Assembly: GCF_037996765.1 (NCBI RefSeq)
Contig: NZ_JBBNAD010000005.1
Coordinates: forward strand, 714,001 to 778,000
Source of the DNA: Bdellovibrio sp. GT3
GTDB taxonomy: Bacteria; Bdellovibrionota; Bdellovibrionia; Bdellovibrionales; Bdellovibrionaceae
Length of the DNA stretch: 64,000 nt
Reading direction: 5' to 3'
Shown: in pieces, positions 1-64,000 of the stretch
How the letters are laid out: every line of letters starts with the position of its first letter
Numbering within the stretch: the first letter of the stretch is position 1
Made by a program: the position numbers and the translations under genes
The notes under the pieces: model-generated
Seen by the model: the letters and a program-made list of their open reading frames with translations, nothing else
Database searches by the model: none
Told to the model about the DNA's origin: nothing

Positions 1-2459
1 CTTTCGCGTCCGTCTTTGGTTACGATCTTAATTTTCTTAATAAGACGGTTCATTGTCGCGAATTCAGCTTCAATTTCTTTAAGCAAAGGATCGTTTGGAT
101 TCTGATTCATGATGTTTTCGAAATCCAACTTGTATGCAGTCTTTGAGTTCATGATGTCGTTCAGGATCGAAAGGTATACTCTTTCTTCCTGGAAGATTGC
201 ATTCATAGCACCGTTGTAGGCAGGGCCCGCATTTATCAGGATTTTGCCTGGCTTATACAGACTGCGAATCAGGTTCACGACGATTTTATCGTACTCGATC
301 GTGTACTTGTCGAAAGCAGACTTCATTTGGCTGTAGGTGTTGTCTTTCCACCATGTCTCGAAAGCTGGTTTGGTAGCGGTACCCAGAACTGAAGGACGGA
401 TCTCTGCCAAAAGGTAGTTCACAACACCTTTATAGCTGCCTTGGCTTGCATTCACGCCCCAGGAATATGCTTGAGGGACTACAGCTTTGAATTTTTGAGT
501 ATAGGAAGGGTTGCACTCCTGGAAGTTGTCAGCTGGGTTTGCAATTGTTGGCGACAGGAATACCGAAGGGAATCCTGTAGTGTCGCGCACAGTTTGCTGA
601 CCTTTTTCGATATCAGGGCCGCAAACCATTTGCATGATCAGGTAGTCCGTAATTTGTGGAGTCGCGAAGATTCCAACACGGCGGTAGTAATTGGTATTGC
701 TGACTTTTTCGTATGAAGCAGGACTTGATACATAGGTTTTAGCCCATGCGGCACCAGTATCCATTTGTGGATTTGGATTTCCAATCATGCTTTGAACTTG
801 ATTTAGCAATTTCAAGTAAATCGCGTCGGCACCTGAATTCTGCTTCACAACCAAAGTACGAAGTTCCTGGTTCAGCAAGTTGAATACGGAAACCACCTTA
901 TTTGGTTCTTTAAGCCCCAGTCCATTCACGATTGCCGTGAAGTTCTTTTGCTGCGCGGGTGTTAGCTTTTTAAACTCTGGAGAGTTCAAAAGCATGGAAG
1001 CGGCAGCGGCAGCATCATGAAGAGTGTACTTTTGACGTTGTTCGATAAACTTTGGATCTGTGTGATAAGTATCATCCGGGCCAGCCTTCATACCATCGGC
1101 TTTTACTCCGTAGAGTGGTGAAAGCAAGGTGATGTCGGCTGGTTGGCTGCGATCAAAGCGGTTTTGACGGGCTTGTTCAACGAAGTCACCATAGAAGTTT
1201 TCTGCCGACTTATAGCCTTGAGTCAGCTGCATAAGAGCGCTTTGCCAGTTTTGACTTGCTTCATGGACGTCAGCAAGGTTAGCCATGCGCCATGCCGCCA
1301 TTTTTTCACGGAAGTCTTTCAATCTGAATTGAAGTGGGTGCTCGTAGCTATTCATCCAATGCGGTTTTTGAGCATTCATTTCTTTTTCGATATTTTCAGT
1401 GGCTGTGTACAGTGCCGGAGCATCGACGATGTTTCTCCAGGCATATGTCACAGAGCGCATGAATAGCTGGTCCAAAGCTACGAATGCTGAAAGCTTCAAA
1501 CCTTTGGTTAGCAAGAAGCGCAGACCTTTTACTTGCGTTGTACCCGGCATCAGCCATGTCACGATATCCACGCCAGTCATGCGAATGATGTTTGCTTTTT
1601 GAGCGTTAAGGCCCGTTACGATTCCTTTTTCAAGACCGGCTGCTACAGCAGATGAAATCAACATAGAAGTGATGTTCGGAGCCATCTCCCAGATTTTCTT
1701 GTGAATTACCAAGTGCTCATAAGCCTTTTCGCAAGGCTCTGCATCCGCGCCGCTTTGAATATCAGCTTCAGTAACTTTCTTGCCCATCCAAGTTTTAGCA
1801 CATGCTTTTACGTTAGGATCAGCAACGATTTGCGAGGCGATACCTTGAACCGTAGCACCCACAGTCATTCCCAGGTAGGGAATGAAAGCATGATACTTTG
1901 GATTTTTCATGTACATCGAAAGTATATTTGAAGCTGCACCTTGAGAGTACATAAATAGCTGAAATCCAATGATCCCCATCGGAGAAAATGAATGTGTCAC
2001 GTGTTGATCAGCGGCCACTGGATTCATGGAATAGTTAAATACCAACTGCCCTGCGATGACCATTCCCATGGACATGAAGAACATCACGGACTCAGGAGCA
2101 AGATTATGCAAAGAATGGGAAAACGCGGCCTTATTGCCGGTCCATGCCTTGCCCAGATCATTCAGAAGACGACGCTCCATGTTCTTTGGAGAATACTTGC
2201 GCAGGTTTTGCTCGTCAGCGAATGGGATTTCCATAACTGGGATATTGGATTTCTTGTCAAAAACTCGAGTGATCTTGTTTGCATAGTCCACTTGGACTCT
2301 ATAGCCAGCGCTTTCCATGATGGCTGCATCTTGTTTTGCGCGTTTGTCTTCAGACTTTGTCACTGAGGCTGCAAGTGCCGGAGATAATGAAGAAAAGCCA
2401 ACCACCAAAGCGGTTGTGAAGCTGATCATTCTTTTATATGTCAAAGAAGCCTTGAACAT
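1..2459 (-). CDS. Large exported/membrane protein of unknown function (3' end outside window)
   Basis: The frame is open from ATG 2459 to the window edge, about 819 codons, so the C-terminus is not seen. A GAGGAG ribosome site lies 6 bases before the ATG. Residues 1-31 form a signal peptide (positive start, hydrophobic core, SPALAA cleavage-like end). Further hydrophobic stretches occur near residues 125-141, 161-175, 191-212 and 262-280, suggesting membrane insertion; the rest is soluble and rich in Lys, Gln and aromatic residues, with scattered cysteines (for example in a KACAK and a PCEKA context). I do not recognise a family and give no function. It reads leftwards and is separated by about 140 bases from the DUF4105 gene, so it probably has its own promoter. 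Confidence 0.8.
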   Translation of the reverse strand, partial: MFKASLTYKRMISFTTALVVGFSSLSPALAASVTKSEDKRAKQDAAIMESAGYRVQVDYANKITRVFDKKSNIPVMEIPFADEQNLRKYSPKNMERRLLNDLGKAWTGNKAAFSHSLHNLAPESVMFFMSMGMVIAGQLVFNYSMNPVAADQHVTHSFSPMGIIGFQLFMYSQGAASNILSMYMKNPKYHAFIPYLGMTVGATVQGIASQIVADPNVKACAKTWMGKKVTEADIQSGADAEPCEKAYEHLVIHKKIWEMAPNITSMLISSAVAAGLEKGIVTGLNAQKANIIRMTGVDIVTWLMPGTTQVKGLRFLLTKGLKLSAFVALDQLFMRSVTYAWRNIVDAPALYTATENIEKEMNAQKPHWMNSYEHPLQFRLKDFREKMAAWRMANLADVHEASQNWQSALMQLTQGYKSAENFYGDFVEQARQNRFDRSQPADITLLSPLYGVKADGMKAGPDDTYHTDPKFIEQRQKYTLHDAAAAASMLLNSPEFKKLTPAQQKNFTAIVNGLGLKEPNKVVSVFNLLNQELRTLVVKQNSGADAIYLKLLNQVQSMIGNPNPQMDTGAAWAKTYVSSPASYEKVSNTNYYRRVGIFATPQITDYLIMQMVCGPDIEKGQQTVRDTTGFPSVFLSPTIANPADNFQECNPSYTQKFKAVVPQAYSWGVNASQGSYKGVVNYLLAEIRPSVLGTATKPAFETWWKDNTYSQMKSAFDKYTIEYDKIVVNLIRSLYKPGKILINAGPAYNGAMNAIFQEERVYLSILNDIMNSKTAYKLDFENIMNQNPNDPLLKEIEAEFATMNRLIKKIKIVTKDGRE

Positions 2460-2599
2460 AGCATCTCCTCAAAAGGCACATTGCCTTATTGAATAGATAA
2501 GCAAGTCATGGACCTGTCATAAGTAATACAAAGGAGCTAGGGCGTTTCAAAGTGAGACGAGGCCTCTTTCGGTCACGGGGGTGTCAAATATTATGACAT

Positions 2600-4420
2600 T
2601 CAAGGAGTCGGAAGCACGATGGAAAACCCCCAGCGATCTTCCTGATCTTTGCGCTCCACTTCTGCGCGAAACTCAACTTGCCCATGTGAAAAAGATCCCG
2701 CCAGATAGTGATTCCAGAGGAAGCGTCCTTCAGAGGTGGAATACAGATATTCGCTTTGAAATAGTGATCTGAAGGAATCAACCCACTTCATCATGAACAT
2801 GGATCTTCCCCCCAGGTAGGGATGCGCGATCTCGGTGAGGTCGGTATTCTTTGAAACAGCAAACAAAGACCAGCGTGTTGCCTTCATGATTGGTAAATCG
2901 AAGCTGGCCCCCCAGCCACCAGTGACGTAAGGAACAAACTTGGGCTGAGTACCAATATCAATAAACCATGAGTGAGGTTTTTCAAGCTGAGTCCAAGGCG
3001 AGGTTGCCAGCATACTTAGCAAAACGAATTCGTATAGATCCCAATTCTGCCGGGTTGGCATGTAGCGAATATCCACAGAAAAGAAATCAAGCTGCGAAAA
3101 TGGTGCAAGCCCGCTATCGTCTGAAAGTAAGTCATGAAATCCCCTGCGGGCTTTGAATTGGTAATAGTCCTGATTTTCAAGCTGACCATAACCCAGATAA
3201 AAGGCCGCTGTAGGCGGGCTTAATAGAGGGGATTTAGGTGGAGAAACGATAACAGGTTCAGTGATCGCTCCAAGTTTTGCCCTGGCTACCGAAAGACGGT
3301 ATTTTTCATCCCCGTATTCCTTTTTATCGCGATATTCGCGAATCGATAAATAGCTAAGAGCTGCTTCAAGCGTTTGAGCTTTGTCTTTTTTTGTCAGCCG
3401 TTGATACTCGTCAGTTTCGTCGGTCTTATTTACTAAAACTGAATGCAGGGCTGTTCGTTGGGAAAAGTCCAAATCCGCATAACGAGTTCGCCACTCTGTT
3501 TGCAGAGAGGTGCGAAGCTTCTCATCCACCAGCATTCCTGCTCGGGCTAATACTTTCAGGGAATCCAACGGAATGACAAAGTGATGAAGGTGATCGGTGA
3601 TGTTGCTCTCCGGTGCGGCGGATTCGATAAGTTCCAACATCTGAGATGAGCAGTTTTCATCGGCGAAGTAGTAGGGAGCATATGCGCCCTCAAGTTCCAA
3701 CAGGTGGTCGATCATGAAGTCCACTTGTTCAGGTGTAAGGTTCAGCTTGTACTCCCAAAGGTCTCTTCCTTCCAGGTTTGAATATTCCTGAATCTTTTGA
3801 TGATACGGAAGCAGGGAGTATGTGCCAGGATAGTATCCAAAAATTCCTTTTAATGCATAGAGAGCACCACTATCGTTCCCGGTGATGGCAGCATAGTTAA
3901 GGCCGTAGTCCAAAAGATCCAGATGACCTTTGTTCTTTGGGTTGTGGAGTCTTAGAAATGTGTGGCCAAAGCTGGACGGGGCGCTGGATAAGTCCGAGGC
4001 GGCAAAGATCATATGGGCTTCGGTTGCGCCCAGTTGTTTTTTCCAAGAGACTTTGTCGGCACAGGCTTCCAGATCCTGTGGGGAGATATTTAAATTTCTT
4101 TTTAGCCAGGAAGTGCGCGCAAGGTAGCGGCATTGTTGCTGGGATGTGCCTGATGAAAATAAAAGATCTATGGTGGCGATAAGCTCAGCGCGGGGATTGT
4201 TGGCGCCATTGGCTGTAATAAAATAGTTGCCACGAATGGGGGATTGAAATTTTCCAGTTAACGACTTTCGATAGTGCCCAAGCTTCAGCCATCCTGCAGA
4301 TGTATCCAGATTTTTTTCAAGTGCCTGTTTCTTGTAGGATTCGGTAGTCTGTAATGAAAAGCCCCACGAGTACTGTGGGGCCATCAAAAATAGAAACAAT
4401 ATTAAACAATTAAGAACCAT
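2600..4420 (-). CDS. DUF4105 (Lnb N-terminal type) exported protein
   Basis: About 606 residues from ATG 4420. The frame opens further up at a TTG (4453), but the ATG is directly followed by a clean signal peptide (residues 1-20, ending QYSWG) and is preferred. The central region carries the DUF4105 signature: SSFGHTFLRL with His153 and, about 100 residues later, ENCSS with Cys257, a His/Cys pair typical of this papain-like-fold family. Known relatives include the N-terminal domain of lacto-N-biosidase-associated proteins and the lipoprotein transacylase Lit; the substrate here is unknown. The C-terminal third is rich in aromatic residues, possibly beta-rich or membrane-associated. It overlaps the end of the upstream DUF3015 gene by 11 bases, so the two are probably co-transcribed. 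Confidence 0.85.
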   Translation of the reverse strand: MVLNCLILFLFLMAPQYSWGFSLQTTESYKKQALEKNLDTSAGWLKLGHYRKSLTGKFQSPIRGNYFITANGANNPRAELIATIDLLFSSGTSQQQCRYLARTSWLKRNLNISPQDLEACADKVSWKKQLGATEAHMIFAASDLSSAPSSFGHTFLRLHNPKNKGHLDLLDYGLNYAAITGNDSGALYALKGIFGYYPGTYSLLPYHQKIQEYSNLEGRDLWEYKLNLTPEQVDFMIDHLLELEGAYAPYYFADENCSSQMLELIESAAPESNITDHLHHFVIPLDSLKVLARAGMLVDEKLRTSLQTEWRTRYADLDFSQRTALHSVLVNKTDETDEYQRLTKKDKAQTLEAALSYLSIREYRDKKEYGDEKYRLSVARAKLGAITEPVIVSPPKSPLLSPPTAAFYLGYGQLENQDYYQFKARRGFHDLLSDDSGLAPFSQLDFFSVDIRYMPTRQNWDLYEFVLLSMLATSPWTQLEKPHSWFIDIGTQPKFVPYVTGGWGASFDLPIMKATRWSLFAVSKNTDLTEIAHPYLGGRSMFMMKWVDSFRSLFQSEYLYSTSEGRFLWNHYLAGSFSHGQVEFRAEVERKDQEDRWGFSIVLPTP

Positions 4421-4886
4421 GACAAACTGATTGCAGCTCTTTCTGACCAGCAAGTTCTTTATTCAGGTTTTGAACAACTTCAGATGGTGATGTGTTCGCG
4501 TTAGGGATGATGCTAGTATAAGAACTTTGTGTGAATGCACCGAAGGCCATAAGAGCTTGTGTATCAGTGCAGCCCTTCATGTTAGCCAAAGTCGCCAGAA
4601 GTTGACCGTGACCTTGTGCCATCTCACGGGAAAGTTCTTTTTGATTCACTTCTACAAAGTACTGAACTTCTTTATCGTTCATAACAATTCCGCGGGAAGA
4701 ACAACCAGATGTACCGGAAGTGATGCCCAAAGGTTGAGTCAGGAAGAAGCTGTTCGTTGTCATTGACAACAATTGCAGGCCTTTGGAATTCTTGGAAATG
4801 ATGACAGAGCCCAAGCCGCAACCTGAATCGCCGGCAAATGCACTTGCAGAGAACAAGAATAGCACCGTAAATAATACCTTTTTCAA
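4410..4886 (-). CDS. DUF3015 family secreted protein
   Basis: This 158-residue protein has a signal peptide (residues 1-18, ending SASAFA) and then the GDSGCGLGS start that marks DUF3015 proteins, small periplasmic or outer-surface proteins frequent in Bdellovibrio and some other Proteobacteria. Four mature cysteines (in GCGLG, SGCSS, KGCTD and SVCHG) could form two disulphides. Function is unknown. It is the first gene of a two-gene leftward unit with the DUF4105 protein. Start ATG 4886 is preceded by an AGGAGG-like site. Confidence 0.85.
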   Translation of the reverse strand: MKKVLFTVLFLFSASAFAGDSGCGLGSVIISKNSKGLQLLSMTTNSFFLTQPLGITSGTSGCSSRGIVMNDKEVQYFVEVNQKELSREMAQGHGQLLATLANMKGCTDTQALMAFGAFTQSSYTSIIPNANTSPSEVVQNLNKELAGQKELQSVCHGS

Positions 4887-4970
4887 CGTAACCTCCTATT
4901 GTTTACAATTATGCTGACTCATTACGGGTTCTCCTTCAAACTCAAAGTATTCAAGGTCAAGGGGGGGCGT

Positions 4971-5315
4971 ATGTCAGTGGTTGAAGCAAACAAACAGAAT
5001 TTCCAGCAACTTGTTCAGGAAAACCAGATAGTAATCATAGACTTCTGGGCTGTATGGTGTGGTCCTTGTAAACGTTTTGCACCGATTTTCGATGCCGTGG
5101 CAGCAAAACATCCTGATGTGAAATTCTTGAAAATCAATACTGATGAGGAACCCGAAATTGCCGCAAGTTTTGAAGTGCGTTCAATTCCGACGTTGGCAGT
5201 TATTAAAGAACAAGCGATTATTTTTGTTCAACCGGGTGCCGTGAATGAAGAAGTCCTTGAACAGATTGTTAATCGCGCTAAAGAAATCGACATGTCTCAG
5301 GTTGAAAAAGAATAG
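4971..5315 (+). CDS. Thioredoxin family protein
   Basis: 114 residues when started at ATG 4971, which has a run of seven G just upstream as ribosome site; the open frame reaches back to 4899 but that would add a non-thioredoxin extension. Residues 29-33 are the active site WCGPC and SIPT supplies the cis-proline, so it should be a cytosolic dithiol-disulphide reductase of normal thioredoxin length. No signal peptide. A single gene with its own terminator at 5415-5446. It may be one of several thioredoxins in the genome, so I do not assign trxA. Confidence 0.93.
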   Translation: MSVVEANKQNFQQLVQENQIVIIDFWAVWCGPCKRFAPIFDAVAAKHPDVKFLKINTDEEPEIAASFEVRSIPTLAVIKEQAIIFVQPGAVNEEVLEQIVNRAKEIDMSQVEKE

Positions 5316-5414
5316 TTTCGACACACGAATGAACTCCGTGAATTGTCACGAAGTCAGATCATAGACAAATTCGTCTTTTTACACAGTTTTTCCACAATTA
5401 GAAATTCAGCAAAG

Positions 5415-5446
5415 AGCTCGAGCATCTACGATGTCCGGGCTTTTTT
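5415..5446 (+). terminator. Rho-independent terminator after the thioredoxin gene
   Basis: An AGCTCG/CGGGCT outer stem (one G-U pair) and a CATC/GATG inner stem around a TAC loop are followed by six T. It lies 100 bases after the thioredoxin stop and before the next rightward gene. Confidence 0.7.
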
Positions 5447-5497
5447 GGCTTTAAGCTTGCTCCTTGTTTTATTGAAAAATCAAAACGAGAGGTTCAA

Positions 5498-6148
5498 ATG
5501 AAACAAGTTCTAAAGAAGCTTACCCTGTCAGCCGTGTGTCTAACTATTATCATTCAAACTCAAACCGCCCACGCGGACCGAGGCAACGTGGCTGCTGCCA
5601 CCATAGGCGGCGCGATTATAGGTGGTTTGATTGGCGCAACAATCGCGCAGGATTTCGATGATGATGACAATAGGCAATCCCAACATGTTTGGGATCAGGC
5701 ATTGCGCCGTGATTTTAGGGAAACTCCCTATTCGTGGAGTGGTAACGAACATCGAGGCCGGCTGATTTTTACCGGAGAAGGATACTTCGATGGTTACTAT
5801 TGCAGAATCTACCGCAGTGAAGTTTGGAATCACAGATCTGACACTCCGATGATCACGCGCGGATATGTGTGCCGTGCTTCAGATGGTTCATGGTTTCGCA
5901 GAGAAGAAGCGGAGATTCAGCATGCACGTCGGGACAGACCGGATCGTGGACCAAGATTTGATCGACCTCGCGAGGAACGCCGTGAAGAGCGTCCTGACAA
6001 TCGTCGTCGCCAAGCTGGTCGCCAACAGCCGGGTGGAAATCACAATGGTGGCCGAGGCGGTGGAAGCGGTGGCGGAAATGGCGGTGGCAATGGAGGCGGA
6101 TCGAGTTCTGTCACTTGGTACGGAGATGCTGTCAGCGGCACCAGATAA
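5498..6148 (+). CDS. Secreted glycine-zipper protein with Arg- and Gly-rich tail
   Basis: 216 residues. Signal peptide 1-26 (ending TAHA), then a glycine-zipper segment (IGGAIIGGLIGATIAQ, about residues 38-53) of the type seen in outer-membrane or surface proteins. The middle part has aromatic residues and two cysteines (YYCRIY, YVCRAS) in a fold resembling the RT821/surface-antigen type repeats seen with such zippers. From about residue 140 the chain becomes Arg/Asp/Pro-rich and then Gly-rich (GGGSGGGNGGGNGGG), likely disordered. No specific function is recognisable; location is probably outer membrane or periplasm. It is followed within 10 bases by a strong bidirectional terminator. Confidence 0.75.
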   Translation: MKQVLKKLTLSAVCLTIIIQTQTAHADRGNVAAATIGGAIIGGLIGATIAQDFDDDDNRQSQHVWDQALRRDFRETPYSWSGNEHRGRLIFTGEGYFDGYYCRIYRSEVWNHRSDTPMITRGYVCRASDGSWFRREEAEIQHARRDRPDRGPRFDRPREERREERPDNRRRQAGRQQPGGNHNGGRGGGSGGGNGGGNGGGSSSVTWYGDAVSGTR

Positions 6149-6154
6149 AAGGCA

Positions 6155-6191
6155 TAAAAAAACCCGCTTCTTTCGAGAGCGGGTTTTTTAT
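6155..6191. terminator. Bidirectional Rho-independent terminator
   Basis: The stem AACCCGCT/AGCGGGTT has an A-run on the left and a T-run on the right, so it can terminate both the rightward secreted-protein gene and the leftward cyclophilin gene that converge here. Confidence 0.9.
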
Positions 6192-6212
6192 TTTAATCTT
6201 TAAAGTAGAGAA

Positions 6213-6851
6213 CTATTCTTTAACGATTTTAACGTGCTTCATGATAACCGGCTCAGATGGACGATCCATCGCGCCAGTTTTAGAGTTTTCAATAGAGTGA
6301 ACTACGTCCATGCCTTCAACAACTTCACCGAATACTGCGTGACGACCATCCAACCAAGGAGTTGGAACAGTAGTTACAAAGAACTGAGAACCGTTTGTGT
6401 TAGGACCCGCGTTTGCCATGGAAAGGATACCAGGCTTGGAGTGCTTTTGTTGACCAGCTGGGAATTCATCGTCGAAACGGAAGCCTGGGCCACCAGTTCC
6501 TGTACCAAGTGGGCAACCACCTTGAATCATGAAGTCTTTGATCACGCGGTGGAAAGTCAAACCATCGTAGAATGGTTTTTTAACTTTTTCGCCAGTTTTA
6601 GGATCAGTCCATTCTTTCGTGCCTTCTGCAAGACCCACGAAGTTTTCAACAGTCTTCGGAGCTTTGTCAGCAAGAAGCTTAACTTTGAAAGTACCTTTGT
6701 TCGTTTCGAAAATTGCAAACATCTGTTTATCCTTTTTTGTAGCAGTTTCTTTTGTGGCTGGTTTTGCTTCCGCACGGAAACTGAAAGCGGCTAGCAAGAA
6801 CGCGAAAAGGTAAATCCAAAATACCTTTTTAATATCGATATTCTTCGACAT
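6213..6851 (-). CDS. Exported cyclophilin-type peptidyl-prolyl isomerase
   Basis: 212 residues. Residues 1-29 form a signal peptide (long positively charged n-region, ending RAEA), followed by a Lys/Thr-rich linker and one complete cyclophilin domain. Catalytic motifs are present: [13 protein letters not shown] (the catalytic Arg of FHR), then [17 protein letters not shown] and [12 protein letters not shown]. It catalyses proline cis-trans isomerisation and is expected to assist folding in the periplasm, like PpiA. It follows glnE by 32 bases on the same strand and is the last gene before the terminator at 6155-6191, so it may be the end of the tol-glnE transcript. Confidence 0.93.
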
Positions 6852-6883
6852 CTAAATACTCCTGATTAGTTATAGAACAACTA

Positions 6884-9187
6884 TTAGTGAGGCCGACGAC
6901 GAGGGTCAAGTTCCTTCAGGATAGCTACGTTGTCCGAAACTCTCTTGGAGATCTCTTCAAGAAACTTTGAAGGCGAAGTATTAAACGCCACAGCAAGATT
7001 GTGAAAGGACTCGTCTTTTAACGACACTTCAGAGGTCGACTCTGACGCTATCAGTTGCAACATCTGCTCGGTTTGACGCAAATAGTTGTAGTTGGTGAGA
7101 AGACTCGAGGAATTTGCCTGTTTTAGAGTCAAAAACCCCTCTGTAGATGTACGAGGTGGAGGCAGTTTTTCGCACAACAAAACAGTTTGAATTGCGAGTT
7201 CCACGTCGACCATTCCGCCCTCACTGAACTTCAAATCGACATCTTCAGTTTTACTGACAAGTTCCTGGCGGATTCGATTCAATTCCGTAAGTTGTTCGGA
7301 TGTTAGTCCTCGAGCAATAAAGTTTGACGTTAGTTCTGCACCATCGAAATCAATCCATCGGGACTTTAAGTAAGCTTGACGCTCCCAAGGCTCAGCATCC
7401 TGGGCAAGATAGTTTTGCAAATCCTGCAGGGGAATCACTATCGGACCGGCTTTGCCCGAGGGGCGCAGGCGCATATCGATGGAATAAATATTTCCACCGC
7501 GATGAGGCTCTGTCATGCGCGAGATAAATCGCTTTGCCAGTTTGTGGTCGTTATCTGAAGGCTCACCGGTGATAACAAAAATAAAATCCAAATCTGATTT
7601 GAAGCCAAGCTCCCGGCCGCCCCATTTGCCCAATGCCAGAATCTGCACGGAGCAGGGGAAGTCTTTCTTAAGAGCTTTCATCAAAGTCGATGCAATGGTG
7701 TCTGCCGTGAACGTTAAATTCTGAAGCAGATCACTGAGATCCTTTTGTTCCAGAAACTGACTTCCATTCACCAGCTCCGAAAGAAGTTTCTTTTCCGCAA
7801 GTTCCTCTAGCAGAACACCCATGTCTTCGGAAAAATCACTTTGCGCACGAAACACAAAGGAATCCAGCAGTTCAGGTCGACTGCACAGAATGCGTGATAG
7901 GTAAGGGGAGTGCGCAAAAAGCCAGGCAAGCTTGTTCATCAGATCTTTTTCGCGAAGAAGCAACGTGAAGAAACTCGCTTTGGCGCGAGTGCTGCGAATA
8001 AAGTCTTTCAGGAAAGCCAGAGCAAGATGACTGTCACCACCTTGAGCTTTCAGGGTTTGTATATAATCCTGCAAGAAGGCTTTGCGAGCGTTCTCGTCCC
8101 GTCCCTTGTTGCGGGACAAAACTTCCTGCTCGATAATCTCTGACCACAGTTCTTGTATGTCGGATTCAGGTAATCCCAGGCTGCTCAATTCATTTTCCAG
8201 AGAGATGGCTTTAGGTGCTTCCCCTAGAAGTGTTTTTACAATCTGATCACAATGCTTCATTTCCTCATCAAGAGTCTTCAATGCCTTACTGACAAATTCA
8301 GGATGAGGGTCGTTGATTTTCAGGAGATGAGTCTGTTCATCATTAAGAGCCTGAACATAGTTTTCCAGGCGGCGCAGATTTGCATAATGAGATTTCAGAA
8401 ATTGGGCCTCACTGGCAGGCAGCAGGGATTTGGCAGACAGGGCTTGAATAGCCTCCACCGTTCCGCGCATTTGCAATGAGGGGTCTTTACCACCGTGAAC
8501 GACAAGCAGAGCGTGGGTGAAAAGTTCCAGATCGCGAATTCCGCCAACACCCATTTTTAAATCGATGGCATCGACCGTGGTTGAAGAATGATAGTGATTC
8601 TGAATCTTCCCGCGCAGATGCTTCAGGTCGTCCAATAACGTGAAATCCAGATGTTTGCGAAATGAAAATTTTTTAGCAAACGCAGTCACATCCGAGATGA
8701 TTCCGGCATTTCCACAAATTGCGCGCAGGCGAACAAAGGCCAATCGCTCCCAGGTCTCACCATAGTTTCCATAGTAATCGCGAAAGTGCTCAACCGTGGG
8801 GATAAGGGGGCCATGGCGTCCACCGGGGCGCAGATCGAAATCCACGCGGAAAACGAATCCGTCAGCAGTGCGTTCAGCAAGCAGCTTTTGAAAATGACGA
8901 AGTTGTTTAAGATTCTTATCGCCGTCTTGATCGGAAACTATCAGCAGATCGACGTCAGAACTTAAATTGAGTTCACTGGATCCCAGCTTTCCCAGTGCAA
9001 ATAAAGCAACATCGTTCTCGGGAAAGCTGATATGAAAGGCTTCCGTCAACAAAGTGTCGGCAGCAAGACTCCAGTCATGGCAGATTTTTAGTGGATCTTC
9101 AGAATCGGTTTTGGCAAGACTTGCGCAACGGGACCAGATCCCGTTGCGTTTTATTCTTAAAGAAGCTTCTGTTGCAGAATTACTCAA
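6884..9187 (-). CDS. glnE: Glutamine synthetase adenylyltransferase/adenylyl-removing enzyme
   Basis: 767 residues, shorter than the about 940-residue E. coli enzyme. Two nucleotidyltransferase domains are visible: the N-terminal adenylyl-removing one (GKLGSSELN at 66-74 with Asp78 and Asp80, then [14 protein letters not shown] at 113-126) and the C-terminal adenylylating one (GKWGGRELG at 520-528 with Asp533 and Asp535, then [11 protein letters not shown]). It adjusts glutamine synthetase activity by adding or removing AMP. The start is TTG 9187, overlapping the tolB stop by 8 bases; a stop codon sits just upstream in frame, so the missing N-terminal residues cannot be recovered from this frame. 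Whether the shortened N-terminus affects function is unknown; all key motifs are intact. Confidence 0.93.
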
Positions 9188-10571
9188 GGTTTACAGACCA
9201 CTTCGGCTTGAAGTAGTTGTAGCTGTCATTCGTTACACGACGTTCTTCGCTGCCATCAGCAGTGGAAATATAGATCTGACTTTTACCAGTGCGATTGCTG
9301 GAGTACATGACAAATCGGCCGTCAGGGGAGAACGAAGGGTCTTCGTTGGAAGACATTTTCCCATTTGGTTTTTTTGCAGAGGTCAGACGAATCATGTCGG
9401 AACCGTCAGCGTTCATCACGAAGATATCAAAGTTGCTGTCGCTTTGACCGGCGAATGCGATCTTTTTGCAATCAGGAGACCAGGATGGAGAGGAGTTGAA
9501 AACACCTGCGAAAGTCAGGCGTTTTACGTTTCCACCGTTTGCATCCATGGTATAGATCATCGGTTTTCCGGCGCGGTCTGAAGAGAAGGCAACTTTGTTT
9601 GCATCACCTGGGCACACCGTCGGTTCAACGTTCATCGCACCTGCAGGGCCATTCGTGATCTTGCCTTGCAAAGTACCATCGTAAGTCATTTTATAAACGT
9701 CAGGGCTGGTGCCTTGAGAGATCGTCAGGAAAATTGTTTTTCCATCCGGGGAGAAAGACGCACCGGAGTTGATCCCTTGGCGGTAGGAAATCAAAGAGCG
9801 CTTACCGGATTTCAAATCCAGTAACAACATGTCAGCATTTCTGAATTTGGAGCCAACACGTTTAACATAGGAAGTATAAGCGATTTTCGTTCCATCAGGA
9901 GACCACGCTGGAGAGATCGCAACACTCGAGTGTTTGGAAATCTGCATGGAGTTCGCACTATCCCAATCCATCAAATACACTTCGCGGGCCTGGCCGCCTG
10001 CGCGGTCAGAAGTCACCACCATGCGCGACAGGAACATTCCATCTGTTCCAGTCAAAGCTTTCAGTACATCGTTGGCAAACGTGTGACCGATGCGACGAGC
10101 ACTTGAAACCGGTCCTTTATACTTTTTGCCGGCAATCAAGGAAGCTTTGCTGACAGAGTAAAGGTAAGTTTCCAAAGTGACTTCATTACCAGCAATCGAG
10201 AATCCTGCGCGAATCAGGAAGTCGGCACCAATTGCAGACCAGCTTTGGAACTTGAATCCCGCTGGATTTCCCGGAGCGGGCGTCAATCCGACTTTGCTTG
10301 GATCCTCAAGGAAGGCTTTTGAATCGATAAATTGAAAATAAGATGAAACGGCCAGGTCGTTATTTACGACATTGTAGATTTCGGCTCCCGTGGCGTGATA
10401 GCGGGAGGCTGTTGCCGGAGTGCCGAAGTATTGCAGCGCCGGGAAAGCCATAAGACTTTTCTTGGTGCGTGCTTCACCCAGTTTGATGTAAATGCCGCTG
10501 TTGTTTTCCTGGGCCATGCTTGCTTGGGAAAAAGCAATTACGGCAAGAACTGCACATAGTAGTCGGATCAT
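9180..10571 (-). CDS. tolB: Tol-Pal system periplasmic protein TolB
   Basis: 463 residues with a signal peptide 1-20 (ending ASMA). The N-terminal domain (about 25-160) is the TolB_N module and the rest is a beta-propeller made of PD40 repeats, seen as recurring SPDGKTI, SPDCKKI, SPDGRFV and SPDGTKI units. TolB works in the periplasm, binding Pal and TolA in the trans-envelope Tol machine that draws in the outer membrane during division; in a predator this also bears on envelope remodelling. ATG 10571 has a GGAGAG ribosome site. It sits 10 bases after tolA, and glnE overlaps its end. Confidence 0.95.
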
Positions 10572-10581
10572 AAGTCTCTCC

Positions 10582-11397
10582 TTACTCTGGGAAGCCGATT
10601 AGAATCCCGTCCACGCTGACAAGTGATTGAAATTTCTCAGGCGGGGCTGGAAAAGGTGCTGAGCGATCCAATGTCGCCAGAACCTGTTCATCATACTCTG
10701 GATTTCCACTCGATTTAACAATTTTGCGATCTAAGATATTTCCACGGGAATCAATAAACACACGGGCTTGTGCTTTAAGGTCGCGCTTCGCCAGCCATTC
10801 CGGCAATGCCCAGTGTTGTTTGATATGGCGATCCAAATCGGATCCATAAGTGTCATGCTGCAATTTAGAAAGTCCGGTCAAAGCTGTTCCTGGTGAAACT
10901 TGATTACCTTTGATCGGTGCTGCATCAGCAGTGGATTTACCAGAGCCAGAAACCGGTGCCGGCTTCTTGGCTTCTTCTTTTAGTTTTTCGATAGCAGCCA
11001 TGGCCTTAAGTTTATCCAAAGCATCGCTTTGTTTGGATTTAACTTTCTCGATGTTAATTCCATCATCTTTTTTAGCCTGCTTGGTTGGAAGTTTGACTTC
11101 CGGTTTTACAGGCTCAGGCGTTTTTTCCGCAGGTTTTTCCACAACCGGTTCCGGCTTTGGAGCAGGTTTTGGATTTTCTTTGGTTTCTGGTTTTGGTGGC
11201 AGATTGTTTGGATCCAGCTTGTCAGGAAGCCCCACCATATCAACGCGAACGGCTTGAGTAAAATCAATAGCCTCTGGCGTAAAGAATGTCGCCTTTACGA
11301 TAAAGAAAACCAACAATGCCACGTGCAGACCAAAGGAGATCGCCAGGCCGCGGTTAAGTGAATCAGTCTGAGGTTTTTCTGTATTAACTTCGTTCAC
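10582..11397 (-). CDS. tolA: TolA-like/TonB-family energy-transducing protein
   Basis: 271 residues. A single membrane anchor lies at about 18-40 ([19 protein letters not shown]), then a Pro/Lys/Glu-rich spacer (repeated KPEP and KPAPKPEP units) and a Lys/Ala-rich helical part, and a C-terminal TonB/TolA domain (about 180-271, with [21 protein letters not shown]). It should span the periplasm and carry the force of TolQR to TolB/Pal. Start GTG 11397 overlaps the tolR stop in a GTGA arrangement, so translation is coupled. Sequence alone cannot fully separate TolA from TonB; the neighbours tolQ, tolR and tolB favour TolA. Confidence 0.9.
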
Positions 11398-11813
11398 TTG
11401 TCTTTAGGTAACGTAACCAGTCCGATGTTAAAGATCCCAGCAGCGCGAACTTCCGCCATGGCTTCCGCGACGAAGCCGTAATCCACTTTGCGATCTGCTT
11501 GGATGAATACTTGTTTGTTCTTTTTATGTTCAAAGATGGCCTTGAGCTTCGGTTTAAGCTCGTCCATCTGAATACGTGTTTTAGCAATGGTCATCTTTTG
11601 ATCAGCGGCAATAACCAGAACGAAAGGTTCTTCGTTCATTTCAACCCCGGAAGACGAAGTCTTTGGCAAGTCGACGTCGATCCCTTGTTGCATCAGGGGA
11701 GTTGTCACCATGAACATGATCAGAAGAACAAGCATGACGTCCACCAAAGGCGTCACGTTGATTTCACTTAATGTCGCGCGGCTTTTTTTGCCGCCGCCGC
11801 CACCCATTCCCAT
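11394..11813 (-). CDS. tolR: TolR/ExbD-type biopolymer transport protein
   Basis: 139 residues. A short Gly/Lys-rich cytoplasmic start (MGMGGGGGKKSR) leads to one membrane helix at about 23-42 that contains the critical aspartate in PLVDVMLVLLIMFMV, followed by the periplasmic ExbD domain (about 60-139). With TolQ it forms the proton-driven stator. It starts 3 bases after the tolQ stop and overlaps tolA by 4 bases. Confidence 0.93.
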   Translation of the reverse strand: MGMGGGGGKKSRATLSEINVTPLVDVMLVLLIMFMVTTPLMQQGIDVDLPKTSSSGVEMNEEPFVLVIAADQKMTIAKTRIQMDELKPKLKAIFEHKKNKQVFIQADRKVDYGFVAEAMAEVRAAGIFNIGLVTLPKDK

Positions 11814-11816
11814 GAC

Positions 11817-12554
11817 TTAGTTTCCTTGAAAGAAGTTGCGTTTAACAATGTTCAGGAAGTCTGCGCCAAAGTTGTTCAAAGTAATTTCTTGTTTGCGAAT
11901 GCGGGAAATAAAGCCGTTGTATAAAACAACCGCAGGGATCGCTGCTGCCAGACCGATTGCCGTTGCAATCAAAGCCTCAGAGATACCAGGAGCGACAACT
12001 GCCAAACTTGCAGAACCGGTTTGACCGATTTTATGGAAGGACTGCATGATCCCCCAAACCGTACCGAACAAGCCTATGAAAGGACCCGTGCTGCCCGTCG
12101 TTGCCAACACAGTCAGACGCGATTCAAGTTTGGAGACTTCGTTCTCGTTCGCTTTATTAATGATACGCTCAAGATTGTCGATTCCCGACAGAATTGGTTT
12201 GTCATTTTCAGTGCGAGCCAAAAGCGGGGATTCGGAGATCTTTTTCATTTCAAGGTAAGCTGCCTTGAATACGCGTGCTACCGATGAGTCTTTATATTGA
12301 TCGATATCTTCATACAAAGAATCCAATGAATTAACTTTCCAGAATTTGTTCAGGAAAAGATCATCAGCTGTGCGCATTTTTTTGAAAGCTTGAAATTTGG
12401 TATAACCAATAGCCCAGCAAAATACCGACAAAACGATAAGGATAAGAAGTGTTAATTGTACAACAGGACTGGCCTGTGCAATTGCATCCCATGAGCTCGT
12501 ATTAACCGAAACAGAAGGTGCGGCCTCAGCGACCTGAACAAAAAGTGGAAACAT
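11817..12554 (-). CDS. tolQ: TolQ/ExbB-type proton channel protein
   Basis: 245 residues from ATG 12554, chosen because a GGAGGT ribosome site lies 6 bases upstream; the frame opens 48 bases earlier but that extension lacks a site. A first membrane helix at about 30-52 ([21 protein letters not shown]) and two later ones (around [19 protein letters not shown] and [19 protein letters not shown]) match the three-helix MotA/TolQ/ExbB family. It forms the inner-membrane channel with TolR and energises TolA. First gene of the tolQ-R-A-B unit; a 98-base gap separates it from the GDPD-like gene on the same strand. Confidence 0.93.
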
Positions 12555-12652
12555 AGATGGACCTCCATGTTCAACCTTATGCCCAAAAGGTCCTGAGATC
12601 AACCCGCGATGTCCCTATGGCGCAGGACCATCGTCGTGATTGATCTTGATTC

Positions 12653-13504
12653 TTACTGTGCAAGCCAGCTGGTGATTTGAGTGATATCTGTGCTGATATA
12701 TCCATCAGCATTGTAGGCTTTTGCGCGTTTGAACTCTTCCTCGTTTTCAACGATCAGGAAGATCTTTTTGTGACGGCGACGCATTTCTGCGATCACATTG
12801 TCATTGAACGCTGGGCGACCCAAAATTTTAAATGGAGCCACAAAGACGTCACCTTTGAATTGTGTGGATGGCAAAACCCACAAGGCATCAAAGCTCATCA
12901 GGCGCATTAAATCCGGGCGACCCGTGCCGTACAACCATGTCGGCTGCAGGCTTTTGATCGCTGAAAGAATCAGATTCGTGTCACTTTGGGCAAGAGTGCG
13001 ATGCTCGGAATTCAATCCCTGCAACGCTTCGGAGACGATGGCATCCACTTCAGCGACGTTATCAACAACGTTCAGAATGAAGCGTGTTTTGGGGAATTTT
13101 TCGTAGAGTTCCTTAAGCGCCGGAGTGCTTTTGTAGAACTCATTGATCTGCTCCCAGGAGTAATCTGAGATTTTATTCCCCTGCATGATCTTAATAGTGG
13201 GGTTCGCTTCCTGCTCCGCCAACTTTGCATTCAGGAATTCAATGTCACGTTGGGGTGGCAGGATAAATGGAACGCGATCTTTGGAAACGCGCACATCGGC
13301 CCAGATAATAACGTCAGGGCGAGCATCAACGGCCTCTGCCATTTTGGCCAAAGTATGAGTCTTTACGGACACATACGGAGTTTGACCGTCAAAAAAAGGG
13401 GATTTGTATTCCTGGAAGGTCTGCCCCATGCCCCAAATACGGGTCATCAGGATAATAAAACCAACCAAAGCTAAGGAGGCAATTGTTGCTAACAGTACTC
13501 GCAT
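12653..13504 (-). CDS. Membrane-anchored GDPD-like TIM-barrel protein, catalytic residues apparently lost
   Basis: 283 residues from ATG 13504, which begins directly with a membrane anchor (residues 1-22); an upstream in-frame start at 13579 would put 25 odd residues before it. The rest resembles glycerophosphodiester phosphodiesterases: WADVRVSKDRVPFIL aligns with the family's E-x-D-V-x-x-T-x-D-G-x-P-V segment, and the C-terminal GYISTDI matches the last barrel strand. However, the HRG motif, the Glu of the ExD pair and the following HD are not present (for example PPQRD in place of HD), so hydrolysis seems unlikely. Function is therefore unknown; it could bind a phosphodiester or be structural. 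It sits upstream of tolQ on the same strand and diverges from the suf operon. Confidence 0.75.
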   Translation of the reverse strand: MRVLLATIASLALVGFIILMTRIWGMGQTFQEYKSPFFDGQTPYVSVKTHTLAKMAEAVDARPDVIIWADVRVSKDRVPFILPPQRDIEFLNAKLAEQEANPTIKIMQGNKISDYSWEQINEFYKSTPALKELYEKFPKTRFILNVVDNVAEVDAIVSEALQGLNSEHRTLAQSDTNLILSAIKSLQPTWLYGTGRPDLMRLMSFDALWVLPSTQFKGDVFVAPFKILGRPAFNDNVIAEMRRRHKKIFLIVENEEEFKRAKAYNADGYISTDITQITSWLAQ

Positions 13505-13585
13505 ATGGCCGTTGGTATAGCACCCTAAGATGTCGAAATCAGCACCTTTTTTCCAAACTAGCTGAAAGATTCCTGTCACGATCTT

Positions 13586-13610
13586 AAATACGCTAAAATT
13601 AGGCGTATTT
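13586..13610. promoter_or_regulatory. Palindrome in the suf operon promoter region (candidate Rrf2/IscR-type operator)
   Basis: Perfect 8-bp arms AAATACGC and GCGTATTT are separated by 9 bases, giving a 25-bp site; the centre contains CTAAAATTAG. Length and the CTA-N4-TAG core recall IscR type 1 sites (25 bp with a CT-R-W3-Y-AG centre), although the flanks differ. It lies 61 bases upstream of the Rrf2 gene in the divergent gap, so autoregulation is likely. A TTGTTT at 13615 with a TATTAG near 13635 could be the promoter, but this is weak. Confidence 0.55.
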
Positions 13611-13670
13611 CATCTTGTTTTTCAATTGGCTTTCTATTAGATAACTGGATCGTAATAGTCGGGTGTAGAC

Positions 13671-14123
13671 ATGAATAAGATCAATCGGAAATTAGAATAC
13701 GCATTGATGGCTTTGAAGTACATGAGCCAGAAAATTCCAGGGGAGCTGACTTCTGCAAAAGAAGTTTCAGATGCCTTTAATACTCCTTTTGATGCAACTG
13801 CTCGCGTGATGCAACAGATGGCTCAAAAAGGCGGATTTCTTCGCGCTGAGTACGGTGCCAACGGTGGTTATCAAATCACCAAGGACCTCGCAAAAGTTTC
13901 CATCCATGATTTGGTGGAAGTGATCGAAGGTCCCACGGCTCTGGTGAAGTGCCTGCACAAAGAAGCGCCTTGTGAAATTCAAGGGACTTGCAACATTGTT
14001 TCCCCAATTACGACTTTGAATAATAAGCTCACTGACTTTTATAAATCCGTCAGTTTGAAAGATCTTTTAGTTGAAAGAACTGCGATGTCGAAAAAATCTT
14101 CTGAGACGGTGATTCATGGATAA
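13671..14123 (+). CDS. Rrf2-family regulator of the SUF operon
   Basis: 150 residues. An N-terminal winged helix (about 1-75, with [25 protein letters not shown] typical of Rrf2) is followed by the cysteine cluster C94, C101 and C107 in the family's spacing for a [2Fe-2S] ligand set, as in IscR and related sensors. It likely senses Fe-S status and adjusts suf expression. The gene is first in the operon and its stop overlaps the sufB start by 8 bases. The name IscR/SufR is not assigned because the sequence alone does not separate subgroups. Confidence 0.9.
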
Positions 14124-15564
14124 CAACAAGAACAACCCTCTTGATTCGTACGAATACAAATACGGTTTCACCACTGATATTGAAATGGATCAGGCCCCAT
14201 TGGGTTTGACCGAGGAAATTATCAAGCTGATCTCTGGTAAAAAGAATGAACCAGAGTGGATGCTGGATTACCGTTTGAAAGCTTACCGCCATTGGCTGAC
14301 TTTGACTGAGCCAACTTGGGCCCATGTTTCTTATCCAGCGATCGATTTCCAGGCGATTCGTTATTATTCAGCACCTAAGAAAAAAACAGACGCGGATAAG
14401 CCAAAATCCATGGATGATCTTGATCCTGAATTGATCAAAACTTTTGAAAAGCTTGGTATCCCTTTATCTGAACAAAAACGTATCTCCGGTATTGCGGTGG
14501 ACGTGGTCTTTGACTCGGTCTCTGTGGGCACAACTCACAATGAGGTTTTGGAAGAAGCGGGAGTGCTCTTCTGTTCAATTACTGAAGCAGTGGCAAAACA
14601 TCCGGAACTTGTTAAAAAATATCTGGGCTCTGTAGTTCCATACACTGACAACTTCTATGCGGCACTGAATGCAGCGGTCTTCACAGACGGTTCTTTCTGT
14701 TACATCCCTAAGGGTGTTCGTTGCCCGATTGATCTTTCCACTTACTTCCGTATCAACGCCAAGGACACAGGTCAGTTCGAAAGAACTCTGCTTGTTTGCG
14801 ATGAGGGTGGTTATGTGAATTACCTTGAGGGCTGTACAGCTCCTCAACGTGATGAAAATCAACTTCACGCAGCCGTGGTTGAACTGGTTGCTTTGGACAA
14901 TGCAGAGATCAAGTACTCCACAGTTCAAAACTGGTACACGGGTGATAAAGAAGGTAAAGGCGGCATTTATAACTTCGTTACCAAACGTGGTAAAGCTGCC
15001 GGCAAGAACTCTAAAATCTCTTGGACTCAAGTTGAATCCGGTTCTGCGATCACTTGGAAATATCCGTCTTGCATCTTGCAAGGGGATGGATCTGAAGGCG
15101 CCTTCTATTCTGTGGCATTGACTCATGATCTGATGCAAGCCGATACCGGAACCAAGATGATCCACATTGGTAAGAACACCAAGTCGACTATTATCTCCAA
15201 GGGTATTTCGACTGATAAGTCTTCAAACGCTTATCGTGGTCAGGTGAAAATCATGCCATCGGCTGAAAACGCACGTAACTATTCTCAGTGCGACTCGATG
15301 CTGGTGGGTGATAAGTGCTCGGCAAGCACGTTCCCTTATATTGAAGTAAAAAATAAAACTGCGACGATTGAACACGAAGCGACGACTTCACGAATCAGTG
15401 AAGATCAGATCTTCTATTTGCAATCCCGCGGTATGGATATGGAGAAAACAATTTCAATGCTGGTGAATGGTTTCTGTAAGGAAGTATTTAAAGAACTTCC
15501 TTTGGAATTTGCAGTTGAAGCCGTGAAGTTGATTGAAATGAAATTGGAAAATTCAGTAGGTTAA
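14116..15564 (+). CDS. sufB: Fe-S cluster assembly protein SufB
   Basis: 482 residues, the usual SufB length, with characteristic segments [41 protein letters not shown] and [17 protein letters not shown], and the C-terminal [14 protein letters not shown]. SufB is the scaffold of the cytosolic SufBC2D complex that builds Fe-S clusters with sulphur from SufS. It overlaps the Rrf2 gene and is followed after one base by sufC. Confidence 0.97.
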
Positions 15565-15565
15565 T

Positions 15566-16318
15566 ATGTTGGAAATTAAGAATTTACATGCACGTGTTGA
15601 AGAAAAAGAAATCCTAAAAGGCCTGAACCTGACTGTGAAAGCGGGCGAGGTGCACGCGATCATGGGACCAAACGGTTCCGGTAAATCGACTTTGTCCAAG
15701 GTTTTGGCGGGTCACCCGGCTTACGAAGTAACCGGTGGCGAAGTAAAATACGAAATCAACTTCATGATGCAAAATCTTTTGGAGCTGGCTCCGGATGAAA
15801 GAGCTAAAGAAGGTATCTTCCTGGCGTTCCAATATCCGATCGAAGTTCCGGGCGTTTCCAACTTCACATTCCTGCACACAGCTTTTAACTCTGTATTGCA
15901 ACACCAAGGTTCCGAGCCAATGCCTGAAGGCGAATTCCGTGAATTCCTGGTGCAAAAATTGAAGCTCGTTTCCATGAAACCTGAATACTTGGATCGTCCA
16001 GTGAACACAGGTTTCTCTGGTGGTGAGAAAAAGAAAAATGAAATCCTGCAAATGGCGGTTTTGTCTCCGCGCCTGGCGCTTCTGGATGAAACAGATTCAG
16101 GCCTTGATATCGACGCCCTTCGCGTGGTTTCCGACGGCGTAAATAAACTTCGTCGCAAAGATAACGCCATCATCCTGGTGACTCACTATCAGCGTCTTTT
16201 GGATTACATTAAGCCTGATTACGTTCACGTACTTCTTGGTGGAAAAATTGTAGAAACCGGTGACTCTTCCCTGGCGTTGAAGCTTGAGGAAAAAGGTTAC
16301 GACTGGTTGATCAACTAA
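15566..16318 (+). CDS. sufC: Fe-S cluster assembly ATPase SufC
   Basis: 250 residues. ABC-type ATPase with Walker A GPNGSGKS at 34-41, signature FSGGEKKKNEILQ and Walker B LALLDETDSGLDID, the acidic DETDSGLD pattern being typical of SufC. It powers the SufBCD scaffold. No membrane segment, as expected. It is tightly packed between sufB and sufD. Confidence 0.97.
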   Translation: MLEIKNLHARVEEKEILKGLNLTVKAGEVHAIMGPNGSGKSTLSKVLAGHPAYEVTGGEVKYEINFMMQNLLELAPDERAKEGIFLAFQYPIEVPGVSNFTFLHTAFNSVLQHQGSEPMPEGEFREFLVQKLKLVSMKPEYLDRPVNTGFSGGEKKKNEILQMAVLSPRLALLDETDSGLDIDALRVVSDGVNKLRRKDNAIILVTHYQRLLDYIKPDYVHVLLGGKIVETGDSSLALKLEEKGYDWLIN

Positions 16319-16328
16319 GGACAGGGCA

Positions 16329-17585
16329 ATGAATTTACTTTCGACTTACGAAAAATTCAGTCAGGCACATCCGGCGAAAGGCGCACAAGCTTCCTTCCGT
16401 CAGGCGGGCTATGACTATGCCTTGAAAAAGGGTCTTCCAACCCGCAAGGATGAAGAGTGGCATTATACCAGCGTTAAAGTTTTGGCTGAAAACAGTTTCC
16501 AGCCAAGTGCTTTGAATGCAGTAAATCCAAGTCACGACACAATGGTGGCTATTCAAAAAGCCATGAATCCAGAGTTCACCAATCTGGTTTTCTTTAATGG
16601 AGTATTCAATAAAACTTTGTCGTCAGATTTGCCGGCGGGTTTGAATATTCGTGAGCAGTCTGAATACTCAGAACAATTTGATGATACTTTCGATGCACTT
16701 AATGGTGCATATGCTGAAACGCCGTACTTCGTGCATTTGAATAAAGACACTTCTGTGGATAAACCTGTGAACTTCGTCTTTTTCACATCCAATGAATCAG
16801 GCGCAGCCGTGATGACCAGTCCCCGCATTCGTTTGGAAGTGGGCGCAAGATCTTCTATGCGAGTTCTTGAAAGTCACTGTGGTATGAGTGGTGCTTCTTA
16901 CTTTGCAAATTCAGTATTTGATTTGCAGGTGGGCGACAGTGCCAACGTGATTTACGTGCGTGTTCAGGCGGACAGCTTGAATGCCGTGAACATTGGTCGC
17001 ACGCGCATCAGTCTGGGTAAGCATGCGAACTTGGAAAGCCTGGCTTTTTCTACCGGTGCGCAATTGTCGCGTCATAACTATGACTTGGTTCTTAAGGAAA
17101 AAGGCTCCACGTCTCAGGTTCTGGGAATCTATGCAGTTCAAGGGACTCAGCACGTGGATAACACCACGACGATTGATCACGCTGTCGGGGAGTGTGCGAC
17201 TCACCAGTTGTACAAAGGTATCTTGGATGGTGCCGGTCGTTCTGCATTCTGCGGTAAGATTCTGATTCGTAAAGATGCCCAGAAGGCCGATTCCTCGCAA
17301 TTGAACAACAATCTTCTTCTAAGCAACAAAGCTGAAGCTGATAGCAAGCCTTCGATTGAAGTGCATGCCGATGATGTTAAAGCGGGTCACGGTTCGACCG
17401 TGGGCCAGTTGAATAAGGAAGAGCTTTTCTATTTGCTATCGCGTGCGATTCCAAAAGATAAAGCGATTGCGATGTTAAGTTACGGTTACCTGTCTGAAGT
17501 TTTGTACAAAGTTTCAGACGAGCGTATTCAAAAATGGTTAACTAAGCATTTGGATGAGGCGTTTGCGCGCTTGCATCTGAACTAA
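16329..17585 (+). CDS. sufD: Fe-S cluster assembly protein SufD
   Basis: 418 residues. The N-terminal RKDEEWHYTSVKVL motif is diagnostic for SufD, and the C-terminal half (GKILIRKDAQKADSSQLNNN, VHADDVKAGHGSTVGQL) is the beta-helix shared with SufB. It completes the SufBC2D scaffold and takes part in iron acquisition. Ten bases separate it from sufC and nine from sufS. Confidence 0.96.
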   Translation: MNLLSTYEKFSQAHPAKGAQASFRQAGYDYALKKGLPTRKDEEWHYTSVKVLAENSFQPSALNAVNPSHDTMVAIQKAMNPEFTNLVFFNGVFNKTLSSDLPAGLNIREQSEYSEQFDDTFDALNGAYAETPYFVHLNKDTSVDKPVNFVFFTSNESGAAVMTSPRIRLEVGARSSMRVLESHCGMSGASYFANSVFDLQVGDSANVIYVRVQADSLNAVNIGRTRISLGKHANLESLAFSTGAQLSRHNYDLVLKEKGSTSQVLGIYAVQGTQHVDNTTTIDHAVGECATHQLYKGILDGAGRSAFCGKILIRKDAQKADSSQLNNNLLLSNKAEADSKPSIEVHADDVKAGHGSTVGQLNKEELFYLLSRAIPKDKAIAMLSYGYLSEVLYKVSDERIQKWLTKHLDEAFARLHLN

Positions 17586-17594
17586 GAAGGTAAA

Positions 17595-18824
17595 ATGAGC
17601 AACTTGAACGAGCTTTTTGCAGAAATTCGAAACGAGTTTCCCGCGTTGACCCAGAAGGTCCACGGCAAAAAGCTGTTTTATTTGGATAGTGGCGCGACCA
17701 CACTGAAACCAAAATCAGTGATTGATCGTATTGCGCATTTCTATCTGTATGAATCTTCAAATGTTCATCGCGGTGCCCACTATCTGGCGGACATTGCGAC
17801 TCAGGGTTTCGAAGGGGCTCGCCATAAAATCGCAAGCTTCCTTGGGGCCGGGCAAGTTGAAGAGATCGTCTTTGTCCGAGGTACTACTGAAGGTGTGAAT
17901 TTCGTGGCAAACACTTGGGGGCTTAATAACCTTAAGGCGGGCGATGAAATTTTGATCACCATCATGGAACACCACGCGAATATCGTTCCTTGGCAAATGA
18001 TCGCCGAAAAAGTCGGCGCAAAAGTTGTCGCGGTTGATATTCTGGAAAACGGTGACCTGGATGTCGAGGATTTCAAAAAGAAATTAAACAGCAAAACCAA
18101 AATGGTCGCATTCACAGCAAGTTCAAATGTGCTGGGAACCAATACTGATGTGGCGGGCTTGACTAAGCTTGCTCACGCTGTCGGGGCGAAGGTTTTTGTT
18201 GATGGCGCACAAATCGTGTCGCAACAAAAAGTCGATGTGAAAGCCTGGGATGTGGATTTCTTTGTTTTCTCGGCGCACAAGCTATTTGGTCCGTTTGGCT
18301 TTGGTGCCCTTTACGGCAAAATGGAAATTCTGGAAACCTTGCCGCCGTATCAGGGTGGCGGTTCCATGATTTCCAAGGTGACGATCGAAAAAACCACGTA
18401 CAACGATGTGCCTACTCGCTTTGAGGCGGGTACTCCGCACATTGAAGGTGCGATCGGTACGGCGGCTGCTATTGAGTTTGTTGAAAAAATTGGTTTTGAT
18501 AAGATCCATGCCTATGAAATGGATTTGTTAAAATATGCAACGGACAAGCTTTTGGAAGTTCCGGATTTAACAATCTATGGAACGTCAAAAGACAAAGGTC
18601 CTTTGGTTTCCTTTAATCTGAAAGGTGCTCATCACTCGGACGTGGGGCAGATTTTGGATCAGGAAGGTGTAGCAGTTCGAGCCGGTCACCACTGCACTCA
18701 GCCGCTTATGGCTAGACTTGGGGTTCCGGGGACAGTGCGCGCCTCTTTTTCAGTGTATAATGGTCGTGAAGACGTTGATGCTTTAGTTAAAGCCGTGGTG
18801 AAAGCCCGGGAGTTATTGTTATGA
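17595..18824 (+). CDS. sufS: Cysteine desulfurase SufS
   Basis: 409 residues, normal for the class II (SufS/CsdA) branch. FSAHKLFGPFGFG holds the PLP lysine (Lys229) and RAGHHCTQPLM holds the catalytic Cys367. It releases sulphur from cysteine to SufB. No SufE or SufU partner gene is next to it; one may be elsewhere. The stop overlaps the following nfu start by four bases (ATGA), so translation is probably coupled. Confidence 0.97.
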   Translation: MSNLNELFAEIRNEFPALTQKVHGKKLFYLDSGATTLKPKSVIDRIAHFYLYESSNVHRGAHYLADIATQGFEGARHKIASFLGAGQVEEIVFVRGTTEGVNFVANTWGLNNLKAGDEILITIMEHHANIVPWQMIAEKVGAKVVAVDILENGDLDVEDFKKKLNSKTKMVAFTASSNVLGTNTDVAGLTKLAHAVGAKVFVDGAQIVSQQKVDVKAWDVDFFVFSAHKLFGPFGFGALYGKMEILETLPPYQGGGSMISKVTIEKTTYNDVPTRFEAGTPHIEGAIGTAAAIEFVEKIGFDKIHAYEMDLLKYATDKLLEVPDLTIYGTSKDKGPLVSFNLKGAHHSDVGQILDQEGVAVRAGHHCTQPLMARLGVPGTVRASFSVYNGREDVDALVKAVVKARELLL

Positions 18825-19381
18825 GTACGCAAGATGTATTGATCAGAATTCAAGCCACACCAAATCCAAACGCATGGAAATTCGTTTTGGACCGCCCGGT
18901 ATTGACCGACGGCAAGGCGACTTACACAGAGCCAGGCGAAGCTCAGCAAAGCCCATTGGCTGCGAGCTTGTTCCAAGTTGATGGTGTGCGCCAGGTTCAC
19001 TTGTTTCAGAATGTGATCACTATCACTCACAGTTTTGACTCTGATCCTGAAGAGGTTCAAAAGAACGCCTGCGCAGTTATTCAAACGCGCATGCCAGTGC
19101 ATAATCCAAATCAAACCCAAGCCGATGAAAAGAAAATGCGTCGCGCGGGTCTTCCACCCGAAGTTCAACGCATCGAAGAGATCCTGGATGAAACAGTTCG
19201 CCCCGGCCTGCAAGGCGACGGCGGGGACTTGGACGTGGTGAAATACGAAGACAACAAACTCTACGTATTCTACCAAGGCGCCTGCGGCACATGCCCAAGT
19301 GCAACTTCAGGAACATTGATGGCCATCGAAGGTATCCTTCGCGACCAATTCAACCCAACCATCGAGGTTATCCCTCTTTAG
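18821..19381 (+). CDS. Nfu-type Fe-S carrier (Nfu_N plus NifU C-terminal domain)
   Basis: 186 residues with two domains: an Nfu_N domain (about 6-92, starting RIQATPNPNAWKFV) and a NifU C-terminal domain (about 115-186) with the cluster-binding C155-GT-C158 motif after LQGDGGDLDVV. Such proteins carry [4Fe-4S] clusters from the SUF scaffold to apo-enzymes. The arrangement is that of eukaryotic and alphaproteobacterial Nfu1 rather than E. coli NfuA. It is the last gene of the suf operon, followed by a terminator. Confidence 0.94.
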   Translation: MSTQDVLIRIQATPNPNAWKFVLDRPVLTDGKATYTEPGEAQQSPLAASLFQVDGVRQVHLFQNVITITHSFDSDPEEVQKNACAVIQTRMPVHNPNQTQADEKKMRRAGLPPEVQRIEEILDETVRPGLQGDGGDLDVVKYEDNKLYVFYQGACGTCPSATSGTLMAIEGILRDQFNPTIEVIPL

Positions 19382-19410
19382 GTGCCAGGTCCTACTTACG
19401 GAAGCAGTGC

Positions 19411-19441
19411 AAAAAAGCCCACTTAGATAGTGGGCTTTTTT
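19411..19441. terminator. Rho-independent terminator of the suf operon
   Basis: The stem GCCCACT/AGTGGGC with loop TAGAT is flanked by A6 on the left and T6 on the right, 30 bases after the nfu stop. Confidence 0.9.
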
Positions 19442-19638
19442 CGTTGAAGGTACGGACATACCTGGAACGTCTCAAAATTAAAAGGCGTTTCCCAACCGAT
19501 TTTCATAGGGAAAATTCCAATAAAATGTTTTTTTAGACAGCGCATGTATAGTGCGTGGACAGCTTTTCGGGGCGAAGTCGAAACAGTTGGTTCTCGCTCG
19601 GCACGGGTGTTGTAAGGAGCTTAAGTGGGGGATCGCTT

Positions 19639-20172
19639 ATGTCTCGTTATCATAATCACATTGTATTTTCAGTCGCATTTAGTTTGGTTGTGGGCGCCGT
19701 ATTATTCGCTGAGGTGAGTAAGGACCGGCCGGCTGCTCCCAAAGAAATAAATATTGTCGATGATGGCAGTGGCTTCAGTCTGGCGACTGTTTTGATCGAA
19801 CAAGAGTTAACCACTATGGCCATGAAAAAGGGCCGCACCAAAGAATATCAGGAGCAACTTAGCTCTCAGGTGAAACGACTGTCTCAATCAGATATCAAGG
19901 TTTTAAAGAACAAGGCTGCGAAGTCCCCGAAGTCTGAAGAGCGCACTGCTGCGGCATATTTGCTATCTCAGGCGGGTGCTGGCGTTCAGGTGGTTCCTGC
20001 CACTAAGTCAGATCGTCAGGTGGCTAGCGTGCCGGCTGTAGCTAAAAAGGTTGTGGTTCCAACTAAGGCCATAAAACAAGCCAAGGCTAAAGCGGTAGTG
20101 GCTGCTAAGAAGCAGGCGAAGCGGGTGCCGGCACATGCTGCTGGCAGATCTGCCAAAATGGCTAAAAGATAG
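19639..20172 (+). CDS. Membrane-anchored or secreted Lys/Ala-rich protein, function unknown
   Basis: 177 residues from ATG 19639, which has a GGGGG ribosome site and begins a short signal or anchor (residues 1-24: HIVFSVAFSLVVGAVLFAEV). The frame extends upstream to 19555 but that part looks non-coding and contains a TATAGT -10-like box (19547-19552). The middle is helical and charged; from about residue 110 it is rich in Ala, Lys and Val (KAVVAAKKQAKR), a histone-like basic tail. No known family. The position right behind the suf terminator and convergent with the AbrB-type gene shows it is a unit of its own. Confidence 0.7.
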   Translation: MSRYHNHIVFSVAFSLVVGAVLFAEVSKDRPAAPKEINIVDDGSGFSLATVLIEQELTTMAMKKGRTKEYQEQLSSQVKRLSQSDIKVLKNKAAKSPKSEERTAAAYLLSQAGAGVQVVPATKSDRQVASVPAVAKKVVVPTKAIKQAKAKAVVAAKKQAKRVPAHAAGRSAKMAKR

Positions 20173-20173
20173 T

Positions 20174-20431
20174 TTACAGAGAGATTTCTTCCGGGGATTT
20201 ATTTTCCTGAGATGCCTCTTCTTCTGCTGGAGTCCACTCCAGCAGAGACATTTCTGATGTTTTGTTCCAGTCGATATTCACGCGATTGATGATCTTGATC
20301 GAAACTTCGTTGCCTTCGATAGTCCACAAAATAGTGTCGCCTTTGGAAATGCCCAGGGCCTTGCGCACGCGCAAAGGAATGGTCGTTTGATTCTTTCTTG
20401 AGGCTTTGGAAGTTGCGGATGATCTGCTCAT
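20174..20431 (-). CDS. AbrB/PrlF-type antitoxin-like DNA-binding protein, no toxin neighbour
   Basis: 85 residues. Residues about 8-50 are a swapped-hairpin AbrB domain (RKNQTTIPLRVRKALGISKGDTILW-type, ending SIKI), which fits the PrlF (SohA) antitoxin group, as does the later SLLEWTPAEEEA stretch resembling the acidic EW segment that contacts the YhaV toxin. No YhaV-like gene lies on either side: downstream is a convergent gene one base away and upstream a hypothetical gene. It could be a free-standing transcription regulator. ATG 20431 is preceded by a weak GGAG site. Confidence 0.8.
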   Translation of the reverse strand: MSRSSATSKASRKNQTTIPLRVRKALGISKGDTILWTIEGNEVSIKIINRVNIDWNKTSEMSLLEWTPAEEEASQENKSPEEISL

Positions 20432-20552
20432 GCTGTGGCTCCAACAATTAACGTTCTAAATCTCTACTTTCAGAATAAGTCGCTGAAAATAGCTTGTCGA
20501 ACGCAGGTGGGAGAATGGCCTCTAAACCATCCTTTAAGCCAGTTGCCACCGC

Positions 20553-21188
20553 TTAAAACGCGGCTAAATCCACGCCGGCCATTCCCTTTTCCTGGGTGTG
20601 GCGGTCCAAAATGCGAATAACAACTCGTTTGGCTTTTTTAAAACCGGCGGTCGAGGTGCTAATCATATAGGCGTCTAAATACTCATCTGTCGAAACGAAT
20701 TCTTTAACTCGATTTATCCCCAGTACCGGGCTGGGTTTTCCATCGACTTCAACCATGACATCTTCTGTGGAAAGGTCGGGTGCGATCAGAACGGGCTTTC
20801 CTTTTGGGGGATTTCCCAGGGCTTTAAATTTCGCAAGCGACATGGGCCTGAAAAAAACCATCAAGCCAGGATAGGTCGGAGATGTTTCCCAAGCTTTGAT
20901 TCCATACAACTCCAAGCCATCAATTTGAACATCCAAATGGCTTCCGGATTGTGGATTGAAATTCCAATGCCAATACTCTAAGTATTTTTCCTTGTAGGAC
21001 TGGCAAATGAAAACGGAGGGGTAAGTTCGGTTTTCCAGGAACAATTCAAAAGTGCCATCTACATTGGTTTTGGTGGAGTAAAGTGTTTCGAAATTTTCAT
21101 CATAGAAACGCACATCACCCTCAGCAAGAGGAGTTCCGTTAAAATCCCGAAGTCGGCCCGTAACTTTAATAAGTTCCATGAAATTCAT
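20553..21188 (-). CDS. Carboxypeptidase-regulatory-like (Ig-fold) domain protein, function unknown
   Basis: 211 residues without signal peptide. The N-terminus (VTGRLRDFNGTPLAEGDVRFYD and NVDGTFELFL) matches the transthyretin-like/CarboxypepD_reg beta-sandwich seen in many extracellular and structural proteins. The remaining part (about 90-211) is unique, with several Pro-rich turns. Start ATG 21188 or Met4 at 21179 are both possible. The absence of a signal peptide is unusual for this fold; it may be cytosolic or exported by another route. Confidence 0.7.
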   Translation of the reverse strand: MNFMELIKVTGRLRDFNGTPLAEGDVRFYDENFETLYSTKTNVDGTFELFLENRTYPSVFICQSYKEKYLEYWHWNFNPQSGSHLDVQIDGLELYGIKAWETSPTYPGLMVFFRPMSLAKFKALGNPPKGKPVLIAPDLSTEDVMVEVDGKPSPVLGINRVKEFVSTDEYLDAYMISTSTAGFKKAKRVVIRILDRHTQEKGMAGVDLAAF

Positions 21189-21554
21189 ATAGCGGGCTCA
21201 AAGGCATTTGTCCAAGAATGAAGTGTTTCAATTTGAGATTTGGTGGAGAAGGTGTGTCCGTACCTTTTGTCTGAGAAAAAGAAGCGTTGGGAGAAATAAA
21301 AAAAGAGTCCGTCGGCAACTCTGAACTAAACCTGTTTTAGCTAAGGTGGGTGACCATGATAGCGACTTTAGGCTTCTCAGTACGAGCTGAGCTTGCACAC
21401 CATTGCCAGGGACAGTCCCCAAAAATATGCTTGTAAGGTTTAATTTCGATGAGCTTTACGCCTTCGAACCCTCTGAAAACTATTCTAGCAGGAAGTACAG
21501 TTTCGTCAATCGAACCGGACTCTAATTTTTTCGTAAGGCTCCGATATATTGCTT
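21189..21554. other. Intergenic stretch, mostly featureless, with short REP-like fragments
   Basis: There is no supported gene here; the short open frames look like chance. Two short motifs recur: 21250-21266 is a 16/17 match, in inverted orientation, to 19447-19463, and 21407-21420 holds GGGACAGTCCCC, a palindromic core similar to REP-type elements. No clear promoter for the small membrane-protein gene that follows is visible. Confidence 0.4.
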
Positions 21555-21773
21555 ATGACACCTCAAAAGCTTGATTTTATTTTTCCTTTTGTTGTTTTTT
21601 TCTATGGACTCCTCATGGTGCTTGTGCTGGAAAACCGCGCCTTGGTGAAGCTCGGTGAAGAGCGCATGGGACAAGCGTTTCAGAACATGGTGAAGCATAA
21701 AAACCTGGGCTGGATTTGCTTTTTTGTCGGTGGTCTTTGGGCCGCACAAAATGTCTGGCACTCGTCGCTCTGA
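21555..21773 (+). CDS. Small two-helix membrane protein, function unknown
   Basis: 72 residues from ATG 21555. Two hydrophobic helices (about 9-25, FPFVVFFYGLLMVLVLE, and 51-66, WICFFVGGLWAAQNVW) flank a charged central part. The amphipathic layout and GC-consistent codon use suggest a real gene, but I know no family. It ends 40 bases before xseA and may be co-transcribed with it. Confidence 0.55.
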   Translation: MTPQKLDFIFPFVVFFYGLLMVLVLENRALVKLGEERMGQAFQNMVKHKNLGWICFFVGGLWAAQNVWHSSL

Positions 21774-21813
21774 GTATTGACTCCTCCCGGGGCTGGCGAT
21801 AGCTTCAGTCCCC

Positions 21814-23223
21814 ATGTCTGACCCTAAAAATCAACCCCTTCGCAAGACTGAAAATTACGCGCAACTCACGTTGGATGCCGCTGCCGAGCAGCCGGTAAAA
21901 TCCAATGAGCCGACAGTACTTTCTGTCGAGCAACTCAATATCCAAATCAAGCAATTGATTGAAGGCCAGATGGGTATGGTTTGGGTGCGTGGTGAGCTTT
22001 CCAATTTCAAAGCTCACACCTCCGGGCACTTCTATTTCAGCGTTAAAGATTCCAAATCTCAAATTACGGCGGTCATGTTCCGCGGTAATAACTCGCGCCT
22101 GAAATTCAAGCCAACTGATGGCATGGAAGTCATGGTTCGCGGTCGTGTGACTGTGTACGAGCCGCGCGGCAACTATCAGCTGATGGTTGATATGATGGAG
22201 CCGGTGGGTGCCGGGGCTTTGCAAAAAGCTTTTGAACAGTTGAAAATGAAGCTTCGTGCAGAGGGCTTGTTTGACTCTGCCAAGAAAAGACCTATCCCGA
22301 CATTTCCAAGACATATTGCCATTGTGACGTCTCCAACCGGTGCGGCAATTCGCGATATTTTAAATGTTCTGTCCCGACGTGCAAAATCCATCCAGGTCAC
22401 AATCGTTCCAACGATCGTGCAGGGGGAGGCCGCGGCTCCGCAACTTCGCGAGGCTTTCAAAAAAGCTGTCGCATTGCCGGATGTGGATGCAGTGATCGTG
22501 GGTCGCGGTGGCGGTTCGATTGAAGACATGTGGTGCTTTAATGATGAGGGACTGGCGCGTTTGATAGCGGCAAGTCCTGTTCCGGTGATCTCCGCTGTCG
22601 GGCATGAAATCGACTTTACCATCGCTGACTTTGTCGCGGACTTGCGTGCGCCAACACCTTCGGCTGCCGCAGAGCTGGTTGCCAAGAGTTCTTCAGAACT
22701 TGTGAACAAGGTGACGTCGTTGGAGCGTATGTTGAAATTGTCTTTCGATAGAAAGATGAAGTTCCTGCGTGAGAAATCGCTGGGTTTGTCTAAGCGCTTG
22801 GTGGATCCGAAACGTCGCTTGGAGGATTTAGCACTTCGTAATGACGATTTGCTGACTCGTTTGGAGTTGGCAGTATCAACGTTGATCAATAAGAAAGATC
22901 ACCGCGTGGAGCTGATGACCCAGAAATTGGGAACTCCGCAAAACTTGATTGATCGTCGTAAAAAGGAATTGGGCTTCTTGCAGGCTCGTACCGAGAAAGC
23001 TTTGATGTTTTCTTTGGAGCGCAAAAAATCTCGCATGGATCGCATGATGGCGATGCTGGATAGCATGAGTCCACTGCGTGTCGTGGATCGCGGGTATTCA
23101 ATTGTAACAAAAGATTCAAAAGTTATTAAATCAGCAAGCCAGGTGAAAGCGGGCGATAGCATCGACATTCGCTTGGCTCAGGGTTCACTCACAGCCACGG
23201 TCAGTGGCGTGAAGGAGGAATAA
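21814..23223 (+). CDS. xseA: Exodeoxyribonuclease VII large subunit
   Basis: 469 residues. An N-terminal OB-fold (VRGELSNFKAHTSGHFYFSVKD) is followed by the catalytic core (VGRGGGSIEDMWCFNDE, SAVGHEIDFTIADFVADLRAPTPSAAAE), then a long coiled coil and the C-terminal RVVDRGYSIVTK segment. With XseB it degrades single-stranded DNA in DNA repair. The first 35 residues are a Lys/Gln-rich extension before the usual XseA start, but no better start is evident. It overlaps xseB (TAATG). Confidence 0.97.
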   Translation: MSDPKNQPLRKTENYAQLTLDAAAEQPVKSNEPTVLSVEQLNIQIKQLIEGQMGMVWVRGELSNFKAHTSGHFYFSVKDSKSQITAVMFRGNNSRLKFKPTDGMEVMVRGRVTVYEPRGNYQLMVDMMEPVGAGALQKAFEQLKMKLRAEGLFDSAKKRPIPTFPRHIAIVTSPTGAAIRDILNVLSRRAKSIQVTIVPTIVQGEAAAPQLREAFKKAVALPDVDAVIVGRGGGSIEDMWCFNDEGLARLIAASPVPVISAVGHEIDFTIADFVADLRAPTPSAAAELVAKSSSELVNKVTSLERMLKLSFDRKMKFLREKSLGLSKRLVDPKRRLEDLALRNDDLLTRLELAVSTLINKKDHRVELMTQKLGTPQNLIDRRKKELGFLQARTEKALMFSLERKKSRMDRMMAMLDSMSPLRVVDRGYSIVTKDSKVIKSASQVKAGDSIDIRLAQGSLTATVSGVKEE

Positions 23224-23444
23224 TGGATTTCGAAAAGAAATTGGGACGTTTGGAAGAGATCGTTCAAAAAATGGAGAAAGGTGACTTGGCTTTGGAGGAT
23301 TCCCTGAAGCTGTTCGAAGAAGGCGTAAAGCTTTCTCGTGAATGTCATCAACGTCTGTCTGAAGCAGAATCAAAAGTAAAACTTTTGATGTCTGTGGGTG
23401 CTGACGGCAAACCAGTAACTACTGATTTCACTCCAGAGGAGTAG
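23223..23444 (+). CDS. xseB: Exodeoxyribonuclease VII small subunit
   Basis: 73 residues, normal for the family, with the helix pair DFEKKLGRLEEIVQKMEKGD and LEDSLKLFEEGVKLSRECHQRL. It binds the large subunit in a multimeric complex. It starts within the xseA stop codon and carries the ribosome site of ispA at its end. Confidence 0.95.
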   Translation: MDFEKKLGRLEEIVQKMEKGDLALEDSLKLFEEGVKLSRECHQRLSEAESKVKLLMSVGADGKPVTTDFTPEE

Positions 23445-23449
23445 TCGTT

Positions 23450-24319
23450 TTGGATTTGGCAATTCAACTAGAGCAGGAAATGTCTTTGAAGGTGCAAACT
23501 GTGAATCAGTTTGTGGAAAAGTATCTATCTGACATGGAGTTGCCTCAAGGGGCGGCCATCGCAGAGCTTCGTAAGTCCATGCTCTATTCAGCAACCAACG
23601 GCGGAAAGCGTTTCCGTCCGGTGTTGTCTGTGCTGGTTGCCGAGATGCTGGGTTCATCTGCAGAGAAAGTCCTGCCGTTTGCGGCCGCTGTCGAAATGAT
23701 TCATACCTACTCTTTGATTCATGACGATTTGCCCTGCATGGATAACGATGACATGCGCCGGGGCAAACCCACAAATCACAAGGTATACGGTGAAGACTTT
23801 GCGTTGCTTGCGGGTGATGCTTTGTTGACAGAAGCCTTTTTGACTATTGCTAAAAATTATTCTGAAAGTGGCTTCCTGGTTGGTCGCTTGGTGCAGTTGT
23901 TGTCAGAAGCAGCCGGCATTCGCGGCATGGTCGGTGGCCAAGCCATCGATTTGCGTGCTGGTGAAAAGCAACTATCACAAGCTGAGCTGACCCATTTGCA
24001 TCTTCTTAAAACGGGCGCTTTGATTCGTGTCGCTGTTGAGGGTGCCGCGACTATCGCTGGGGCGAAGGTTCATGAAATTGAATCATTGAAAAAATTCGGT
24101 GAAGGTTTGGGGATTGCCTTCCAAGTGGCAGACGATGTTCTGGATCACGGCGAAAAAGATCAGGATGTTCGCAGTTTCACGGGCATCATTGGGCTTGAAG
24201 CAACCAAAGAGCTTCTAAATCAAATCAGCGAAAGCACCATGGGCGAGCTTCGCAAGGTTTCCCCGGATGCAGCAATGCTTGAATACCTGGTGAACTTTAA
24301 TATCGCACGAAAACATTAG
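23450..24319 (+). CDS. ispA: Polyprenyl (farnesyl/geranyl) diphosphate synthase
   Basis: 289 residues. First Asp-rich motif HDDLPCMDND (Asp92/93) and second FQVADDVLD are both intact, with GGKRFRP near residue 52 for substrate binding; it condenses isopentenyl diphosphate with allylic diphosphates. The start is TTG 23450, supported by AGAGGAG nine bases upstream inside the xseB end; the next in-frame ATG is ten codons further. A gene in this operon position is usually IspA; the product chain length cannot be told from sequence. Unlike in many Proteobacteria, dxs does not follow. Confidence 0.93.
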   Translation: MDLAIQLEQEMSLKVQTVNQFVEKYLSDMELPQGAAIAELRKSMLYSATNGGKRFRPVLSVLVAEMLGSSAEKVLPFAAAVEMIHTYSLIHDDLPCMDNDDMRRGKPTNHKVYGEDFALLAGDALLTEAFLTIAKNYSESGFLVGRLVQLLSEAAGIRGMVGGQAIDLRAGEKQLSQAELTHLHLLKTGALIRVAVEGAATIAGAKVHEIESLKKFGEGLGIAFQVADDVLDHGEKDQDVRSFTGIIGLEATKELLNQISESTMGELRKVSPDAAMLEYLVNFNIARKH

Positions 24320-24325
24320 AAATCT

Positions 24326-25102
24326 ATGGCTGATAAAAAACGCTTGGACATTTATGTGTTTGAAAAAGGCTTGGCCCAATCGCGCACTCATGCTCAGGAG
24401 TTGATTGAAGCTGGTCAGGTATATCTTGATCAAAACGGTAAGAAAAAAGTTCTAAAAAAATCAAATCTTCCTGTAACTCCTGAAATGGAAAATCACATTT
24501 CTGTGGATCAGGGGCCGGCCAATCGTTTCGTATCCCGCGGCGGCCTGAAGCTTGAGGGCGCTCTTCAGCACGTAAATCTGAATATTCAAAATTTCGATGT
24601 TTTAGATGTCGGAATCTCCACCGGGGGATTCACAGATTGTGCTTTGCAGTCCGGTGCCCATTTTGTTTTGGGTGTGGATGTGGGCCATGGGCAGGTCAGC
24701 GCTTCGTTGTTAAAGAACCCAAAGTTGAAAGTCATCGAGGGAATTAACGCCCGGGCTCTATCCTCTGAGGCCGAAGTGCTGGCAGCGACTCCAAGCGCGG
24801 GGTTTGACCTGATCGTTATGGATGTTTCCTTTATTTCGATTGAAATGATTCTGCCAGAATTGGGTCGCTTCTTAAAACCGTCGGGTCAGATTCTAAGTCT
24901 TGTAAAGCCACAGTTCGAGGTCGGCGTTGACGGGCTGTCAAAGGGTGGTATTGTCAAAGACACGTCACTGTATTTGAAAGTCGAAGAAAAGATCAAAGCG
25001 TGCTGTGAACAGTGCGGTTTTGAAGTGAAGGATTATTTTGCTTCTTCCATTGAGGGAAAGGACGGCAATCATGAGTTTTTTGTTTTCGCGAAAAAGCGCT
25101 AG
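24326..25102 (+). CDS. tlyA: TlyA-family rRNA (cytidine-2'-O)-methyltransferase
   Basis: 258 residues. N-terminal S4 RNA-binding domain (KRLDIYVFEKGLAQSRTHAQ, 4-65) and an FtsJ-like SAM-dependent methyltransferase domain with DVGISTGGFTDCAL, VMDVSFISIEMILPEL and LVKPQFEVG; the catalytic K-D-K-E set typical of 2'-O-methylation is consistent. In mycobacteria TlyA methylates 16S and 23S rRNA. The last 11 codons overlap the patatin-like gene. Confidence 0.93.
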   Translation: MADKKRLDIYVFEKGLAQSRTHAQELIEAGQVYLDQNGKKKVLKKSNLPVTPEMENHISVDQGPANRFVSRGGLKLEGALQHVNLNIQNFDVLDVGISTGGFTDCALQSGAHFVLGVDVGHGQVSASLLKNPKLKVIEGINARALSSEAEVLAATPSAGFDLIVMDVSFISIEMILPELGRFLKPSGQILSLVKPQFEVGVDGLSKGGIVKDTSLYLKVEEKIKACCEQCGFEVKDYFASSIEGKDGNHEFFVFAKKR

Positions 25103-26075
25103 CTTCCTACTGACATTGGTTTTTCTGGCAGGTTGTCAGTCCATTAAGACTCGTGAGGATATCAAAGGTCCAAAACCAACTGCGCCGACAAATGGCAAAA
25201 CTCAAAAGCCGACAACGTCCCAGCCCATTGACGACTCTGTTCCCTACCAACCAGATGTTCAGGTTGAAGAACCCGTAGCGCCACCACCACCTCCTGCGCC
25301 GGTGATCCCGGCTATGCCAAAGATTGCTTTCATTTTGGGGGGCGGGGGAGCCAAGGCCTATGCCCACATCGGATTCTTGCACGAGCTTTCTCGCGCGAAG
25401 GTTCCGGTTTACGCAATCGGGGGAGTTGAGTTCGCATCACCAATGGCAGCATTGTTCGCAAACCGTGAACAAGCCAACGACGTTGAATGGCAGATGTTCA
25501 AACTGAAAGATGACGAGATCATCAAAAAGTCATTGCTTGGAAACGTGAACAAGAATGGCGACATCTCGGTGATGCGCGAATTTTATAATACGGCATTCAA
25601 AAACCAAAAAGCCGAGGACTTCCGTATTCCTTTCGCGTGCCCTTCTTATAACTTGAAAAAGAATCAGGCCTTGATGATGAATCGGGGTGGTATGGAGCAG
25701 TTGTTAAGCATGTGTATGGCTTACCCTCCGTTCTTTAAGCCCTTCCAGGGCAATGTCGCAGCCGTGCGTGAAGTCTCTGGTTTGGCCCGCTATCTGCGCC
25801 AAAAGGGTGCGAACTTTGTGGTTTTCGTGAATGTCCTGCAAGGTCCGGGTGGCAACAAACCGTTCACTTTGGATGCAGCGGCAACGGACAACGTATTATG
25901 GAGCGAGATCGCGGGACTGTATAATAAGCCTTTTGCAGGAGTTGATACTGTCATTACCCTTGATACAGGGGACTATGGTATCATGGACTTCGACAAGCGC
26001 CGTGAGATTATGAACAAGGGCGCTGACTCAGCGAAATCTCAATTGAAAACTTTGACACGTAAATGGGGACTTTAG
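25071..26075 (+). CDS. Patatin-like lipoprotein lacking the catalytic serine motif
   Basis: 334 residues from ATG 25071, chosen because the following residues are a lipoprotein signal with lipobox LAGC (Cys22) and AAAGGA lies upstream; it overlaps the tlyA end by 32 bases. A Pro/Thr-rich linker (about 30-80) leads to a patatin fold: GGGGAKAYAHIG at 90-101 is the oxyanion loop and the VDTVITLDTGDYG region near the C-terminus fits the aspartate part. The nucleophile elbow, normally GxSxG, reads IGGVEFAS (116-123), so serine is replaced by valine. It is probably not an active phospholipase but may bind lipid; it is expected to be anchored in the envelope. No error in the reading frame is apparent. 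Confidence 0.85.
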   Translation: MSFLFSRKSASFLLTLVFLAGCQSIKTREDIKGPKPTAPTNGKTQKPTTSQPIDDSVPYQPDVQVEEPVAPPPPPAPVIPAMPKIAFILGGGGAKAYAHIGFLHELSRAKVPVYAIGGVEFASPMAALFANREQANDVEWQMFKLKDDEIIKKSLLGNVNKNGDISVMREFYNTAFKNQKAEDFRIPFACPSYNLKKNQALMMNRGGMEQLLSMCMAYPPFFKPFQGNVAAVREVSGLARYLRQKGANFVVFVNVLQGPGGNKPFTLDAAATDNVLWSEIAGLYNKPFAGVDTVITLDTGDYGIMDFDKRREIMNKGADSAKSQLKTLTRKWGL

Positions 26076-26093
26076 AAAGTTCAGGAGACCGGA

Positions 26094-27413
26094 ATGAGAA
26101 AACCAACTTTTGATATGAACATTTTTGCGGCAAGAAGAAAAAGCCTGGCACAACAAATTCCAGGCTCTGCGTTGGTGGTGGCTTCTCACCCGGAAACAAT
26201 CCGTAATCACGACGTACACTTCCCGTATCGTCAGGATTCCAACATGTTCTACCTGACTGGCTGGGAAGAGCCAGAATCCATTTTGATCGTTCGCCCTGGT
26301 CAAACACCAGAGACGGTGATGTTCGTGCGTCGTCGTGACCGCGAAAGAGAAACTTGGGATGGATTCCGTTACGGTCCAGAGGGCTGTGAGCAGGAATTTA
26401 AAATCGACAAATGCTATCCAATTGATGAGTTTGAAAAAATGGCTCCGCAATTGTTGTCCAATGTTGATTCCATCTATTATCGCCAGTTCAAAAATAAAGA
26501 AGTCGATGAAAAGATGGAACACGTGCTGAACACAGTAAAACAAATGCGTGGTCGTACTGGCTACGGTTTGCTTTCCGTGCACGATGCTGACACTTTGATC
26601 GGCGAAATGCGTTTGGTGAAGTCAGAGTACGAACTGACTCAGCTTCGCGAAGCTTGCGAAATCTCTGCTCAAGCTCATTTGGCAGCGATGCGCTTTACTC
26701 GTCCGGGTGTTACTGAACGTCAGGTTCAAGGTGTGTTGGCTCATAACTTCTACATGCGCGATTCCGCTCGTGAAGGTTACGGTTTCATCGTGGCTTCTGG
26801 TAATGCAGCAACGACTCTTCACTACAACTTCAACGACCAAGTCTGCAAAGACGGCGATCTTTTGTTGATCGATGCTGGTGCCGAGTACAACTACTACACA
26901 GGCGACATCACTAGAACTTATCCAGTAAATGGCAAGTTCACAGACGAACAGGGCCGTGTATACGAAGCTGTTTTGAAAGTTCAAAAAGCGATCGTGGATT
27001 TCGTAAAACCAGGAATCGTATTCAAGGACCTTCACGACATGGGTACATCCATGCTGACAGATGCAATGCTTGAGCTTGGGCTGCTATCAGGTCGCAAAGA
27101 CGATTTGATCCAATCCCTGGCGCAAAAGAAATACTATCCGCATGGTATCGGTCACTGGTTGGGTCTTGATGTGCATGATGCTGGTTTGTACTTCAAAAAA
27201 GGTGAACCACGTCCGATCGAAGCTAATATGTGCTTTACGATCGAGCCAGGTCTTTACATCCCAGCTGATGATACGTCTGCTCCGCAAAAATACCGCGGTA
27301 TCGGTATCCGTATCGAGGATAACGTTCGCGTGACTTCAAACGGTGTTGAGAACATGACGACATCAGTTCCGAAAGAAATTTCTGACATCGAAAAAGTAGT
27401 TGGTAAGAACTAA
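26094..27413 (+). CDS. pepP: Xaa-Pro aminopeptidase (aminopeptidase P)
   Basis: 439 residues, standard for PepP. An N-terminal AMP_N domain (about 5-130) and a C-terminal creatinase/pita-bread domain with the metal-binding set DAGAEYNYYTGDITRTYP (two Asp), HGIGHWLGLDVHD (His), FTIEPGLYIP (Glu) and IRIEDNVRV (Glu). It removes N-terminal residues next to proline, using two Mn2+ ions, in the cytosol; peptide digestion is important to a predator. It ends just before a terminator at 27445. Confidence 0.96.
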   Translation: MRKPTFDMNIFAARRKSLAQQIPGSALVVASHPETIRNHDVHFPYRQDSNMFYLTGWEEPESILIVRPGQTPETVMFVRRRDRERETWDGFRYGPEGCEQEFKIDKCYPIDEFEKMAPQLLSNVDSIYYRQFKNKEVDEKMEHVLNTVKQMRGRTGYGLLSVHDADTLIGEMRLVKSEYELTQLREACEISAQAHLAAMRFTRPGVTERQVQGVLAHNFYMRDSAREGYGFIVASGNAATTLHYNFNDQVCKDGDLLLIDAGAEYNYYTGDITRTYPVNGKFTDEQGRVYEAVLKVQKAIVDFVKPGIVFKDLHDMGTSMLTDAMLELGLLSGRKDDLIQSLAQKKYYPHGIGHWLGLDVHDAGLYFKKGEPRPIEANMCFTIEPGLYIPADDTSAPQKYRGIGIRIEDNVRVTSNGVENMTTSVPKEISDIEKVVGKN

Positions 27414-27444
27414 AGTTCGAAAATTGAAATTCGAAAGCGAACAA

Positions 27445-27471
27445 AGCCCTGGTGATGAACCGGGGCTTTTT
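27445..27471 (+). terminator. Rho-independent terminator, copy 1 of a repeated element
   Basis: The stem AGCCCTGG/CCGGGGCT with the 7-base loop TGATGAA is followed by five T. An identical hairpin and loop recurs at 29133-29160. Confidence 0.9.
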
Positions 27472-27539
27472 ATACATCAATATTGTCATTACTCAGTTTG
27501 GAATTCGATGATAACTTTGTGTTGATGGACTTTGGTCCC

Positions 27540-28394
27540 TTAGCCCCTTTGCTCCAACGATTCGGCCACTGGATGCACATTTAAATTGATCTGAAACAAT
27601 CGACGCCCCTCGTAGTGGTCACCACTAAACCGCGCGAATTGTTCGCTTGCGAAGTTATCCATGGCTTCATAAAGAAGAATCAATTCCTCCTTAGAGAAGG
27701 GCAACAAAAGACTTTTATAGCGGCGTAACTCATGCGGCAGATGAAAGGCCTGAATGGCTTCCATAAGACTTTGACGATGAAATTTCATAAGATCCGAGCT
27801 GCCCTTTTTGTCCTGAACTTTGAATTTACTGTTGCGAGTCTGCCAGTGAACTACTCCACCATTTTCTTCTTTTGAAATCAGATCCATTTCTTCAAGTTTA
27901 TTAAGAGCCACAACCACTTCGTCTTCTGGCATGTTAAGCAATCTTGTAAAAGTAGGCACAGTCAGCTGCAGATCTTTGAAACTTAAAAGCGTCAGAAGAC
28001 GCGGCAAGATCGGACTTGAAACAAAATCAGTGAAGTCTGGGATACTATTTTGTTGGGTATTTTTCTTAAGGATGCGCAACAGCTCTGCTCCGAATGCTTG
28101 CTTATCTTTTTGTGTGGTAGCCCGTGAGTACTTGGCCAAGTAGGCAAAATACTCTTCTTCATTTATGCTAGAGAAGTTCAGACGACTGAATTCTTCCACA
28201 AAAAGATCCGACACTCTTTTTTTCCCGATCACAATGAGTCTTAGAAAAGATCTGCTATTGATTCCAAGTTCTTGGCTCCAAGACTCATACGAAAAGGATT
28301 TCTCTTTGCCCTTTCTGAATTTGTAATAGTCTTGGAGATAAAACGTTATATCCAGATAATCATAAACCACAGGTACACTGTTACTGTTCGCCAA
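27540..28394 (-). CDS. TIGR02147 family protein (probable regulator)
   Basis: 284 residues. It has the family's N-terminal YLDITFYLQDYYKFRKGK-type segment, a putative helix-turn-helix region with NSRSFLRLIVIGKKRVS, a second winged-helix-like part (LLNMPEDEVVVALNKLEEMDLIS), and the C-terminal domain of DUF4423 type. These proteins are numerous in Bdellovibrio and a few other lineages; their role is poorly known, but the fold suggests transcription control. It diverges from a secreted-protein gene, a frequent arrangement that hints that the neighbour is its target. Confidence 0.88.
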   Translation of the reverse strand: MANSNSVPVVYDYLDITFYLQDYYKFRKGKEKSFSYESWSQELGINSRSFLRLIVIGKKRVSDLFVEEFSRLNFSSINEEEYFAYLAKYSRATTQKDKQAFGAELLRILKKNTQQNSIPDFTDFVSSPILPRLLTLLSFKDLQLTVPTFTRLLNMPEDEVVVALNKLEEMDLISKEENGGVVHWQTRNSKFKVQDKKGSSDLMKFHRQSLMEAIQAFHLPHELRRYKSLLLPFSKEELILLYEAMDNFASEQFARFSGDHYEGRRLFQINLNVHPVAESLEQRG

Positions 28395-28521
28395 ACAAAC
28401 CTCGCAAACAAAAGTGCAACACCAAGCCGCATACCAGTCAAATTGAAATCTGAGTACCTACCAGGTATACAGACGGTTTACGAAGACTGCATTTTTTCAA
28501 CGTTGTCTAATTCTTCTACAC

Positions 28522-28549
28522 TTCACAAATCACTCATCTCGTGTATATT
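28522..28549 (+). promoter_or_regulatory. Likely sigma-70 promoter of the secreted-protein gene
   Basis: TTCACA (28522-28527) and TATATT (28544-28549) are spaced by 16 bases. This leaves a leader of about 105 bases before ATG 28661. The match is moderate. Confidence 0.45.
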
Positions 28550-28660
28550 CCCCCAAGAAATTGGTACATCCCTTGCTCTGCCAAAGAGAAACAGAGATTT
28601 CCGAATAACCGCTCTTTGCGAGGCCGATTGAATTCTCTACAAATAGAAAAGGAAGTAACT

Positions 28661-29077
28661 ATGCAATCATCCATCACGAAACTTACACTTACTGCATTGA
28701 TCTCTTTAATGGCCACTCAAAGCTTTGCAGGCGGCGGACAAGTTGGATCCGCAGAAACTCTTGCGGGTACTTATGTGATTACTGGTCCTACCAACGAGAT
28801 TGGAGATGAAAACATGGTCAAATTCACTCCAGAGGGCAACATTTACCTGTCGCAAAGATCCATGGGTAGAAACCTAAACTGTGCAGGTCAATTCCAAGTA
28901 AGAAACAGAGTTTTGCAAGCCAGCGGCCTGTGCAGATACGACTCTGGACACTCTGAAAAATTCGAGATGTCGATCGAGCTGTCAGATGTAACTAACTTAG
29001 GATACTTTCGCGCACCAGTTTTGAGTGAAACAATTTATCCAAAATCTGTGCAAATGGAATTTTTGCTGAAAAAATAA
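28661..29077 (+). CDS. Small secreted protein of unknown function
   Basis: 138 residues from ATG 28661, with AAAGGAAG upstream; an earlier in-frame start at 28541 would place 40 residues before an evident signal peptide (1-22, ending TQSFA). The mature part has one cysteine pair (NCAGQF, GLCRYD) and a beta-rich composition (GTYVITGPTNEIGDENMVKF), resembling small lipocalin-like or META-type domains. It pairs with the divergent TIGR02147 gene. Confidence 0.75.
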   Translation: MQSSITKLTLTALISLMATQSFAGGGQVGSAETLAGTYVITGPTNEIGDENMVKFTPEGNIYLSQRSMGRNLNCAGQFQVRNRVLQASGLCRYDSGHSEKFEMSIELSDVTNLGYFRAPVLSETIYPKSVQMEFLLKK

Positions 29078-29132
29078 TAAAATAAAGTAAAAGCTAGCGC
29101 TTGAGAATTGAAAATTGAGAATCGAAAATGGA

Positions 29133-29160
29133 AGCCCTGGTGATGAACCGGGGCTTTTTT
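29133..29160 (+). terminator. Rho-independent terminator, copy 2 of a repeated element
   Basis: It is the same stem AGCCCTGG/CCGGGGCT and loop TGATGAA as at 27445, followed by seven T. The bases just upstream of both copies are also similar (GAAAATTGA-type, A-rich). Confidence 0.92.
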
Positions 29161-29162
29161 TA

Positions 29163-29906
29163 TTAGATGAAGCGGTGGCTTAGCCAGCCTTTTGTTTGAG
29201 CATTTTCTGCTAGCTCGCGCTCGGTTTTGAAGATCTTATCGTCGCGGGAAGCTGCACTTACAGCCAAGCTTAGGTGCGTGGCGCTTTCTAGTAAATTGAA
29301 ATCACCCATGGTGTTGCCGCTGGCAAGGAACGGCAGTTGTCCACCGGTCTTAGCTAGCAATGCATCGACCTTGCCTTGGCGGTAGGTGATGACGCCTTTT
29401 TGTTTGTCAGTGATCATGCCGTCTTGAGTTTCGGTTTCAACACCGATGATGTTGTCGTACTCAAGTCCAACCAATGAAGCTCCGCCTTCGACGGCCCATT
29501 TTACAGAAGCGGTGATCACATAAATTTTCACACCTTTGGACTGCAGTAGCTGGATCAGTTTGCGCTGCTCAGAGAAAACCGGAACAGGTGCTGCCGCTTT
29601 AACGGCGTCCTTGGCCCACTGTTGAACCTCAGTTAAGGATTTGCCTTTGCAGATCTGTGCCAGCCACAAGTAGGCCTTGCGCGGGTCTTCAGCTTTCATG
29701 CTTTCGTAGTGATTCCAGGGGTCGGCAGGAAGCTCGACCAGCTTGTTGTCGATTTGGTGATGGAAGAATTTCTCCCCCAAATCGATATCCCACAAGGTTC
29801 CGTCGGCATCAAAAGCCGCAATCGGGTTCTTTTGCTCTTTCAGAACTTGATCAAGGGTGTTGTTAATGGAGCTCCAAATGTCAGCGGAATAGTCTTTGTA
29901 TTTCAT
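29163..29906 (-). CDS. HAD-family hydrolase (phosphoserine-phosphatase-like)
   Basis: 247 residues, cytosolic. Motif I is DADGTLWD (nucleophile Asp about 35), motif II is the VITASV serine/threonine stretch near 135, and the later SGNTMGDFNLLE gives the acidic motif IV. This matches the HAD-IB group that includes phosphoserine phosphatase; the substrate is not decided. The leftward gene ends just before the terminator-like repeat; no operon partner. Confidence 0.88.
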   Translation of the reverse strand: MKYKDYSADIWSSINNTLDQVLKEQKNPIAAFDADGTLWDIDLGEKFFHHQIDNKLVELPADPWNHYESMKAEDPRKAYLWLAQICKGKSLTEVQQWAKDAVKAAAPVPVFSEQRKLIQLLQSKGVKIYVITASVKWAVEGGASLVGLEYDNIIGVETETQDGMITDKQKGVITYRQGKVDALLAKTGGQLPFLASGNTMGDFNLLESATHLSLAVSAASRDDKIFKTERELAENAQTKGWLSHRFI

Positions 29907-29956
29907 CGGGTCTTAGTATGAAATAGTTAGGTCCAAATGACAAGGGAGCACGGTTC

Positions 29957-30409
29957 ATGAGTCTTTACTGTCGCGTTATTCAGGCTGACGATTTACAAAG
30001 AATTTTAGATCTCGAAAATCGTAAACTTACGGAACAATATCCTGATGAGATGGAGAGAATGATCGCGCTTTGGAACTCCAAGCACCGCGTGGAAGCTTTG
30101 AATCATTACATCGCTTTGGGCTGGAGTTTCCTGGCTGAAGATCAGGAGTCGGGAACTTTGTTGGGTTATATGATCGCTCAACCGTTGCTGTTTTTGGATG
30201 GGCAAACGCAGACTTTGTGGGTTGAGCATGTGCAGTTTACGACTTTGCAGGCGCGCGATGAACTTTGTGAATTGGCCTATAAACTGGGCCGCGAAAAGCA
30301 TCTGCAAAGAGTTTACTTCCCATCGGATAATGGTGTTCCAAATTCAGTAAAAGGATTTAAGCCCGCAACTTGGGAGCCCGGCACGCTAGCTGTAAAAACA
30401 ACGAAATAG
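29957..30409 (+). CDS. GNAT-like acetyltransferase, tentative
   Basis: 150 residues. The layout (CRVIQADDLQRILDLENRKLT at the start, WSFLAEDQESGTLLGYMIAQPLL as the central hairpin, then EHVQF and a long helix) matches a GNAT fold, but the acetyl-CoA loop (normally Q/RxxGxG/A) is not clear: the sequence reads TTLQARDELCELAYKLGRE. It may have lost activity. It precedes glpD by eight bases and is probably in its operon. Confidence 0.6.
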   Translation: MSLYCRVIQADDLQRILDLENRKLTEQYPDEMERMIALWNSKHRVEALNHYIALGWSFLAEDQESGTLLGYMIAQPLLFLDGQTQTLWVEHVQFTTLQARDELCELAYKLGREKHLQRVYFPSDNGVPNSVKGFKPATWEPGTLAVKTTK

Positions 30410-30417
30410 GATAAGGT

Positions 30418-32052
30418 ATGAAGAATTTTTCCTTCGTGAATCGCATCCAGAATTTGTCCAAAATGAAAACTCAGGAGTTCGATCTTGTCATCATTGGTGG
30501 TGGCATTAACGGAGCCGGAGTTGCCCGTGACGCCTGTGCGCGGGGCATGTCAGTGGCCTTGGTTGAAACGCGGGACTTTGCTTCAGGGACATCCTCTCGT
30601 TCCAGCAAAATGGTTCACGGCGGGATTCGCTACCTTGAAAATATGGATTTCAAACTGGTGTTTGAAGCCCTGAACGAAAGAAATAAATTATTCGAAATGG
30701 CGCCGCACTTGGTGCATCCACTGCGCTTCATGTTGCCGCTGTATAAAGAAAGCCGCGTCGGCATGTTCAAGATGGGTCTTGGAATGTGGTTGTACGACAT
30801 CCTGGCTTTGTTTCAATCGCCCGAAATGCATGAACGCCTTGATTCCAAAGAATCGATGGAGCGCATGTCGGCCCTTCGTGAAAAAGATCTGTTGGGTTCG
30901 TACATTTATTCTGATGGATACATGGATGATGACCGTCTGGTTCATGAAACTTTAAGATCCGCGAATGAAATGGGTATGGTCGCTGCGAATTATGTGGCAG
31001 CGACGGGAGCGGAGTTTGGAGCTGACGGGAAAATCACAGCGGTTCATTGCGAAGACCAGCTTAATAAAGAGAAATTTAAAATCCGCGGCCGCCATGTGAT
31101 TAGTTCTGTGGGACCATGGACAGATCAATTGGGTGAGAGTCTGTTTAAGGACTGGAAGAAAATTCTTCGCCCAACCAAAGGCATTCATCTGACATTGCCG
31201 AAGCATCGTCTGCCGCTGGAATCAGCTGTCGTCATGGGTGCGGAAAAAGGCGATCGCATTGTTTTTGGTATTCCTCGCCATGAGATGATTATTATTGGAA
31301 CAACAGATACGGACTTCAAAGAATCACCGGAAAATGTTTCGGTCACTCCTGAAGACGTGAAGTATCTTTTGGAGATCACCTCTCACTATTTCCCGGGTGC
31401 CAATTTGACAGCTCACGACGTGGTTGCGAGCTATGCAGGGGTGCGCCCGTTGGTGAATGACGGCTCTTCTTCAGAAGGTAAAACAAGTCGTGAGCATACG
31501 ATCATCGATGATCCACGGGGCGTGACCTTTGTCGCTGGCGGTAAATACACGACTTATCGCCTGATGTGCCAACAAACGGTTTCCCACGCTCTGAAAAGTT
31601 TCACTGTGGAAGATCGTGCCAAGTTTGCCAAGAAAGACACAGCCGTTGCTTTGAATGAATACACCTCTGAAAGTGCCTACCATGAGGCACGCGTGCTTGC
31701 GAGTGCATGGGCGCAAGAGTACGGTCGTCCAGCTGAAGACGTTGAAGCTTTGGCGCTGCGGTATGGGCGTGAAGCCGAAGTGATCCTGGGAAAATACGAC
31801 TATAAGTACAGTTACTGGCAGCTTGAAGCGGCGCAGGCTATCGACAATACGATGTGCCTGAATTTGAAGGATTTCTTCTCTCGACGAGTGCCGTTATTTC
31901 TAGCGGATCGCAATCATGGATTGAAACATCTCGATGAAATTGCGCAGGTTTTCCAAGAGAAATTGAGCTGGTCAGATAAACGTCTTCACGACGAGAAGCA
32001 CGCGCTTTCCGAGTACATGGGGCATGAACTCGAATGGAAAAAACATTTCTAA
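30418..32052 (+). CDS. glpD: Aerobic glycerol-3-phosphate dehydrogenase
   Basis: 544 residues. FAD-binding GGGINGAG at 27-34, SSRSSKMVHGGIRYLE (GlpD signature), TDTDFKESP and GVRPLV are all present. It oxidises glycerol-3-phosphate to dihydroxyacetone phosphate and feeds electrons to quinone at the inner-membrane face. It would let the cell use glycerol from lipid degradation. There is no glpK or glpF beside it. A GCCGGA/TCCGGC hairpin follows at 32072-32094. Confidence 0.95.
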   Translation: MKNFSFVNRIQNLSKMKTQEFDLVIIGGGINGAGVARDACARGMSVALVETRDFASGTSSRSSKMVHGGIRYLENMDFKLVFEALNERNKLFEMAPHLVHPLRFMLPLYKESRVGMFKMGLGMWLYDILALFQSPEMHERLDSKESMERMSALREKDLLGSYIYSDGYMDDDRLVHETLRSANEMGMVAANYVAATGAEFGADGKITAVHCEDQLNKEKFKIRGRHVISSVGPWTDQLGESLFKDWKKILRPTKGIHLTLPKHRLPLESAVVMGAEKGDRIVFGIPRHEMIIIGTTDTDFKESPENVSVTPEDVKYLLEITSHYFPGANLTAHDVVASYAGVRPLVNDGSSSEGKTSREHTIIDDPRGVTFVAGGKYTTYRLMCQQTVSHALKSFTVEDRAKFAKKDTAVALNEYTSESAYHEARVLASAWAQEYGRPAEDVEALALRYGREAEVILGKYDYKYSYWQLEAAQAIDNTMCLNLKDFFSRRVPLFLADRNHGLKHLDEIAQVFQEKLSWSDKRLHDEKHALSEYMGHELEWKKHF

Positions 32053-32147
32053 TTTGATGTGACTTGAACTTGCCGGACTGGTCTTCATTCCGGCCTCATC
32101 GGAGTAGCGCGTCAAAAAACACTCGCCGAAGGGCCTAAATATCAGTA

Positions 32148-32176
32148 TTGACTCTGCTTTTCAATCTCCCTAGACT
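32148..32176 (+). promoter_or_regulatory. Sigma-70 promoter of mreB
   Basis: TTGACT (32148-32153) and TAGACT (32171-32176) are separated by 17 bases, about 45 bases before the ATG. It is the best promoter match in the window. Confidence 0.7.
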
Positions 32177-32209
32177 TGTAGACGAAATCACACAATGAAA
32201 TTTCCTTGA

Positions 32210-33265
<1,056 letters not shown>

Positions 33266-33298
33266 CATAAGGGTCATTCTACTTATATTAGGAAGTAC

Positions 33299-33769
33299 AT
33301 GACCGAAGCCGACATTCAATCGATCGCCTTGTTTTTCTACTTTGCTTTACTAGATGACAGAAGGGCGATCGAAGCTTCAACTCAAGCGCTAGCCCTTTGT
33401 CGGGATAAAAAGAAAAGAAATCCTGAACTTTCCAATCCTGTCGCTTTGGTAGCGGCAACCAAAATCACTTGGGACAAATTTAAAGTAAGAGTCACGCGCG
33501 GTCGTCCAAATACGACCGTTGAATCTGGCTGGCTAATTCCAGAGGGCGTTGATTTGGGGCCTTGGCGTGAGTTTCAGAAGACAGCGTCCGAGGATGAACT
33601 TCTTACGGTGATCTGGTCAAAAATTTTGAAAATTGAAGACAATGATATTTCGGAAGGTCTTGGGATCACTCAAGGTACGATTCGCTATCGTTTGGGCCGG
33701 GCATTACGCAAGCTGGGCACTATGACTCAAGGAATGGGTAAGCTAAAGCATGTCACAGCAAGAGGGTAA
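33299..33769 (+). CDS. Sigma-70 region-4-like DNA-binding protein
   Basis: 156 residues. The C-terminal part (about 105-150, with EGLGITQGTIRYRLGRALRKLG) is a sigma region 4 helix-turn-helix; the N-terminal part is short and charged and lacks a clear region 2. It may be a diverged ECF-type sigma factor. AGGAAGT precedes ATG 33299. It follows mreB and overlaps the start of the anti-sigma-like gene by 20 bases, an arrangement typical for sigma/anti-sigma pairs. Confidence 0.75.
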   Translation: MTEADIQSIALFFYFALLDDRRAIEASTQALALCRDKKKRNPELSNPVALVAATKITWDKFKVRVTRGRPNTTVESGWLIPEGVDLGPWREFQKTASEDELLTVIWSKILKIEDNDISEGLGITQGTIRYRLGRALRKLGTMTQGMGKLKHVTARG

Positions 33770-34724
33770 ATTGACTCTTTCTAAAAAAGGCAAAAGGGAG
33801 ATGTCTCCTTTTATCGGCCACGAGCTGCTTTATGACTATTTGTCCGGTGTCTTGGACGAAGAAAGAAAATTAGCCGTCGAAGATCACGTGAAGTTTTCGC
33901 GTGATGCTCAGTTGGATCTGAATAAAATCCAAAACGGCGAAGTTTATGCAAAACAGCTGGCAAGCACCATTGTTTCGCAACCGATTATCGAGCAAATTAA
34001 TACGCCGTCCACTTACCTGACTGTACTGATGCAAAAATCAAATTTCGATCGCTGGCCTCAGGGTTTGAAATGGGGATTGGAAGCATTGGTTGTTGTGGGT
34101 GTGATAGTTACTTTGTTGACGGTGGCTCCTTGGCAAAAAGTTCTGCAAATCGGAATGAGTGGTGGCAGCAAAGAGGTCGTGCTTTCTGAAGTTAGCAAAA
34201 CTGAAAAAGTCGCTCAGTATGAGGATAAGCCTCAATTTGTGGACGAAGAACCAAAAACAGACAAACCACTTCAAGTACCGAAACCAATGCCTACGGCGGA
34301 AGTGAAAGCCACTCCTGCGGCTGCGGTGGCGGCGGTTCCATCTGTGGCGCCAACGAAAACGGCGACAACAGCGGCGGCGGCAGTCGCAAAAAACGAAGCT
34401 GAAGAGGATTCATCTGCTGTTGCATCCGGTGGACACTTGTATCGTGGAGAAATTGCTCTGACCAATCTTTCAGTTGTGGGTCCCAAGATCACTGAAAAGA
34501 TCAAAGAGCTGGGTGGACGAAAAGCCGGTTCGGTTGAGCTGGGTTGGCAGAAATCACCGACATCCACTTATTATCACTTCACATTACCTGCGGCAAAATA
34601 CCAGGATTTGACGAACTTCCTTGGTACTTACGGCAAAGTTAATCTGATCAAGGAAAAACATCCGCGCGTAATGCCAGACGGAATTATCCGTCTGATTATC
34701 ACCGTGGACGAAGACAAAAAGTGA
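33750..34724 (+). CDS. Anti-sigma-factor-like membrane protein
   Basis: 324 residues. The N-terminal region (about 20-65, GHELLYDYLSGVLDEERKLAVEDHV) has the shape of an anti-sigma domain (YLxGxLxxEExxxxExHL) but without the Cys residues that bind zinc in ZAS proteins. One membrane helix occurs at about 108-128 (LEALVVVGVIVTLLTVAPW). A Pro/Ala/Thr-rich linker (about 165-225) and a C-terminal domain (230-324) should be periplasmic. It probably holds the upstream sigma-like protein at the membrane. The start at 33750 is chosen by overlap; Met18 (33801) is an alternative. Confidence 0.7.
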   Translation: MSQQEGKLTLSKKGKREMSPFIGHELLYDYLSGVLDEERKLAVEDHVKFSRDAQLDLNKIQNGEVYAKQLASTIVSQPIIEQINTPSTYLTVLMQKSNFDRWPQGLKWGLEALVVVGVIVTLLTVAPWQKVLQIGMSGGSKEVVLSEVSKTEKVAQYEDKPQFVDEEPKTDKPLQVPKPMPTAEVKATPAAAVAAVPSVAPTKTATTAAAAVAKNEAEEDSSAVASGGHLYRGEIALTNLSVVGPKITEKIKELGGRKAGSVELGWQKSPTSTYYHFTLPAAKYQDLTNFLGTYGKVNLIKEKHPRVMPDGIIRLIITVDEDKK

Positions 34725-36703
34725 AAACCTTAAGACGGAAACCAAAGAGATCATTGCGTACGATTCTAATCGTATGGTCTCTTTTATTCTCCGTGGTGCC
34801 ACTGGCCTTTGTTACGTACTATTCAATGGTCAAATATGAGAAGGCCATCGATCATGAGCTGACTCAACGTCTGACGGGCAATGCCCGCGAAGTTGAGAAC
34901 ATCATCAATGAATTCAGAACCACACTGCAACAGCGTCGCGAACGCTACATGCGCGATCCAAGTTTGACTTATCACCTTGCGATGGGTGATGGAAACACGG
35001 TTCGCAACGTCGCGAGCACGTGGATTCGTGCAGACGATACTTCAAGTTTGACGTTTTTCAATCGCGAAGGACGCATGCTTGCATCGGTCTTTAAGGACGA
35101 CAAAGGCGTTATTCGTAACTTCATGCCGGGTAAAGAAGCCGTATTCCTTTCGGCCAAGTACATGGAAGAGGTTAAGACCAAAGCAGACATCGGTGTTGCT
35201 GAATACAGTGATGGTCGCAAGCTGAATCTTATCGTGATTTCACAGGTGAAGAATAACAGCGGTCGTCTGATTGGTTACATGGAGCAAGTGATTGATTTGA
35301 ATCAGGCCTTTTTGACCCGAATCAAAAATCGTCTGAAGCTGGAATTGATCCTGATTAAAGACAGCGGGGATCTGGTCGCCGCTAGCCATCCCGATTTCTA
35401 TCTGTATAAAAAAGGTTTCTTTAAAAACTATTTCCGCCCGGTTAAAGATGCATTCTTTGATTTGAATGTCAGAGGCAATCCCTATGGATTCCTGGTGTAT
35501 CCGGTGGATTGGGGCATTTCCAAATTCTATCTGGCTTTAGGTGCTTCAAAGAGTGAGTCCGCGGCAGTTCTTAGAAACGTAAATATCGCATTTATGACAG
35601 TCGTTGGGGCCGTGGTGTTGTTGTTGATTATGACGATACTGGTAACTTCAAACTGGGTTTTGAAACCATTGTATGACCTGGTGGCGGCTCTACAGTCATT
35701 CGAATCGCAAGAGCAGGCTGTCACCATCCCGGTTAAGAACGATACGGAAATTGGATTGCTGACTGAAAGTTTCAACGAAATGAGTAAGAAAATCTGGACG
35801 GCTCGTTCGGATCTTAGAAAAAAAATCACGGAACTTGAGTCTGCGAATCGTGAATTGAAAGATACGCAAACCAAGCTGGTTCACTCTGCAAAAATGGTCA
35901 GCCTGGGTCAGTTGGTTGCCGGCGTGGCGCATGAGTTGAATAATCCAATTGGATTTATTTACTCCAACATGACTTATCTAAAAGACTACGGCGACAAACT
36001 GATCAAGTTGGTCGATTCCGCAGAAAAGGATCCATCCAAGCTTCCGGGTTTGAAAGAGGAATACGAGTTTGATTATATCGTAAAGGATATGCCGAAACTA
36101 ATTTCCTCATGTCAGGATGGCGCTCGTCGCACACGCGATATTGTTCTTGGCTTAAGAAACTTCTCCCGCTTGGAAGAGGCTAAGCTGCAAGAGATCGATT
36201 TGCATCAAAGCCTGGATACAACATTGAATCTGTTGCAGGGTGAAATCAAAGGTCGTGTGGAAATTCATCGTCAGTATGAGCCGACGCCGCATATTCACTG
36301 TTATGCCAGCCAGATTAATCAGGTCTTTATGAATATCCTGTCCAATGCAGTTCAGGCTATCGATGGCGCTGGGCACGTGTGGATTTCCACGATGCCGTTG
36401 AAGGATTATAAGTCCGGAAAAGACAGCAGAAGCAAAGCGGGTTGGGTACAAATCTCAATTCAAGACAGTGGTAAAGGCATGAGCCCCGAGACCATCGATA
36501 AAATATTTGATCCATTTTTCACGACCAAAGGTGTGGGTCAGGGAACTGGTTTGGGGCTGAGTATTTCCTATGGAATCGTGCAAAATCACGGTGGAGAAGT
36601 ACAAGTTAGATCTGAGGTGGGTGTGGGTACCGAGTTTATCGTGATCCTGCCGGTCTATCCGCCAGTTCAGGAAAAAGGCATTCCTGAAACAAAGCAAATC
36701 TAA
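34721..36703 (+). CDS. Membrane sensor histidine kinase
   Basis: 660 residues, start GTG 34721 overlapping the previous stop by four bases (GTGA). A membrane helix at about 14-34, a periplasmic sensor part (about 35-285, Cache-like), a second helix at about 287-310, a HAMP (to about 365), a HisKA domain with the phospho-accepting His404 in GVAHELNNPIGF, and a HATPase with NQVFMNILSNAVQAI, DSGKGMS and GQGTGLGLS. No response regulator gene is adjacent. It lies in the mreB cluster, so the signal may concern the cell envelope, which is an inference from position only. Confidence 0.93.
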   Translation: MKTLRRKPKRSLRTILIVWSLLFSVVPLAFVTYYSMVKYEKAIDHELTQRLTGNAREVENIINEFRTTLQQRRERYMRDPSLTYHLAMGDGNTVRNVASTWIRADDTSSLTFFNREGRMLASVFKDDKGVIRNFMPGKEAVFLSAKYMEEVKTKADIGVAEYSDGRKLNLIVISQVKNNSGRLIGYMEQVIDLNQAFLTRIKNRLKLELILIKDSGDLVAASHPDFYLYKKGFFKNYFRPVKDAFFDLNVRGNPYGFLVYPVDWGISKFYLALGASKSESAAVLRNVNIAFMTVVGAVVLLLIMTILVTSNWVLKPLYDLVAALQSFESQEQAVTIPVKNDTEIGLLTESFNEMSKKIWTARSDLRKKITELESANRELKDTQTKLVHSAKMVSLGQLVAGVAHELNNPIGFIYSNMTYLKDYGDKLIKLVDSAEKDPSKLPGLKEEYEFDYIVKDMPKLISSCQDGARRTRDIVLGLRNFSRLEEAKLQEIDLHQSLDTTLNLLQGEIKGRVEIHRQYEPTPHIHCYASQINQVFMNILSNAVQAIDGAGHVWISTMPLKDYKSGKDSRSKAGWVQISIQDSGKGMSPETIDKIFDPFFTTKGVGQGTGLGLSISYGIVQNHGGEVQVRSEVGVGTEFIVILPVYPPVQEKGIPETKQI

Positions 36704-36750
36704 GAGCGAAAACCTTTAAAAACAAGACGTCCCAGCCGATACGTTAATTG

Positions 36751-37341
36751 ATGGCACAGGAAAAATCTCAAAATGATAACAACAAACTTTTAGCACTGCT
36801 CCTGTTTTTGGGTGCGGGTCTGCTGGTATTGTTGTCGTTGGGAACTGAGTCAGATAAAAAGGCGACTTCGGCTGCTGTGAAAAATCCTGCCATGGAAAAG
36901 TCAGTAAATCGCCATCTGATGCTGACCAACGAGCAAATCGAATTTCAGCGTCGCCGTATGGAGATTGAAAACTCTGCCGCATCTGATTTTAACAGAACCA
37001 AGCCCCAGGCCACATACAATCCGGATGATTCTGGATTGGATCTTTCCAATGATTCCAAATCTGCTGAAACCGCAAGTTTGTTAGGTCGCGGGGAGCGTGG
37101 TGAAGGTGTTCCATTGAATCCTCATGATGTGATTCAAAGGGAACTATTCAATGCCGAGCAGGATGCTGCTTATACGGAAGCATATAAAAAAGAATACGCC
37201 CGTCAGTTTGTGGAGAACGCAGCCAAGGGCGGTTACAATGTTATCTTGGACGATCAATATCGTGTCCGCAAAGTGACACCGCTCAATCGTAAACCGGGCA
37301 CAGTCGATATCTTCAATGCTGATGGTGGCGCTGTTCAGTAG
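36751..37341 (+). CDS. Membrane-anchored protein of unknown function
   Basis: 196 residues from ATG 36751 (the TTG just before it in frame is not needed). One N-terminal membrane helix (about 13-31, LLALLLFLGAGLLVLLSLG) is followed by a charged, Gln/Glu/Asn-rich, probably helical part and a C-terminal conserved-looking stretch (GGYNVILDDQYRVRKVTPL). No family is recognised. It sits 48 bases after the histidine kinase on the same strand and may belong to the same cluster. Confidence 0.7.
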   Translation: MAQEKSQNDNNKLLALLLFLGAGLLVLLSLGTESDKKATSAAVKNPAMEKSVNRHLMLTNEQIEFQRRRMEIENSAASDFNRTKPQATYNPDDSGLDLSNDSKSAETASLLGRGERGEGVPLNPHDVIQRELFNAEQDAAYTEAYKKEYARQFVENAAKGGYNVILDDQYRVRKVTPLNRKPGTVDIFNADGGAVQ

Positions 37342-37350
37342 TTTCTAGAG

Positions 37351-37755
37351 TTAATCCCAACGCGAGCTCTTTTTTAAATTCTTAAAAAATCCATGATCAG
37401 CCATGCTGTAGTAATTCTTTTCGCTAAGAATCAAATGGTCGAGTAGAGGAATCTGAAACAGTTTGCCGCAGGCATGCATTTTTCGGGTGATGGCAAAGTC
37501 CTGAAGTGATGGCTCAAGACTGGAGCTGGGATGATTATGTGCCATCATGAAAGAACTGGCATTTTTCTGAATCAGAAAACGAAACACATCTCGAGGGTGG
37601 ACAGGGCAATAGTCCGCGGTGCCGCGGAAAATCATCTCTTTGGAAATAACCTGCAATTGAGGACTCAACGCAACGATCCACAGTTCTTCTGCATAGGGGT
37701 TGATATGTGTTTTCAGTATTTCAAACGCATCTGAGCTACAGGTGATTTCGGTCAT
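37351..37755 (-). CDS. RadC/JAB-domain protein without the N-terminal helix-hairpin-helix
   Basis: 134 residues. Only the JAMM metallopeptidase-like RadC domain is present: HNHPSSSLEPSLQD carries the zinc ligands His73, His75 and Asp86. Full RadC (UPF0758) proteins are about 220 residues, with an N-terminal helix-hairpin-helix that is absent here. The role of RadC is debated. The gene is convergent with the rightward membrane-protein gene and has an in-frame ATG 37755. It may be a diverged or mobile-element-derived copy. Confidence 0.88.
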   Translation of the reverse strand: MTEITCSSDAFEILKTHINPYAEELWIVALSPQLQVISKEMIFRGTADYCPVHPRDVFRFLIQKNASSFMMAHNHPSSSLEPSLQDFAITRKMHACGKLFQIPLLDHLILSEKNYYSMADHGFFKNLKKSSRWD

Positions 37756-37909
37756 GCGTCGAGAATCTGCAATATGCTTACTTATCTCATCTATTCATTG
37801 CCGTACAGCGACGAACGAATAATGGACGGCGTTCGTGGGGCATACGGGCAGGACTTGCGTGTGACGATGGCTCGGCATAGACTTGTCGAGGAATATAAGG
37901 GGTATCTTT

Positions 37910-38509
37910 ATGATCAAGAGTTTCCTAGTTACTGCAATGGCTGTTTCAATGTTGGCACTTGCCAGCTGCGGTCCAAAAGCTTTCACCAAAGGTGATTACG
38001 ATGATGTTAGCAGAGAAAATCTGTTGAACGATCAATGGTCTGAAACCGACATGCAAAAAGCTGTTCAGGATTTGGTTGCAAGTGCAATGCAGTCACCTGC
38101 AATTTCTCAAGCTAAAAGAACGCCAGTTGTTATGGTGACGGGTTTGCAGAATAAAACCAGCGAACACATCGACACTCAAAGCATCATGGACATGATCCGT
38201 GTTGAGTTGATGAAAACTGGCAGAGTGGGTTTCATCGATAAAGAAGCGCGTGGCGATATCGCTGACGAATACAATTATCAGAACTCTGGTATGACAAGTG
38301 CTGAATCCAAAAAAGGCCCAGGCGGCCAAGTTGGCGCAGACTTCATCATCAACGGACGTTTGGATTCCATCGTTCAGGAAGTCGGCAAAGACAAGTCTGT
38401 GTACTACAAACTGACTTTGAATTTGACGAACCTGAAAACAAGCATGATCACTTGGTCTGATCAAAAACAAATCCGTAAAGTATTTAAGAAAAAATCAATC
38501 GGGTTGTAA
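37910..38509 (+). CDS. LpoB-like penicillin-binding-protein activator lipoprotein
   Basis: 199 residues from ATG 37910 with AAGGGG upstream; the frame opens at 37883 but the ATG directly precedes the lipoprotein signal with lipobox LASC (Cys20). The globular part (about 60-199, with VVMVTGLQNKTSEHIDTQ and GADFIINGRL) matches the LpoB/YcfM family of outer-membrane lipoproteins that stimulate penicillin-binding protein 1b in E. coli. In a distant phylum the target is unknown. It is translationally coupled to the next gene (TAATG). Confidence 0.88.
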   Translation: MIKSFLVTAMAVSMLALASCGPKAFTKGDYDDVSRENLLNDQWSETDMQKAVQDLVASAMQSPAISQAKRTPVVMVTGLQNKTSEHIDTQSIMDMIRVELMKTGRVGFIDKEARGDIADEYNYQNSGMTSAESKKGPGGQVGADFIINGRLDSIVQEVGKDKSVYYKLTLNLTNLKTSMITWSDQKQIRKVFKKKSIGL

Positions 38510-39753
38510 TGACTATTTCCATCAAAAGACTCACAGGATCTGTGGGTCTTTTTTTTATTCTGCTGCTTTCCGGATGCGCCACTTACCAGGGTAAGGTGGA
38601 CAAAGCCCGTACATATCTGGTTTCCGGGGATTCCGACAAAGCACTAAAAGAACTTGAGCCGCTGGCAAACACCGCTGATGGAGATCAGTTGGTTTACTTA
38701 CTGGATTATGGCGTTGCCTTGCAGGTTGCCGGTAATATTCCTGAAAGTAATACAACATTGCTGCGTGCCGATCGCTTGTCAGAACAAGTTGATTATCAAT
38801 CAGTTTCACGGGTGGCAGGGTCTTTGGCGCTAAGCCAGGAAATGGTTCAGTATAAAGGCGATACTTTTGAAAAGATCTTCATCAACGCGTATCTGGCGAT
38901 GAACTTTTTGGAAATCGGCAAGTTAGATGACGCCTTGGTGGAGGCTCGTCGAATCAATGAAAAATATCAAAAGTACCGCCAGGAAGAAAAACAGAAATTT
39001 GAGCTGAACCCATTCAGCAAATATCTGTCAGCTCTTATTTGGGAAGCGGATCGTTCCTATGATGATGCCTACATCGCGTACCAGGAAACTTACAAATTGG
39101 ATCCGACCATTCCGGATATTGGTGCTGATCTGATTCGTTCCGCAAAACTGGCGCGTCGTCCGGATGCTTACAAAGACTGGAAAAAAAAGTTTCCCGAAGT
39201 GAGCGAAAATCCCGACTGGTATAATAAGTCCATGGGGGAGTTGGTAATTATTTACCAACAGGGTTGGGGGCCGCGAAAATATGCAGCTCAAAATGAGTAT
39301 CGTCTTCCGGCGTTGTACCCCACGCCAAGTATCGCCAAGTCATCGCGCCTGACCATTGATGGCGAAGGATCTTATCAAAGCCACGTCATTTATGATGTGC
39401 AAGCTGCCGCGATTAAAACTTTGAATGATGATCACGGAATTTTGATTGCGAAAAGACTGGCCGGAATTGCAACCAAGGCGGTTCTTGCAGATCAAGTTCG
39501 TCAGCAGAATCAACTTTTGGGAGATCTGACTTTTCTGGCCATGAATCTGGCAGACCGCGCGGATCTTCGTCAGTGGTCAACTCTACCTCAGACAATTCAA
39601 ATTATCCGGGTTCCATTAAAAGCCGGCGAGTACAAATTCAATCTTGAAGGTTTGGACGTGGCGGGCGTTCCGATGGGTGAAGCCCTGTTCAATCAAAAAG
39701 TCGTGATCAAGCCAGGTCAGAAAAACTTCATCGTCTGGCGTTCCGTAAAATAG
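38509..39753 (+). CDS. TPR lipoprotein of COG3014 type
   Basis: 414 residues. Lipoprotein signal with LLSGC lipobox (Cys23), then tetratricopeptide-type helices (about 30-210, with DKALKELEPLANTADGDQLVYLLDYGVAL and IAYQETYKLDPTIPDIG) and a C-terminal beta domain. Genes of this COG often sit next to LpoB homologues in Gammaproteobacteria, as here, so both may act in cell-wall synthesis. The start overlaps the LpoB stop by one base. Confidence 0.85.
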   Translation: MTISIKRLTGSVGLFFILLLSGCATYQGKVDKARTYLVSGDSDKALKELEPLANTADGDQLVYLLDYGVALQVAGNIPESNTTLLRADRLSEQVDYQSVSRVAGSLALSQEMVQYKGDTFEKIFINAYLAMNFLEIGKLDDALVEARRINEKYQKYRQEEKQKFELNPFSKYLSALIWEADRSYDDAYIAYQETYKLDPTIPDIGADLIRSAKLARRPDAYKDWKKKFPEVSENPDWYNKSMGELVIIYQQGWGPRKYAAQNEYRLPALYPTPSIAKSSRLTIDGEGSYQSHVIYDVQAAAIKTLNDDHGILIAKRLAGIATKAVLADQVRQQNQLLGDLTFLAMNLADRADLRQWSTLPQTIQIIRVPLKAGEYKFNLEGLDVAGVPMGEALFNQKVVIKPGQKNFIVWRSVK

Positions 39754-39767
39754 GACAGCGTCCTCGC

Positions 39768-39803
39768 AAAAAAAAGGCCCAGCCTAAGCTGAGCCCCTTT
39801 AAA
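39768..39803 (-). terminator. Rho-independent terminator of the PhaR-like gene
   Basis: Read on the minus strand: GGCTCAGC, loop TTAG, GCTGGGCC (one mismatch), then eight T. It may also work weakly for the rightward TPR gene. Confidence 0.75.
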
Positions 39804-39822
39804 CTATTCTGTCGAAACAGAA

Positions 39823-40368
39823 CTAGTTATTCAAACCAAGAGATGAACCCGGAAGATTCGGAGTTTCTTCGTCTTGTTGAAGACCTGGAAGAACAGTCGC
39901 TTTTTCAGCAGCTACTTTAGCAGTAGTGTCTGTGTTGTAGCGAGTTGCAGCAGTAGCAACGCGGTTTTCCAAGTTTTGTTTCATTTCCGCAGACGCATTT
40001 TCAACAACTGTGTTTACTTGTTGCTTAGTCATGTAGTCTTGAGGGAATGCACCAAGTTTAGCTAGGTAGCCAGAAATGCTGCCGTTGCCATTTTGGATGA
40101 TTTCACGAAGTGTGAAAAGAGGAGCGTATTGAGATGCTTTCTTTTCAGCTTCAAAGATGATCTGAGTCAAAGTTGCAGCAGTGATATCGTTTTTAGATTT
40201 ATTATCGATAACCATTACTTCTTCGTTTGTACGAATCATTTTAGCGATGTCGTCCAAAGTCACGTAGCAGCTTTGTTGTGTGTCATAAAGTTTACGATTC
40301 TGATAACGCTTGATGATCTTAACTTTAGAGTTTGGCTTAGATGTCATTGTTTCGTTTTGGTTGATCAA
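39823..40368 (-). CDS. PhaR-type polyhydroxyalkanoate regulator-like protein
   Basis: 181 residues. The N-terminal PHA/PHB-accumulation-regulator DNA-binding domain (IIKRYQNRKLYDTQQSCYVTLDDIAKMI, about 18-76) is well conserved, followed by the PHB_acc region (ITAATLTQIIFEAEKK) and a coiled, charged C-terminus. In PHA-forming bacteria PhaR represses phasin genes; no pha genes are nearby. Start is TTG 40368 with GGGAGG five bases upstream, better than the ATG seven codons later. Confidence 0.9.
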   Translation of the reverse strand: MINQNETMTSKPNSKVKIIKRYQNRKLYDTQQSCYVTLDDIAKMIRTNEEVMVIDNKSKNDITAATLTQIIFEAEKKASQYAPLFTLREIIQNGNGSISGYLAKLGAFPQDYMTKQQVNTVVENASAEMKQNLENRVATAATRYNTDTTAKVAAEKATVLPGLQQDEETPNLPGSSLGLNN

Positions 40369-40658
40369 AAGTGCCTCCCAATTTGAAATTTACCCAAAAT
40401 ATCCAATGAGATATGTGCTAAAGTATTCAGCACGTCCCCCTGTCGATGGGCGCAACCTATCCCCGGTGCCATGCCTTGTCAAGCGGTCCTCAGATCAAAA
40501 GAAAAGACTCTAGGCGTTAAAAAGGACCTAAATGAGAAAGGGCACAAGTTTAAACCCTTGTTTGTTTTTTGCACATATTTCTAAGACCTTTGTCTAAAGT
40601 TTTCTTTTAAAGCCTCCGAAACGTAATAAAGGTCGATCACGTTGCGGGTGGTAATTTA

Positions 40659-41156
40659 ATGAAACATGAGAAAAAACAAGAGTTTAAGTCATCAGGAGTT
40701 TTGACTTTACTGGGGCTGGTGGGCTTCTCGGCTACCATCATTGCCTCCCCCTGGAACCAGTCCGCACAAGACGCCGAGACCAAAGCCGCCCTGCAGAAAG
40801 CAGAGGTCGTGGGTTACCAAGTTGTACAAATTTACCGCGAGGCGACAAAGGTTTCTGCGCTGCCGAAAGTGCCTTCTGGAGGCCGTTTGCCGGCTTCCGT
40901 GGCCCCTGCAGCTGAGCCTTTAGACAGCCTTCGTGAGACCGGAACGATGGGAACTGACCCTTGGGGTCAGCCATATCACTACCGCGTGCTGCCAAATGCA
41001 GAGCGAAGTTCGAATATCCGTATCGTAGTTTGGTCATCAGGTCCGAACTCCAAAGTGGAAAGCAAAGCTCTGGAAGACGAAAACACGAAAGTCACCGGCC
41101 AACCCAGCTTCGGCGGTGATGATGTCGGAGTGGTCTTGAGCATGACTCAGAACTAG
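40659..41156 (+). CDS. GspG-like pseudopilin-type protein without a recognisable prepilin signal
   Basis: 165 residues. The C-terminal half (about 88-160, GTMGTDPWGQPYHYRVLPN, VVWSSGPNSKVES, GGDDVGVVLS) matches the calcium-binding C-terminal region of type II secretion GspG pseudopilins (DPWGxPY and SxGxD, then DD). The N-terminus has a membrane helix (about 13-30, VLTLLGLVGFSATIIAS) but no G-F-T-L-x-E cleavage motif, so it is probably a fixed membrane anchor. Neighbouring genes are not secretion genes. ATG 40659 lies behind a weak GGTGG-type site. Confidence 0.7.
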   Translation: MKHEKKQEFKSSGVLTLLGLVGFSATIIASPWNQSAQDAETKAALQKAEVVGYQVVQIYREATKVSALPKVPSGGRLPASVAPAAEPLDSLRETGTMGTDPWGQPYHYRVLPNAERSSNIRIVVWSSGPNSKVESKALEDENTKVTGQPSFGGDDVGVVLSMTQN

Positions 41157-41249
41157 ACTTTCCCTCCCTGTCCATGGGTCGCGTTATTGACCCCGTACAT
41201 CAAGGTTTTTCCACATCGCACCGAACAGCCTAGTGACCAAGGAGATCCC

Positions 41250-43127
41250 ATGCTTCTGATTACTAGGACCGGAACAATCGCAACGCTTCTACTTTCTCTG
41301 ACTGCGTGTGCGACTTTCACGTCACAAGATTCTGATAAAGCACCTTATTATGAGGCTTCCTTTAACGATCGCAACAGAGCACCGGCATCATTAACTCCAC
41401 CTCCGATTAGCACAAAAGATGGACAAGCGACTCTTGATCCACTCTACATGCGCACTCAAGCAGACTATTATTTTGCAATGGGTGAGGCGTATGCTTTGGA
41501 AGGCAATGCCAACAAAGCAATTGAGTCATTCAAGATGACCTTGGTTTACGATCAGAACTCTCCAACTGTGAACATGCGTTTGGCTGCAGAGTTTTTGAAA
41601 CTGGGCATGATCTCTGAGTCTTTGGCTCAGGCAGAAGAGGCCACAAAGAAAGATCCAAAAAATATCGACGCACACTTGTTGCTGGGAGGATTGTATTCTT
41701 CCATGAAGCTGTATCCGAAAGCGATGGATCAGTATCAGCAGGTTATGAAGCTTTCGCCGACGAACACGGAAGCGCCTCTGTACATTGGTGCTTTGTATTC
41801 CGAGCAAAAGCAATCCGACAAGGCCGTGAAGTACTTTGAATCTTTGTTGAAGAATCCAGAGTACGTGACGCCATATCTGGCTCACTACTACATCGGCCGC
41901 GTGCGCATGGAACAGCCGGAAGAGAAATATCAAAAAGCGGCGGAGCAATCCTTCAAGACAGCGTTGAAAATAAAATCTGATTTTGCAGACTGTGTTCTGA
42001 CTTTGGGTATGTTGTATTCAAAACAAAAACAGGATGAAAAAGCCCTGACTTTGTACCGCACTTACCAGAAGGAAAACACTCCAAGTCCGAAAATAGCGGA
42101 CGTGTTGGCGCAAACATACATCGAGCAGGGTCGCTACGATCTGGCTTATGATCAATTGGAAGTGTTGGAGCAAAACTCTGACGAGCCATTGAATATCAAA
42201 ATGAAAATGGCGCTGATCCTGATCGAGCAAAAACGCTATGACGTGGCGGTGAGCAAGCTTGAGGATATTCTTAAAGAAGCTCCTGAATCAGACAAAATCC
42301 GTTTCTATCTTGCCGCAGTTTATGAAGAAACCCGTCAGGCGGAAAAAGCGGTTCGCGAGTTTAAAAAAATTCCAACAACTAGCCAGTACTATGGTGAATC
42401 TGTGGTGCATGCGGCTTACCTTCTTAAGGGGTTGGGTCGTTTGAACGAGGCGATTGAGTTGGCGGCGAGCGGTTTGAAAGAACGCGCGGATCAACCACAA
42501 GTGTATGCAATGTATGCTTCTTTGTTGGATGAAAAGAACGATGTAAAGACTGCTGCAAAAGTATTGGAGCAAGGTCTTGCGAAGTTCCCAGAGAACGCAC
42601 AGCTAAGATTCTACTTTGGAACGATCAATGATCGCTTGGGTAACAAGGACATTGTTGTCTCTGAAATGCAAAAGGTTCTGGAGTTGGATCCAAACCATGT
42701 ACAAGGTATGAACTACCTGGCTTTCACATGGGCGGAAATGAACAAGAATTTGGATGAGGCGGAAAAACTGGCTCGTCGTGCAATCGAACTTGAACCTAAA
42801 GATGGCTATGTGCTGGATACTTTGGGTTGGATCCTGTACAAGCAGGATAAAGTCACTGAATCAATCAAGTTCCTTGAAGCAGCACACAAATATCAAGGCA
42901 CAGTCAGCATTATTGCTGAGCACTTGGGTGATGCATACTACAGACAATCCATGGTTGATAAAGCGAAGAAAATGTATCGCAAAGCTGCGGACCTGGAAAC
43001 CGACAAGCAAAAGGTTCAGGAAATTCGCGCTAAGATCACTGCTATTGAAAGACAAGAAATGGGTTCTCCAAGATTGCCAGCTTCCACTAACACAACACCT
43101 GTGGCAGCGGATAGCTCGGCAAAATAA
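41250..43127 (+). CDS. Large TPR repeat lipoprotein
   Basis: 625 residues from ATG 41250, chosen for its AAGGAG site 5 bases upstream and because it begins a lipoprotein signal with lipobox LTAC (Cys20); a TTG at 41187 also opens the frame. From about residue 70 to 590 at least a dozen tetratricopeptide repeats are visible (AKAIESFKMTLVYDQNSPTV, AKAMDQYQQVMKLSPTNTEA, DEAEKLARRAIELEPKDGYV). The LDTLGWILYK repeat is typical of outer-membrane TPR proteins. It probably works as a scaffold in the envelope; no specific partner is evident. Confidence 0.88.
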   Translation: MLLITRTGTIATLLLSLTACATFTSQDSDKAPYYEASFNDRNRAPASLTPPPISTKDGQATLDPLYMRTQADYYFAMGEAYALEGNANKAIESFKMTLVYDQNSPTVNMRLAAEFLKLGMISESLAQAEEATKKDPKNIDAHLLLGGLYSSMKLYPKAMDQYQQVMKLSPTNTEAPLYIGALYSEQKQSDKAVKYFESLLKNPEYVTPYLAHYYIGRVRMEQPEEKYQKAAEQSFKTALKIKSDFADCVLTLGMLYSKQKQDEKALTLYRTYQKENTPSPKIADVLAQTYIEQGRYDLAYDQLEVLEQNSDEPLNIKMKMALILIEQKRYDVAVSKLEDILKEAPESDKIRFYLAAVYEETRQAEKAVREFKKIPTTSQYYGESVVHAAYLLKGLGRLNEAIELAASGLKERADQPQVYAMYASLLDEKNDVKTAAKVLEQGLAKFPENAQLRFYFGTINDRLGNKDIVVSEMQKVLELDPNHVQGMNYLAFTWAEMNKNLDEAEKLARRAIELEPKDGYVLDTLGWILYKQDKVTESIKFLEAAHKYQGTVSIIAEHLGDAYYRQSMVDKAKKMYRKAADLETDKQKVQEIRAKITAIERQEMGSPRLPASTNTTPVAADSSAK

Positions 43128-43153
43128 TTCCTTGGTCGGAAATTTGGAGAATC

Positions 43154-43187
43154 TTAAAGCCCGCTTCGGTGGGCTTTTTTTATTTTT
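43154..43187 (+). terminator. Rho-independent terminator
   Basis: The stem AAAGCCC/GGGCTTT with loop GCTTCGGT and seven T ends the TPR lipoprotein gene. The opposite gene begins its stop codon within it. Confidence 0.9.
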
Positions 43188-43800
43188 TATCGAAGGCGTT
43201 TTTTTTCTTCATCTGCATGTACAGGTAAAAACACGTAAAGAACATTAAGGGTAATGCCAGGATCAGTCCGTAGCCGCGCAAATATGTCGCGATGACCAAA
43301 GCGGCTGCGATAACCAGAGTGGCAGCAACATATGGCCCGAGATTTCTAACCGAACTCAAGGCGGCACGATCCAACGACTTGGCAATTCCCTGATGAGTTT
43401 CAAGTTGCAGATTCAAACCGTGAGTCAGGATGAAATAGAAGAACACACCCAAAGCCATCAAGCCAAAGCCCGCAGGCAATGATTGCGCGATAGGTTGCGG
43501 ACTGTGAATGATGCCAAATGCAGAGCCCATTAGAATTCCGGTAGGCATCAGAATCACAGCTGTTACCAGCCATGAAACCCATTCTTTTTGCAAATGAGTA
43601 AAATCACGCTCCCAGCGGCCTTTTTGCAAGCGCAGATTTGCCAGCTCTTGAAAAATCAAAAGTCCCACAGAGATTAAAAGTGCGCCTATGACTGGAACAA
43701 TCTGAGAGAAAAAGGTAAATAGTGTAGCAAGGACTCCTAATATTAGGCTGTCCTTCCAATTTGTGCGGAACATGATCAAAGCTTGTTTAACTGATTGCAT
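43180..43800 (-). CDS. Multi-pass membrane protein of unknown function
   Basis: 206 residues. Hydrophobic helices lie at about 18-48 (LILGVLATLFTFFSQIVPVIGALLISVGLLIF in total), 75-97, 107-125 and 155-192 (two helices). The N- and C-termini are positive and likely cytosolic. The RMTNWKDSLILG-type start resembles DUF4013-like or YIP1-type proteins but no family is assigned. It is convergent with the TPR gene and divergent from the lipoprotein gene 17 bases away. Confidence 0.78.
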   Translation of the reverse strand: MQSVKQALIMFRTNWKDSLILGVLATLFTFFSQIVPVIGALLISVGLLIFQELANLRLQKGRWERDFTHLQKEWVSWLVTAVILMPTGILMGSAFGIIHSPQPIAQSLPAGFGLMALGVFFYFILTHGLNLQLETHQGIAKSLDRAALSSVRNLGPYVAATLVIAAALVIATYLRGYGLILALPLMFFTCFYLYMQMKKKNAFDKK

Positions 43801-43817
43801 TTCCCTATGCTAAGGGA

Positions 43818-44465
43818 ATGAAAATTCTTTGGCGACAATTAATATCATTGATGCAGGGTCTTTCAATTCTAATTGCGGCATTACTATTAAATGCCTGTGC
43901 AACGAAACCAGTTGTTGAAGGACCGTTGGTGAAGGCCGAGTGGCAAACCAAAGCAATGATTCGTGATATGAAGGCCAACAAGAGTCAGTCCGTGTCTATT
44001 GATATGCTTGCGATCAAGAACCAAAGGGTTCGTCTGGATGTCACGGCGATAATGGGATTCCAGGTGGCATCATTGGTTATGTCTCCCAAAGAAATTGCTT
44101 ATGCCATCTATCCCAGAAAAGAATTCTATTATGGAAAGAACTCTGAAAAGTCCATAGAGCGTATAATCGGGTTGAGTTTGCACCCAATGAATTTGGCCAA
44201 TATCGCATTCGATGAACCTGTGCGCGGCCCAGGTTGGACTTGTGAACAAGATATCTCCAAATTGATTAAGAGTTGTGAGAATCAACAGCGCTCTATTCGA
44301 GTTGACTGGAAAGATAGAACAGAAGGACAGAAGAAAGTTGTAATTACGGCTCCGCAATTTGAAATGCAGTGGCTGTTTAAAGCTCCCCAGACCGAGGTCC
44401 AGTTCAAACCAGAGACATTCACTCTGAAACAACCTGATGGTTTCAAGGCAATACAAATAAATTAA
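43818..44465 (+). CDS. Lipoprotein, LolB/DUF4292-like fold tentatively
   Basis: 215 residues with a lipoprotein signal and lipobox LNAC (Cys27). The rest is beta-rich with pattern [34 protein letters not shown], which resembles the half-barrel of LolA/LolB and DUF4292 lipoproteins, plus CEQD and KSCEN cysteines. I place it as a probable envelope lipoprotein with a hydrophobic-binding fold at low confidence. It starts 17 bases from the divergent membrane-protein gene. Confidence 0.7.
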
Positions 44466-44541
44466 AAAACTCGTTAACCGTCTAGTATTGAGGCATAATC
44501 TAAGGAAGGTAGGTGTGTCACAAGTCACCGGGGAGAGTATT

Positions 44542-46617
44542 ATGTCCTCTAAGATTGACCTTCACTCGCTGATCAGCAACTGGCAGAACTCCAGCGTCAA
44601 TGCTAAAGAACATTGGAGCGGTACTTTCTCTGAGTACTTGGATCTCGTCAAAGCTAATCCAAAAATAACCAGAAATGCTTATCAACGCATGTTCGACATG
44701 ATTATTGAAGAAGGTACGGAAACGTACCTTGATTTCAAAAAAGAAGTCGTGCGCTATAAGTTTTTCAGCGACCAATTCAACAACGGCAAAGACGCGGTCT
44801 TCGGACTTGATGTGCAGTTGATGAAATTGGTGAATGTACTGAAATCCGCCTCATTGGGTTACGGTACTGAGAAACGTGTGATCCTGCTTCACGGACCGGT
44901 GGGAAGTGCCAAGTCCACAATCTGCCGTATGTTGAAGAAAGGTTTGGAGAGATATTCTCACCAGCCGCAAGGTGCGCTTTACACTTTCGAATGGATTGAT
45001 GAAAAGAATGAACTCAAAGGTTTGTTGGGCAAAGACGTAAAAGTTTTCCCTTCGCCAATGAATGAAGAGCCATTGCTTTTGATTCCGGAAGAAATGCGCA
45101 ATTCCCTTTATGAGCAAATCAACAAGGGACAGGAAGGCTCCTTCCGTGTGCATGTGGATGGTGAGCTTTCGCCTCCTTCGCGCTTTATCTTTAAACATTT
45201 AATGGAGCATTACGACGGCGATCTGATGAGCGTGCTAAAACACGTGCGTGTAAGACGTCTGTTTGTTTCCGAAGCTGATCGCATAGGTATCGGTACTTTC
45301 CAACCTAAAGACGAAAAGAATCAGGACTCCACAGAGCTTACAGGTGATATCAATTACCGTAAGATTGCAGAATACGGTTCTGACTCAGATCCTCGTGCAT
45401 TTAACTTTGACGGGGAGTTCAACGTTGCCAATCGCGGTATGATTGAATTCGTCGAGGTTCTAAAGCTTGATGTGGCCTTCCTGTATGACCTTTTGGGAGC
45501 ATCACAGGAACACAGAGTTAAGCCTAAGAAGTTTGCGCAAACTCATATCGACGAAGTGATTATTGGTCACACCAATGAGCCCGAGTACCGTCGTTTGCAA
45601 GACAATGAATTCATGGAAGCCCTTCGTGACCGTACGGTTAAGATCGACATTCCGTATATCACTCGCTGGAAGGATGAGATCAACATCTATAAACGTGATT
45701 TCAACTCCCAGAAAGTACGCGGCATTTCCATTGCCCCTCACACGGTAGAGATGGCAGCGATGTGGGCGATCCTGACTCGCCTGGAAAAACCGAAGAAAGC
45801 AAATCTGACTCGTTTGCAAAAATTGAAACTATATAATGGTAAAACGCTACCGAACTACACTGAAGACAACGTGCGCGAGCTTCGTAAGGAAACTCAACGC
45901 GAAGGTCTGGAAGGTATTTCGGCCCGTTATATCCAGGATAAACTTTCCAATGCGCTGGTGAATGCTCAGCAATCCAATAAAGGTTCTGTGAATCCGTTCA
46001 TGGTCTTTAAGGAATTGGAATCAGGTCTTAAGAGTCACTCGCTTCTTTCAAACGAAGAACTGAAAGCAGAATACAAAGAGCTTTTGGGTGTCGTGATGCA
46101 GGAATACGAAGAGATCATCAAGGCCGAAGTGCAACGTGCGATTAGCGCTGATGAAAGCGCGATGGCAAGATTGTGCTCGAACTATATTGATAACGTAAAA
46201 GCCTATACTCAGAAGGAACGCGTTCGTAACCAGTTCACTGGAAATGACGAGGAGCCGGATGAGCGTTTGATGAGATCGATCGAAGATAAGATCGAGATCC
46301 CAGAGTCCCGTAAAGATGATTTCCGTCGTGAGATCATGAATTACATTGGTGCCCTGGCTCTTGAAGGGAAGAAATTCAACTTCAAGATGAACGAACGCCT
46401 GCACAAGGCAATTGAGTTGAAGCTTTTTGAGGACCAAAAAGACTCGATCAAGCTTACAACCCTTGTCAGCAATGCGGTTGATAAAGATACCCAGGAAAAG
46501 ATTGATATCGTTAAAACGCGTCTTATTAAAGACTTCGGTTACGATGAGATCTCTGCGACGGATGTTCTGCATTACGTGGCAAGTATCTTCGCCCGAGGCG
46601 ATGTGAAAAGTAGATAA
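44542..46617 (+). CDS. prkA: PrkA-type serine protein kinase (YeaG)
   Basis: 691 residues from ATG 44542, with GGGGAGAG upstream; the frame extends to 44488. A PrkA AAA-type domain with Walker [10 protein letters not shown] at 118-126 and a C-terminal PrkA kinase domain ([16 protein letters not shown] region onwards) are present. PrkA/YeaG acts in stress and starvation responses and is usually joined by YeaH and SpoVR, as here. The kinase's targets are not known. Confidence 0.95.
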
Positions 46618-46619
46618 CA

Positions 46620-47717
46620 ATGGCAATACGGGAAGATCAAAACCGATTTAGAGATATCGTAAAGGGGAAGGTCAAAGAAGACCTTCGCAAGTACGTATCG
46701 CAAGGTGAGATGATTGGGAAGAGGGAGGATGAGTACGTCAAAATCCCACTTCCACGCATTGATATTCCCAATTTCCGTTACGGTCCCAAGCAGTCTGGTG
46801 GTGTCGGCCAAGGTGAAGGCCAGCCGGGCCAGGATGTTGGTGATCCAGGCGAAGGCGGGCAAGGTCAAGCGGGCGAGGCTCCTGGCGAACACATGGTGGA
46901 AGTTGAGCTTTCAATGGAAGAGCTTGCGGAAATCCTGGGCGAAAAGCTGCAGTTGCCACGCATCGAGCCCAAAGGTCACAAGAATATTGATTCTTTAAAA
47001 ACGAAGTTTACCGGCATCGCTCCGGTGGGACCTGAGGGACTTCGTCATTTTAAATCTTCATATAAAAGCGCATTGAAACGTCAGATCGGTTCAGGAACCT
47101 ACAACGCGGAAGAGCCGCTGGTGCTGCCGATCCGTCGGGATATGAAGTACAAGTCCTTTAAAAAAGTGAATCAGCCACAAACCCAGGCGGTCATCATTTA
47201 TATGATGGACGTATCGGGCTCGATGGGTGAGGAGCAAAAGGAAATCGTTCGACTGGAAAGCTTCTGGATCAACACGTGGCTTAAGAAACATTATAAGGGT
47301 CTTGAGACTCGTTTCATTATCCATGATGCTGCCGCGAAAGAGGTCGACGAGGATACTTTCTATAGAACAAGCGAATCGGGCGGTACTTTGATCAGCTCTG
47401 CCTACAAGCTTTGTCAGGAGATCATCCAAGCGGATTATCCAACGAATGAATGGAATATTTATCCCTTCCACTTCAGTGACGGAGATAACTGGAGCGGCGA
47501 GGACACGCGTCTTTGTGTGAAGATGCTGCAGGAGTTCTTCCTGCCTAACTGTAACGTCTTTGGTTATGGCCAAGTCGAAAGTAAATACGGCAGTGGTCAG
47601 TTTTTAAAAGACTTACAAAAGGAATTCGGCGAGGACGAACGAATCACTCTCAGTCAAATCGAAAGCAGAGACAAGATTCTGGATTCTATCAAAGACTTCC
47701 TTGGCAAAGGTCGCTGA
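46620..47717 (+). CDS. YeaH/YhbH (DUF444) protein
   Basis: 365 residues. The N-terminal part is charged, with a Gly/Gln/Glu-rich section (about 65-88) and the DUF444 core with a von Willebrand A metal site in [14 protein letters not shown] (Asp-x-Ser-x-Ser). It starts two bases after the prkA stop and belongs to the prkA-yeaH-spoVR set, which acts together in starvation and stress. Typical length for the family is about 380-430. Confidence 0.95.
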
Positions 47718-47783
47718 TTAACCGCGACGTCCACTTCAATAGTCCTATTAGGAAGGGCAACCACCCTTTGGAGATGAGGAATC

Positions 47784-49307
47784 ATGGCAAACTTAACCCC
47801 GGAATTAGAAGCAGAACGAAAGCGCATTTGCCAGATCGCCAAGGATGCGGGGCTGGATTGCTTCGAAACTATTTTCGAGTTGATCACTTATGATCAGATT
47901 TCTCAATTTGCTGCCTATGGCGGGTTTCCAGTCAGATATCCTCACTGGAAATTCGGTATGGAGTACGAGCATCTTTCCAAGAGCTACGAATATGGTCTTT
48001 CAAAAATCTATGAAATGGTGATTAACACGGATCCTTGCTACGCATACCTGATGGAAGGCAATGCGATGATGGATCAGAAGCTGGTGATGGCCCATGTGTA
48101 CGGTCACTGTGACTTCTTTAAGAACAATATCTGGTTTTCAAAAACAAATCGTAAAATGATGGACCAAATGGCGAATCACGCGACAAGAATTCGCCGCTAT
48201 ATGGATCGCTATGGTCAGGACACAGTCGAAAACTTTATTGATGTTTGCTTAAGTCTGGAAAACCTGATCGATCGTTACTCTCCCTATGTGGAAAAGTCTG
48301 TGACTAAGTCGCAACCTCCACCGCAGGAAAAAAACTATCTGTTGAAAGTGGAGCGCGATTACATGCGCGACTACATCAATCCGCCGTCCTTCGTTCAAGA
48401 GCAAAAAATCAGAGCGCAGAACGAGGCCGAAGAGAAAGCTCAGCGCTTTCCGCAGGAGCCGGAAAAGGACATCCTCAATTTCTTTATTCATCACGCACCC
48501 CTGGCTGATTGGCAGGTGGATGTTTTGACCATTATCCGGGACGAAGCGTACTATTTCGCTCCTCAAGGTATGACCAAAACAATGAATGAAGGCTGGGCTT
48601 CATATTGGCATTCAAAGTTGATGACGACCAAGATCTTAAATGATTCCGAGATTATCGACTTTGCAGATCATCATGCGGGAACGATGGCTATGGCTCCGAA
48701 CGGTTACAATCCCTACAAAGTGGGCATTGAACTGTTCCGTGATATTGAGGAGCGCTGGAATAAAGGTCAATTCGGTCGCGAATTCGAAGAGTGTGATGAC
48801 GTGAAAGAGCGCAAACACTGGGATAAAAAATTGGGACTTGGGCGCGACAAGATTTTTGAAGTTCGTAAAGTATGCAATGACGTAACTTTCATCGATCAAT
48901 TTCTGAACGAGGATTTTTGTGTCAGAAATAAATTGTTCGTTTATAAGTTCAATAAGAAAACACAGAAGTTTGAAGTCGATACCAGTAACTTTAAGGCGAT
49001 CAAGTCTCAGTTGCTGTTCCATATGACTAACTTTGGGCAGCCGATCATTCGTATCGAGGATGCAAACTTTGAAAACAGAGGAGAGTTGTTGTTGAATCAC
49101 CTTCACGAGGGTATCGACATGCAACCTGACTTCATGAGCGAAACGTTGAAGAATGTTTACAAGCTTTGGAATCGTCCGGTGAACATCGCGACGATTATGG
49201 ATGAAACACCACAGCTTTTCAGATTCGACGGAAAAGAGTATACTCAGCACAAATTAAGCGGAGAAGGGCCATCCCCGAATCCCGCAACTGAGGAGAGCTC
49301 TGGTTAG
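47784..49307 (+). CDS. spoVR: SpoVR family protein (YcgB)
   Basis: 507 residues, full length; recognised by HVYGHCDFFKNNIWF, WQVDVLTIIRDEAYYFAPQ, MNEGWASYWHSK and ADHHAGTMA. SpoVR was named for a Bacillus spore-cortex gene; in E. coli the homologue YcgB acts with YeaG and YeaH. The biochemical role is unknown. It follows yeaH after 66 bases. Confidence 0.95.
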   Translation: MANLTPELEAERKRICQIAKDAGLDCFETIFELITYDQISQFAAYGGFPVRYPHWKFGMEYEHLSKSYEYGLSKIYEMVINTDPCYAYLMEGNAMMDQKLVMAHVYGHCDFFKNNIWFSKTNRKMMDQMANHATRIRRYMDRYGQDTVENFIDVCLSLENLIDRYSPYVEKSVTKSQPPPQEKNYLLKVERDYMRDYINPPSFVQEQKIRAQNEAEEKAQRFPQEPEKDILNFFIHHAPLADWQVDVLTIIRDEAYYFAPQGMTKTMNEGWASYWHSKLMTTKILNDSEIIDFADHHAGTMAMAPNGYNPYKVGIELFRDIEERWNKGQFGREFEECDDVKERKHWDKKLGLGRDKIFEVRKVCNDVTFIDQFLNEDFCVRNKLFVYKFNKKTQKFEVDTSNFKAIKSQLLFHMTNFGQPIIRIEDANFENRGELLLNHLHEGIDMQPDFMSETLKNVYKLWNRPVNIATIMDETPQLFRFDGKEYTQHKLSGEGPSPNPATEESSG

Positions 49308-49310
49308 TTC

Positions 49311-49670
49311 ATGAAAAATACTCGTCTGGTGTATAGCACTGATCCCAAGGACAACGTCGTTTGTCCTCAATGCAAAGAACTTAAAAGCGATTGTAAGTGT
49401 CGTCCCGAGGACGACGCCTCACAAAAGTTCGTTGTTATATTTCGTCTTGAAAAGAACGGTCGCGGGGGCAAGACTGTAACCGTACTTGATGGACTGCCGC
49501 GGAACGAAGAGTTCCTGAAAGGTTTCGCAAAGGAATTGAAAGCCAAGTGTGGGGTCGGTGGATCTCATTCAATCGGAGAAAAATTCGGCTTGGTTGAGAT
49601 TCAGGGAGATAAGCGAGACGCAGTCAAAAAAATTTTACAGGCAAAAGGAATTTCGTTTAAGGGCATGTAG
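49311..49670 (+). CDS. yciH: SUI1/eIF1-type translation factor (YciH)
   Basis: 119 residues. The N-terminal part has a zinc-ribbon-like CPQCKELKSDCKC and the rest is a SUI1 domain (RGGKTVTVLDGLPRNEEFLKG, GVGGSH, IQGDKRDAVKKIL). YciH controls initiation fidelity and represses translation in stress in E. coli. It begins three bases after the spoVR stop, so it probably belongs to the same stress operon. Confidence 0.93.
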   Translation: MKNTRLVYSTDPKDNVVCPQCKELKSDCKCRPEDDASQKFVVIFRLEKNGRGGKTVTVLDGLPRNEEFLKGFAKELKAKCGVGGSHSIGEKFGLVEIQGDKRDAVKKILQAKGISFKGM

Positions 49671-49722
49671 TTCTGGACCTATGGGTCCTTGTATTTTTGT
49701 TCGATAAAAGTATCCTGTTTAC

Positions 49723-50433
49723 ATGCAGAATTACGGAACAAACATGAACGTAGGGGTGACCTTGGCTGCGAAAAAAATCGTCATAGTCGATGACTATGAG
49801 GAGAGCTGCAAGCTCTTGTCAGAAATTCTAAGCTCTACCTATGATTGCAAATACACGTCGGACAGCATGTCGGCCATGCAACTTATTAACGAACAAAAGC
49901 CGGACCTGATCCTTTTGGATTATAAAATGCCAGGAATGTTGGGTGTGGATGTTTGCCGCGAAGTTCGTGAGCAGGCGGAAATCAAGAATACACCAATCAT
50001 TTTTGTCTCCGGTGCCGCAACTATCGATGAACGAATCAAAGCCTTTGAAACTGGTGCAAATGATTTCATCTCAAAGCCATTTCACGTCAAAGAACTTATT
50101 CTAAGAATCAAAGCCCGTTTGGCGGAAAAAGAGCCGGAAGTGACGGCAGAGTTGATCGCCGGTAACTTAAGAATGAATCTTTTGTCCCGTCAGATCTTCA
50201 TTGATTCAGAAGAGGTGAGTTTAACGCCGAAGCAGTTTGATATTTTGAAGCTGTTGGTGGCTGACAAAAACAATCTGGTCACGCGTGAAAAATGTTTGAA
50301 CGAAATCTGGGGCGACTCGGATGTGACTTCACGTAACGTGGACTCCCAAATCAACTATCTGAAGCGCAAAATTGCCAAGTTCAATGGTCGCATTGTGGCG
50401 GTGCCTTCTTTGGGCTACCGACTGGAAGCATAG
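49723..50433 (+). CDS. OmpR-family response regulator
   Basis: 236 residues. Receiver domain (about 18-135) with IVDDYEES acidic pair, the phospho-acceptor Asp in LILLDYKMPG (about Asp66) and the conserved Lys in ISKPF; then an OmpR winged helix (about 145-236, LTPKQFDILKLLV and VDSQINYLKRKI). No kinase is adjacent. Start ATG 49723 or ATG 49744 are both possible; neither has a strong ribosome site. Terminated by the hairpin at 50452. Confidence 0.92.
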   Translation: MQNYGTNMNVGVTLAAKKIVIVDDYEESCKLLSEILSSTYDCKYTSDSMSAMQLINEQKPDLILLDYKMPGMLGVDVCREVREQAEIKNTPIIFVSGAATIDERIKAFETGANDFISKPFHVKELILRIKARLAEKEPEVTAELIAGNLRMNLLSRQIFIDSEEVSLTPKQFDILKLLVADKNNLVTREKCLNEIWGDSDVTSRNVDSQINYLKRKIAKFNGRIVAVPSLGYRLEA

Positions 50434-50451
50434 ACATTTTGTTGAAAGAAT

Positions 50452-50480
50452 AAAAAGGCGGATTCCGCCTTTTTTTATTT
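50452..50480. terminator. Bidirectional Rho-independent terminator
   Basis: The stem GGCGG/CCGCC with loop ATT is flanked by five A on the left and seven T on the right. It separates the response regulator from the convergent secreted-protein gene. Confidence 0.88.
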
Positions 50481-51653
50481 AATCAAACTTTTGGCTTTCT
50501 TTTGTGTTTCGATCATTCGCTCATTGAATTTATCCAAGAACGTGGGTGAAACCTTGAAAATCGCCAGATGGTTTTGAAACAGATGGGTCGCAACATCAGG
50601 GTTTTTGGACAAGTTGCTTTTAACCCGTTTCAGTAAATCAGGTTCTGCAGTCAGTCTTTTTGCGAAATTTTCCATAAAGGCATCATCCTGAAATTTTTCG
50701 TAGCTGGTAATGCCTTCGCTTTTTAGATCCAGGTCCTTAACGATACCGTCGCGGCCTTCTTTAATTTGCCTGTCGATTTCCGCCGTATACTCGGGAAACT
50801 GGTAAGTCTTTGATGAATGCACAGCTTGCAGAAGCTTCATGGCAAGCTCAGAGCTTTTTTCGATTGTGATCTGACGTGGTTTTCCTTCTTCATCCAGCAA
50901 CAGGGCATTATTAAATACATCCTCAGGGGATTCAGCGTGGGCTGGAGGAACCTCACCCATGGTTTTCATGATTTCTGCAGATGAGGTCAGAACCTCGAAA
51001 CGCATGGCTTCTTCCAAAATCTCTTTGGAATCAAGACCCAAAACCTGTTCTTGGAGGGCTTTTAAGCGCATTTTGTCGTCCTTTTTAAGACGACGCAGAT
51101 TCATGGTTTTCAAAGTATCCAATGAGGTTTCCAACCATTTTAAACCAATGCTATTCACGATGACCGGACCTTTGCATTGTGCCGTGGTTAGGGAAATACG
51201 CGCCAGCTTTAGTGAGTCCTGCAGGCTGCCTTTACGCTTGATTTGTGCATTTGTGATGTCAAATGCTTCGATTGCGCCGGTCATGACGGGTGAAGATAAA
51301 CCACTTGCTGAATAGGCGTTGCAGCCCTGCAGGGACATGTCTGAAAACTTAAGAAAGTTTTTTGCAGTCTGTGTCGTGTTCTTGGATTTGGTAAATACCG
51401 TGAGTTGCGAGAAAAACTGACGACTTCCTGGAGATGGAATGATGATCTTCTCGGTTTCTGGCAATTGCGCATTAATCTTCGCAGAAATCTCGATCAATGA
51501 TTTGTTTGTCTCGGGTTGATTTAACTCGCTTTTTTGTGGAGACAAAGTGATTGCAGTCGCTGTTTCTGGCGCTGTCTGTGCGGGTGTCGCTGAAGGGGTT
51601 GGACTTTCAGTCGGAGCAGCTGCTAAAGCGGCAGTTAGTAATAGAGAAAACAT
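50475..51653 (-). CDS. Secreted protein of unknown function with Pro/Thr-rich N-terminus
   Basis: 392 residues, no recognised domain. It begins with a signal peptide (about 1-12, LLLTAALAAAP) and a low-complexity linker (TPSATPAQTAPETATAIT), then a mostly helical globular part with charged repeats and two cysteines (about 109 and 157). Its stop lies in the terminator region. It precedes the TadA-Nudix gene's end by about 8 bases downstream on the same strand and so may be co-transcribed with it. Confidence 0.75.
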   Translation of the reverse strand: MFSLLLTAALAAAPTESPTPSATPAQTAPETATAITLSPQKSELNQPETNKSLIEISAKINAQLPETEKIIIPSPGSRQFFSQLTVFTKSKNTTQTAKNFLKFSDMSLQGCNAYSASGLSSPVMTGAIEAFDITNAQIKRKGSLQDSLKLARISLTTAQCKGPVIVNSIGLKWLETSLDTLKTMNLRRLKKDDKMRLKALQEQVLGLDSKEILEEAMRFEVLTSSAEIMKTMGEVPPAHAESPEDVFNNALLLDEEGKPRQITIEKSSELAMKLLQAVHSSKTYQFPEYTAEIDRQIKEGRDGIVKDLDLKSEGITSYEKFQDDAFMENFAKRLTAEPDLLKRVKSNLSKNPDVATHLFQNHLAIFKVSPTFLDKFNERMIETQKKAKSLIK

Positions 51654-51660
51654 AAGCCTC

Positions 51661-52590
51661 CTAAAGTTTCATTTTACGGGCAGTTTTTGTAAGCTTTTGC
51701 ACGGCCCACAAAATGTCTTTGTCATATGAAAATATTTTGTCGACGTCTTTCAAATCAATCCACGCGACGCCGCGATGATAGTCAGCATCCTGAACTTCGC
51801 GAACCTCGTGCCAAGGTTCGTTTAGGGTCGCCAGATAGAAGACTGTATCGCACGGCTGGTTTTTTCCGTTCCAAGTGAAGTCGTACTTGCGGCGGAATTC
51901 TGTATCTGGAAAAACTTTGATCTTATAATCAGTTTCTTCCAAAGTCTCGCGCACAGCCGTTGTCGCGGCTGTTTCGCCGGAGTCAATCTTTCCGCCTGGC
52001 AGGAAGAAGTACTTCTTTTTGGAAACTGGATCTTCAGCATGAAAACCTAAAAGTTTACTCTTATAAACCACCACCGCGGAAGCACGATGGCGGTACACCT
52101 TTTCAGATTTCACCAATTTCTGTTCATCACGGCGGCCTTGAAAAAAGGCTGAGATCAAATCTGAACATTCTTTTTCCAGAACTCCCGTTGTAACTGCCAC
52201 CTGATGATTCAATCGGGAATCACTCAATACGTGATAAAGACTTTCAACCGCTCCACCTTTGGCGTCCTTCGCGGCATAAACCACGCGGCCCACGCGCGCT
52301 TGCTGAATAGCACCGGCGCACATCACGCAGGGCTCAAGGGTCACATACAGAGTGCAGTCTTCCAAACGCCAGGATTGAAGTTTTTTGGCGGCTCTGTGCA
52401 GGCACAATAGTTCTGCATGGCCCAGGGGAGTATGAAGAGTCTCGCGAACATTCGCGGCTTTGGATAAAAGTGCCCCGGTTGGGGAGACCAATACAGCGCC
52501 AATAGGTACTTCGCCGTTTTCACCGGCTGTGCGCGCAAGTTCCAAAGCCTTGCGCATCCATTTAATGTCTTGGTCGTGACTCGTCTTCAT
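51661..52590 (-). CDS. tadA: TadA-type tRNA adenosine deaminase fused to a Nudix hydrolase
   Basis: 309 residues, twice the length of ordinary TadA. Residues 1-155 are the deaminase with zinc site HAE (His58, Glu60) and PCVMC (Cys88, Cys91), which should make inosine at the wobble position of tRNA-Arg(ACG). Residues about 165-309 are a Nudix domain with a complete box (Gly200, Glu206, Arg214, Glu215, Glu218, Glu219) in G-x5-E-x7-R-E-x2-E-E spacing. A single uninterrupted frame joins both with a short linker (QGRRDEQKLVKSEKVYRHR), so this is a fusion, not a sequencing join. The Nudix substrate is not known. Confidence 0.94.
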   Translation of the reverse strand: MKTSHDQDIKWMRKALELARTAGENGEVPIGAVLVSPTGALLSKAANVRETLHTPLGHAELLCLHRAAKKLQSWRLEDCTLYVTLEPCVMCAGAIQQARVGRVVYAAKDAKGGAVESLYHVLSDSRLNHQVAVTTGVLEKECSDLISAFFQGRRDEQKLVKSEKVYRHRASAVVVYKSKLLGFHAEDPVSKKKYFFLPGGKIDSGETAATTAVRETLEETDYKIKVFPDTEFRRKYDFTWNGKNQPCDTVFYLATLNEPWHEVREVQDADYHRGVAWIDLKDVDKIFSYDKDILWAVQKLTKTARKMKL

Positions 52591-52814
52591 TGGGATATTT
52601 TAGAACGTTATCTTAAATAAGCTCAATAAAATTAAATAGATAAGATTTATTGGTGGTGCAATAATCCGAGACTTTAAGGGGCAGCAGCAGGGAAAGATTA
52701 TAATACACCGCATTAAGACCTCGAGAGGTTGCCCCTCTGTTGCCTCTTTGTTATACACTCTCATTCTTATTTCTCTCTTTCGTCCACATTGGAAGGCAGG
52801 TGATTGTCGTGGCA

Positions 52815-53009
52815 ATGGTTAAAATCAAAGACGGTGAGTCTTTTGAATCAGCGTTCCGTAAATTCAAAAAATCTTGCGAAAAAGCAGGTATTCTTTCTGA
52901 AGTTAAAAAACGCGAACACTTTGAAAAGCCTTCTGTAAGACTTAAAAAGAAATCTATCGCAGCTCGTAAGCGCGCTGTTAAGAAATCTCGTAAAGGTTGG
53001 GGCGAATAG
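52815..53009 (+). CDS. rpsU: 30S ribosomal protein S21
   Basis: 64 residues ([20 protein letters not shown] then [19 protein letters not shown] and a Lys/Arg-rich tail), the usual length. Start: ATG 52815 is given, but GTG 52809 two codons upstream is supported by an AGGTGA site at 52798-52803, so it may be the real one; GTG 52800 is another possibility. S21 helps bind mRNA on the 30S subunit. It heads the rpsU-yqeY-dnaG-rpoD cluster. A TATAAT box lies at 52699-52704 with no good -35. Confidence 0.93.
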
Positions 53010-53091
53010 TTCTTAATTGAATTATAGTTTCTTACTCACAAGAGGCGACCCACAAAGTCGCCTTTTGTCATAATCACCATAGGGAGTTTTC

Positions 53092-53538
53092 ATGGAAATC
53101 AGAGACAAAATCATGGCTGATGTTAAAGCCGCAATGATCGCAAAAGAATCACTTAAGCTGACAGCACTTCGTGGCCTGCAAGCGGCGATCAAAAATCGTG
53201 AAATCGATATGCGCCCAGACCCAATCACTCCGGAAGAAGTGATGAACGTCGTAAAAAAATTAGTTAAACAACGTAAAGAATCCATCGACCAATTCCAACA
53301 AGCCGGTCGTCAGGATCTAGTGGATCAAGAATCTGCAGAATTGAAAGTTCTGGAAGTTTACTTGCCTGCACAAATGGGCCGCGAGCAAATCGAAGCTCTT
53401 GTTGTTGAAGTTATCGCTGCCACTGGCGCGAAAACTGTTAAAGACATGGGCCCGGTGATGAAAGAAGTCATCGCTCGTGCCGGTGGCGCTGCTGACAACA
53501 AAGTTGTAAGCGAAGTTATCAAAGCCAAACTAGCCTAG
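53092..53538 (+). CDS. GatB/YqeY domain protein
   Basis: 148 residues, standard for the YqeY family (MEIRDKIMADVKAAMIAKESLKLTAL start, LPAQMGREQIEALV). It shares the C-terminal domain of GatB that contacts tRNA, and its gene is commonly placed between rpsU and dnaG; the function is unknown. ATG 53092 has AGGGAG upstream. Confidence 0.94.
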   Translation: MEIRDKIMADVKAAMIAKESLKLTALRGLQAAIKNREIDMRPDPITPEEVMNVVKKLVKQRKESIDQFQQAGRQDLVDQESAELKVLEVYLPAQMGREQIEALVVEVIAATGAKTVKDMGPVMKEVIARAGGAADNKVVSEVIKAKLA

Positions 53539-53586
53539 TTTTTCCTCGGAAGAATTGGACCTTGCCTAAAGCCTGCGGGGACTCAT

Positions 53587-53618
53587 GTTCAAGTGAGTTC
53601 CCAAGGTAAAACTTGAAC
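53587..53618 (+). repeat. Inverted repeat in the dnaG leader
   Basis: Perfect 8-bp arms GTTCAAGT and ACTTGAAC are separated by 16 bases and lie 18 bases before the dnaG start. No T-run follows, so it is not a standard terminator; it might be an RNA stem that tunes dnaG expression. Confidence 0.5.
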
Positions 53619-53635
53619 GAAACTTTGGAAGGTAC

Positions 53636-55504
53636 ATGCGTTTTTCCCAAGACTTTATTGAGAGAGTGTCCGAGGCGAATAACCTCGTCGATATCATCTC
53701 CCAATACACACAGCTAAAACAGAGCGGCAGTGGCCTTATGGGGCGTTGTCCGTTTCCAGATCACGCTGAAAAAACAGCGTCGTTCTCTGTTTCAGAAGTG
53801 AAGCAGGTCTACCACTGCTTTGGTTGTCATAAGAGTGGTAACTTGTATTCATTCCTGCGCGACTATCAGGGCATGAGCTTTCCTGAGGCTGTTGAGTACC
53901 TTGCAAACCGCGCCAGCATTCCAATTCCCGCTCCTGAAGCCCATGATCCACAACGTGATCAGGCCGCTGATAAAAAGAAGTCGTTGTTAAAAGTAAACAA
54001 GCTCGCTGCTGATTATTTTTCAGAGCAACTTCGCCGCGTTTCCAATGATCACCCGGTTAAGAAATATATCGCCAGCCGTGGCCTTTCCCAGGAAGTGATC
54101 GACACTTTCGGTATTGGTTATGCCATTGCTGAATGGGACGGCTTGGAGCGCGTTTTACAGAACAAACAAGTTCCGATGGCCTTGGCTGAAGAAGCGCGTC
54201 TGGTAAAGGCTCGTAATGGCAAACCAGGCTACTTCGATATCTTCCGCGATCGTTTGATGTTCCCGATCTTTTCTCCAATGGGTGAGCCCATTGCCTTCGG
54301 TGGACGTTATTTAGAGAAAAAAGAAACTGAACCGAAATATCTGAATTCTCCCGAGACGCCGGTCTTTATCAAAGGCCGTGTGCTTTACGGACTGTCGCAA
54401 ACGGCCCGCTATATTCGCTCTGAGGATCAGGCATTGATCGTTGAGGGTTATATGGATCTGGTGTCCCTGTTCCAAGCAGGCATTAGAAACTCAGTAGCCA
54501 CCATGGGCACGGCTTTGACGCCGGAACACGGTAAAATGCTTAAGCGCATGACCCGCAATGTGGTCGCGCTGTTTGACGGGGATTCTGCGGGGATGGAAGC
54601 GGCTGAGCGCAGCTTGCCGATCCTGCTGGCAGCGGATTTGTATCCCAAAGGACTTACTCTTCCGAACAGTATGGACCCTGATGATTATGTGAAGAAGTAC
54701 GGCTCTGAGGCTCTGAAGGCTGAATTGGACCGTGCTCCTGATCTTTTCATGTTGATCCTAGGTCGTTGGATGGAGGGTTACCGTGGTGACGCTCCTGAAA
54801 AAGTGAAGCTTGCAGATAAACTGAAGCCACTTTTTGAGGTCATTCCAGATCAGCGCCTGCGTGATTTGTACTTAGCTGAGTCCGCGCAGAAGATGAATGT
54901 GACCCTGCCGTGGCTCCGTCAGGCTGTGGGATTACAAAGCAGCGGCCCTGTATATTCGCAGAACAGAAGCTCTTTCTCTAGGACGGTGCAGCCAAATCAA
55001 GGGGCTCAGCAAACTAACCAAACAGCGGCCCCTCAAGCGTCTGACTCTGTAGAAGGTGGCAAAATCACCCTCAAAGGAGCCTCAAAAGCCGAGGCTATGC
55101 TATTAGGATTGGTACTCAAAAGTCGTGCCAATTTTGAGCTGTTTGTGAATGAAAATGTGCTGGCAAGTATCGCTCATGCAGGAGTGAAAAAGATCCTGGA
55201 AAAAGCGACTGATGTGTATAGACAAGACTTAAATAAGTTTGATAAATTGACCAGTCTCCTTGTCTCCTATGTAGATCATCCGGAATTATTATTTGTAGAG
55301 GCACCAGCCAGTGAAGGTGACCCCGGATTTGATGAAGAAGCTGAGGCGAAGCTTCTGCGCGATTGCTTTAAGCGCGTGCGCGACAATTTCTTGCGCGATC
55401 AAGCAAAGCAGTTGGCTCTGGAATTAAAGTCCGAGCCAAGTTCAGAAAAGTTGGAACAGATTATGAAGGCACACAGAGATCGACTATCTCTGAATAAAGG
55501 ATAA
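53636..55504 (+). CDS. dnaG: DNA primase
   Basis: 622 residues. An N-terminal CHC2 zinc finger ([15 protein letters not shown] then [10 protein letters not shown]), the TOPRIM/RNA polymerase core ([46 protein letters not shown]) and a C-terminal DnaB-binding helical domain. It makes RNA primers at the replication fork. It precedes rpoD closely (13 bases), as in many bacteria. Confidence 0.97.
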
Positions 55505-55517
55505 AGGCGGGTCATTG

Positions 55518-57347
55518 ATGAAACAAAACCTACCAAACAAACAAGAGAAAGAGCCTGTTAAGGTTCTTTCTTTGCAGGAACAGGAAGCTCTGGTTAAAGA
55601 AGAAATCCAGAAATTCCTGAAGCTTGCGAAGGAAAAGGGTGCGTTGACGATCGAAGAGATCAACGACCTTCTTCCACCTGAAGTTATTGCCCCAGCTGCA
55701 TTGGATCAGTTCATGCATGGCCTAGAGGCCGCGGGTGTAGTTATTTCAGACTTGTCTGAAACTTCGAAAGACGAAGAGGGCGAAGGAAACTTCCTGGAAA
55801 GCCCTGATTCTGAGGACGAAGAAGTAGATGAAGAAGAAAAAGCAGAAAGCGAAGACGTTAAGGGTAATGACCCCGTTCGCTTGTATTTGCGTAAAATGGG
55901 TTCCGTATCTCTACTAACTCGTGAGGGTGAGGTTGAGATTGCTCGTCGTATTGAAAAAGGGGAGCGTGAAATCGTTCGTGCGATCCTTTTGTCACCTCTG
56001 GGTACTTACGAGATCATTCAACTTGGTAAGCGTCTTGATGAAGGCCGTATCAAGGTTAAATCGATCTTCCGTGGTCTTGAGGACGAAGAAACTCAATACG
56101 ATGAAAAGGAATACATCGATAAAATTCACGAATTGATCGGTAAAGTTACGGAGTACCAAAAGGCTTCTGTAAAACAATTCGAAGTTCTTCGTAGAGAAGA
56201 AACAAACACACCAGCTCGTCAGGCTGCAATGAAAGAACTCGTTGCGATGAATGACACTTTGATGGCTGTGTTCGAATCTGTGAACTTCAACCGTAAAACG
56301 ATCAACCGTGTTGTGATCAAGTTCAAAAACTTGGTGAACCGTATCGGTACTCTACGTCGTCGTATCAAAGACGGTGTTGAGCGTACGTTCTCCAAAGACG
56401 TTGTTTCCATGACTGAGCGTATGAAGCTGGTTGAGAGCAACGAAAAAGAACTGACACGCATGACTCGTGATACAGGTCTTAACTATCAAAAATTCAGATC
56501 TTATGTGTTGCAAGCTCAGGAAGCAGAAATCCGTATTAAACGTTTGGATTCTGAAACTGAGATGAATCACACATGGGTTAAGGAAACATACACAGCTATC
56601 TGGAAAGGTGAGCGTGAGGCCGATGCAGCGAAATCTGAATTGGTTGAAGCGAATCTACGTCTAGTTGTATCTATCGCTAAGAAGTACACGAACCGCGGTC
56701 TTCAATTCCTGGATCTAATCCAGGAAGGTAACATCGGTTTGATGAAAGCGGTTGATAAGTTCGAATATCGTCGTGGTTACAAATTCTCGACATATGCGAC
56801 TTGGTGGATCCGTCAGGCGATCACTCGTGCTATTGCCGATCAGGCGCGTACGATCCGTATCCCTGTTCACATGATTGAAACTATCAATAAGCTTGTTCGT
56901 ACATCTCGTTACTTGATTCAAGAGCTTGGCCGTGAGCCAACCCCTGAAGAGATCGCAGATAAAATGGACATGCCAGTGGATAAAGTTCGTAAAGTTCTTA
57001 AAATCGCGAAAGAGCCGATTTCTTTGGAAACACCAGTAGGTGAAGAAGAAGATTCGCACTTGGGCGACTTTATCGAGGACAAAAAGGTTATCAACCCTGC
57101 AGAGGCGATTGTTAACCTGAACTTGGCGGAACAAACTCGCCGTGTTCTTGCGACTTTGACTCCGAGAGAAGAAAAAGTTCTTCGTATGCGTTTCGGTATC
57201 GGTGAAGAAGCCGATCATACTTTGGAAGAAGTAGGTCAGGACTTCAACGTTACTCGTGAGCGTATCCGTCAGATCGAGGCGAAAGCTCTTCGTAAGCTTC
57301 GTCATCCTTCTCGCAGCAACAAGTTGAAAGCTTTCGTAGACAGCTAG
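55518..57347 (+). CDS. rpoD: Primary sigma factor RpoD (sigma-70)
   Basis: 609 residues from ATG 55518 (a TTG one codon earlier is not needed). Region 1.1 and an acidic stretch (about 75-115), region 1.2 ([21 protein letters not shown]), the non-conserved helical insert, region 2 ([40 protein letters not shown]), region 3 and region 4 ([37 protein letters not shown]). It directs RNA polymerase to housekeeping promoters. The operon ends with a terminator. Confidence 0.98.
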
Positions 57348-57397
57348 ATCTGAAATACTCCGACGAAGTCGGAGTGCAAATTACTAAATGCAGAAAT

Positions 57398-57429
57398 TAA
57401 AAAGGGCTCCTGATGGGAGCCCTTTTTTT
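57398..57429 (+). terminator. Rho-independent terminator of the rpsU-rpoD cluster
   Basis: The stem GGGCTCC/GGGAGCC with loop TGAT and seven T. A second hairpin, ACTCCGAC/GTCGGAGT at 57357-57375, has no T-run and lies just before it. Confidence 0.92.
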
Positions 57430-57453
57430 ATGCCTTTGGTTCCTGAACTTCGA

Positions 57454-57786
57454 CTACTCGACTTGTATCAGATTATTCTCGATGCCATTCAGAACAGCTT
57501 TAAAGTGGGATTTCAGCGCCACGTCTTCGGCGACGGTGTGGCAGAATAGGAAAGTCAGCTGAATTTGCTCTCTAGGGGTTAGCTTAAAAAGATCCCATAC
57601 CAACGGGAGTGTGCCGAAGGTAAAGTGTCGTTTTTTGTCGAAGACGAACTTAACGAAGGTCTTTGAGACCTGGAGTTGAGTGGCGCAATACTGTAGAGAG
57701 AAAGTTACTTTCTTTAGTTTGGCATCCTTGTACCTATCCTTAAGAAAGTCTCTGTAATCCGTATACTTGCTAATGTCTTCTGACAA
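57454..57786 (-). CDS. Short TIGR02147-like protein (N-terminal part only)
   Basis: 110 residues with the TIGR02147 N-terminal features YTDYRDFLKDRYKDAKLKK, a helix-turn-helix-like QVSKTFVKFVFDKKRHF and LTPREQIQLTFLF. The full family has about 270-290 residues; here the C-terminal two thirds are missing with no trace downstream, so it is a stable short form or a degraded gene. Start TTG 57786 is supported by AGGAGG five bases upstream. It is separated from its neighbours by the rpoD terminator on one side and a hairpin with T8 on its own strand (57849-57880) on the other. Confidence 0.7.
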   Translation of the reverse strand: MSEDISKYTDYRDFLKDRYKDAKLKKVTFSLQYCATQLQVSKTFVKFVFDKKRHFTFGTLPLVWDLFKLTPREQIQLTFLFCHTVAEDVALKSHFKAVLNGIENNLIQVE

Positions 57787-57848
57787 TTGAGCCTCCTGAT
57801 AATAGGATACTTCTGAATATGAAATTGGATACGGTTATCAGATGTTAG

Positions 57849-57880
57849 TAAAAAAAACCGTATTCTTTATGAATACGGTG
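57849..57880 (-). terminator. Minus-strand hairpin with T-run, terminator or attenuator, with repeated ACCGTAT
   Basis: Perfect 9-bp arms ACCGTATTC/GAATACGGT with a 5-base loop; on the minus strand the second arm is followed by eight T. It lies about 65 bases upstream of the short TIGR02147-like gene on the same strand, and the half-motif occurs once more nearby (ATACGGTTA at 57830-57838). It may stop transcription entering from the right, attenuate this gene, or be an operator. Confidence 0.55.
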
Positions 57881-57954
57881 ACCGTTCGGAACCACTATTT
57901 TAGTTGTACTTAATTGGGGATAAAGTTGCGTCCAATTCTTTTGCCGTATATGTT

Positions 57955-58062
57955 GCGTGCATCCAGTTCAGGTGAAGTTCAGTGAAGTTTCTTTAACGGA
58001 AACCATTCTGACACTGTCCCGCAACGGTAACCTATTTTAGGAAGTCCGATCCCTGCTGGTGA
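57955..58062 (+). promoter_or_regulatory. Cobalamin-riboswitch-like leader of the thioesterase gene
   Basis: The core CTGTCCCGCAACGGTAA (58014-58030) and a B12-box-like AAGTCCGATCCCTGC (58042-58056) match the most conserved parts of cobalamin riboswitches. CCAG-tt-CAGG (57963-57972) can pair with CCTGCTGG (58052-58059), giving an enclosing helix; a small CCTA/TAGG hairpin sits between the two core parts. CCGC in the core (58019-58022) can pair with GCGG (58076-58079), which overlaps the GCGGAGG ribosome site of the following gene, so control at translation is plausible. Upstream GGGAA/GGTG elements are weaker than in the classical type. Confidence 0.65.
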
Positions 58063-58086
58063 AACAATTTATCCCGCGGAGGAATT

Positions 58087-58482
58087 ATGGATATCGAAAC
58101 TCGCAAGAGTTCATCGCGCACGCACGTCTTTAAAACGGTCTTTCCAGGAGAGACCAATCACTACAATACACTTTATGGTGGCCTTGCATTGAATTGGATG
58201 GACGAAATAGCGTTCATCGCTGCCACTCGATTTTCACGGCAAAAGTATGTGACCGTCAGTAGTGATCGGGTGAATTTCAATATCCCAATTCCCGCAGGCA
58301 CAATCGTTGAGTTGGATGCCTATGTAAGTAAAATAGGCACGACCAGTCTGGAAGTGACCGTGGATACTTACTGCGAGGATATGTATAGCGATAAGCGTAC
58401 AAAATCCATGACGGGGATTTTCACTTTGGTCGCCATTGATGAAAATAGGAAAGCCATTCCCATCAAATTTCCAGAAGACTGA
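58087..58482 (+). CDS. Hotdog-fold acyl-CoA thioesterase
   Basis: 131 residues. TVFPGETNHYNTLYGGLALNWMDEIAFIAATR is the catalytic-loop region of the BFIT/YciA-type hotdog thioesterases (Asn/Asp set), and DRVNFNIPIPAGTIVELDAYV continues the fold. It hydrolyses acyl-CoA to free acid and CoA in the cytosol; substrate length is not evident. ATG 58087 is preceded by GCGGAGG. It sits alone behind a cobalamin-riboswitch-like leader and ends at a terminator. Confidence 0.9.
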   Translation: MDIETRKSSSRTHVFKTVFPGETNHYNTLYGGLALNWMDEIAFIAATRFSRQKYVTVSSDRVNFNIPIPAGTIVELDAYVSKIGTTSLEVTVDTYCEDMYSDKRTKSMTGIFTLVAIDENRKAIPIKFPED

Positions 58483-58490
58483 TTTTGGCA

Positions 58491-58527
58491 AAAAAAAATG
58501 CCTCCGACTATAAATCGAAGGCATTTT
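58491..58527. terminator. Bidirectional Rho-independent terminator
   Basis: The stem AATGCCTCCGA/TCGAAGGCATT (one mismatch) has an A-run on the left and four T on the right; it serves the thioesterase gene and, more strongly, the convergent katG. Confidence 0.8.
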
Positions 58528-58552
58528 GAAGAAGTTGAATATCCGGACTGAA

Positions 58553-60796
<2,244 letters not shown>

Positions 60797-60852
60797 TCAA
60801 ATGTTGTTAGTTAGGTGACGTCTATTTTTCGTGTTATAGGGCAATTAGTAAA

Positions 60853-60889
60853 ATTGATTAAACCTATTGGCATAATAGACAAATCCTAT
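60853..60889. promoter_or_regulatory. OxyR-type tandem binding site upstream of katG
   Basis: Four tetramers at 7-base spacing: ATTG (60853), CTAT (60864), ATAG (60875) and CTAT (60886). This agrees with the OxyR consensus ATAG-N7-CTAT-N7-ATAG-N7-CTAT with one mismatch. It overlaps a possible -35 (TTTAAT, minus strand) of the katG promoter, spaced 17 bases from TATAAC. It could also affect the divergent phosphatase gene. Confidence 0.65.
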
Positions 60890-61085
60890 GGCCACAATTT
60901 CGCCGAAAAACGACAAACAATTGTTTCAGAGCAGAGTGTTTGTTTAATCAGGGATAATTTCATAAGTCGGGAGTGATTTCGTGCATTTGAGTAAGAGGAT
61001 GCTCTTGATTTGTTTTGCTAAGCTAGAGCCCATTCGTGTGGCCAGATGATTGATCACATATAAACAGGATTTAAATTTCCTCAAA

Positions 61086-61113
61086 TTGTTCAAAAATTTA
61101 CCATTTCTATGCA
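61086..61113 (+). promoter_or_regulatory. Possible sigma-70 promoter of the phosphatase-sulfatase cluster
   Basis: TTGTTC and TATGCA are spaced by 16 bases, about 30 bases before the ATG. The match is weak. The rest of the 60776-61144 gap shows nothing beyond the OxyR-type site and the katG promoter. Confidence 0.3.
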
Positions 61114-61144
61114 TCACATCAATTATTTCATTGAGGAGTTTTAA

Positions 61145-62140
61145 ATGAAGTACGCCGTGTACTTGGTTGTGTTTCTGTGGATGGGGCTGGTTCAGGCCGC
61201 AGATCCTTTGCCTTCATGGAATGAGGGAAATATAAAAAAAGAAATTATAAGTTTCGTTAACGATGTAACCAAAGAAAATGGTTCGCGTTTTGTGAAGCCC
61301 GAAGATCGTATCGCAACTTTTGATAACGATGGCACGCTGTGGAGCGAAGTGCCCACGATCGAACTTGAGTTCACAAAATTTAGAATGAAGGAAATTCTAG
61401 CAGCCAATCCAGCGCTGAAAAAGCAAGAGCCCTACAAATCATTACTAGCCAAGGCAGCCGGCGCGGACGTGAAGCTTACACAAAAACAGATTCTGGACAT
61501 TGTCGCTAAAACTCATTCCGGAATGAGTGAAGAGGAATTCGGCAAGCAAGTCAGGGAGTTTTTTAAAGAGGCCAGACATCCAAAACTTCATGTTCCGTAC
61601 ACGCAGGCAGTTTATCAACCCATGCTAGAGCTACTGGCATATTTGCGCGAAAACAACTTTCAGATATTCATAAGCTCCGGTGGGGAGATTGCGTTCATGC
61701 GCCAAGTGGTTCCTGAAATATACGGCATTCCGACTCAAAATATTATTGGTTCCTTCTTTGTGGATAAAACGGAGGAAAAGAACGGCCGACTGCAAGTTAT
61801 GCGAACGGCGCAATTGGGACTGTTAAATGATAAAGGCGGTAAGCCCGTCGGTATTGTTCGCCACATTGGCAAGCGGCCCATTATTTCTGTAGGGAACGAA
61901 CGGAACGGTGGCGACATCGAGCATTTAAGATTCTCAAGTGAAAGTTCCCTTCCGAACTTTCAAATTATGGTGAATCACGACGATGCAGAACGTGAGGCCG
62001 CCTACAGCGAGAAAGACAATGCGTCTTTGAACGCCGCTAAGAAATTTGGATTTAAAGTTCTAAGTATGAAAAACGACTGGAAGCAGATTTTTCCAGTCGC
62101 AGACAAAATCGCACAACAAAAACAAAACGATCATAAATGA
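61145..62140 (+). CDS. Exported HAD-family phosphatase
   Basis: 331 residues. Signal peptide about 1-19 (ending LVQAA), then a HAD core with motif I FDNDGTLWS (Asp about 59 and 61), motif II FISSGG, and the SVGNERNGGD acidic motif IV. It is longer than the cytosolic HAD at 29163 and is likely periplasmic. It is in one run with a sulfatase and its activator, so it may act on the same kind of sulphated or phosphorylated substrate; this is inferred from position. Confidence 0.85.
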   Translation: MKYAVYLVVFLWMGLVQAADPLPSWNEGNIKKEIISFVNDVTKENGSRFVKPEDRIATFDNDGTLWSEVPTIELEFTKFRMKEILAANPALKKQEPYKSLLAKAAGADVKLTQKQILDIVAKTHSGMSEEEFGKQVREFFKEARHPKLHVPYTQAVYQPMLELLAYLRENNFQIFISSGGEIAFMRQVVPEIYGIPTQNIIGSFFVDKTEEKNGRLQVMRTAQLGLLNDKGGKPVGIVRHIGKRPIISVGNERNGGDIEHLRFSSESSLPNFQIMVNHDDAEREAAYSEKDNASLNAAKKFGFKVLSMKNDWKQIFPVADKIAQQKQNDHK

Positions 62141-62158
62141 TTTATGAAGGAGAAAAGT

Positions 62159-63856
62159 ATGGTGAAACCAGGGACGGAGAAAAAAGAAGAACGGAAATCC
62201 GATGGTAAAGGTAAGTCGGCAAAACCGAATATCTTGGTCATCATGGGTGATGATATCGGTATATCCAATCTAAGTTGTTACAGTCGCGGGATGATGGGGT
62301 ATCACACTCCAAATATCGACCGTATTGCGCATGAAGGCATGTTGTTCACTGATTCTTATGGTGAGCAGAGTTGTACTGCCGGTCGTGCATCGTTCATGAC
62401 AGGGCAAAGCTGCTTCCGAACGGGTTTGACCAAAGTGGGCATGCCTGGATCTGTGATTGGTCTTTCGAAAGATGATCCAACAATTGCTGAACTGCTAAAA
62501 CCATTAGGGTACGCAACAGGTCAGTTTGGTAAAAATCACTTCGGTGATCGCAATGAATTTTTACCGACCGTGCACGGCTTCGATGAGTTCTATGGAAATC
62601 TATATCATTTGAACGCTGAAGAAGAGCCGGAGAACATCGACTATCCAAAAAATGAAGAATTCAGAAAACAACTTTTGCCGAGAGGCGTGTTGCGTTGTAA
62701 GGCGACGACCAAAGACGATTCAACCGAGCACGAGCGTTGGGGGCGAGTTGGAAAGCAGACTATTGAAGATACAGGACCACTTACAAAATTGCGTATGGAA
62801 ACTTGCGATGATGAATTTGTGGATGAAGCGAAAAAATTCATTTCCAAACAAAATGATGAAGGCAAGCCGTGGTTTGTTTGGTTGAACACAACTCATATGC
62901 ATTGTCGGACTCATACCAAGCCTGAAAGCATTGGCCAGGCAGGGCCGCATCAGTCTCGCTATCATGATACGATGATAGATCACGATAAAAATGTCGGTGA
63001 TGTATTGAATCTCTTGGATGATTTGAACATCACTGAGGAGACGATTGTTCTGTATACCACAGACAATGGGCCTCATATGAACACTTGGCCGGATGGTGCA
63101 ATGACGCCATTTAGAAGTGAAAAGAATACGAACTGGGAAGGTGCTTTCCGTGTTCCGATGATGGTGCGTTGGCCAAATAAAATCAAAGCGGGCAGCATTT
63201 CAAATGAAATGGTTCAGCATCATGATTGGTTGCCGACGTTTTTAGCTGCAGCCGGAGATATGGATGTGGTGGAACGACTGAAAAAAGGCGCCGACTTCGG
63301 AGAGAAGAATTTTAAAGTGCACATCGATGGCTTCAACTTGATACCTTATTTGACGGGTAAGGAAAAAGAAAGTCCTCGCAAAGGATTTATCTATTGGAGC
63401 GACGATGGCGATCTGGTGGCTTTACGCTACGGAAACTGGAAAGCCGTATTTGCTGAGCAAAGATGCAAAGGTACCTTGGAAGTCTGGGGCGAGCCGTTTG
63501 TGAAAATGCGTATTCCAAAACTTTTCAATTTGCGCACGGATCCCTATGAAAGAGCTGATGTGACTTCCAATACTTACTGGGATTGGTACTTAAGCCGGGC
63601 ATTCATGTTGATGGCTGCTCAATCAGTGGTGTCAAAGTTTATGGCGACATTTGAGGAGTTCCCACCTCGTCAAAAAGCGGCATCATTCACGGTTGATCAG
63701 ATTTTAGAGAAAATGTCGAATGCTGCGGGATATGCACATAATGATTCAGAAGGGAATGCCGTTGCATCGGCAGTCACCGAAAAGTCACCCGGTCGGGAGA
63801 ATCAATTCAGAGGCAAAGATAAGAAATCTGATGGTGGAGAACACCGTGCACATTAA
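62159..63856 (+). CDS. Formylglycine-dependent sulfatase (arylsulfatase-type)
   Basis: 565 residues from ATG 62159, chosen because AAGGAG lies 6 bases upstream; the ATG at 62144 contains that site. The sulfatase consensus CTAGR at 72-76 (Cys72 to be turned into formylglycine, C-x-A-x-R) and the metal-site MGDDIG (Asp31, Asp32) are intact, as is TTDNGPHM. There is no signal peptide, only a Lys/Glu-rich start, so it appears cytosolic. The substrate is not known. The activating FGE gene follows 10 bases later. Confidence 0.92.
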   Translation: MVKPGTEKKEERKSDGKGKSAKPNILVIMGDDIGISNLSCYSRGMMGYHTPNIDRIAHEGMLFTDSYGEQSCTAGRASFMTGQSCFRTGLTKVGMPGSVIGLSKDDPTIAELLKPLGYATGQFGKNHFGDRNEFLPTVHGFDEFYGNLYHLNAEEEPENIDYPKNEEFRKQLLPRGVLRCKATTKDDSTEHERWGRVGKQTIEDTGPLTKLRMETCDDEFVDEAKKFISKQNDEGKPWFVWLNTTHMHCRTHTKPESIGQAGPHQSRYHDTMIDHDKNVGDVLNLLDDLNITEETIVLYTTDNGPHMNTWPDGAMTPFRSEKNTNWEGAFRVPMMVRWPNKIKAGSISNEMVQHHDWLPTFLAAAGDMDVVERLKKGADFGEKNFKVHIDGFNLIPYLTGKEKESPRKGFIYWSDDGDLVALRYGNWKAVFAEQRCKGTLEVWGEPFVKMRIPKLFNLRTDPYERADVTSNTYWDWYLSRAFMLMAAQSVVSKFMATFEEFPPRQKAASFTVDQILEKMSNAAGYAHNDSEGNAVASAVTEKSPGRENQFRGKDKKSDGGEHRAH

Positions 63857-63866
63857 GGATTAAGCA

Positions 63867-64000
63867 GTGTCACAAGTAGTTGAAGTTGAAAAAACCCACG
63901 AGGAAGGGGAGCGAAAAGCTCCCTTTCCGAATATGGTGTGGATTCCTGGTGGTTTGTTTAAGATGGGATCTGATCATCACTATTCTGAAGAAGCTCCAGC
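63867..64000 (+). CDS. Formylglycine-generating enzyme family protein (5' part only)
   Basis: 44 codons are seen before the window ends. After about 20 charged residues comes FPNMVWIPGGLFKMGSDHHYSEEAPA, the start of the FGE-sulfatase (SUMF1-like) domain. Start GTG 63867 has AAGGA eight bases upstream, in the end of the sulfatase gene. It should oxidise the sulfatase Cys72 to formylglycine. No signal peptide is visible, in agreement with the leaderless sulfatase. Confidence 0.85.
   Translation, partial: MSQVVEVEKTHEEGERKAPFPNMVWIPGGLFKMGSDHHYSEEAP

Follow-up and report, generated by a model that had tools for sequence, protein, structure and literature searches.

The window, a stretch of 64,000 nucleotides from Bdellovibrio sp. 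GT3 (contig NZ_JBBNAD010000005.1), contains a gene for a hotdog-fold acyl-CoA thioesterase preceded by a leader that resembles a cobalamin riboswitch. Both hallmark motifs of such riboswitches, CTGTCCCGCAACGGTAA at 58014-58030 and AAGTCCGATCCCTGC at 58042-58056, were found directly 5' of the gene, with 30 bases between the second motif and the ATG at 58087, as an earlier note on this DNA had claimed. The two-part motif pattern occurs once in the 64-kb window and in none of 100 dinucleotide-preserving shuffles. With 57.4 bits, the thioesterase is well above the gathering cut-off of PF03061 (20.6), while it misses the cut-off of the YciA equivalog NF007970 (41.8 vs 162 bits). Its closest solved sequences are 2gvh, a two-domain protein from Agrobacterium, and 2eis (Thermus TTHB207). 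The gene is probably a single-gene unit, since the next gene, katG, is convergent. The following features were located:

57959-58089, + strand: whole leader (aptamer and ribosome site), match of covariance model R1
57963-57966, + strand: P2 5' strand CCAG, partner CTGG at 58056-58059
57969-57972, + strand: P3 5' strand CAGG, partner CCTG at 58052-58055
57973-57976, + strand: J3/4 TGAA, UGAA in 25 of 26 aligned cores
57977-57982, + strand: P4 5' strand G(T)TCAG, partner CTGAC at 58008-58012
57987-58003, + strand: extra apical P4 hairpin GTTTC/GAAAC, from leader comparison
58014-58030, + strand: CTGTCCCGCAACGGTAA, with P5, L5 UCCCG (58017-58021) and P6 5' strand CGG (58025-58027)
58025-58048, + strand: P6 (helix 3), CGG/CCG base and short inner hairpin CCTATTTTAGG
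58049-58051, + strand: J6/3 AUC, conserved B12-box variant, one nucleotide below the RF00174 consensus
58075-58080, + strand: CG-N-GGA, L5 partner (L13 role), overlapping the Shine-Dalgarno GGAGG at 58078-58082
58087-58482, + strand: hotdog-fold acyl-CoA thioesterase (4HBT), 131 aa, PF03061 E-value 1.8e-15

The cobalamin riboswitch family RF00174 matched the forward strand at 57947-58074 over the full length of its model, with 17.8 bits and an E-value of 0.025 (Rfam cmscan, 601 nt searched). It was the best-scoring model of clan CL00101, which also comprises RF01482 and RF01689, and a search of the complete genome with RF00174 gave no second match at E ≤ 10. This falls short of the 31.5 bits required for gathering, whereas some related leaders of the same gene exceed that score, and the leader was for this reason treated as a variant of RF00174. 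Minimum-free-energy folding was uninformative (z-score −0.26) and did not show the fold of the leader.

Several parts of the leader differ from the family consensus or between relatives. The canonical B12 box and J6/3 (AGYCMGGAGACC-like) are absent and replaced by AGTCCG-AUC-CCTG, one base shorter. J6/3 consists of three bases (AUC or NNC) in all 26 aligned variant cores, compared to four in the RF00174 consensus. The lineage also departs from RF00174 in J3/4, which reads UGAA. Of the peripheral helices P1 and P2, the latter has 4 bp in the window leader; in relatives this region is variable and partly unpaired, with P2 appearing as CCTA/TAGG or GTTGAA/TTCAAC. The base of P6 switches to CTG/CAG in three relatives, and the helix shrinks to CGG-UAAAGU-CCG in several. 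The impression of a short element, recorded in the earlier note, was thus borne out for P6; P4, however, carries the extra apical hairpin, which takes the form GCTG/CAGC in two relatives (G057 and G058), is missing from most others and probably depresses the Rfam score. The L5 sequence UCCCG is near-invariant in the 26 cores and identical to the published consensus (PMC10653944).

Apart from the leader, the Rfam scan of the window gave a gathering-level match for 6S RNA only (RF00013, 69 bits, 21301-21474, minus strand). An ORF of 110 aa on the minus strand at 57454-57786 matches the N-terminal third of TIGR02147 (profile positions 2-97 of 272, below cut-off) and is possibly a truncated gene. 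PADLOC gave no match.

Conservation and covariation of the leader

Close orthologues of the thioesterase were found in four of the 24 genomes of the genus. The leader is present in all four; leader pattern and gene always occur together and neither was found alone. In the phylum, profile A4 of the thioesterase retrieved 34 genomes at E ≤ 1e-25. A cobalamin-riboswitch leader lies upstream of 29 of the 32 subfamily genes that were read, the exceptions being those of G119, G120 and G244. Independently, a phylum-wide search with RF00174 placed matches just upstream of many subfamily genes, some of them above the gathering score (32.1 bits in G113, 17 bases from the gene, and 35.6 bits in G151). 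The leader and gene of G077 match the Bacteriovoracaceae MAG JAKLJM010000013.1, from which the phylum membership of the compared genomes was deduced.

The exact pattern CCCGCAACN{10,40}AGTCCGATCCC was found in nine of 369 phylum genomes, and reversed-pattern controls gave none. The thioesterase is located downstream of six of these matches, a TonB receptor of two (G067, G227) and nrdB of one (G140), and the same core is hence also placed before B12-related genes in relatives. The two TonB receptors, which are cut by the locus ends, match the B12 receptor family TIGR01779 best, with scores under its equivalog cut-off. Three further pattern matches, from the viral_contigs scan, lie within phage-like sequence and were rejected as riboswitches.

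Covariance model R1 was built from 14 leaders and recovered 29 of the 32 thioesterase-subfamily loci, its matches including more than a dozen leaders outside the building set, most at E-values of 1e-11 to 1e-20. The window leader, itself among the 14, scored 97.4 bits (E-value 2.4e-23), and the next best match in the window 7.8 bits. On 26 loci of distant YciA-like homologues, one weak match was obtained (E-value 0.013), not immediately upstream of the gene.

Covariation was assessed over 26 distinct cores, in which P3, P4 and P6 together show 91.4% standard pairs, compared to 72.3±1.4% after shuffling (reached by none of 500 shuffles). Cores were excised by sequence anchors, with the P3 anchor and the P4 3' strand placed partly by best pairing, so this percentage leans slightly towards structure. 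Double-changed cells numbered 72 against 19.9±4.5 in shuffled alignments, and ten of 13 pairs carry changes on both sides. The covariation score was 0.55 versus 0.18 for shuffled cores, again not reached in 500 shuffles. When the partner strand was slid by one to three columns the signal disappeared, with at most 16 double-changed cells. In P3 (helix 1) both sides change at all five pairs, and 96% of the cells of P4 (helix 2) are paired. The leader comparison that the earlier note had proposed therefore gave covariation in all three core helices. That note had named a sub-threshold score together with a lack of conservation and covariation as grounds for giving up the riboswitch; the score is indeed sub-threshold, but the region is conserved and covaries in relatives.

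Some loci hold more than one element. In L046 (G227), two cobalamin-riboswitch leaders stand back to back in divergent orientation (1795-1911, plus strand, and 1480-1577, minus strand), one before the gene resembling a TonB B12 receptor, the other before an uncharacterised protein of 295 aa with a signal-peptide-like start. In L061 (G067) and L068 (G068), tandem near-repeats of about 80 bases with GCGGTAAAGC-like segments are found upstream of the thioesterase, separating it from a canonical long-P6 cobalamin riboswitch. A second riboswitch in genome G089 (L161, contig C122), located before a TonB-receptor-like gene, has AUAC as J6/3, so this junction varies within one genome.

The L5 partner and the proposed switch

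The earlier note had suggested that the core CCGC could pair with the ribosome site. This pairing can be refined to L5 UCCCG (58017-58021) with CG-N-GGA (58075-58080). Complementarity to L5, with one bulged base and overlapping the Shine-Dalgarno sequence, was observed in 24 of the 28 leaders tested; the count refers to complementarity only. Within the window, one of 36 occurrences of GGAGG stands in the context CGNGGAGG. The CGNGGA partner is missing from the leaders of G152, G146 and G245; on direct reading, the last of these has a terminator-like hairpin followed by a T run downstream instead.

In other cobalamin riboswitches, L5 and L13 form a kissing interaction (bulged in env8) that promotes the state in which the ribosome site is blocked upon cobalamin binding (PMC10653944). 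By analogy, we infer that in the window leader the L13 partner is the Shine-Dalgarno sequence itself and that the element acts as an OFF switch on translation. Plentiful cobalamin would bind the P3-P6 core, and in the bound state L5 UCCCG would pair with CG-N-GGA over the Shine-Dalgarno, blocking ribosome start. When cobalamin is scarce, the ribosome site would be free and the thioesterase translated. Judged from the sequence, an OFF switch acting at translation is very likely.

In three leaders, L071 (G095), L073 (G190) and L041 (G140), the L5-pairing Shine-Dalgarno drives a short upstream ORF (MNISSDL, MNFIITS and MLVEFE, respectively), and the thioesterase or nrdB gene starts further downstream. 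This arrangement resembles the interplay of riboswitch and upstream ORF reported in Mycobacterium tuberculosis (PMC11260477).

Thioesterase relatives in other phyla

In phylogenetic trees, the subfamily of the window thioesterase groups with Deinococcota proteins (support 99/96), and the genus copies are nested within Bacteriovoracaceae-type sequences. This nesting suggests that switch and gene may have moved together by horizontal transfer. The association of a cobalamin-riboswitch leader with this hotdog thioesterase, which the earlier note had described for a single locus, recurs in Deinococcota and Alphaproteobacteria; the note's central claim is thus supported and reaches further than the note had it.

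Homologues of about 47% identity are encoded on plasmids of Thermus and Deinococcus. Both T. thermophilus and T. oshimai have the thioesterase as the first gene of a thioesterase-nrdB-nrdA cluster, behind a cobalamin riboswitch; the T. thermophilus leaders score 32.7 and 37.2 bits with RF00174, and that of T. oshimai 48.3 bits with RF01482 (gathering score 50). The thioesterase is followed by nrdI-nrdE-nrdF in D. radiodurans, D. ficus and Deinococcus sp. AJ005, with weaker riboswitch matches, and by no nrd genes in D. radiophilus and D. proteolyticus, where a riboswitch match precedes it as well. Several Deinococcus leaders were found at weak scores only (R1, 16-21 bits). A link solely through nrd operons was rejected, as switch and gene occur with no nrd behind them in these two species and in all examined Bdellovibrionota.

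Among the Alphaproteobacteria, Sinorhizobium medicae has a two-domain homologue (44% identity over the N-terminal domain) behind an RF00174 riboswitch of 127.5 bits; next to come are a LysR gene, mesX and a cobalamin-independent methionine synthase domain. Ensifer sp. PDNC004 has a riboswitch of 114.2 bits before metE, which overlaps the thioesterase gene. Behind these lies another riboswitch, of 117.6 bits, in front of nrd genes, nrdI among them. A distant relative in Paracoccus yeei (L182, 9013-12987) heads a prpD-prpC-prpB cluster (2-methylcitrate operon) near metE, adjoining a short-chain fatty acyl-CoA regulator. No cobalamin riboswitch was found at this locus; the context hints that the wider family may act on propionyl-CoA. 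Four control hotdog loci (the paa operon, Rhizobium, B. velezensis and Halorussus) were likewise without a cobalamin riboswitch.

Proposed metabolic role and comparison with known systems

Three proteins with a B12-binding domain (PF02310) are encoded in the genome, the fused isobutyryl-CoA mutase IcmF (NF045497, 1763.8 bits against a cut-off of 1500) and two radical-SAM proteins. The icmF gene is placed after genes for 3-hydroxybutyryl-CoA dehydrogenase and enoyl-CoA hydratase. The class II ribonucleotide reductase NrdJ is present as well (594.7 bits, cut-off 399.95). MetH was discarded as the partner enzyme, none of the three PF02310 proteins being MetH. To our knowledge, no direct B12-free isozyme exists for B12-dependent acyl-CoA mutases, and we know of little discussion of how cells respond when these enzymes stall.

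Across the phylum, a PF01642 CoA mutase occurs in all 34 thioesterase genomes and in 337 of 369 genomes overall (91%). IcmF is found in at least 29 of the 34 and in most others too (229 of the 320 searched), including genomes of the genus in which the thioesterase gene is absent. Methylmalonyl-CoA mutase and IcmF were both too common to serve as correlates; since the mutases are near-universal and non-carriers in the genus have IcmF, the link to the mutase does not discriminate.

The leader at 57959-58089 is almost certainly a cobalamin riboswitch on the thioesterase gene, cobalamin binding being predicted from the aptamer core. We consider it quite probable that the locus as a whole is a compact riboswitch that turns off translation of a B12-starvation gene serving acyl-CoA relief. 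As such a gene, the thioesterase would rank with the B12-independent nrd and met enzymes, with which its relatives are observed to be co-located. For the relief itself, the chances are about even that it is the enzyme's role. A stalled AdoCbl-dependent acyl-CoA mutase, IcmF here and methylmalonyl-CoA mutase elsewhere, would let acyl-CoA accumulate, and the thioesterase would hydrolyse a presumed short or branched acyl-CoA and release free CoA. The presence of a mutase in 34 of 34 genomes, IcmF in this genome, the metE, mesX and class I nrd neighbours and the 2-methylcitrate operon are counted as circumstantial evidence, which makes mutase relief, a possibility raised in the earlier note, plausible and the best current guess.

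A real cobalamin riboswitch could also control a thioesterase that answers another need of B12-starved cells, for instance recycling of CoA or acyl groups in connection with class I ribonucleotide reductase or the methionine pathway. We regard this as somewhat unlikely. It would account for the class I nrd operons that the Deinococcota gene mostly heads, for metE or mesX beside the Rhizobiaceae gene, and for the failure of mutase presence to separate carriers from non-carriers. The partner gene, however, changes by lineage while the thioesterase stays, the gene has no nrd or met partner in Bdellovibrionota, D. radiophilus and D. proteolyticus, and the distant Paracoccus relative sits with prpD-prpC-prpB. 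Because the partners vary and some loci lack nrd and met, a general B12-starvation gene is a better fit than an accessory to a single pathway.

The shortened J6/3, one base below consensus, implies that ligand or selectivity may differ. Sensing of another corrinoid or of a particular upper-ligand form by the same architecture would agree with the three-base junction of all 26 variant cores and with the sub-threshold score of the window sequence, but is improbable, given that this variant core is also found ahead of B12-receptor-like and nrdB genes and that thioesterase relatives elsewhere lie behind canonical cores. A corrinoid ligand would be by far the simplest reading, and the preferred form may differ.

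A decayed, non-functional remnant might be expected to give the low Rfam score and poor folding z-score noted above. It is nevertheless very improbable: the core helices covary strongly, L5, J6/3 and the Shine-Dalgarno partner are nearly invariant across families, and the leader is kept with the gene at 29 of 32 loci. Chance resemblance to riboswitch motifs, for which nothing speaks besides the sub-threshold score, has a negligible probability and is already refuted by the shuffles without a match and by cross-genus conservation with compensatory changes.

On the reading as a cobalamin-controlled B12-starvation gene, the window switch may represent the bacterium's principal visible response to B12, as no other cobalamin riboswitch was detected in the genome. 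The occurrence of a thioesterase under a B12 switch across phyla, in many cases within operons that also hold metE or nrd, suggests relief of CoA-ester build-up rather than enzyme replacement, and offers a testable function for the solved relatives 2gvh and 2eis. The thioesterase is probably an overlooked part of bacterial coping with B12 shortage. Whether this distinct hotdog family forms an unrecognised B12-starvation arm in at least three phyla, a safety valve for mutase-blocked acyl-CoA that returns CoA, is evenly balanced in our judgement.

Known targets of cobalamin riboswitches are btuB, B12 synthesis, cobalt transport, metE and nrdAB/nrdEF, which supply B12 or replace B12 enzymes. Only four target categories were set up by Sun in 2013, and the word 'thioesterase' is absent from the main text of that paper (PMC3766115). 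Literature searches covering the main texts of openly accessible papers gave no paper on a cobalamin riboswitch and a thioesterase as a regulated pair.

The window leader shares with RF00174 the P3-P4-P5-P6 core order, the UCCCG L5, the CCGCAAC segment, a B12-box-like AGUCCG...CC, the 5' leader position and an L5 partner near the ribosome site. It differs in the three-base J6/3 (AUC), the short P6, the extra apical P4 hairpin, the merging of the L5 partner with the Shine-Dalgarno and the thioesterase as target gene. RF01482 (AdoCbl) and RF01689 (AdoCbl-II) are the best models for the thioesterase leaders of T. oshimai, D. proteolyticus, D. radiophilus and D. ficus, whereas the window leader fits RF00174 best. 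The encoded enzyme has the 4HBT hotdog family in common with YciA-type acyl-CoA thioesterases, but the YciA-like homologues of the phylum form a separate clade (support 99/96). Compared to the known targets, the thioesterase is neither a transport or synthesis protein nor an isozyme of a B12 enzyme; like them, it would be expressed when B12 is short, and in other bacteria it occurs together with metE, mesX and nrd genes in operons or loci.
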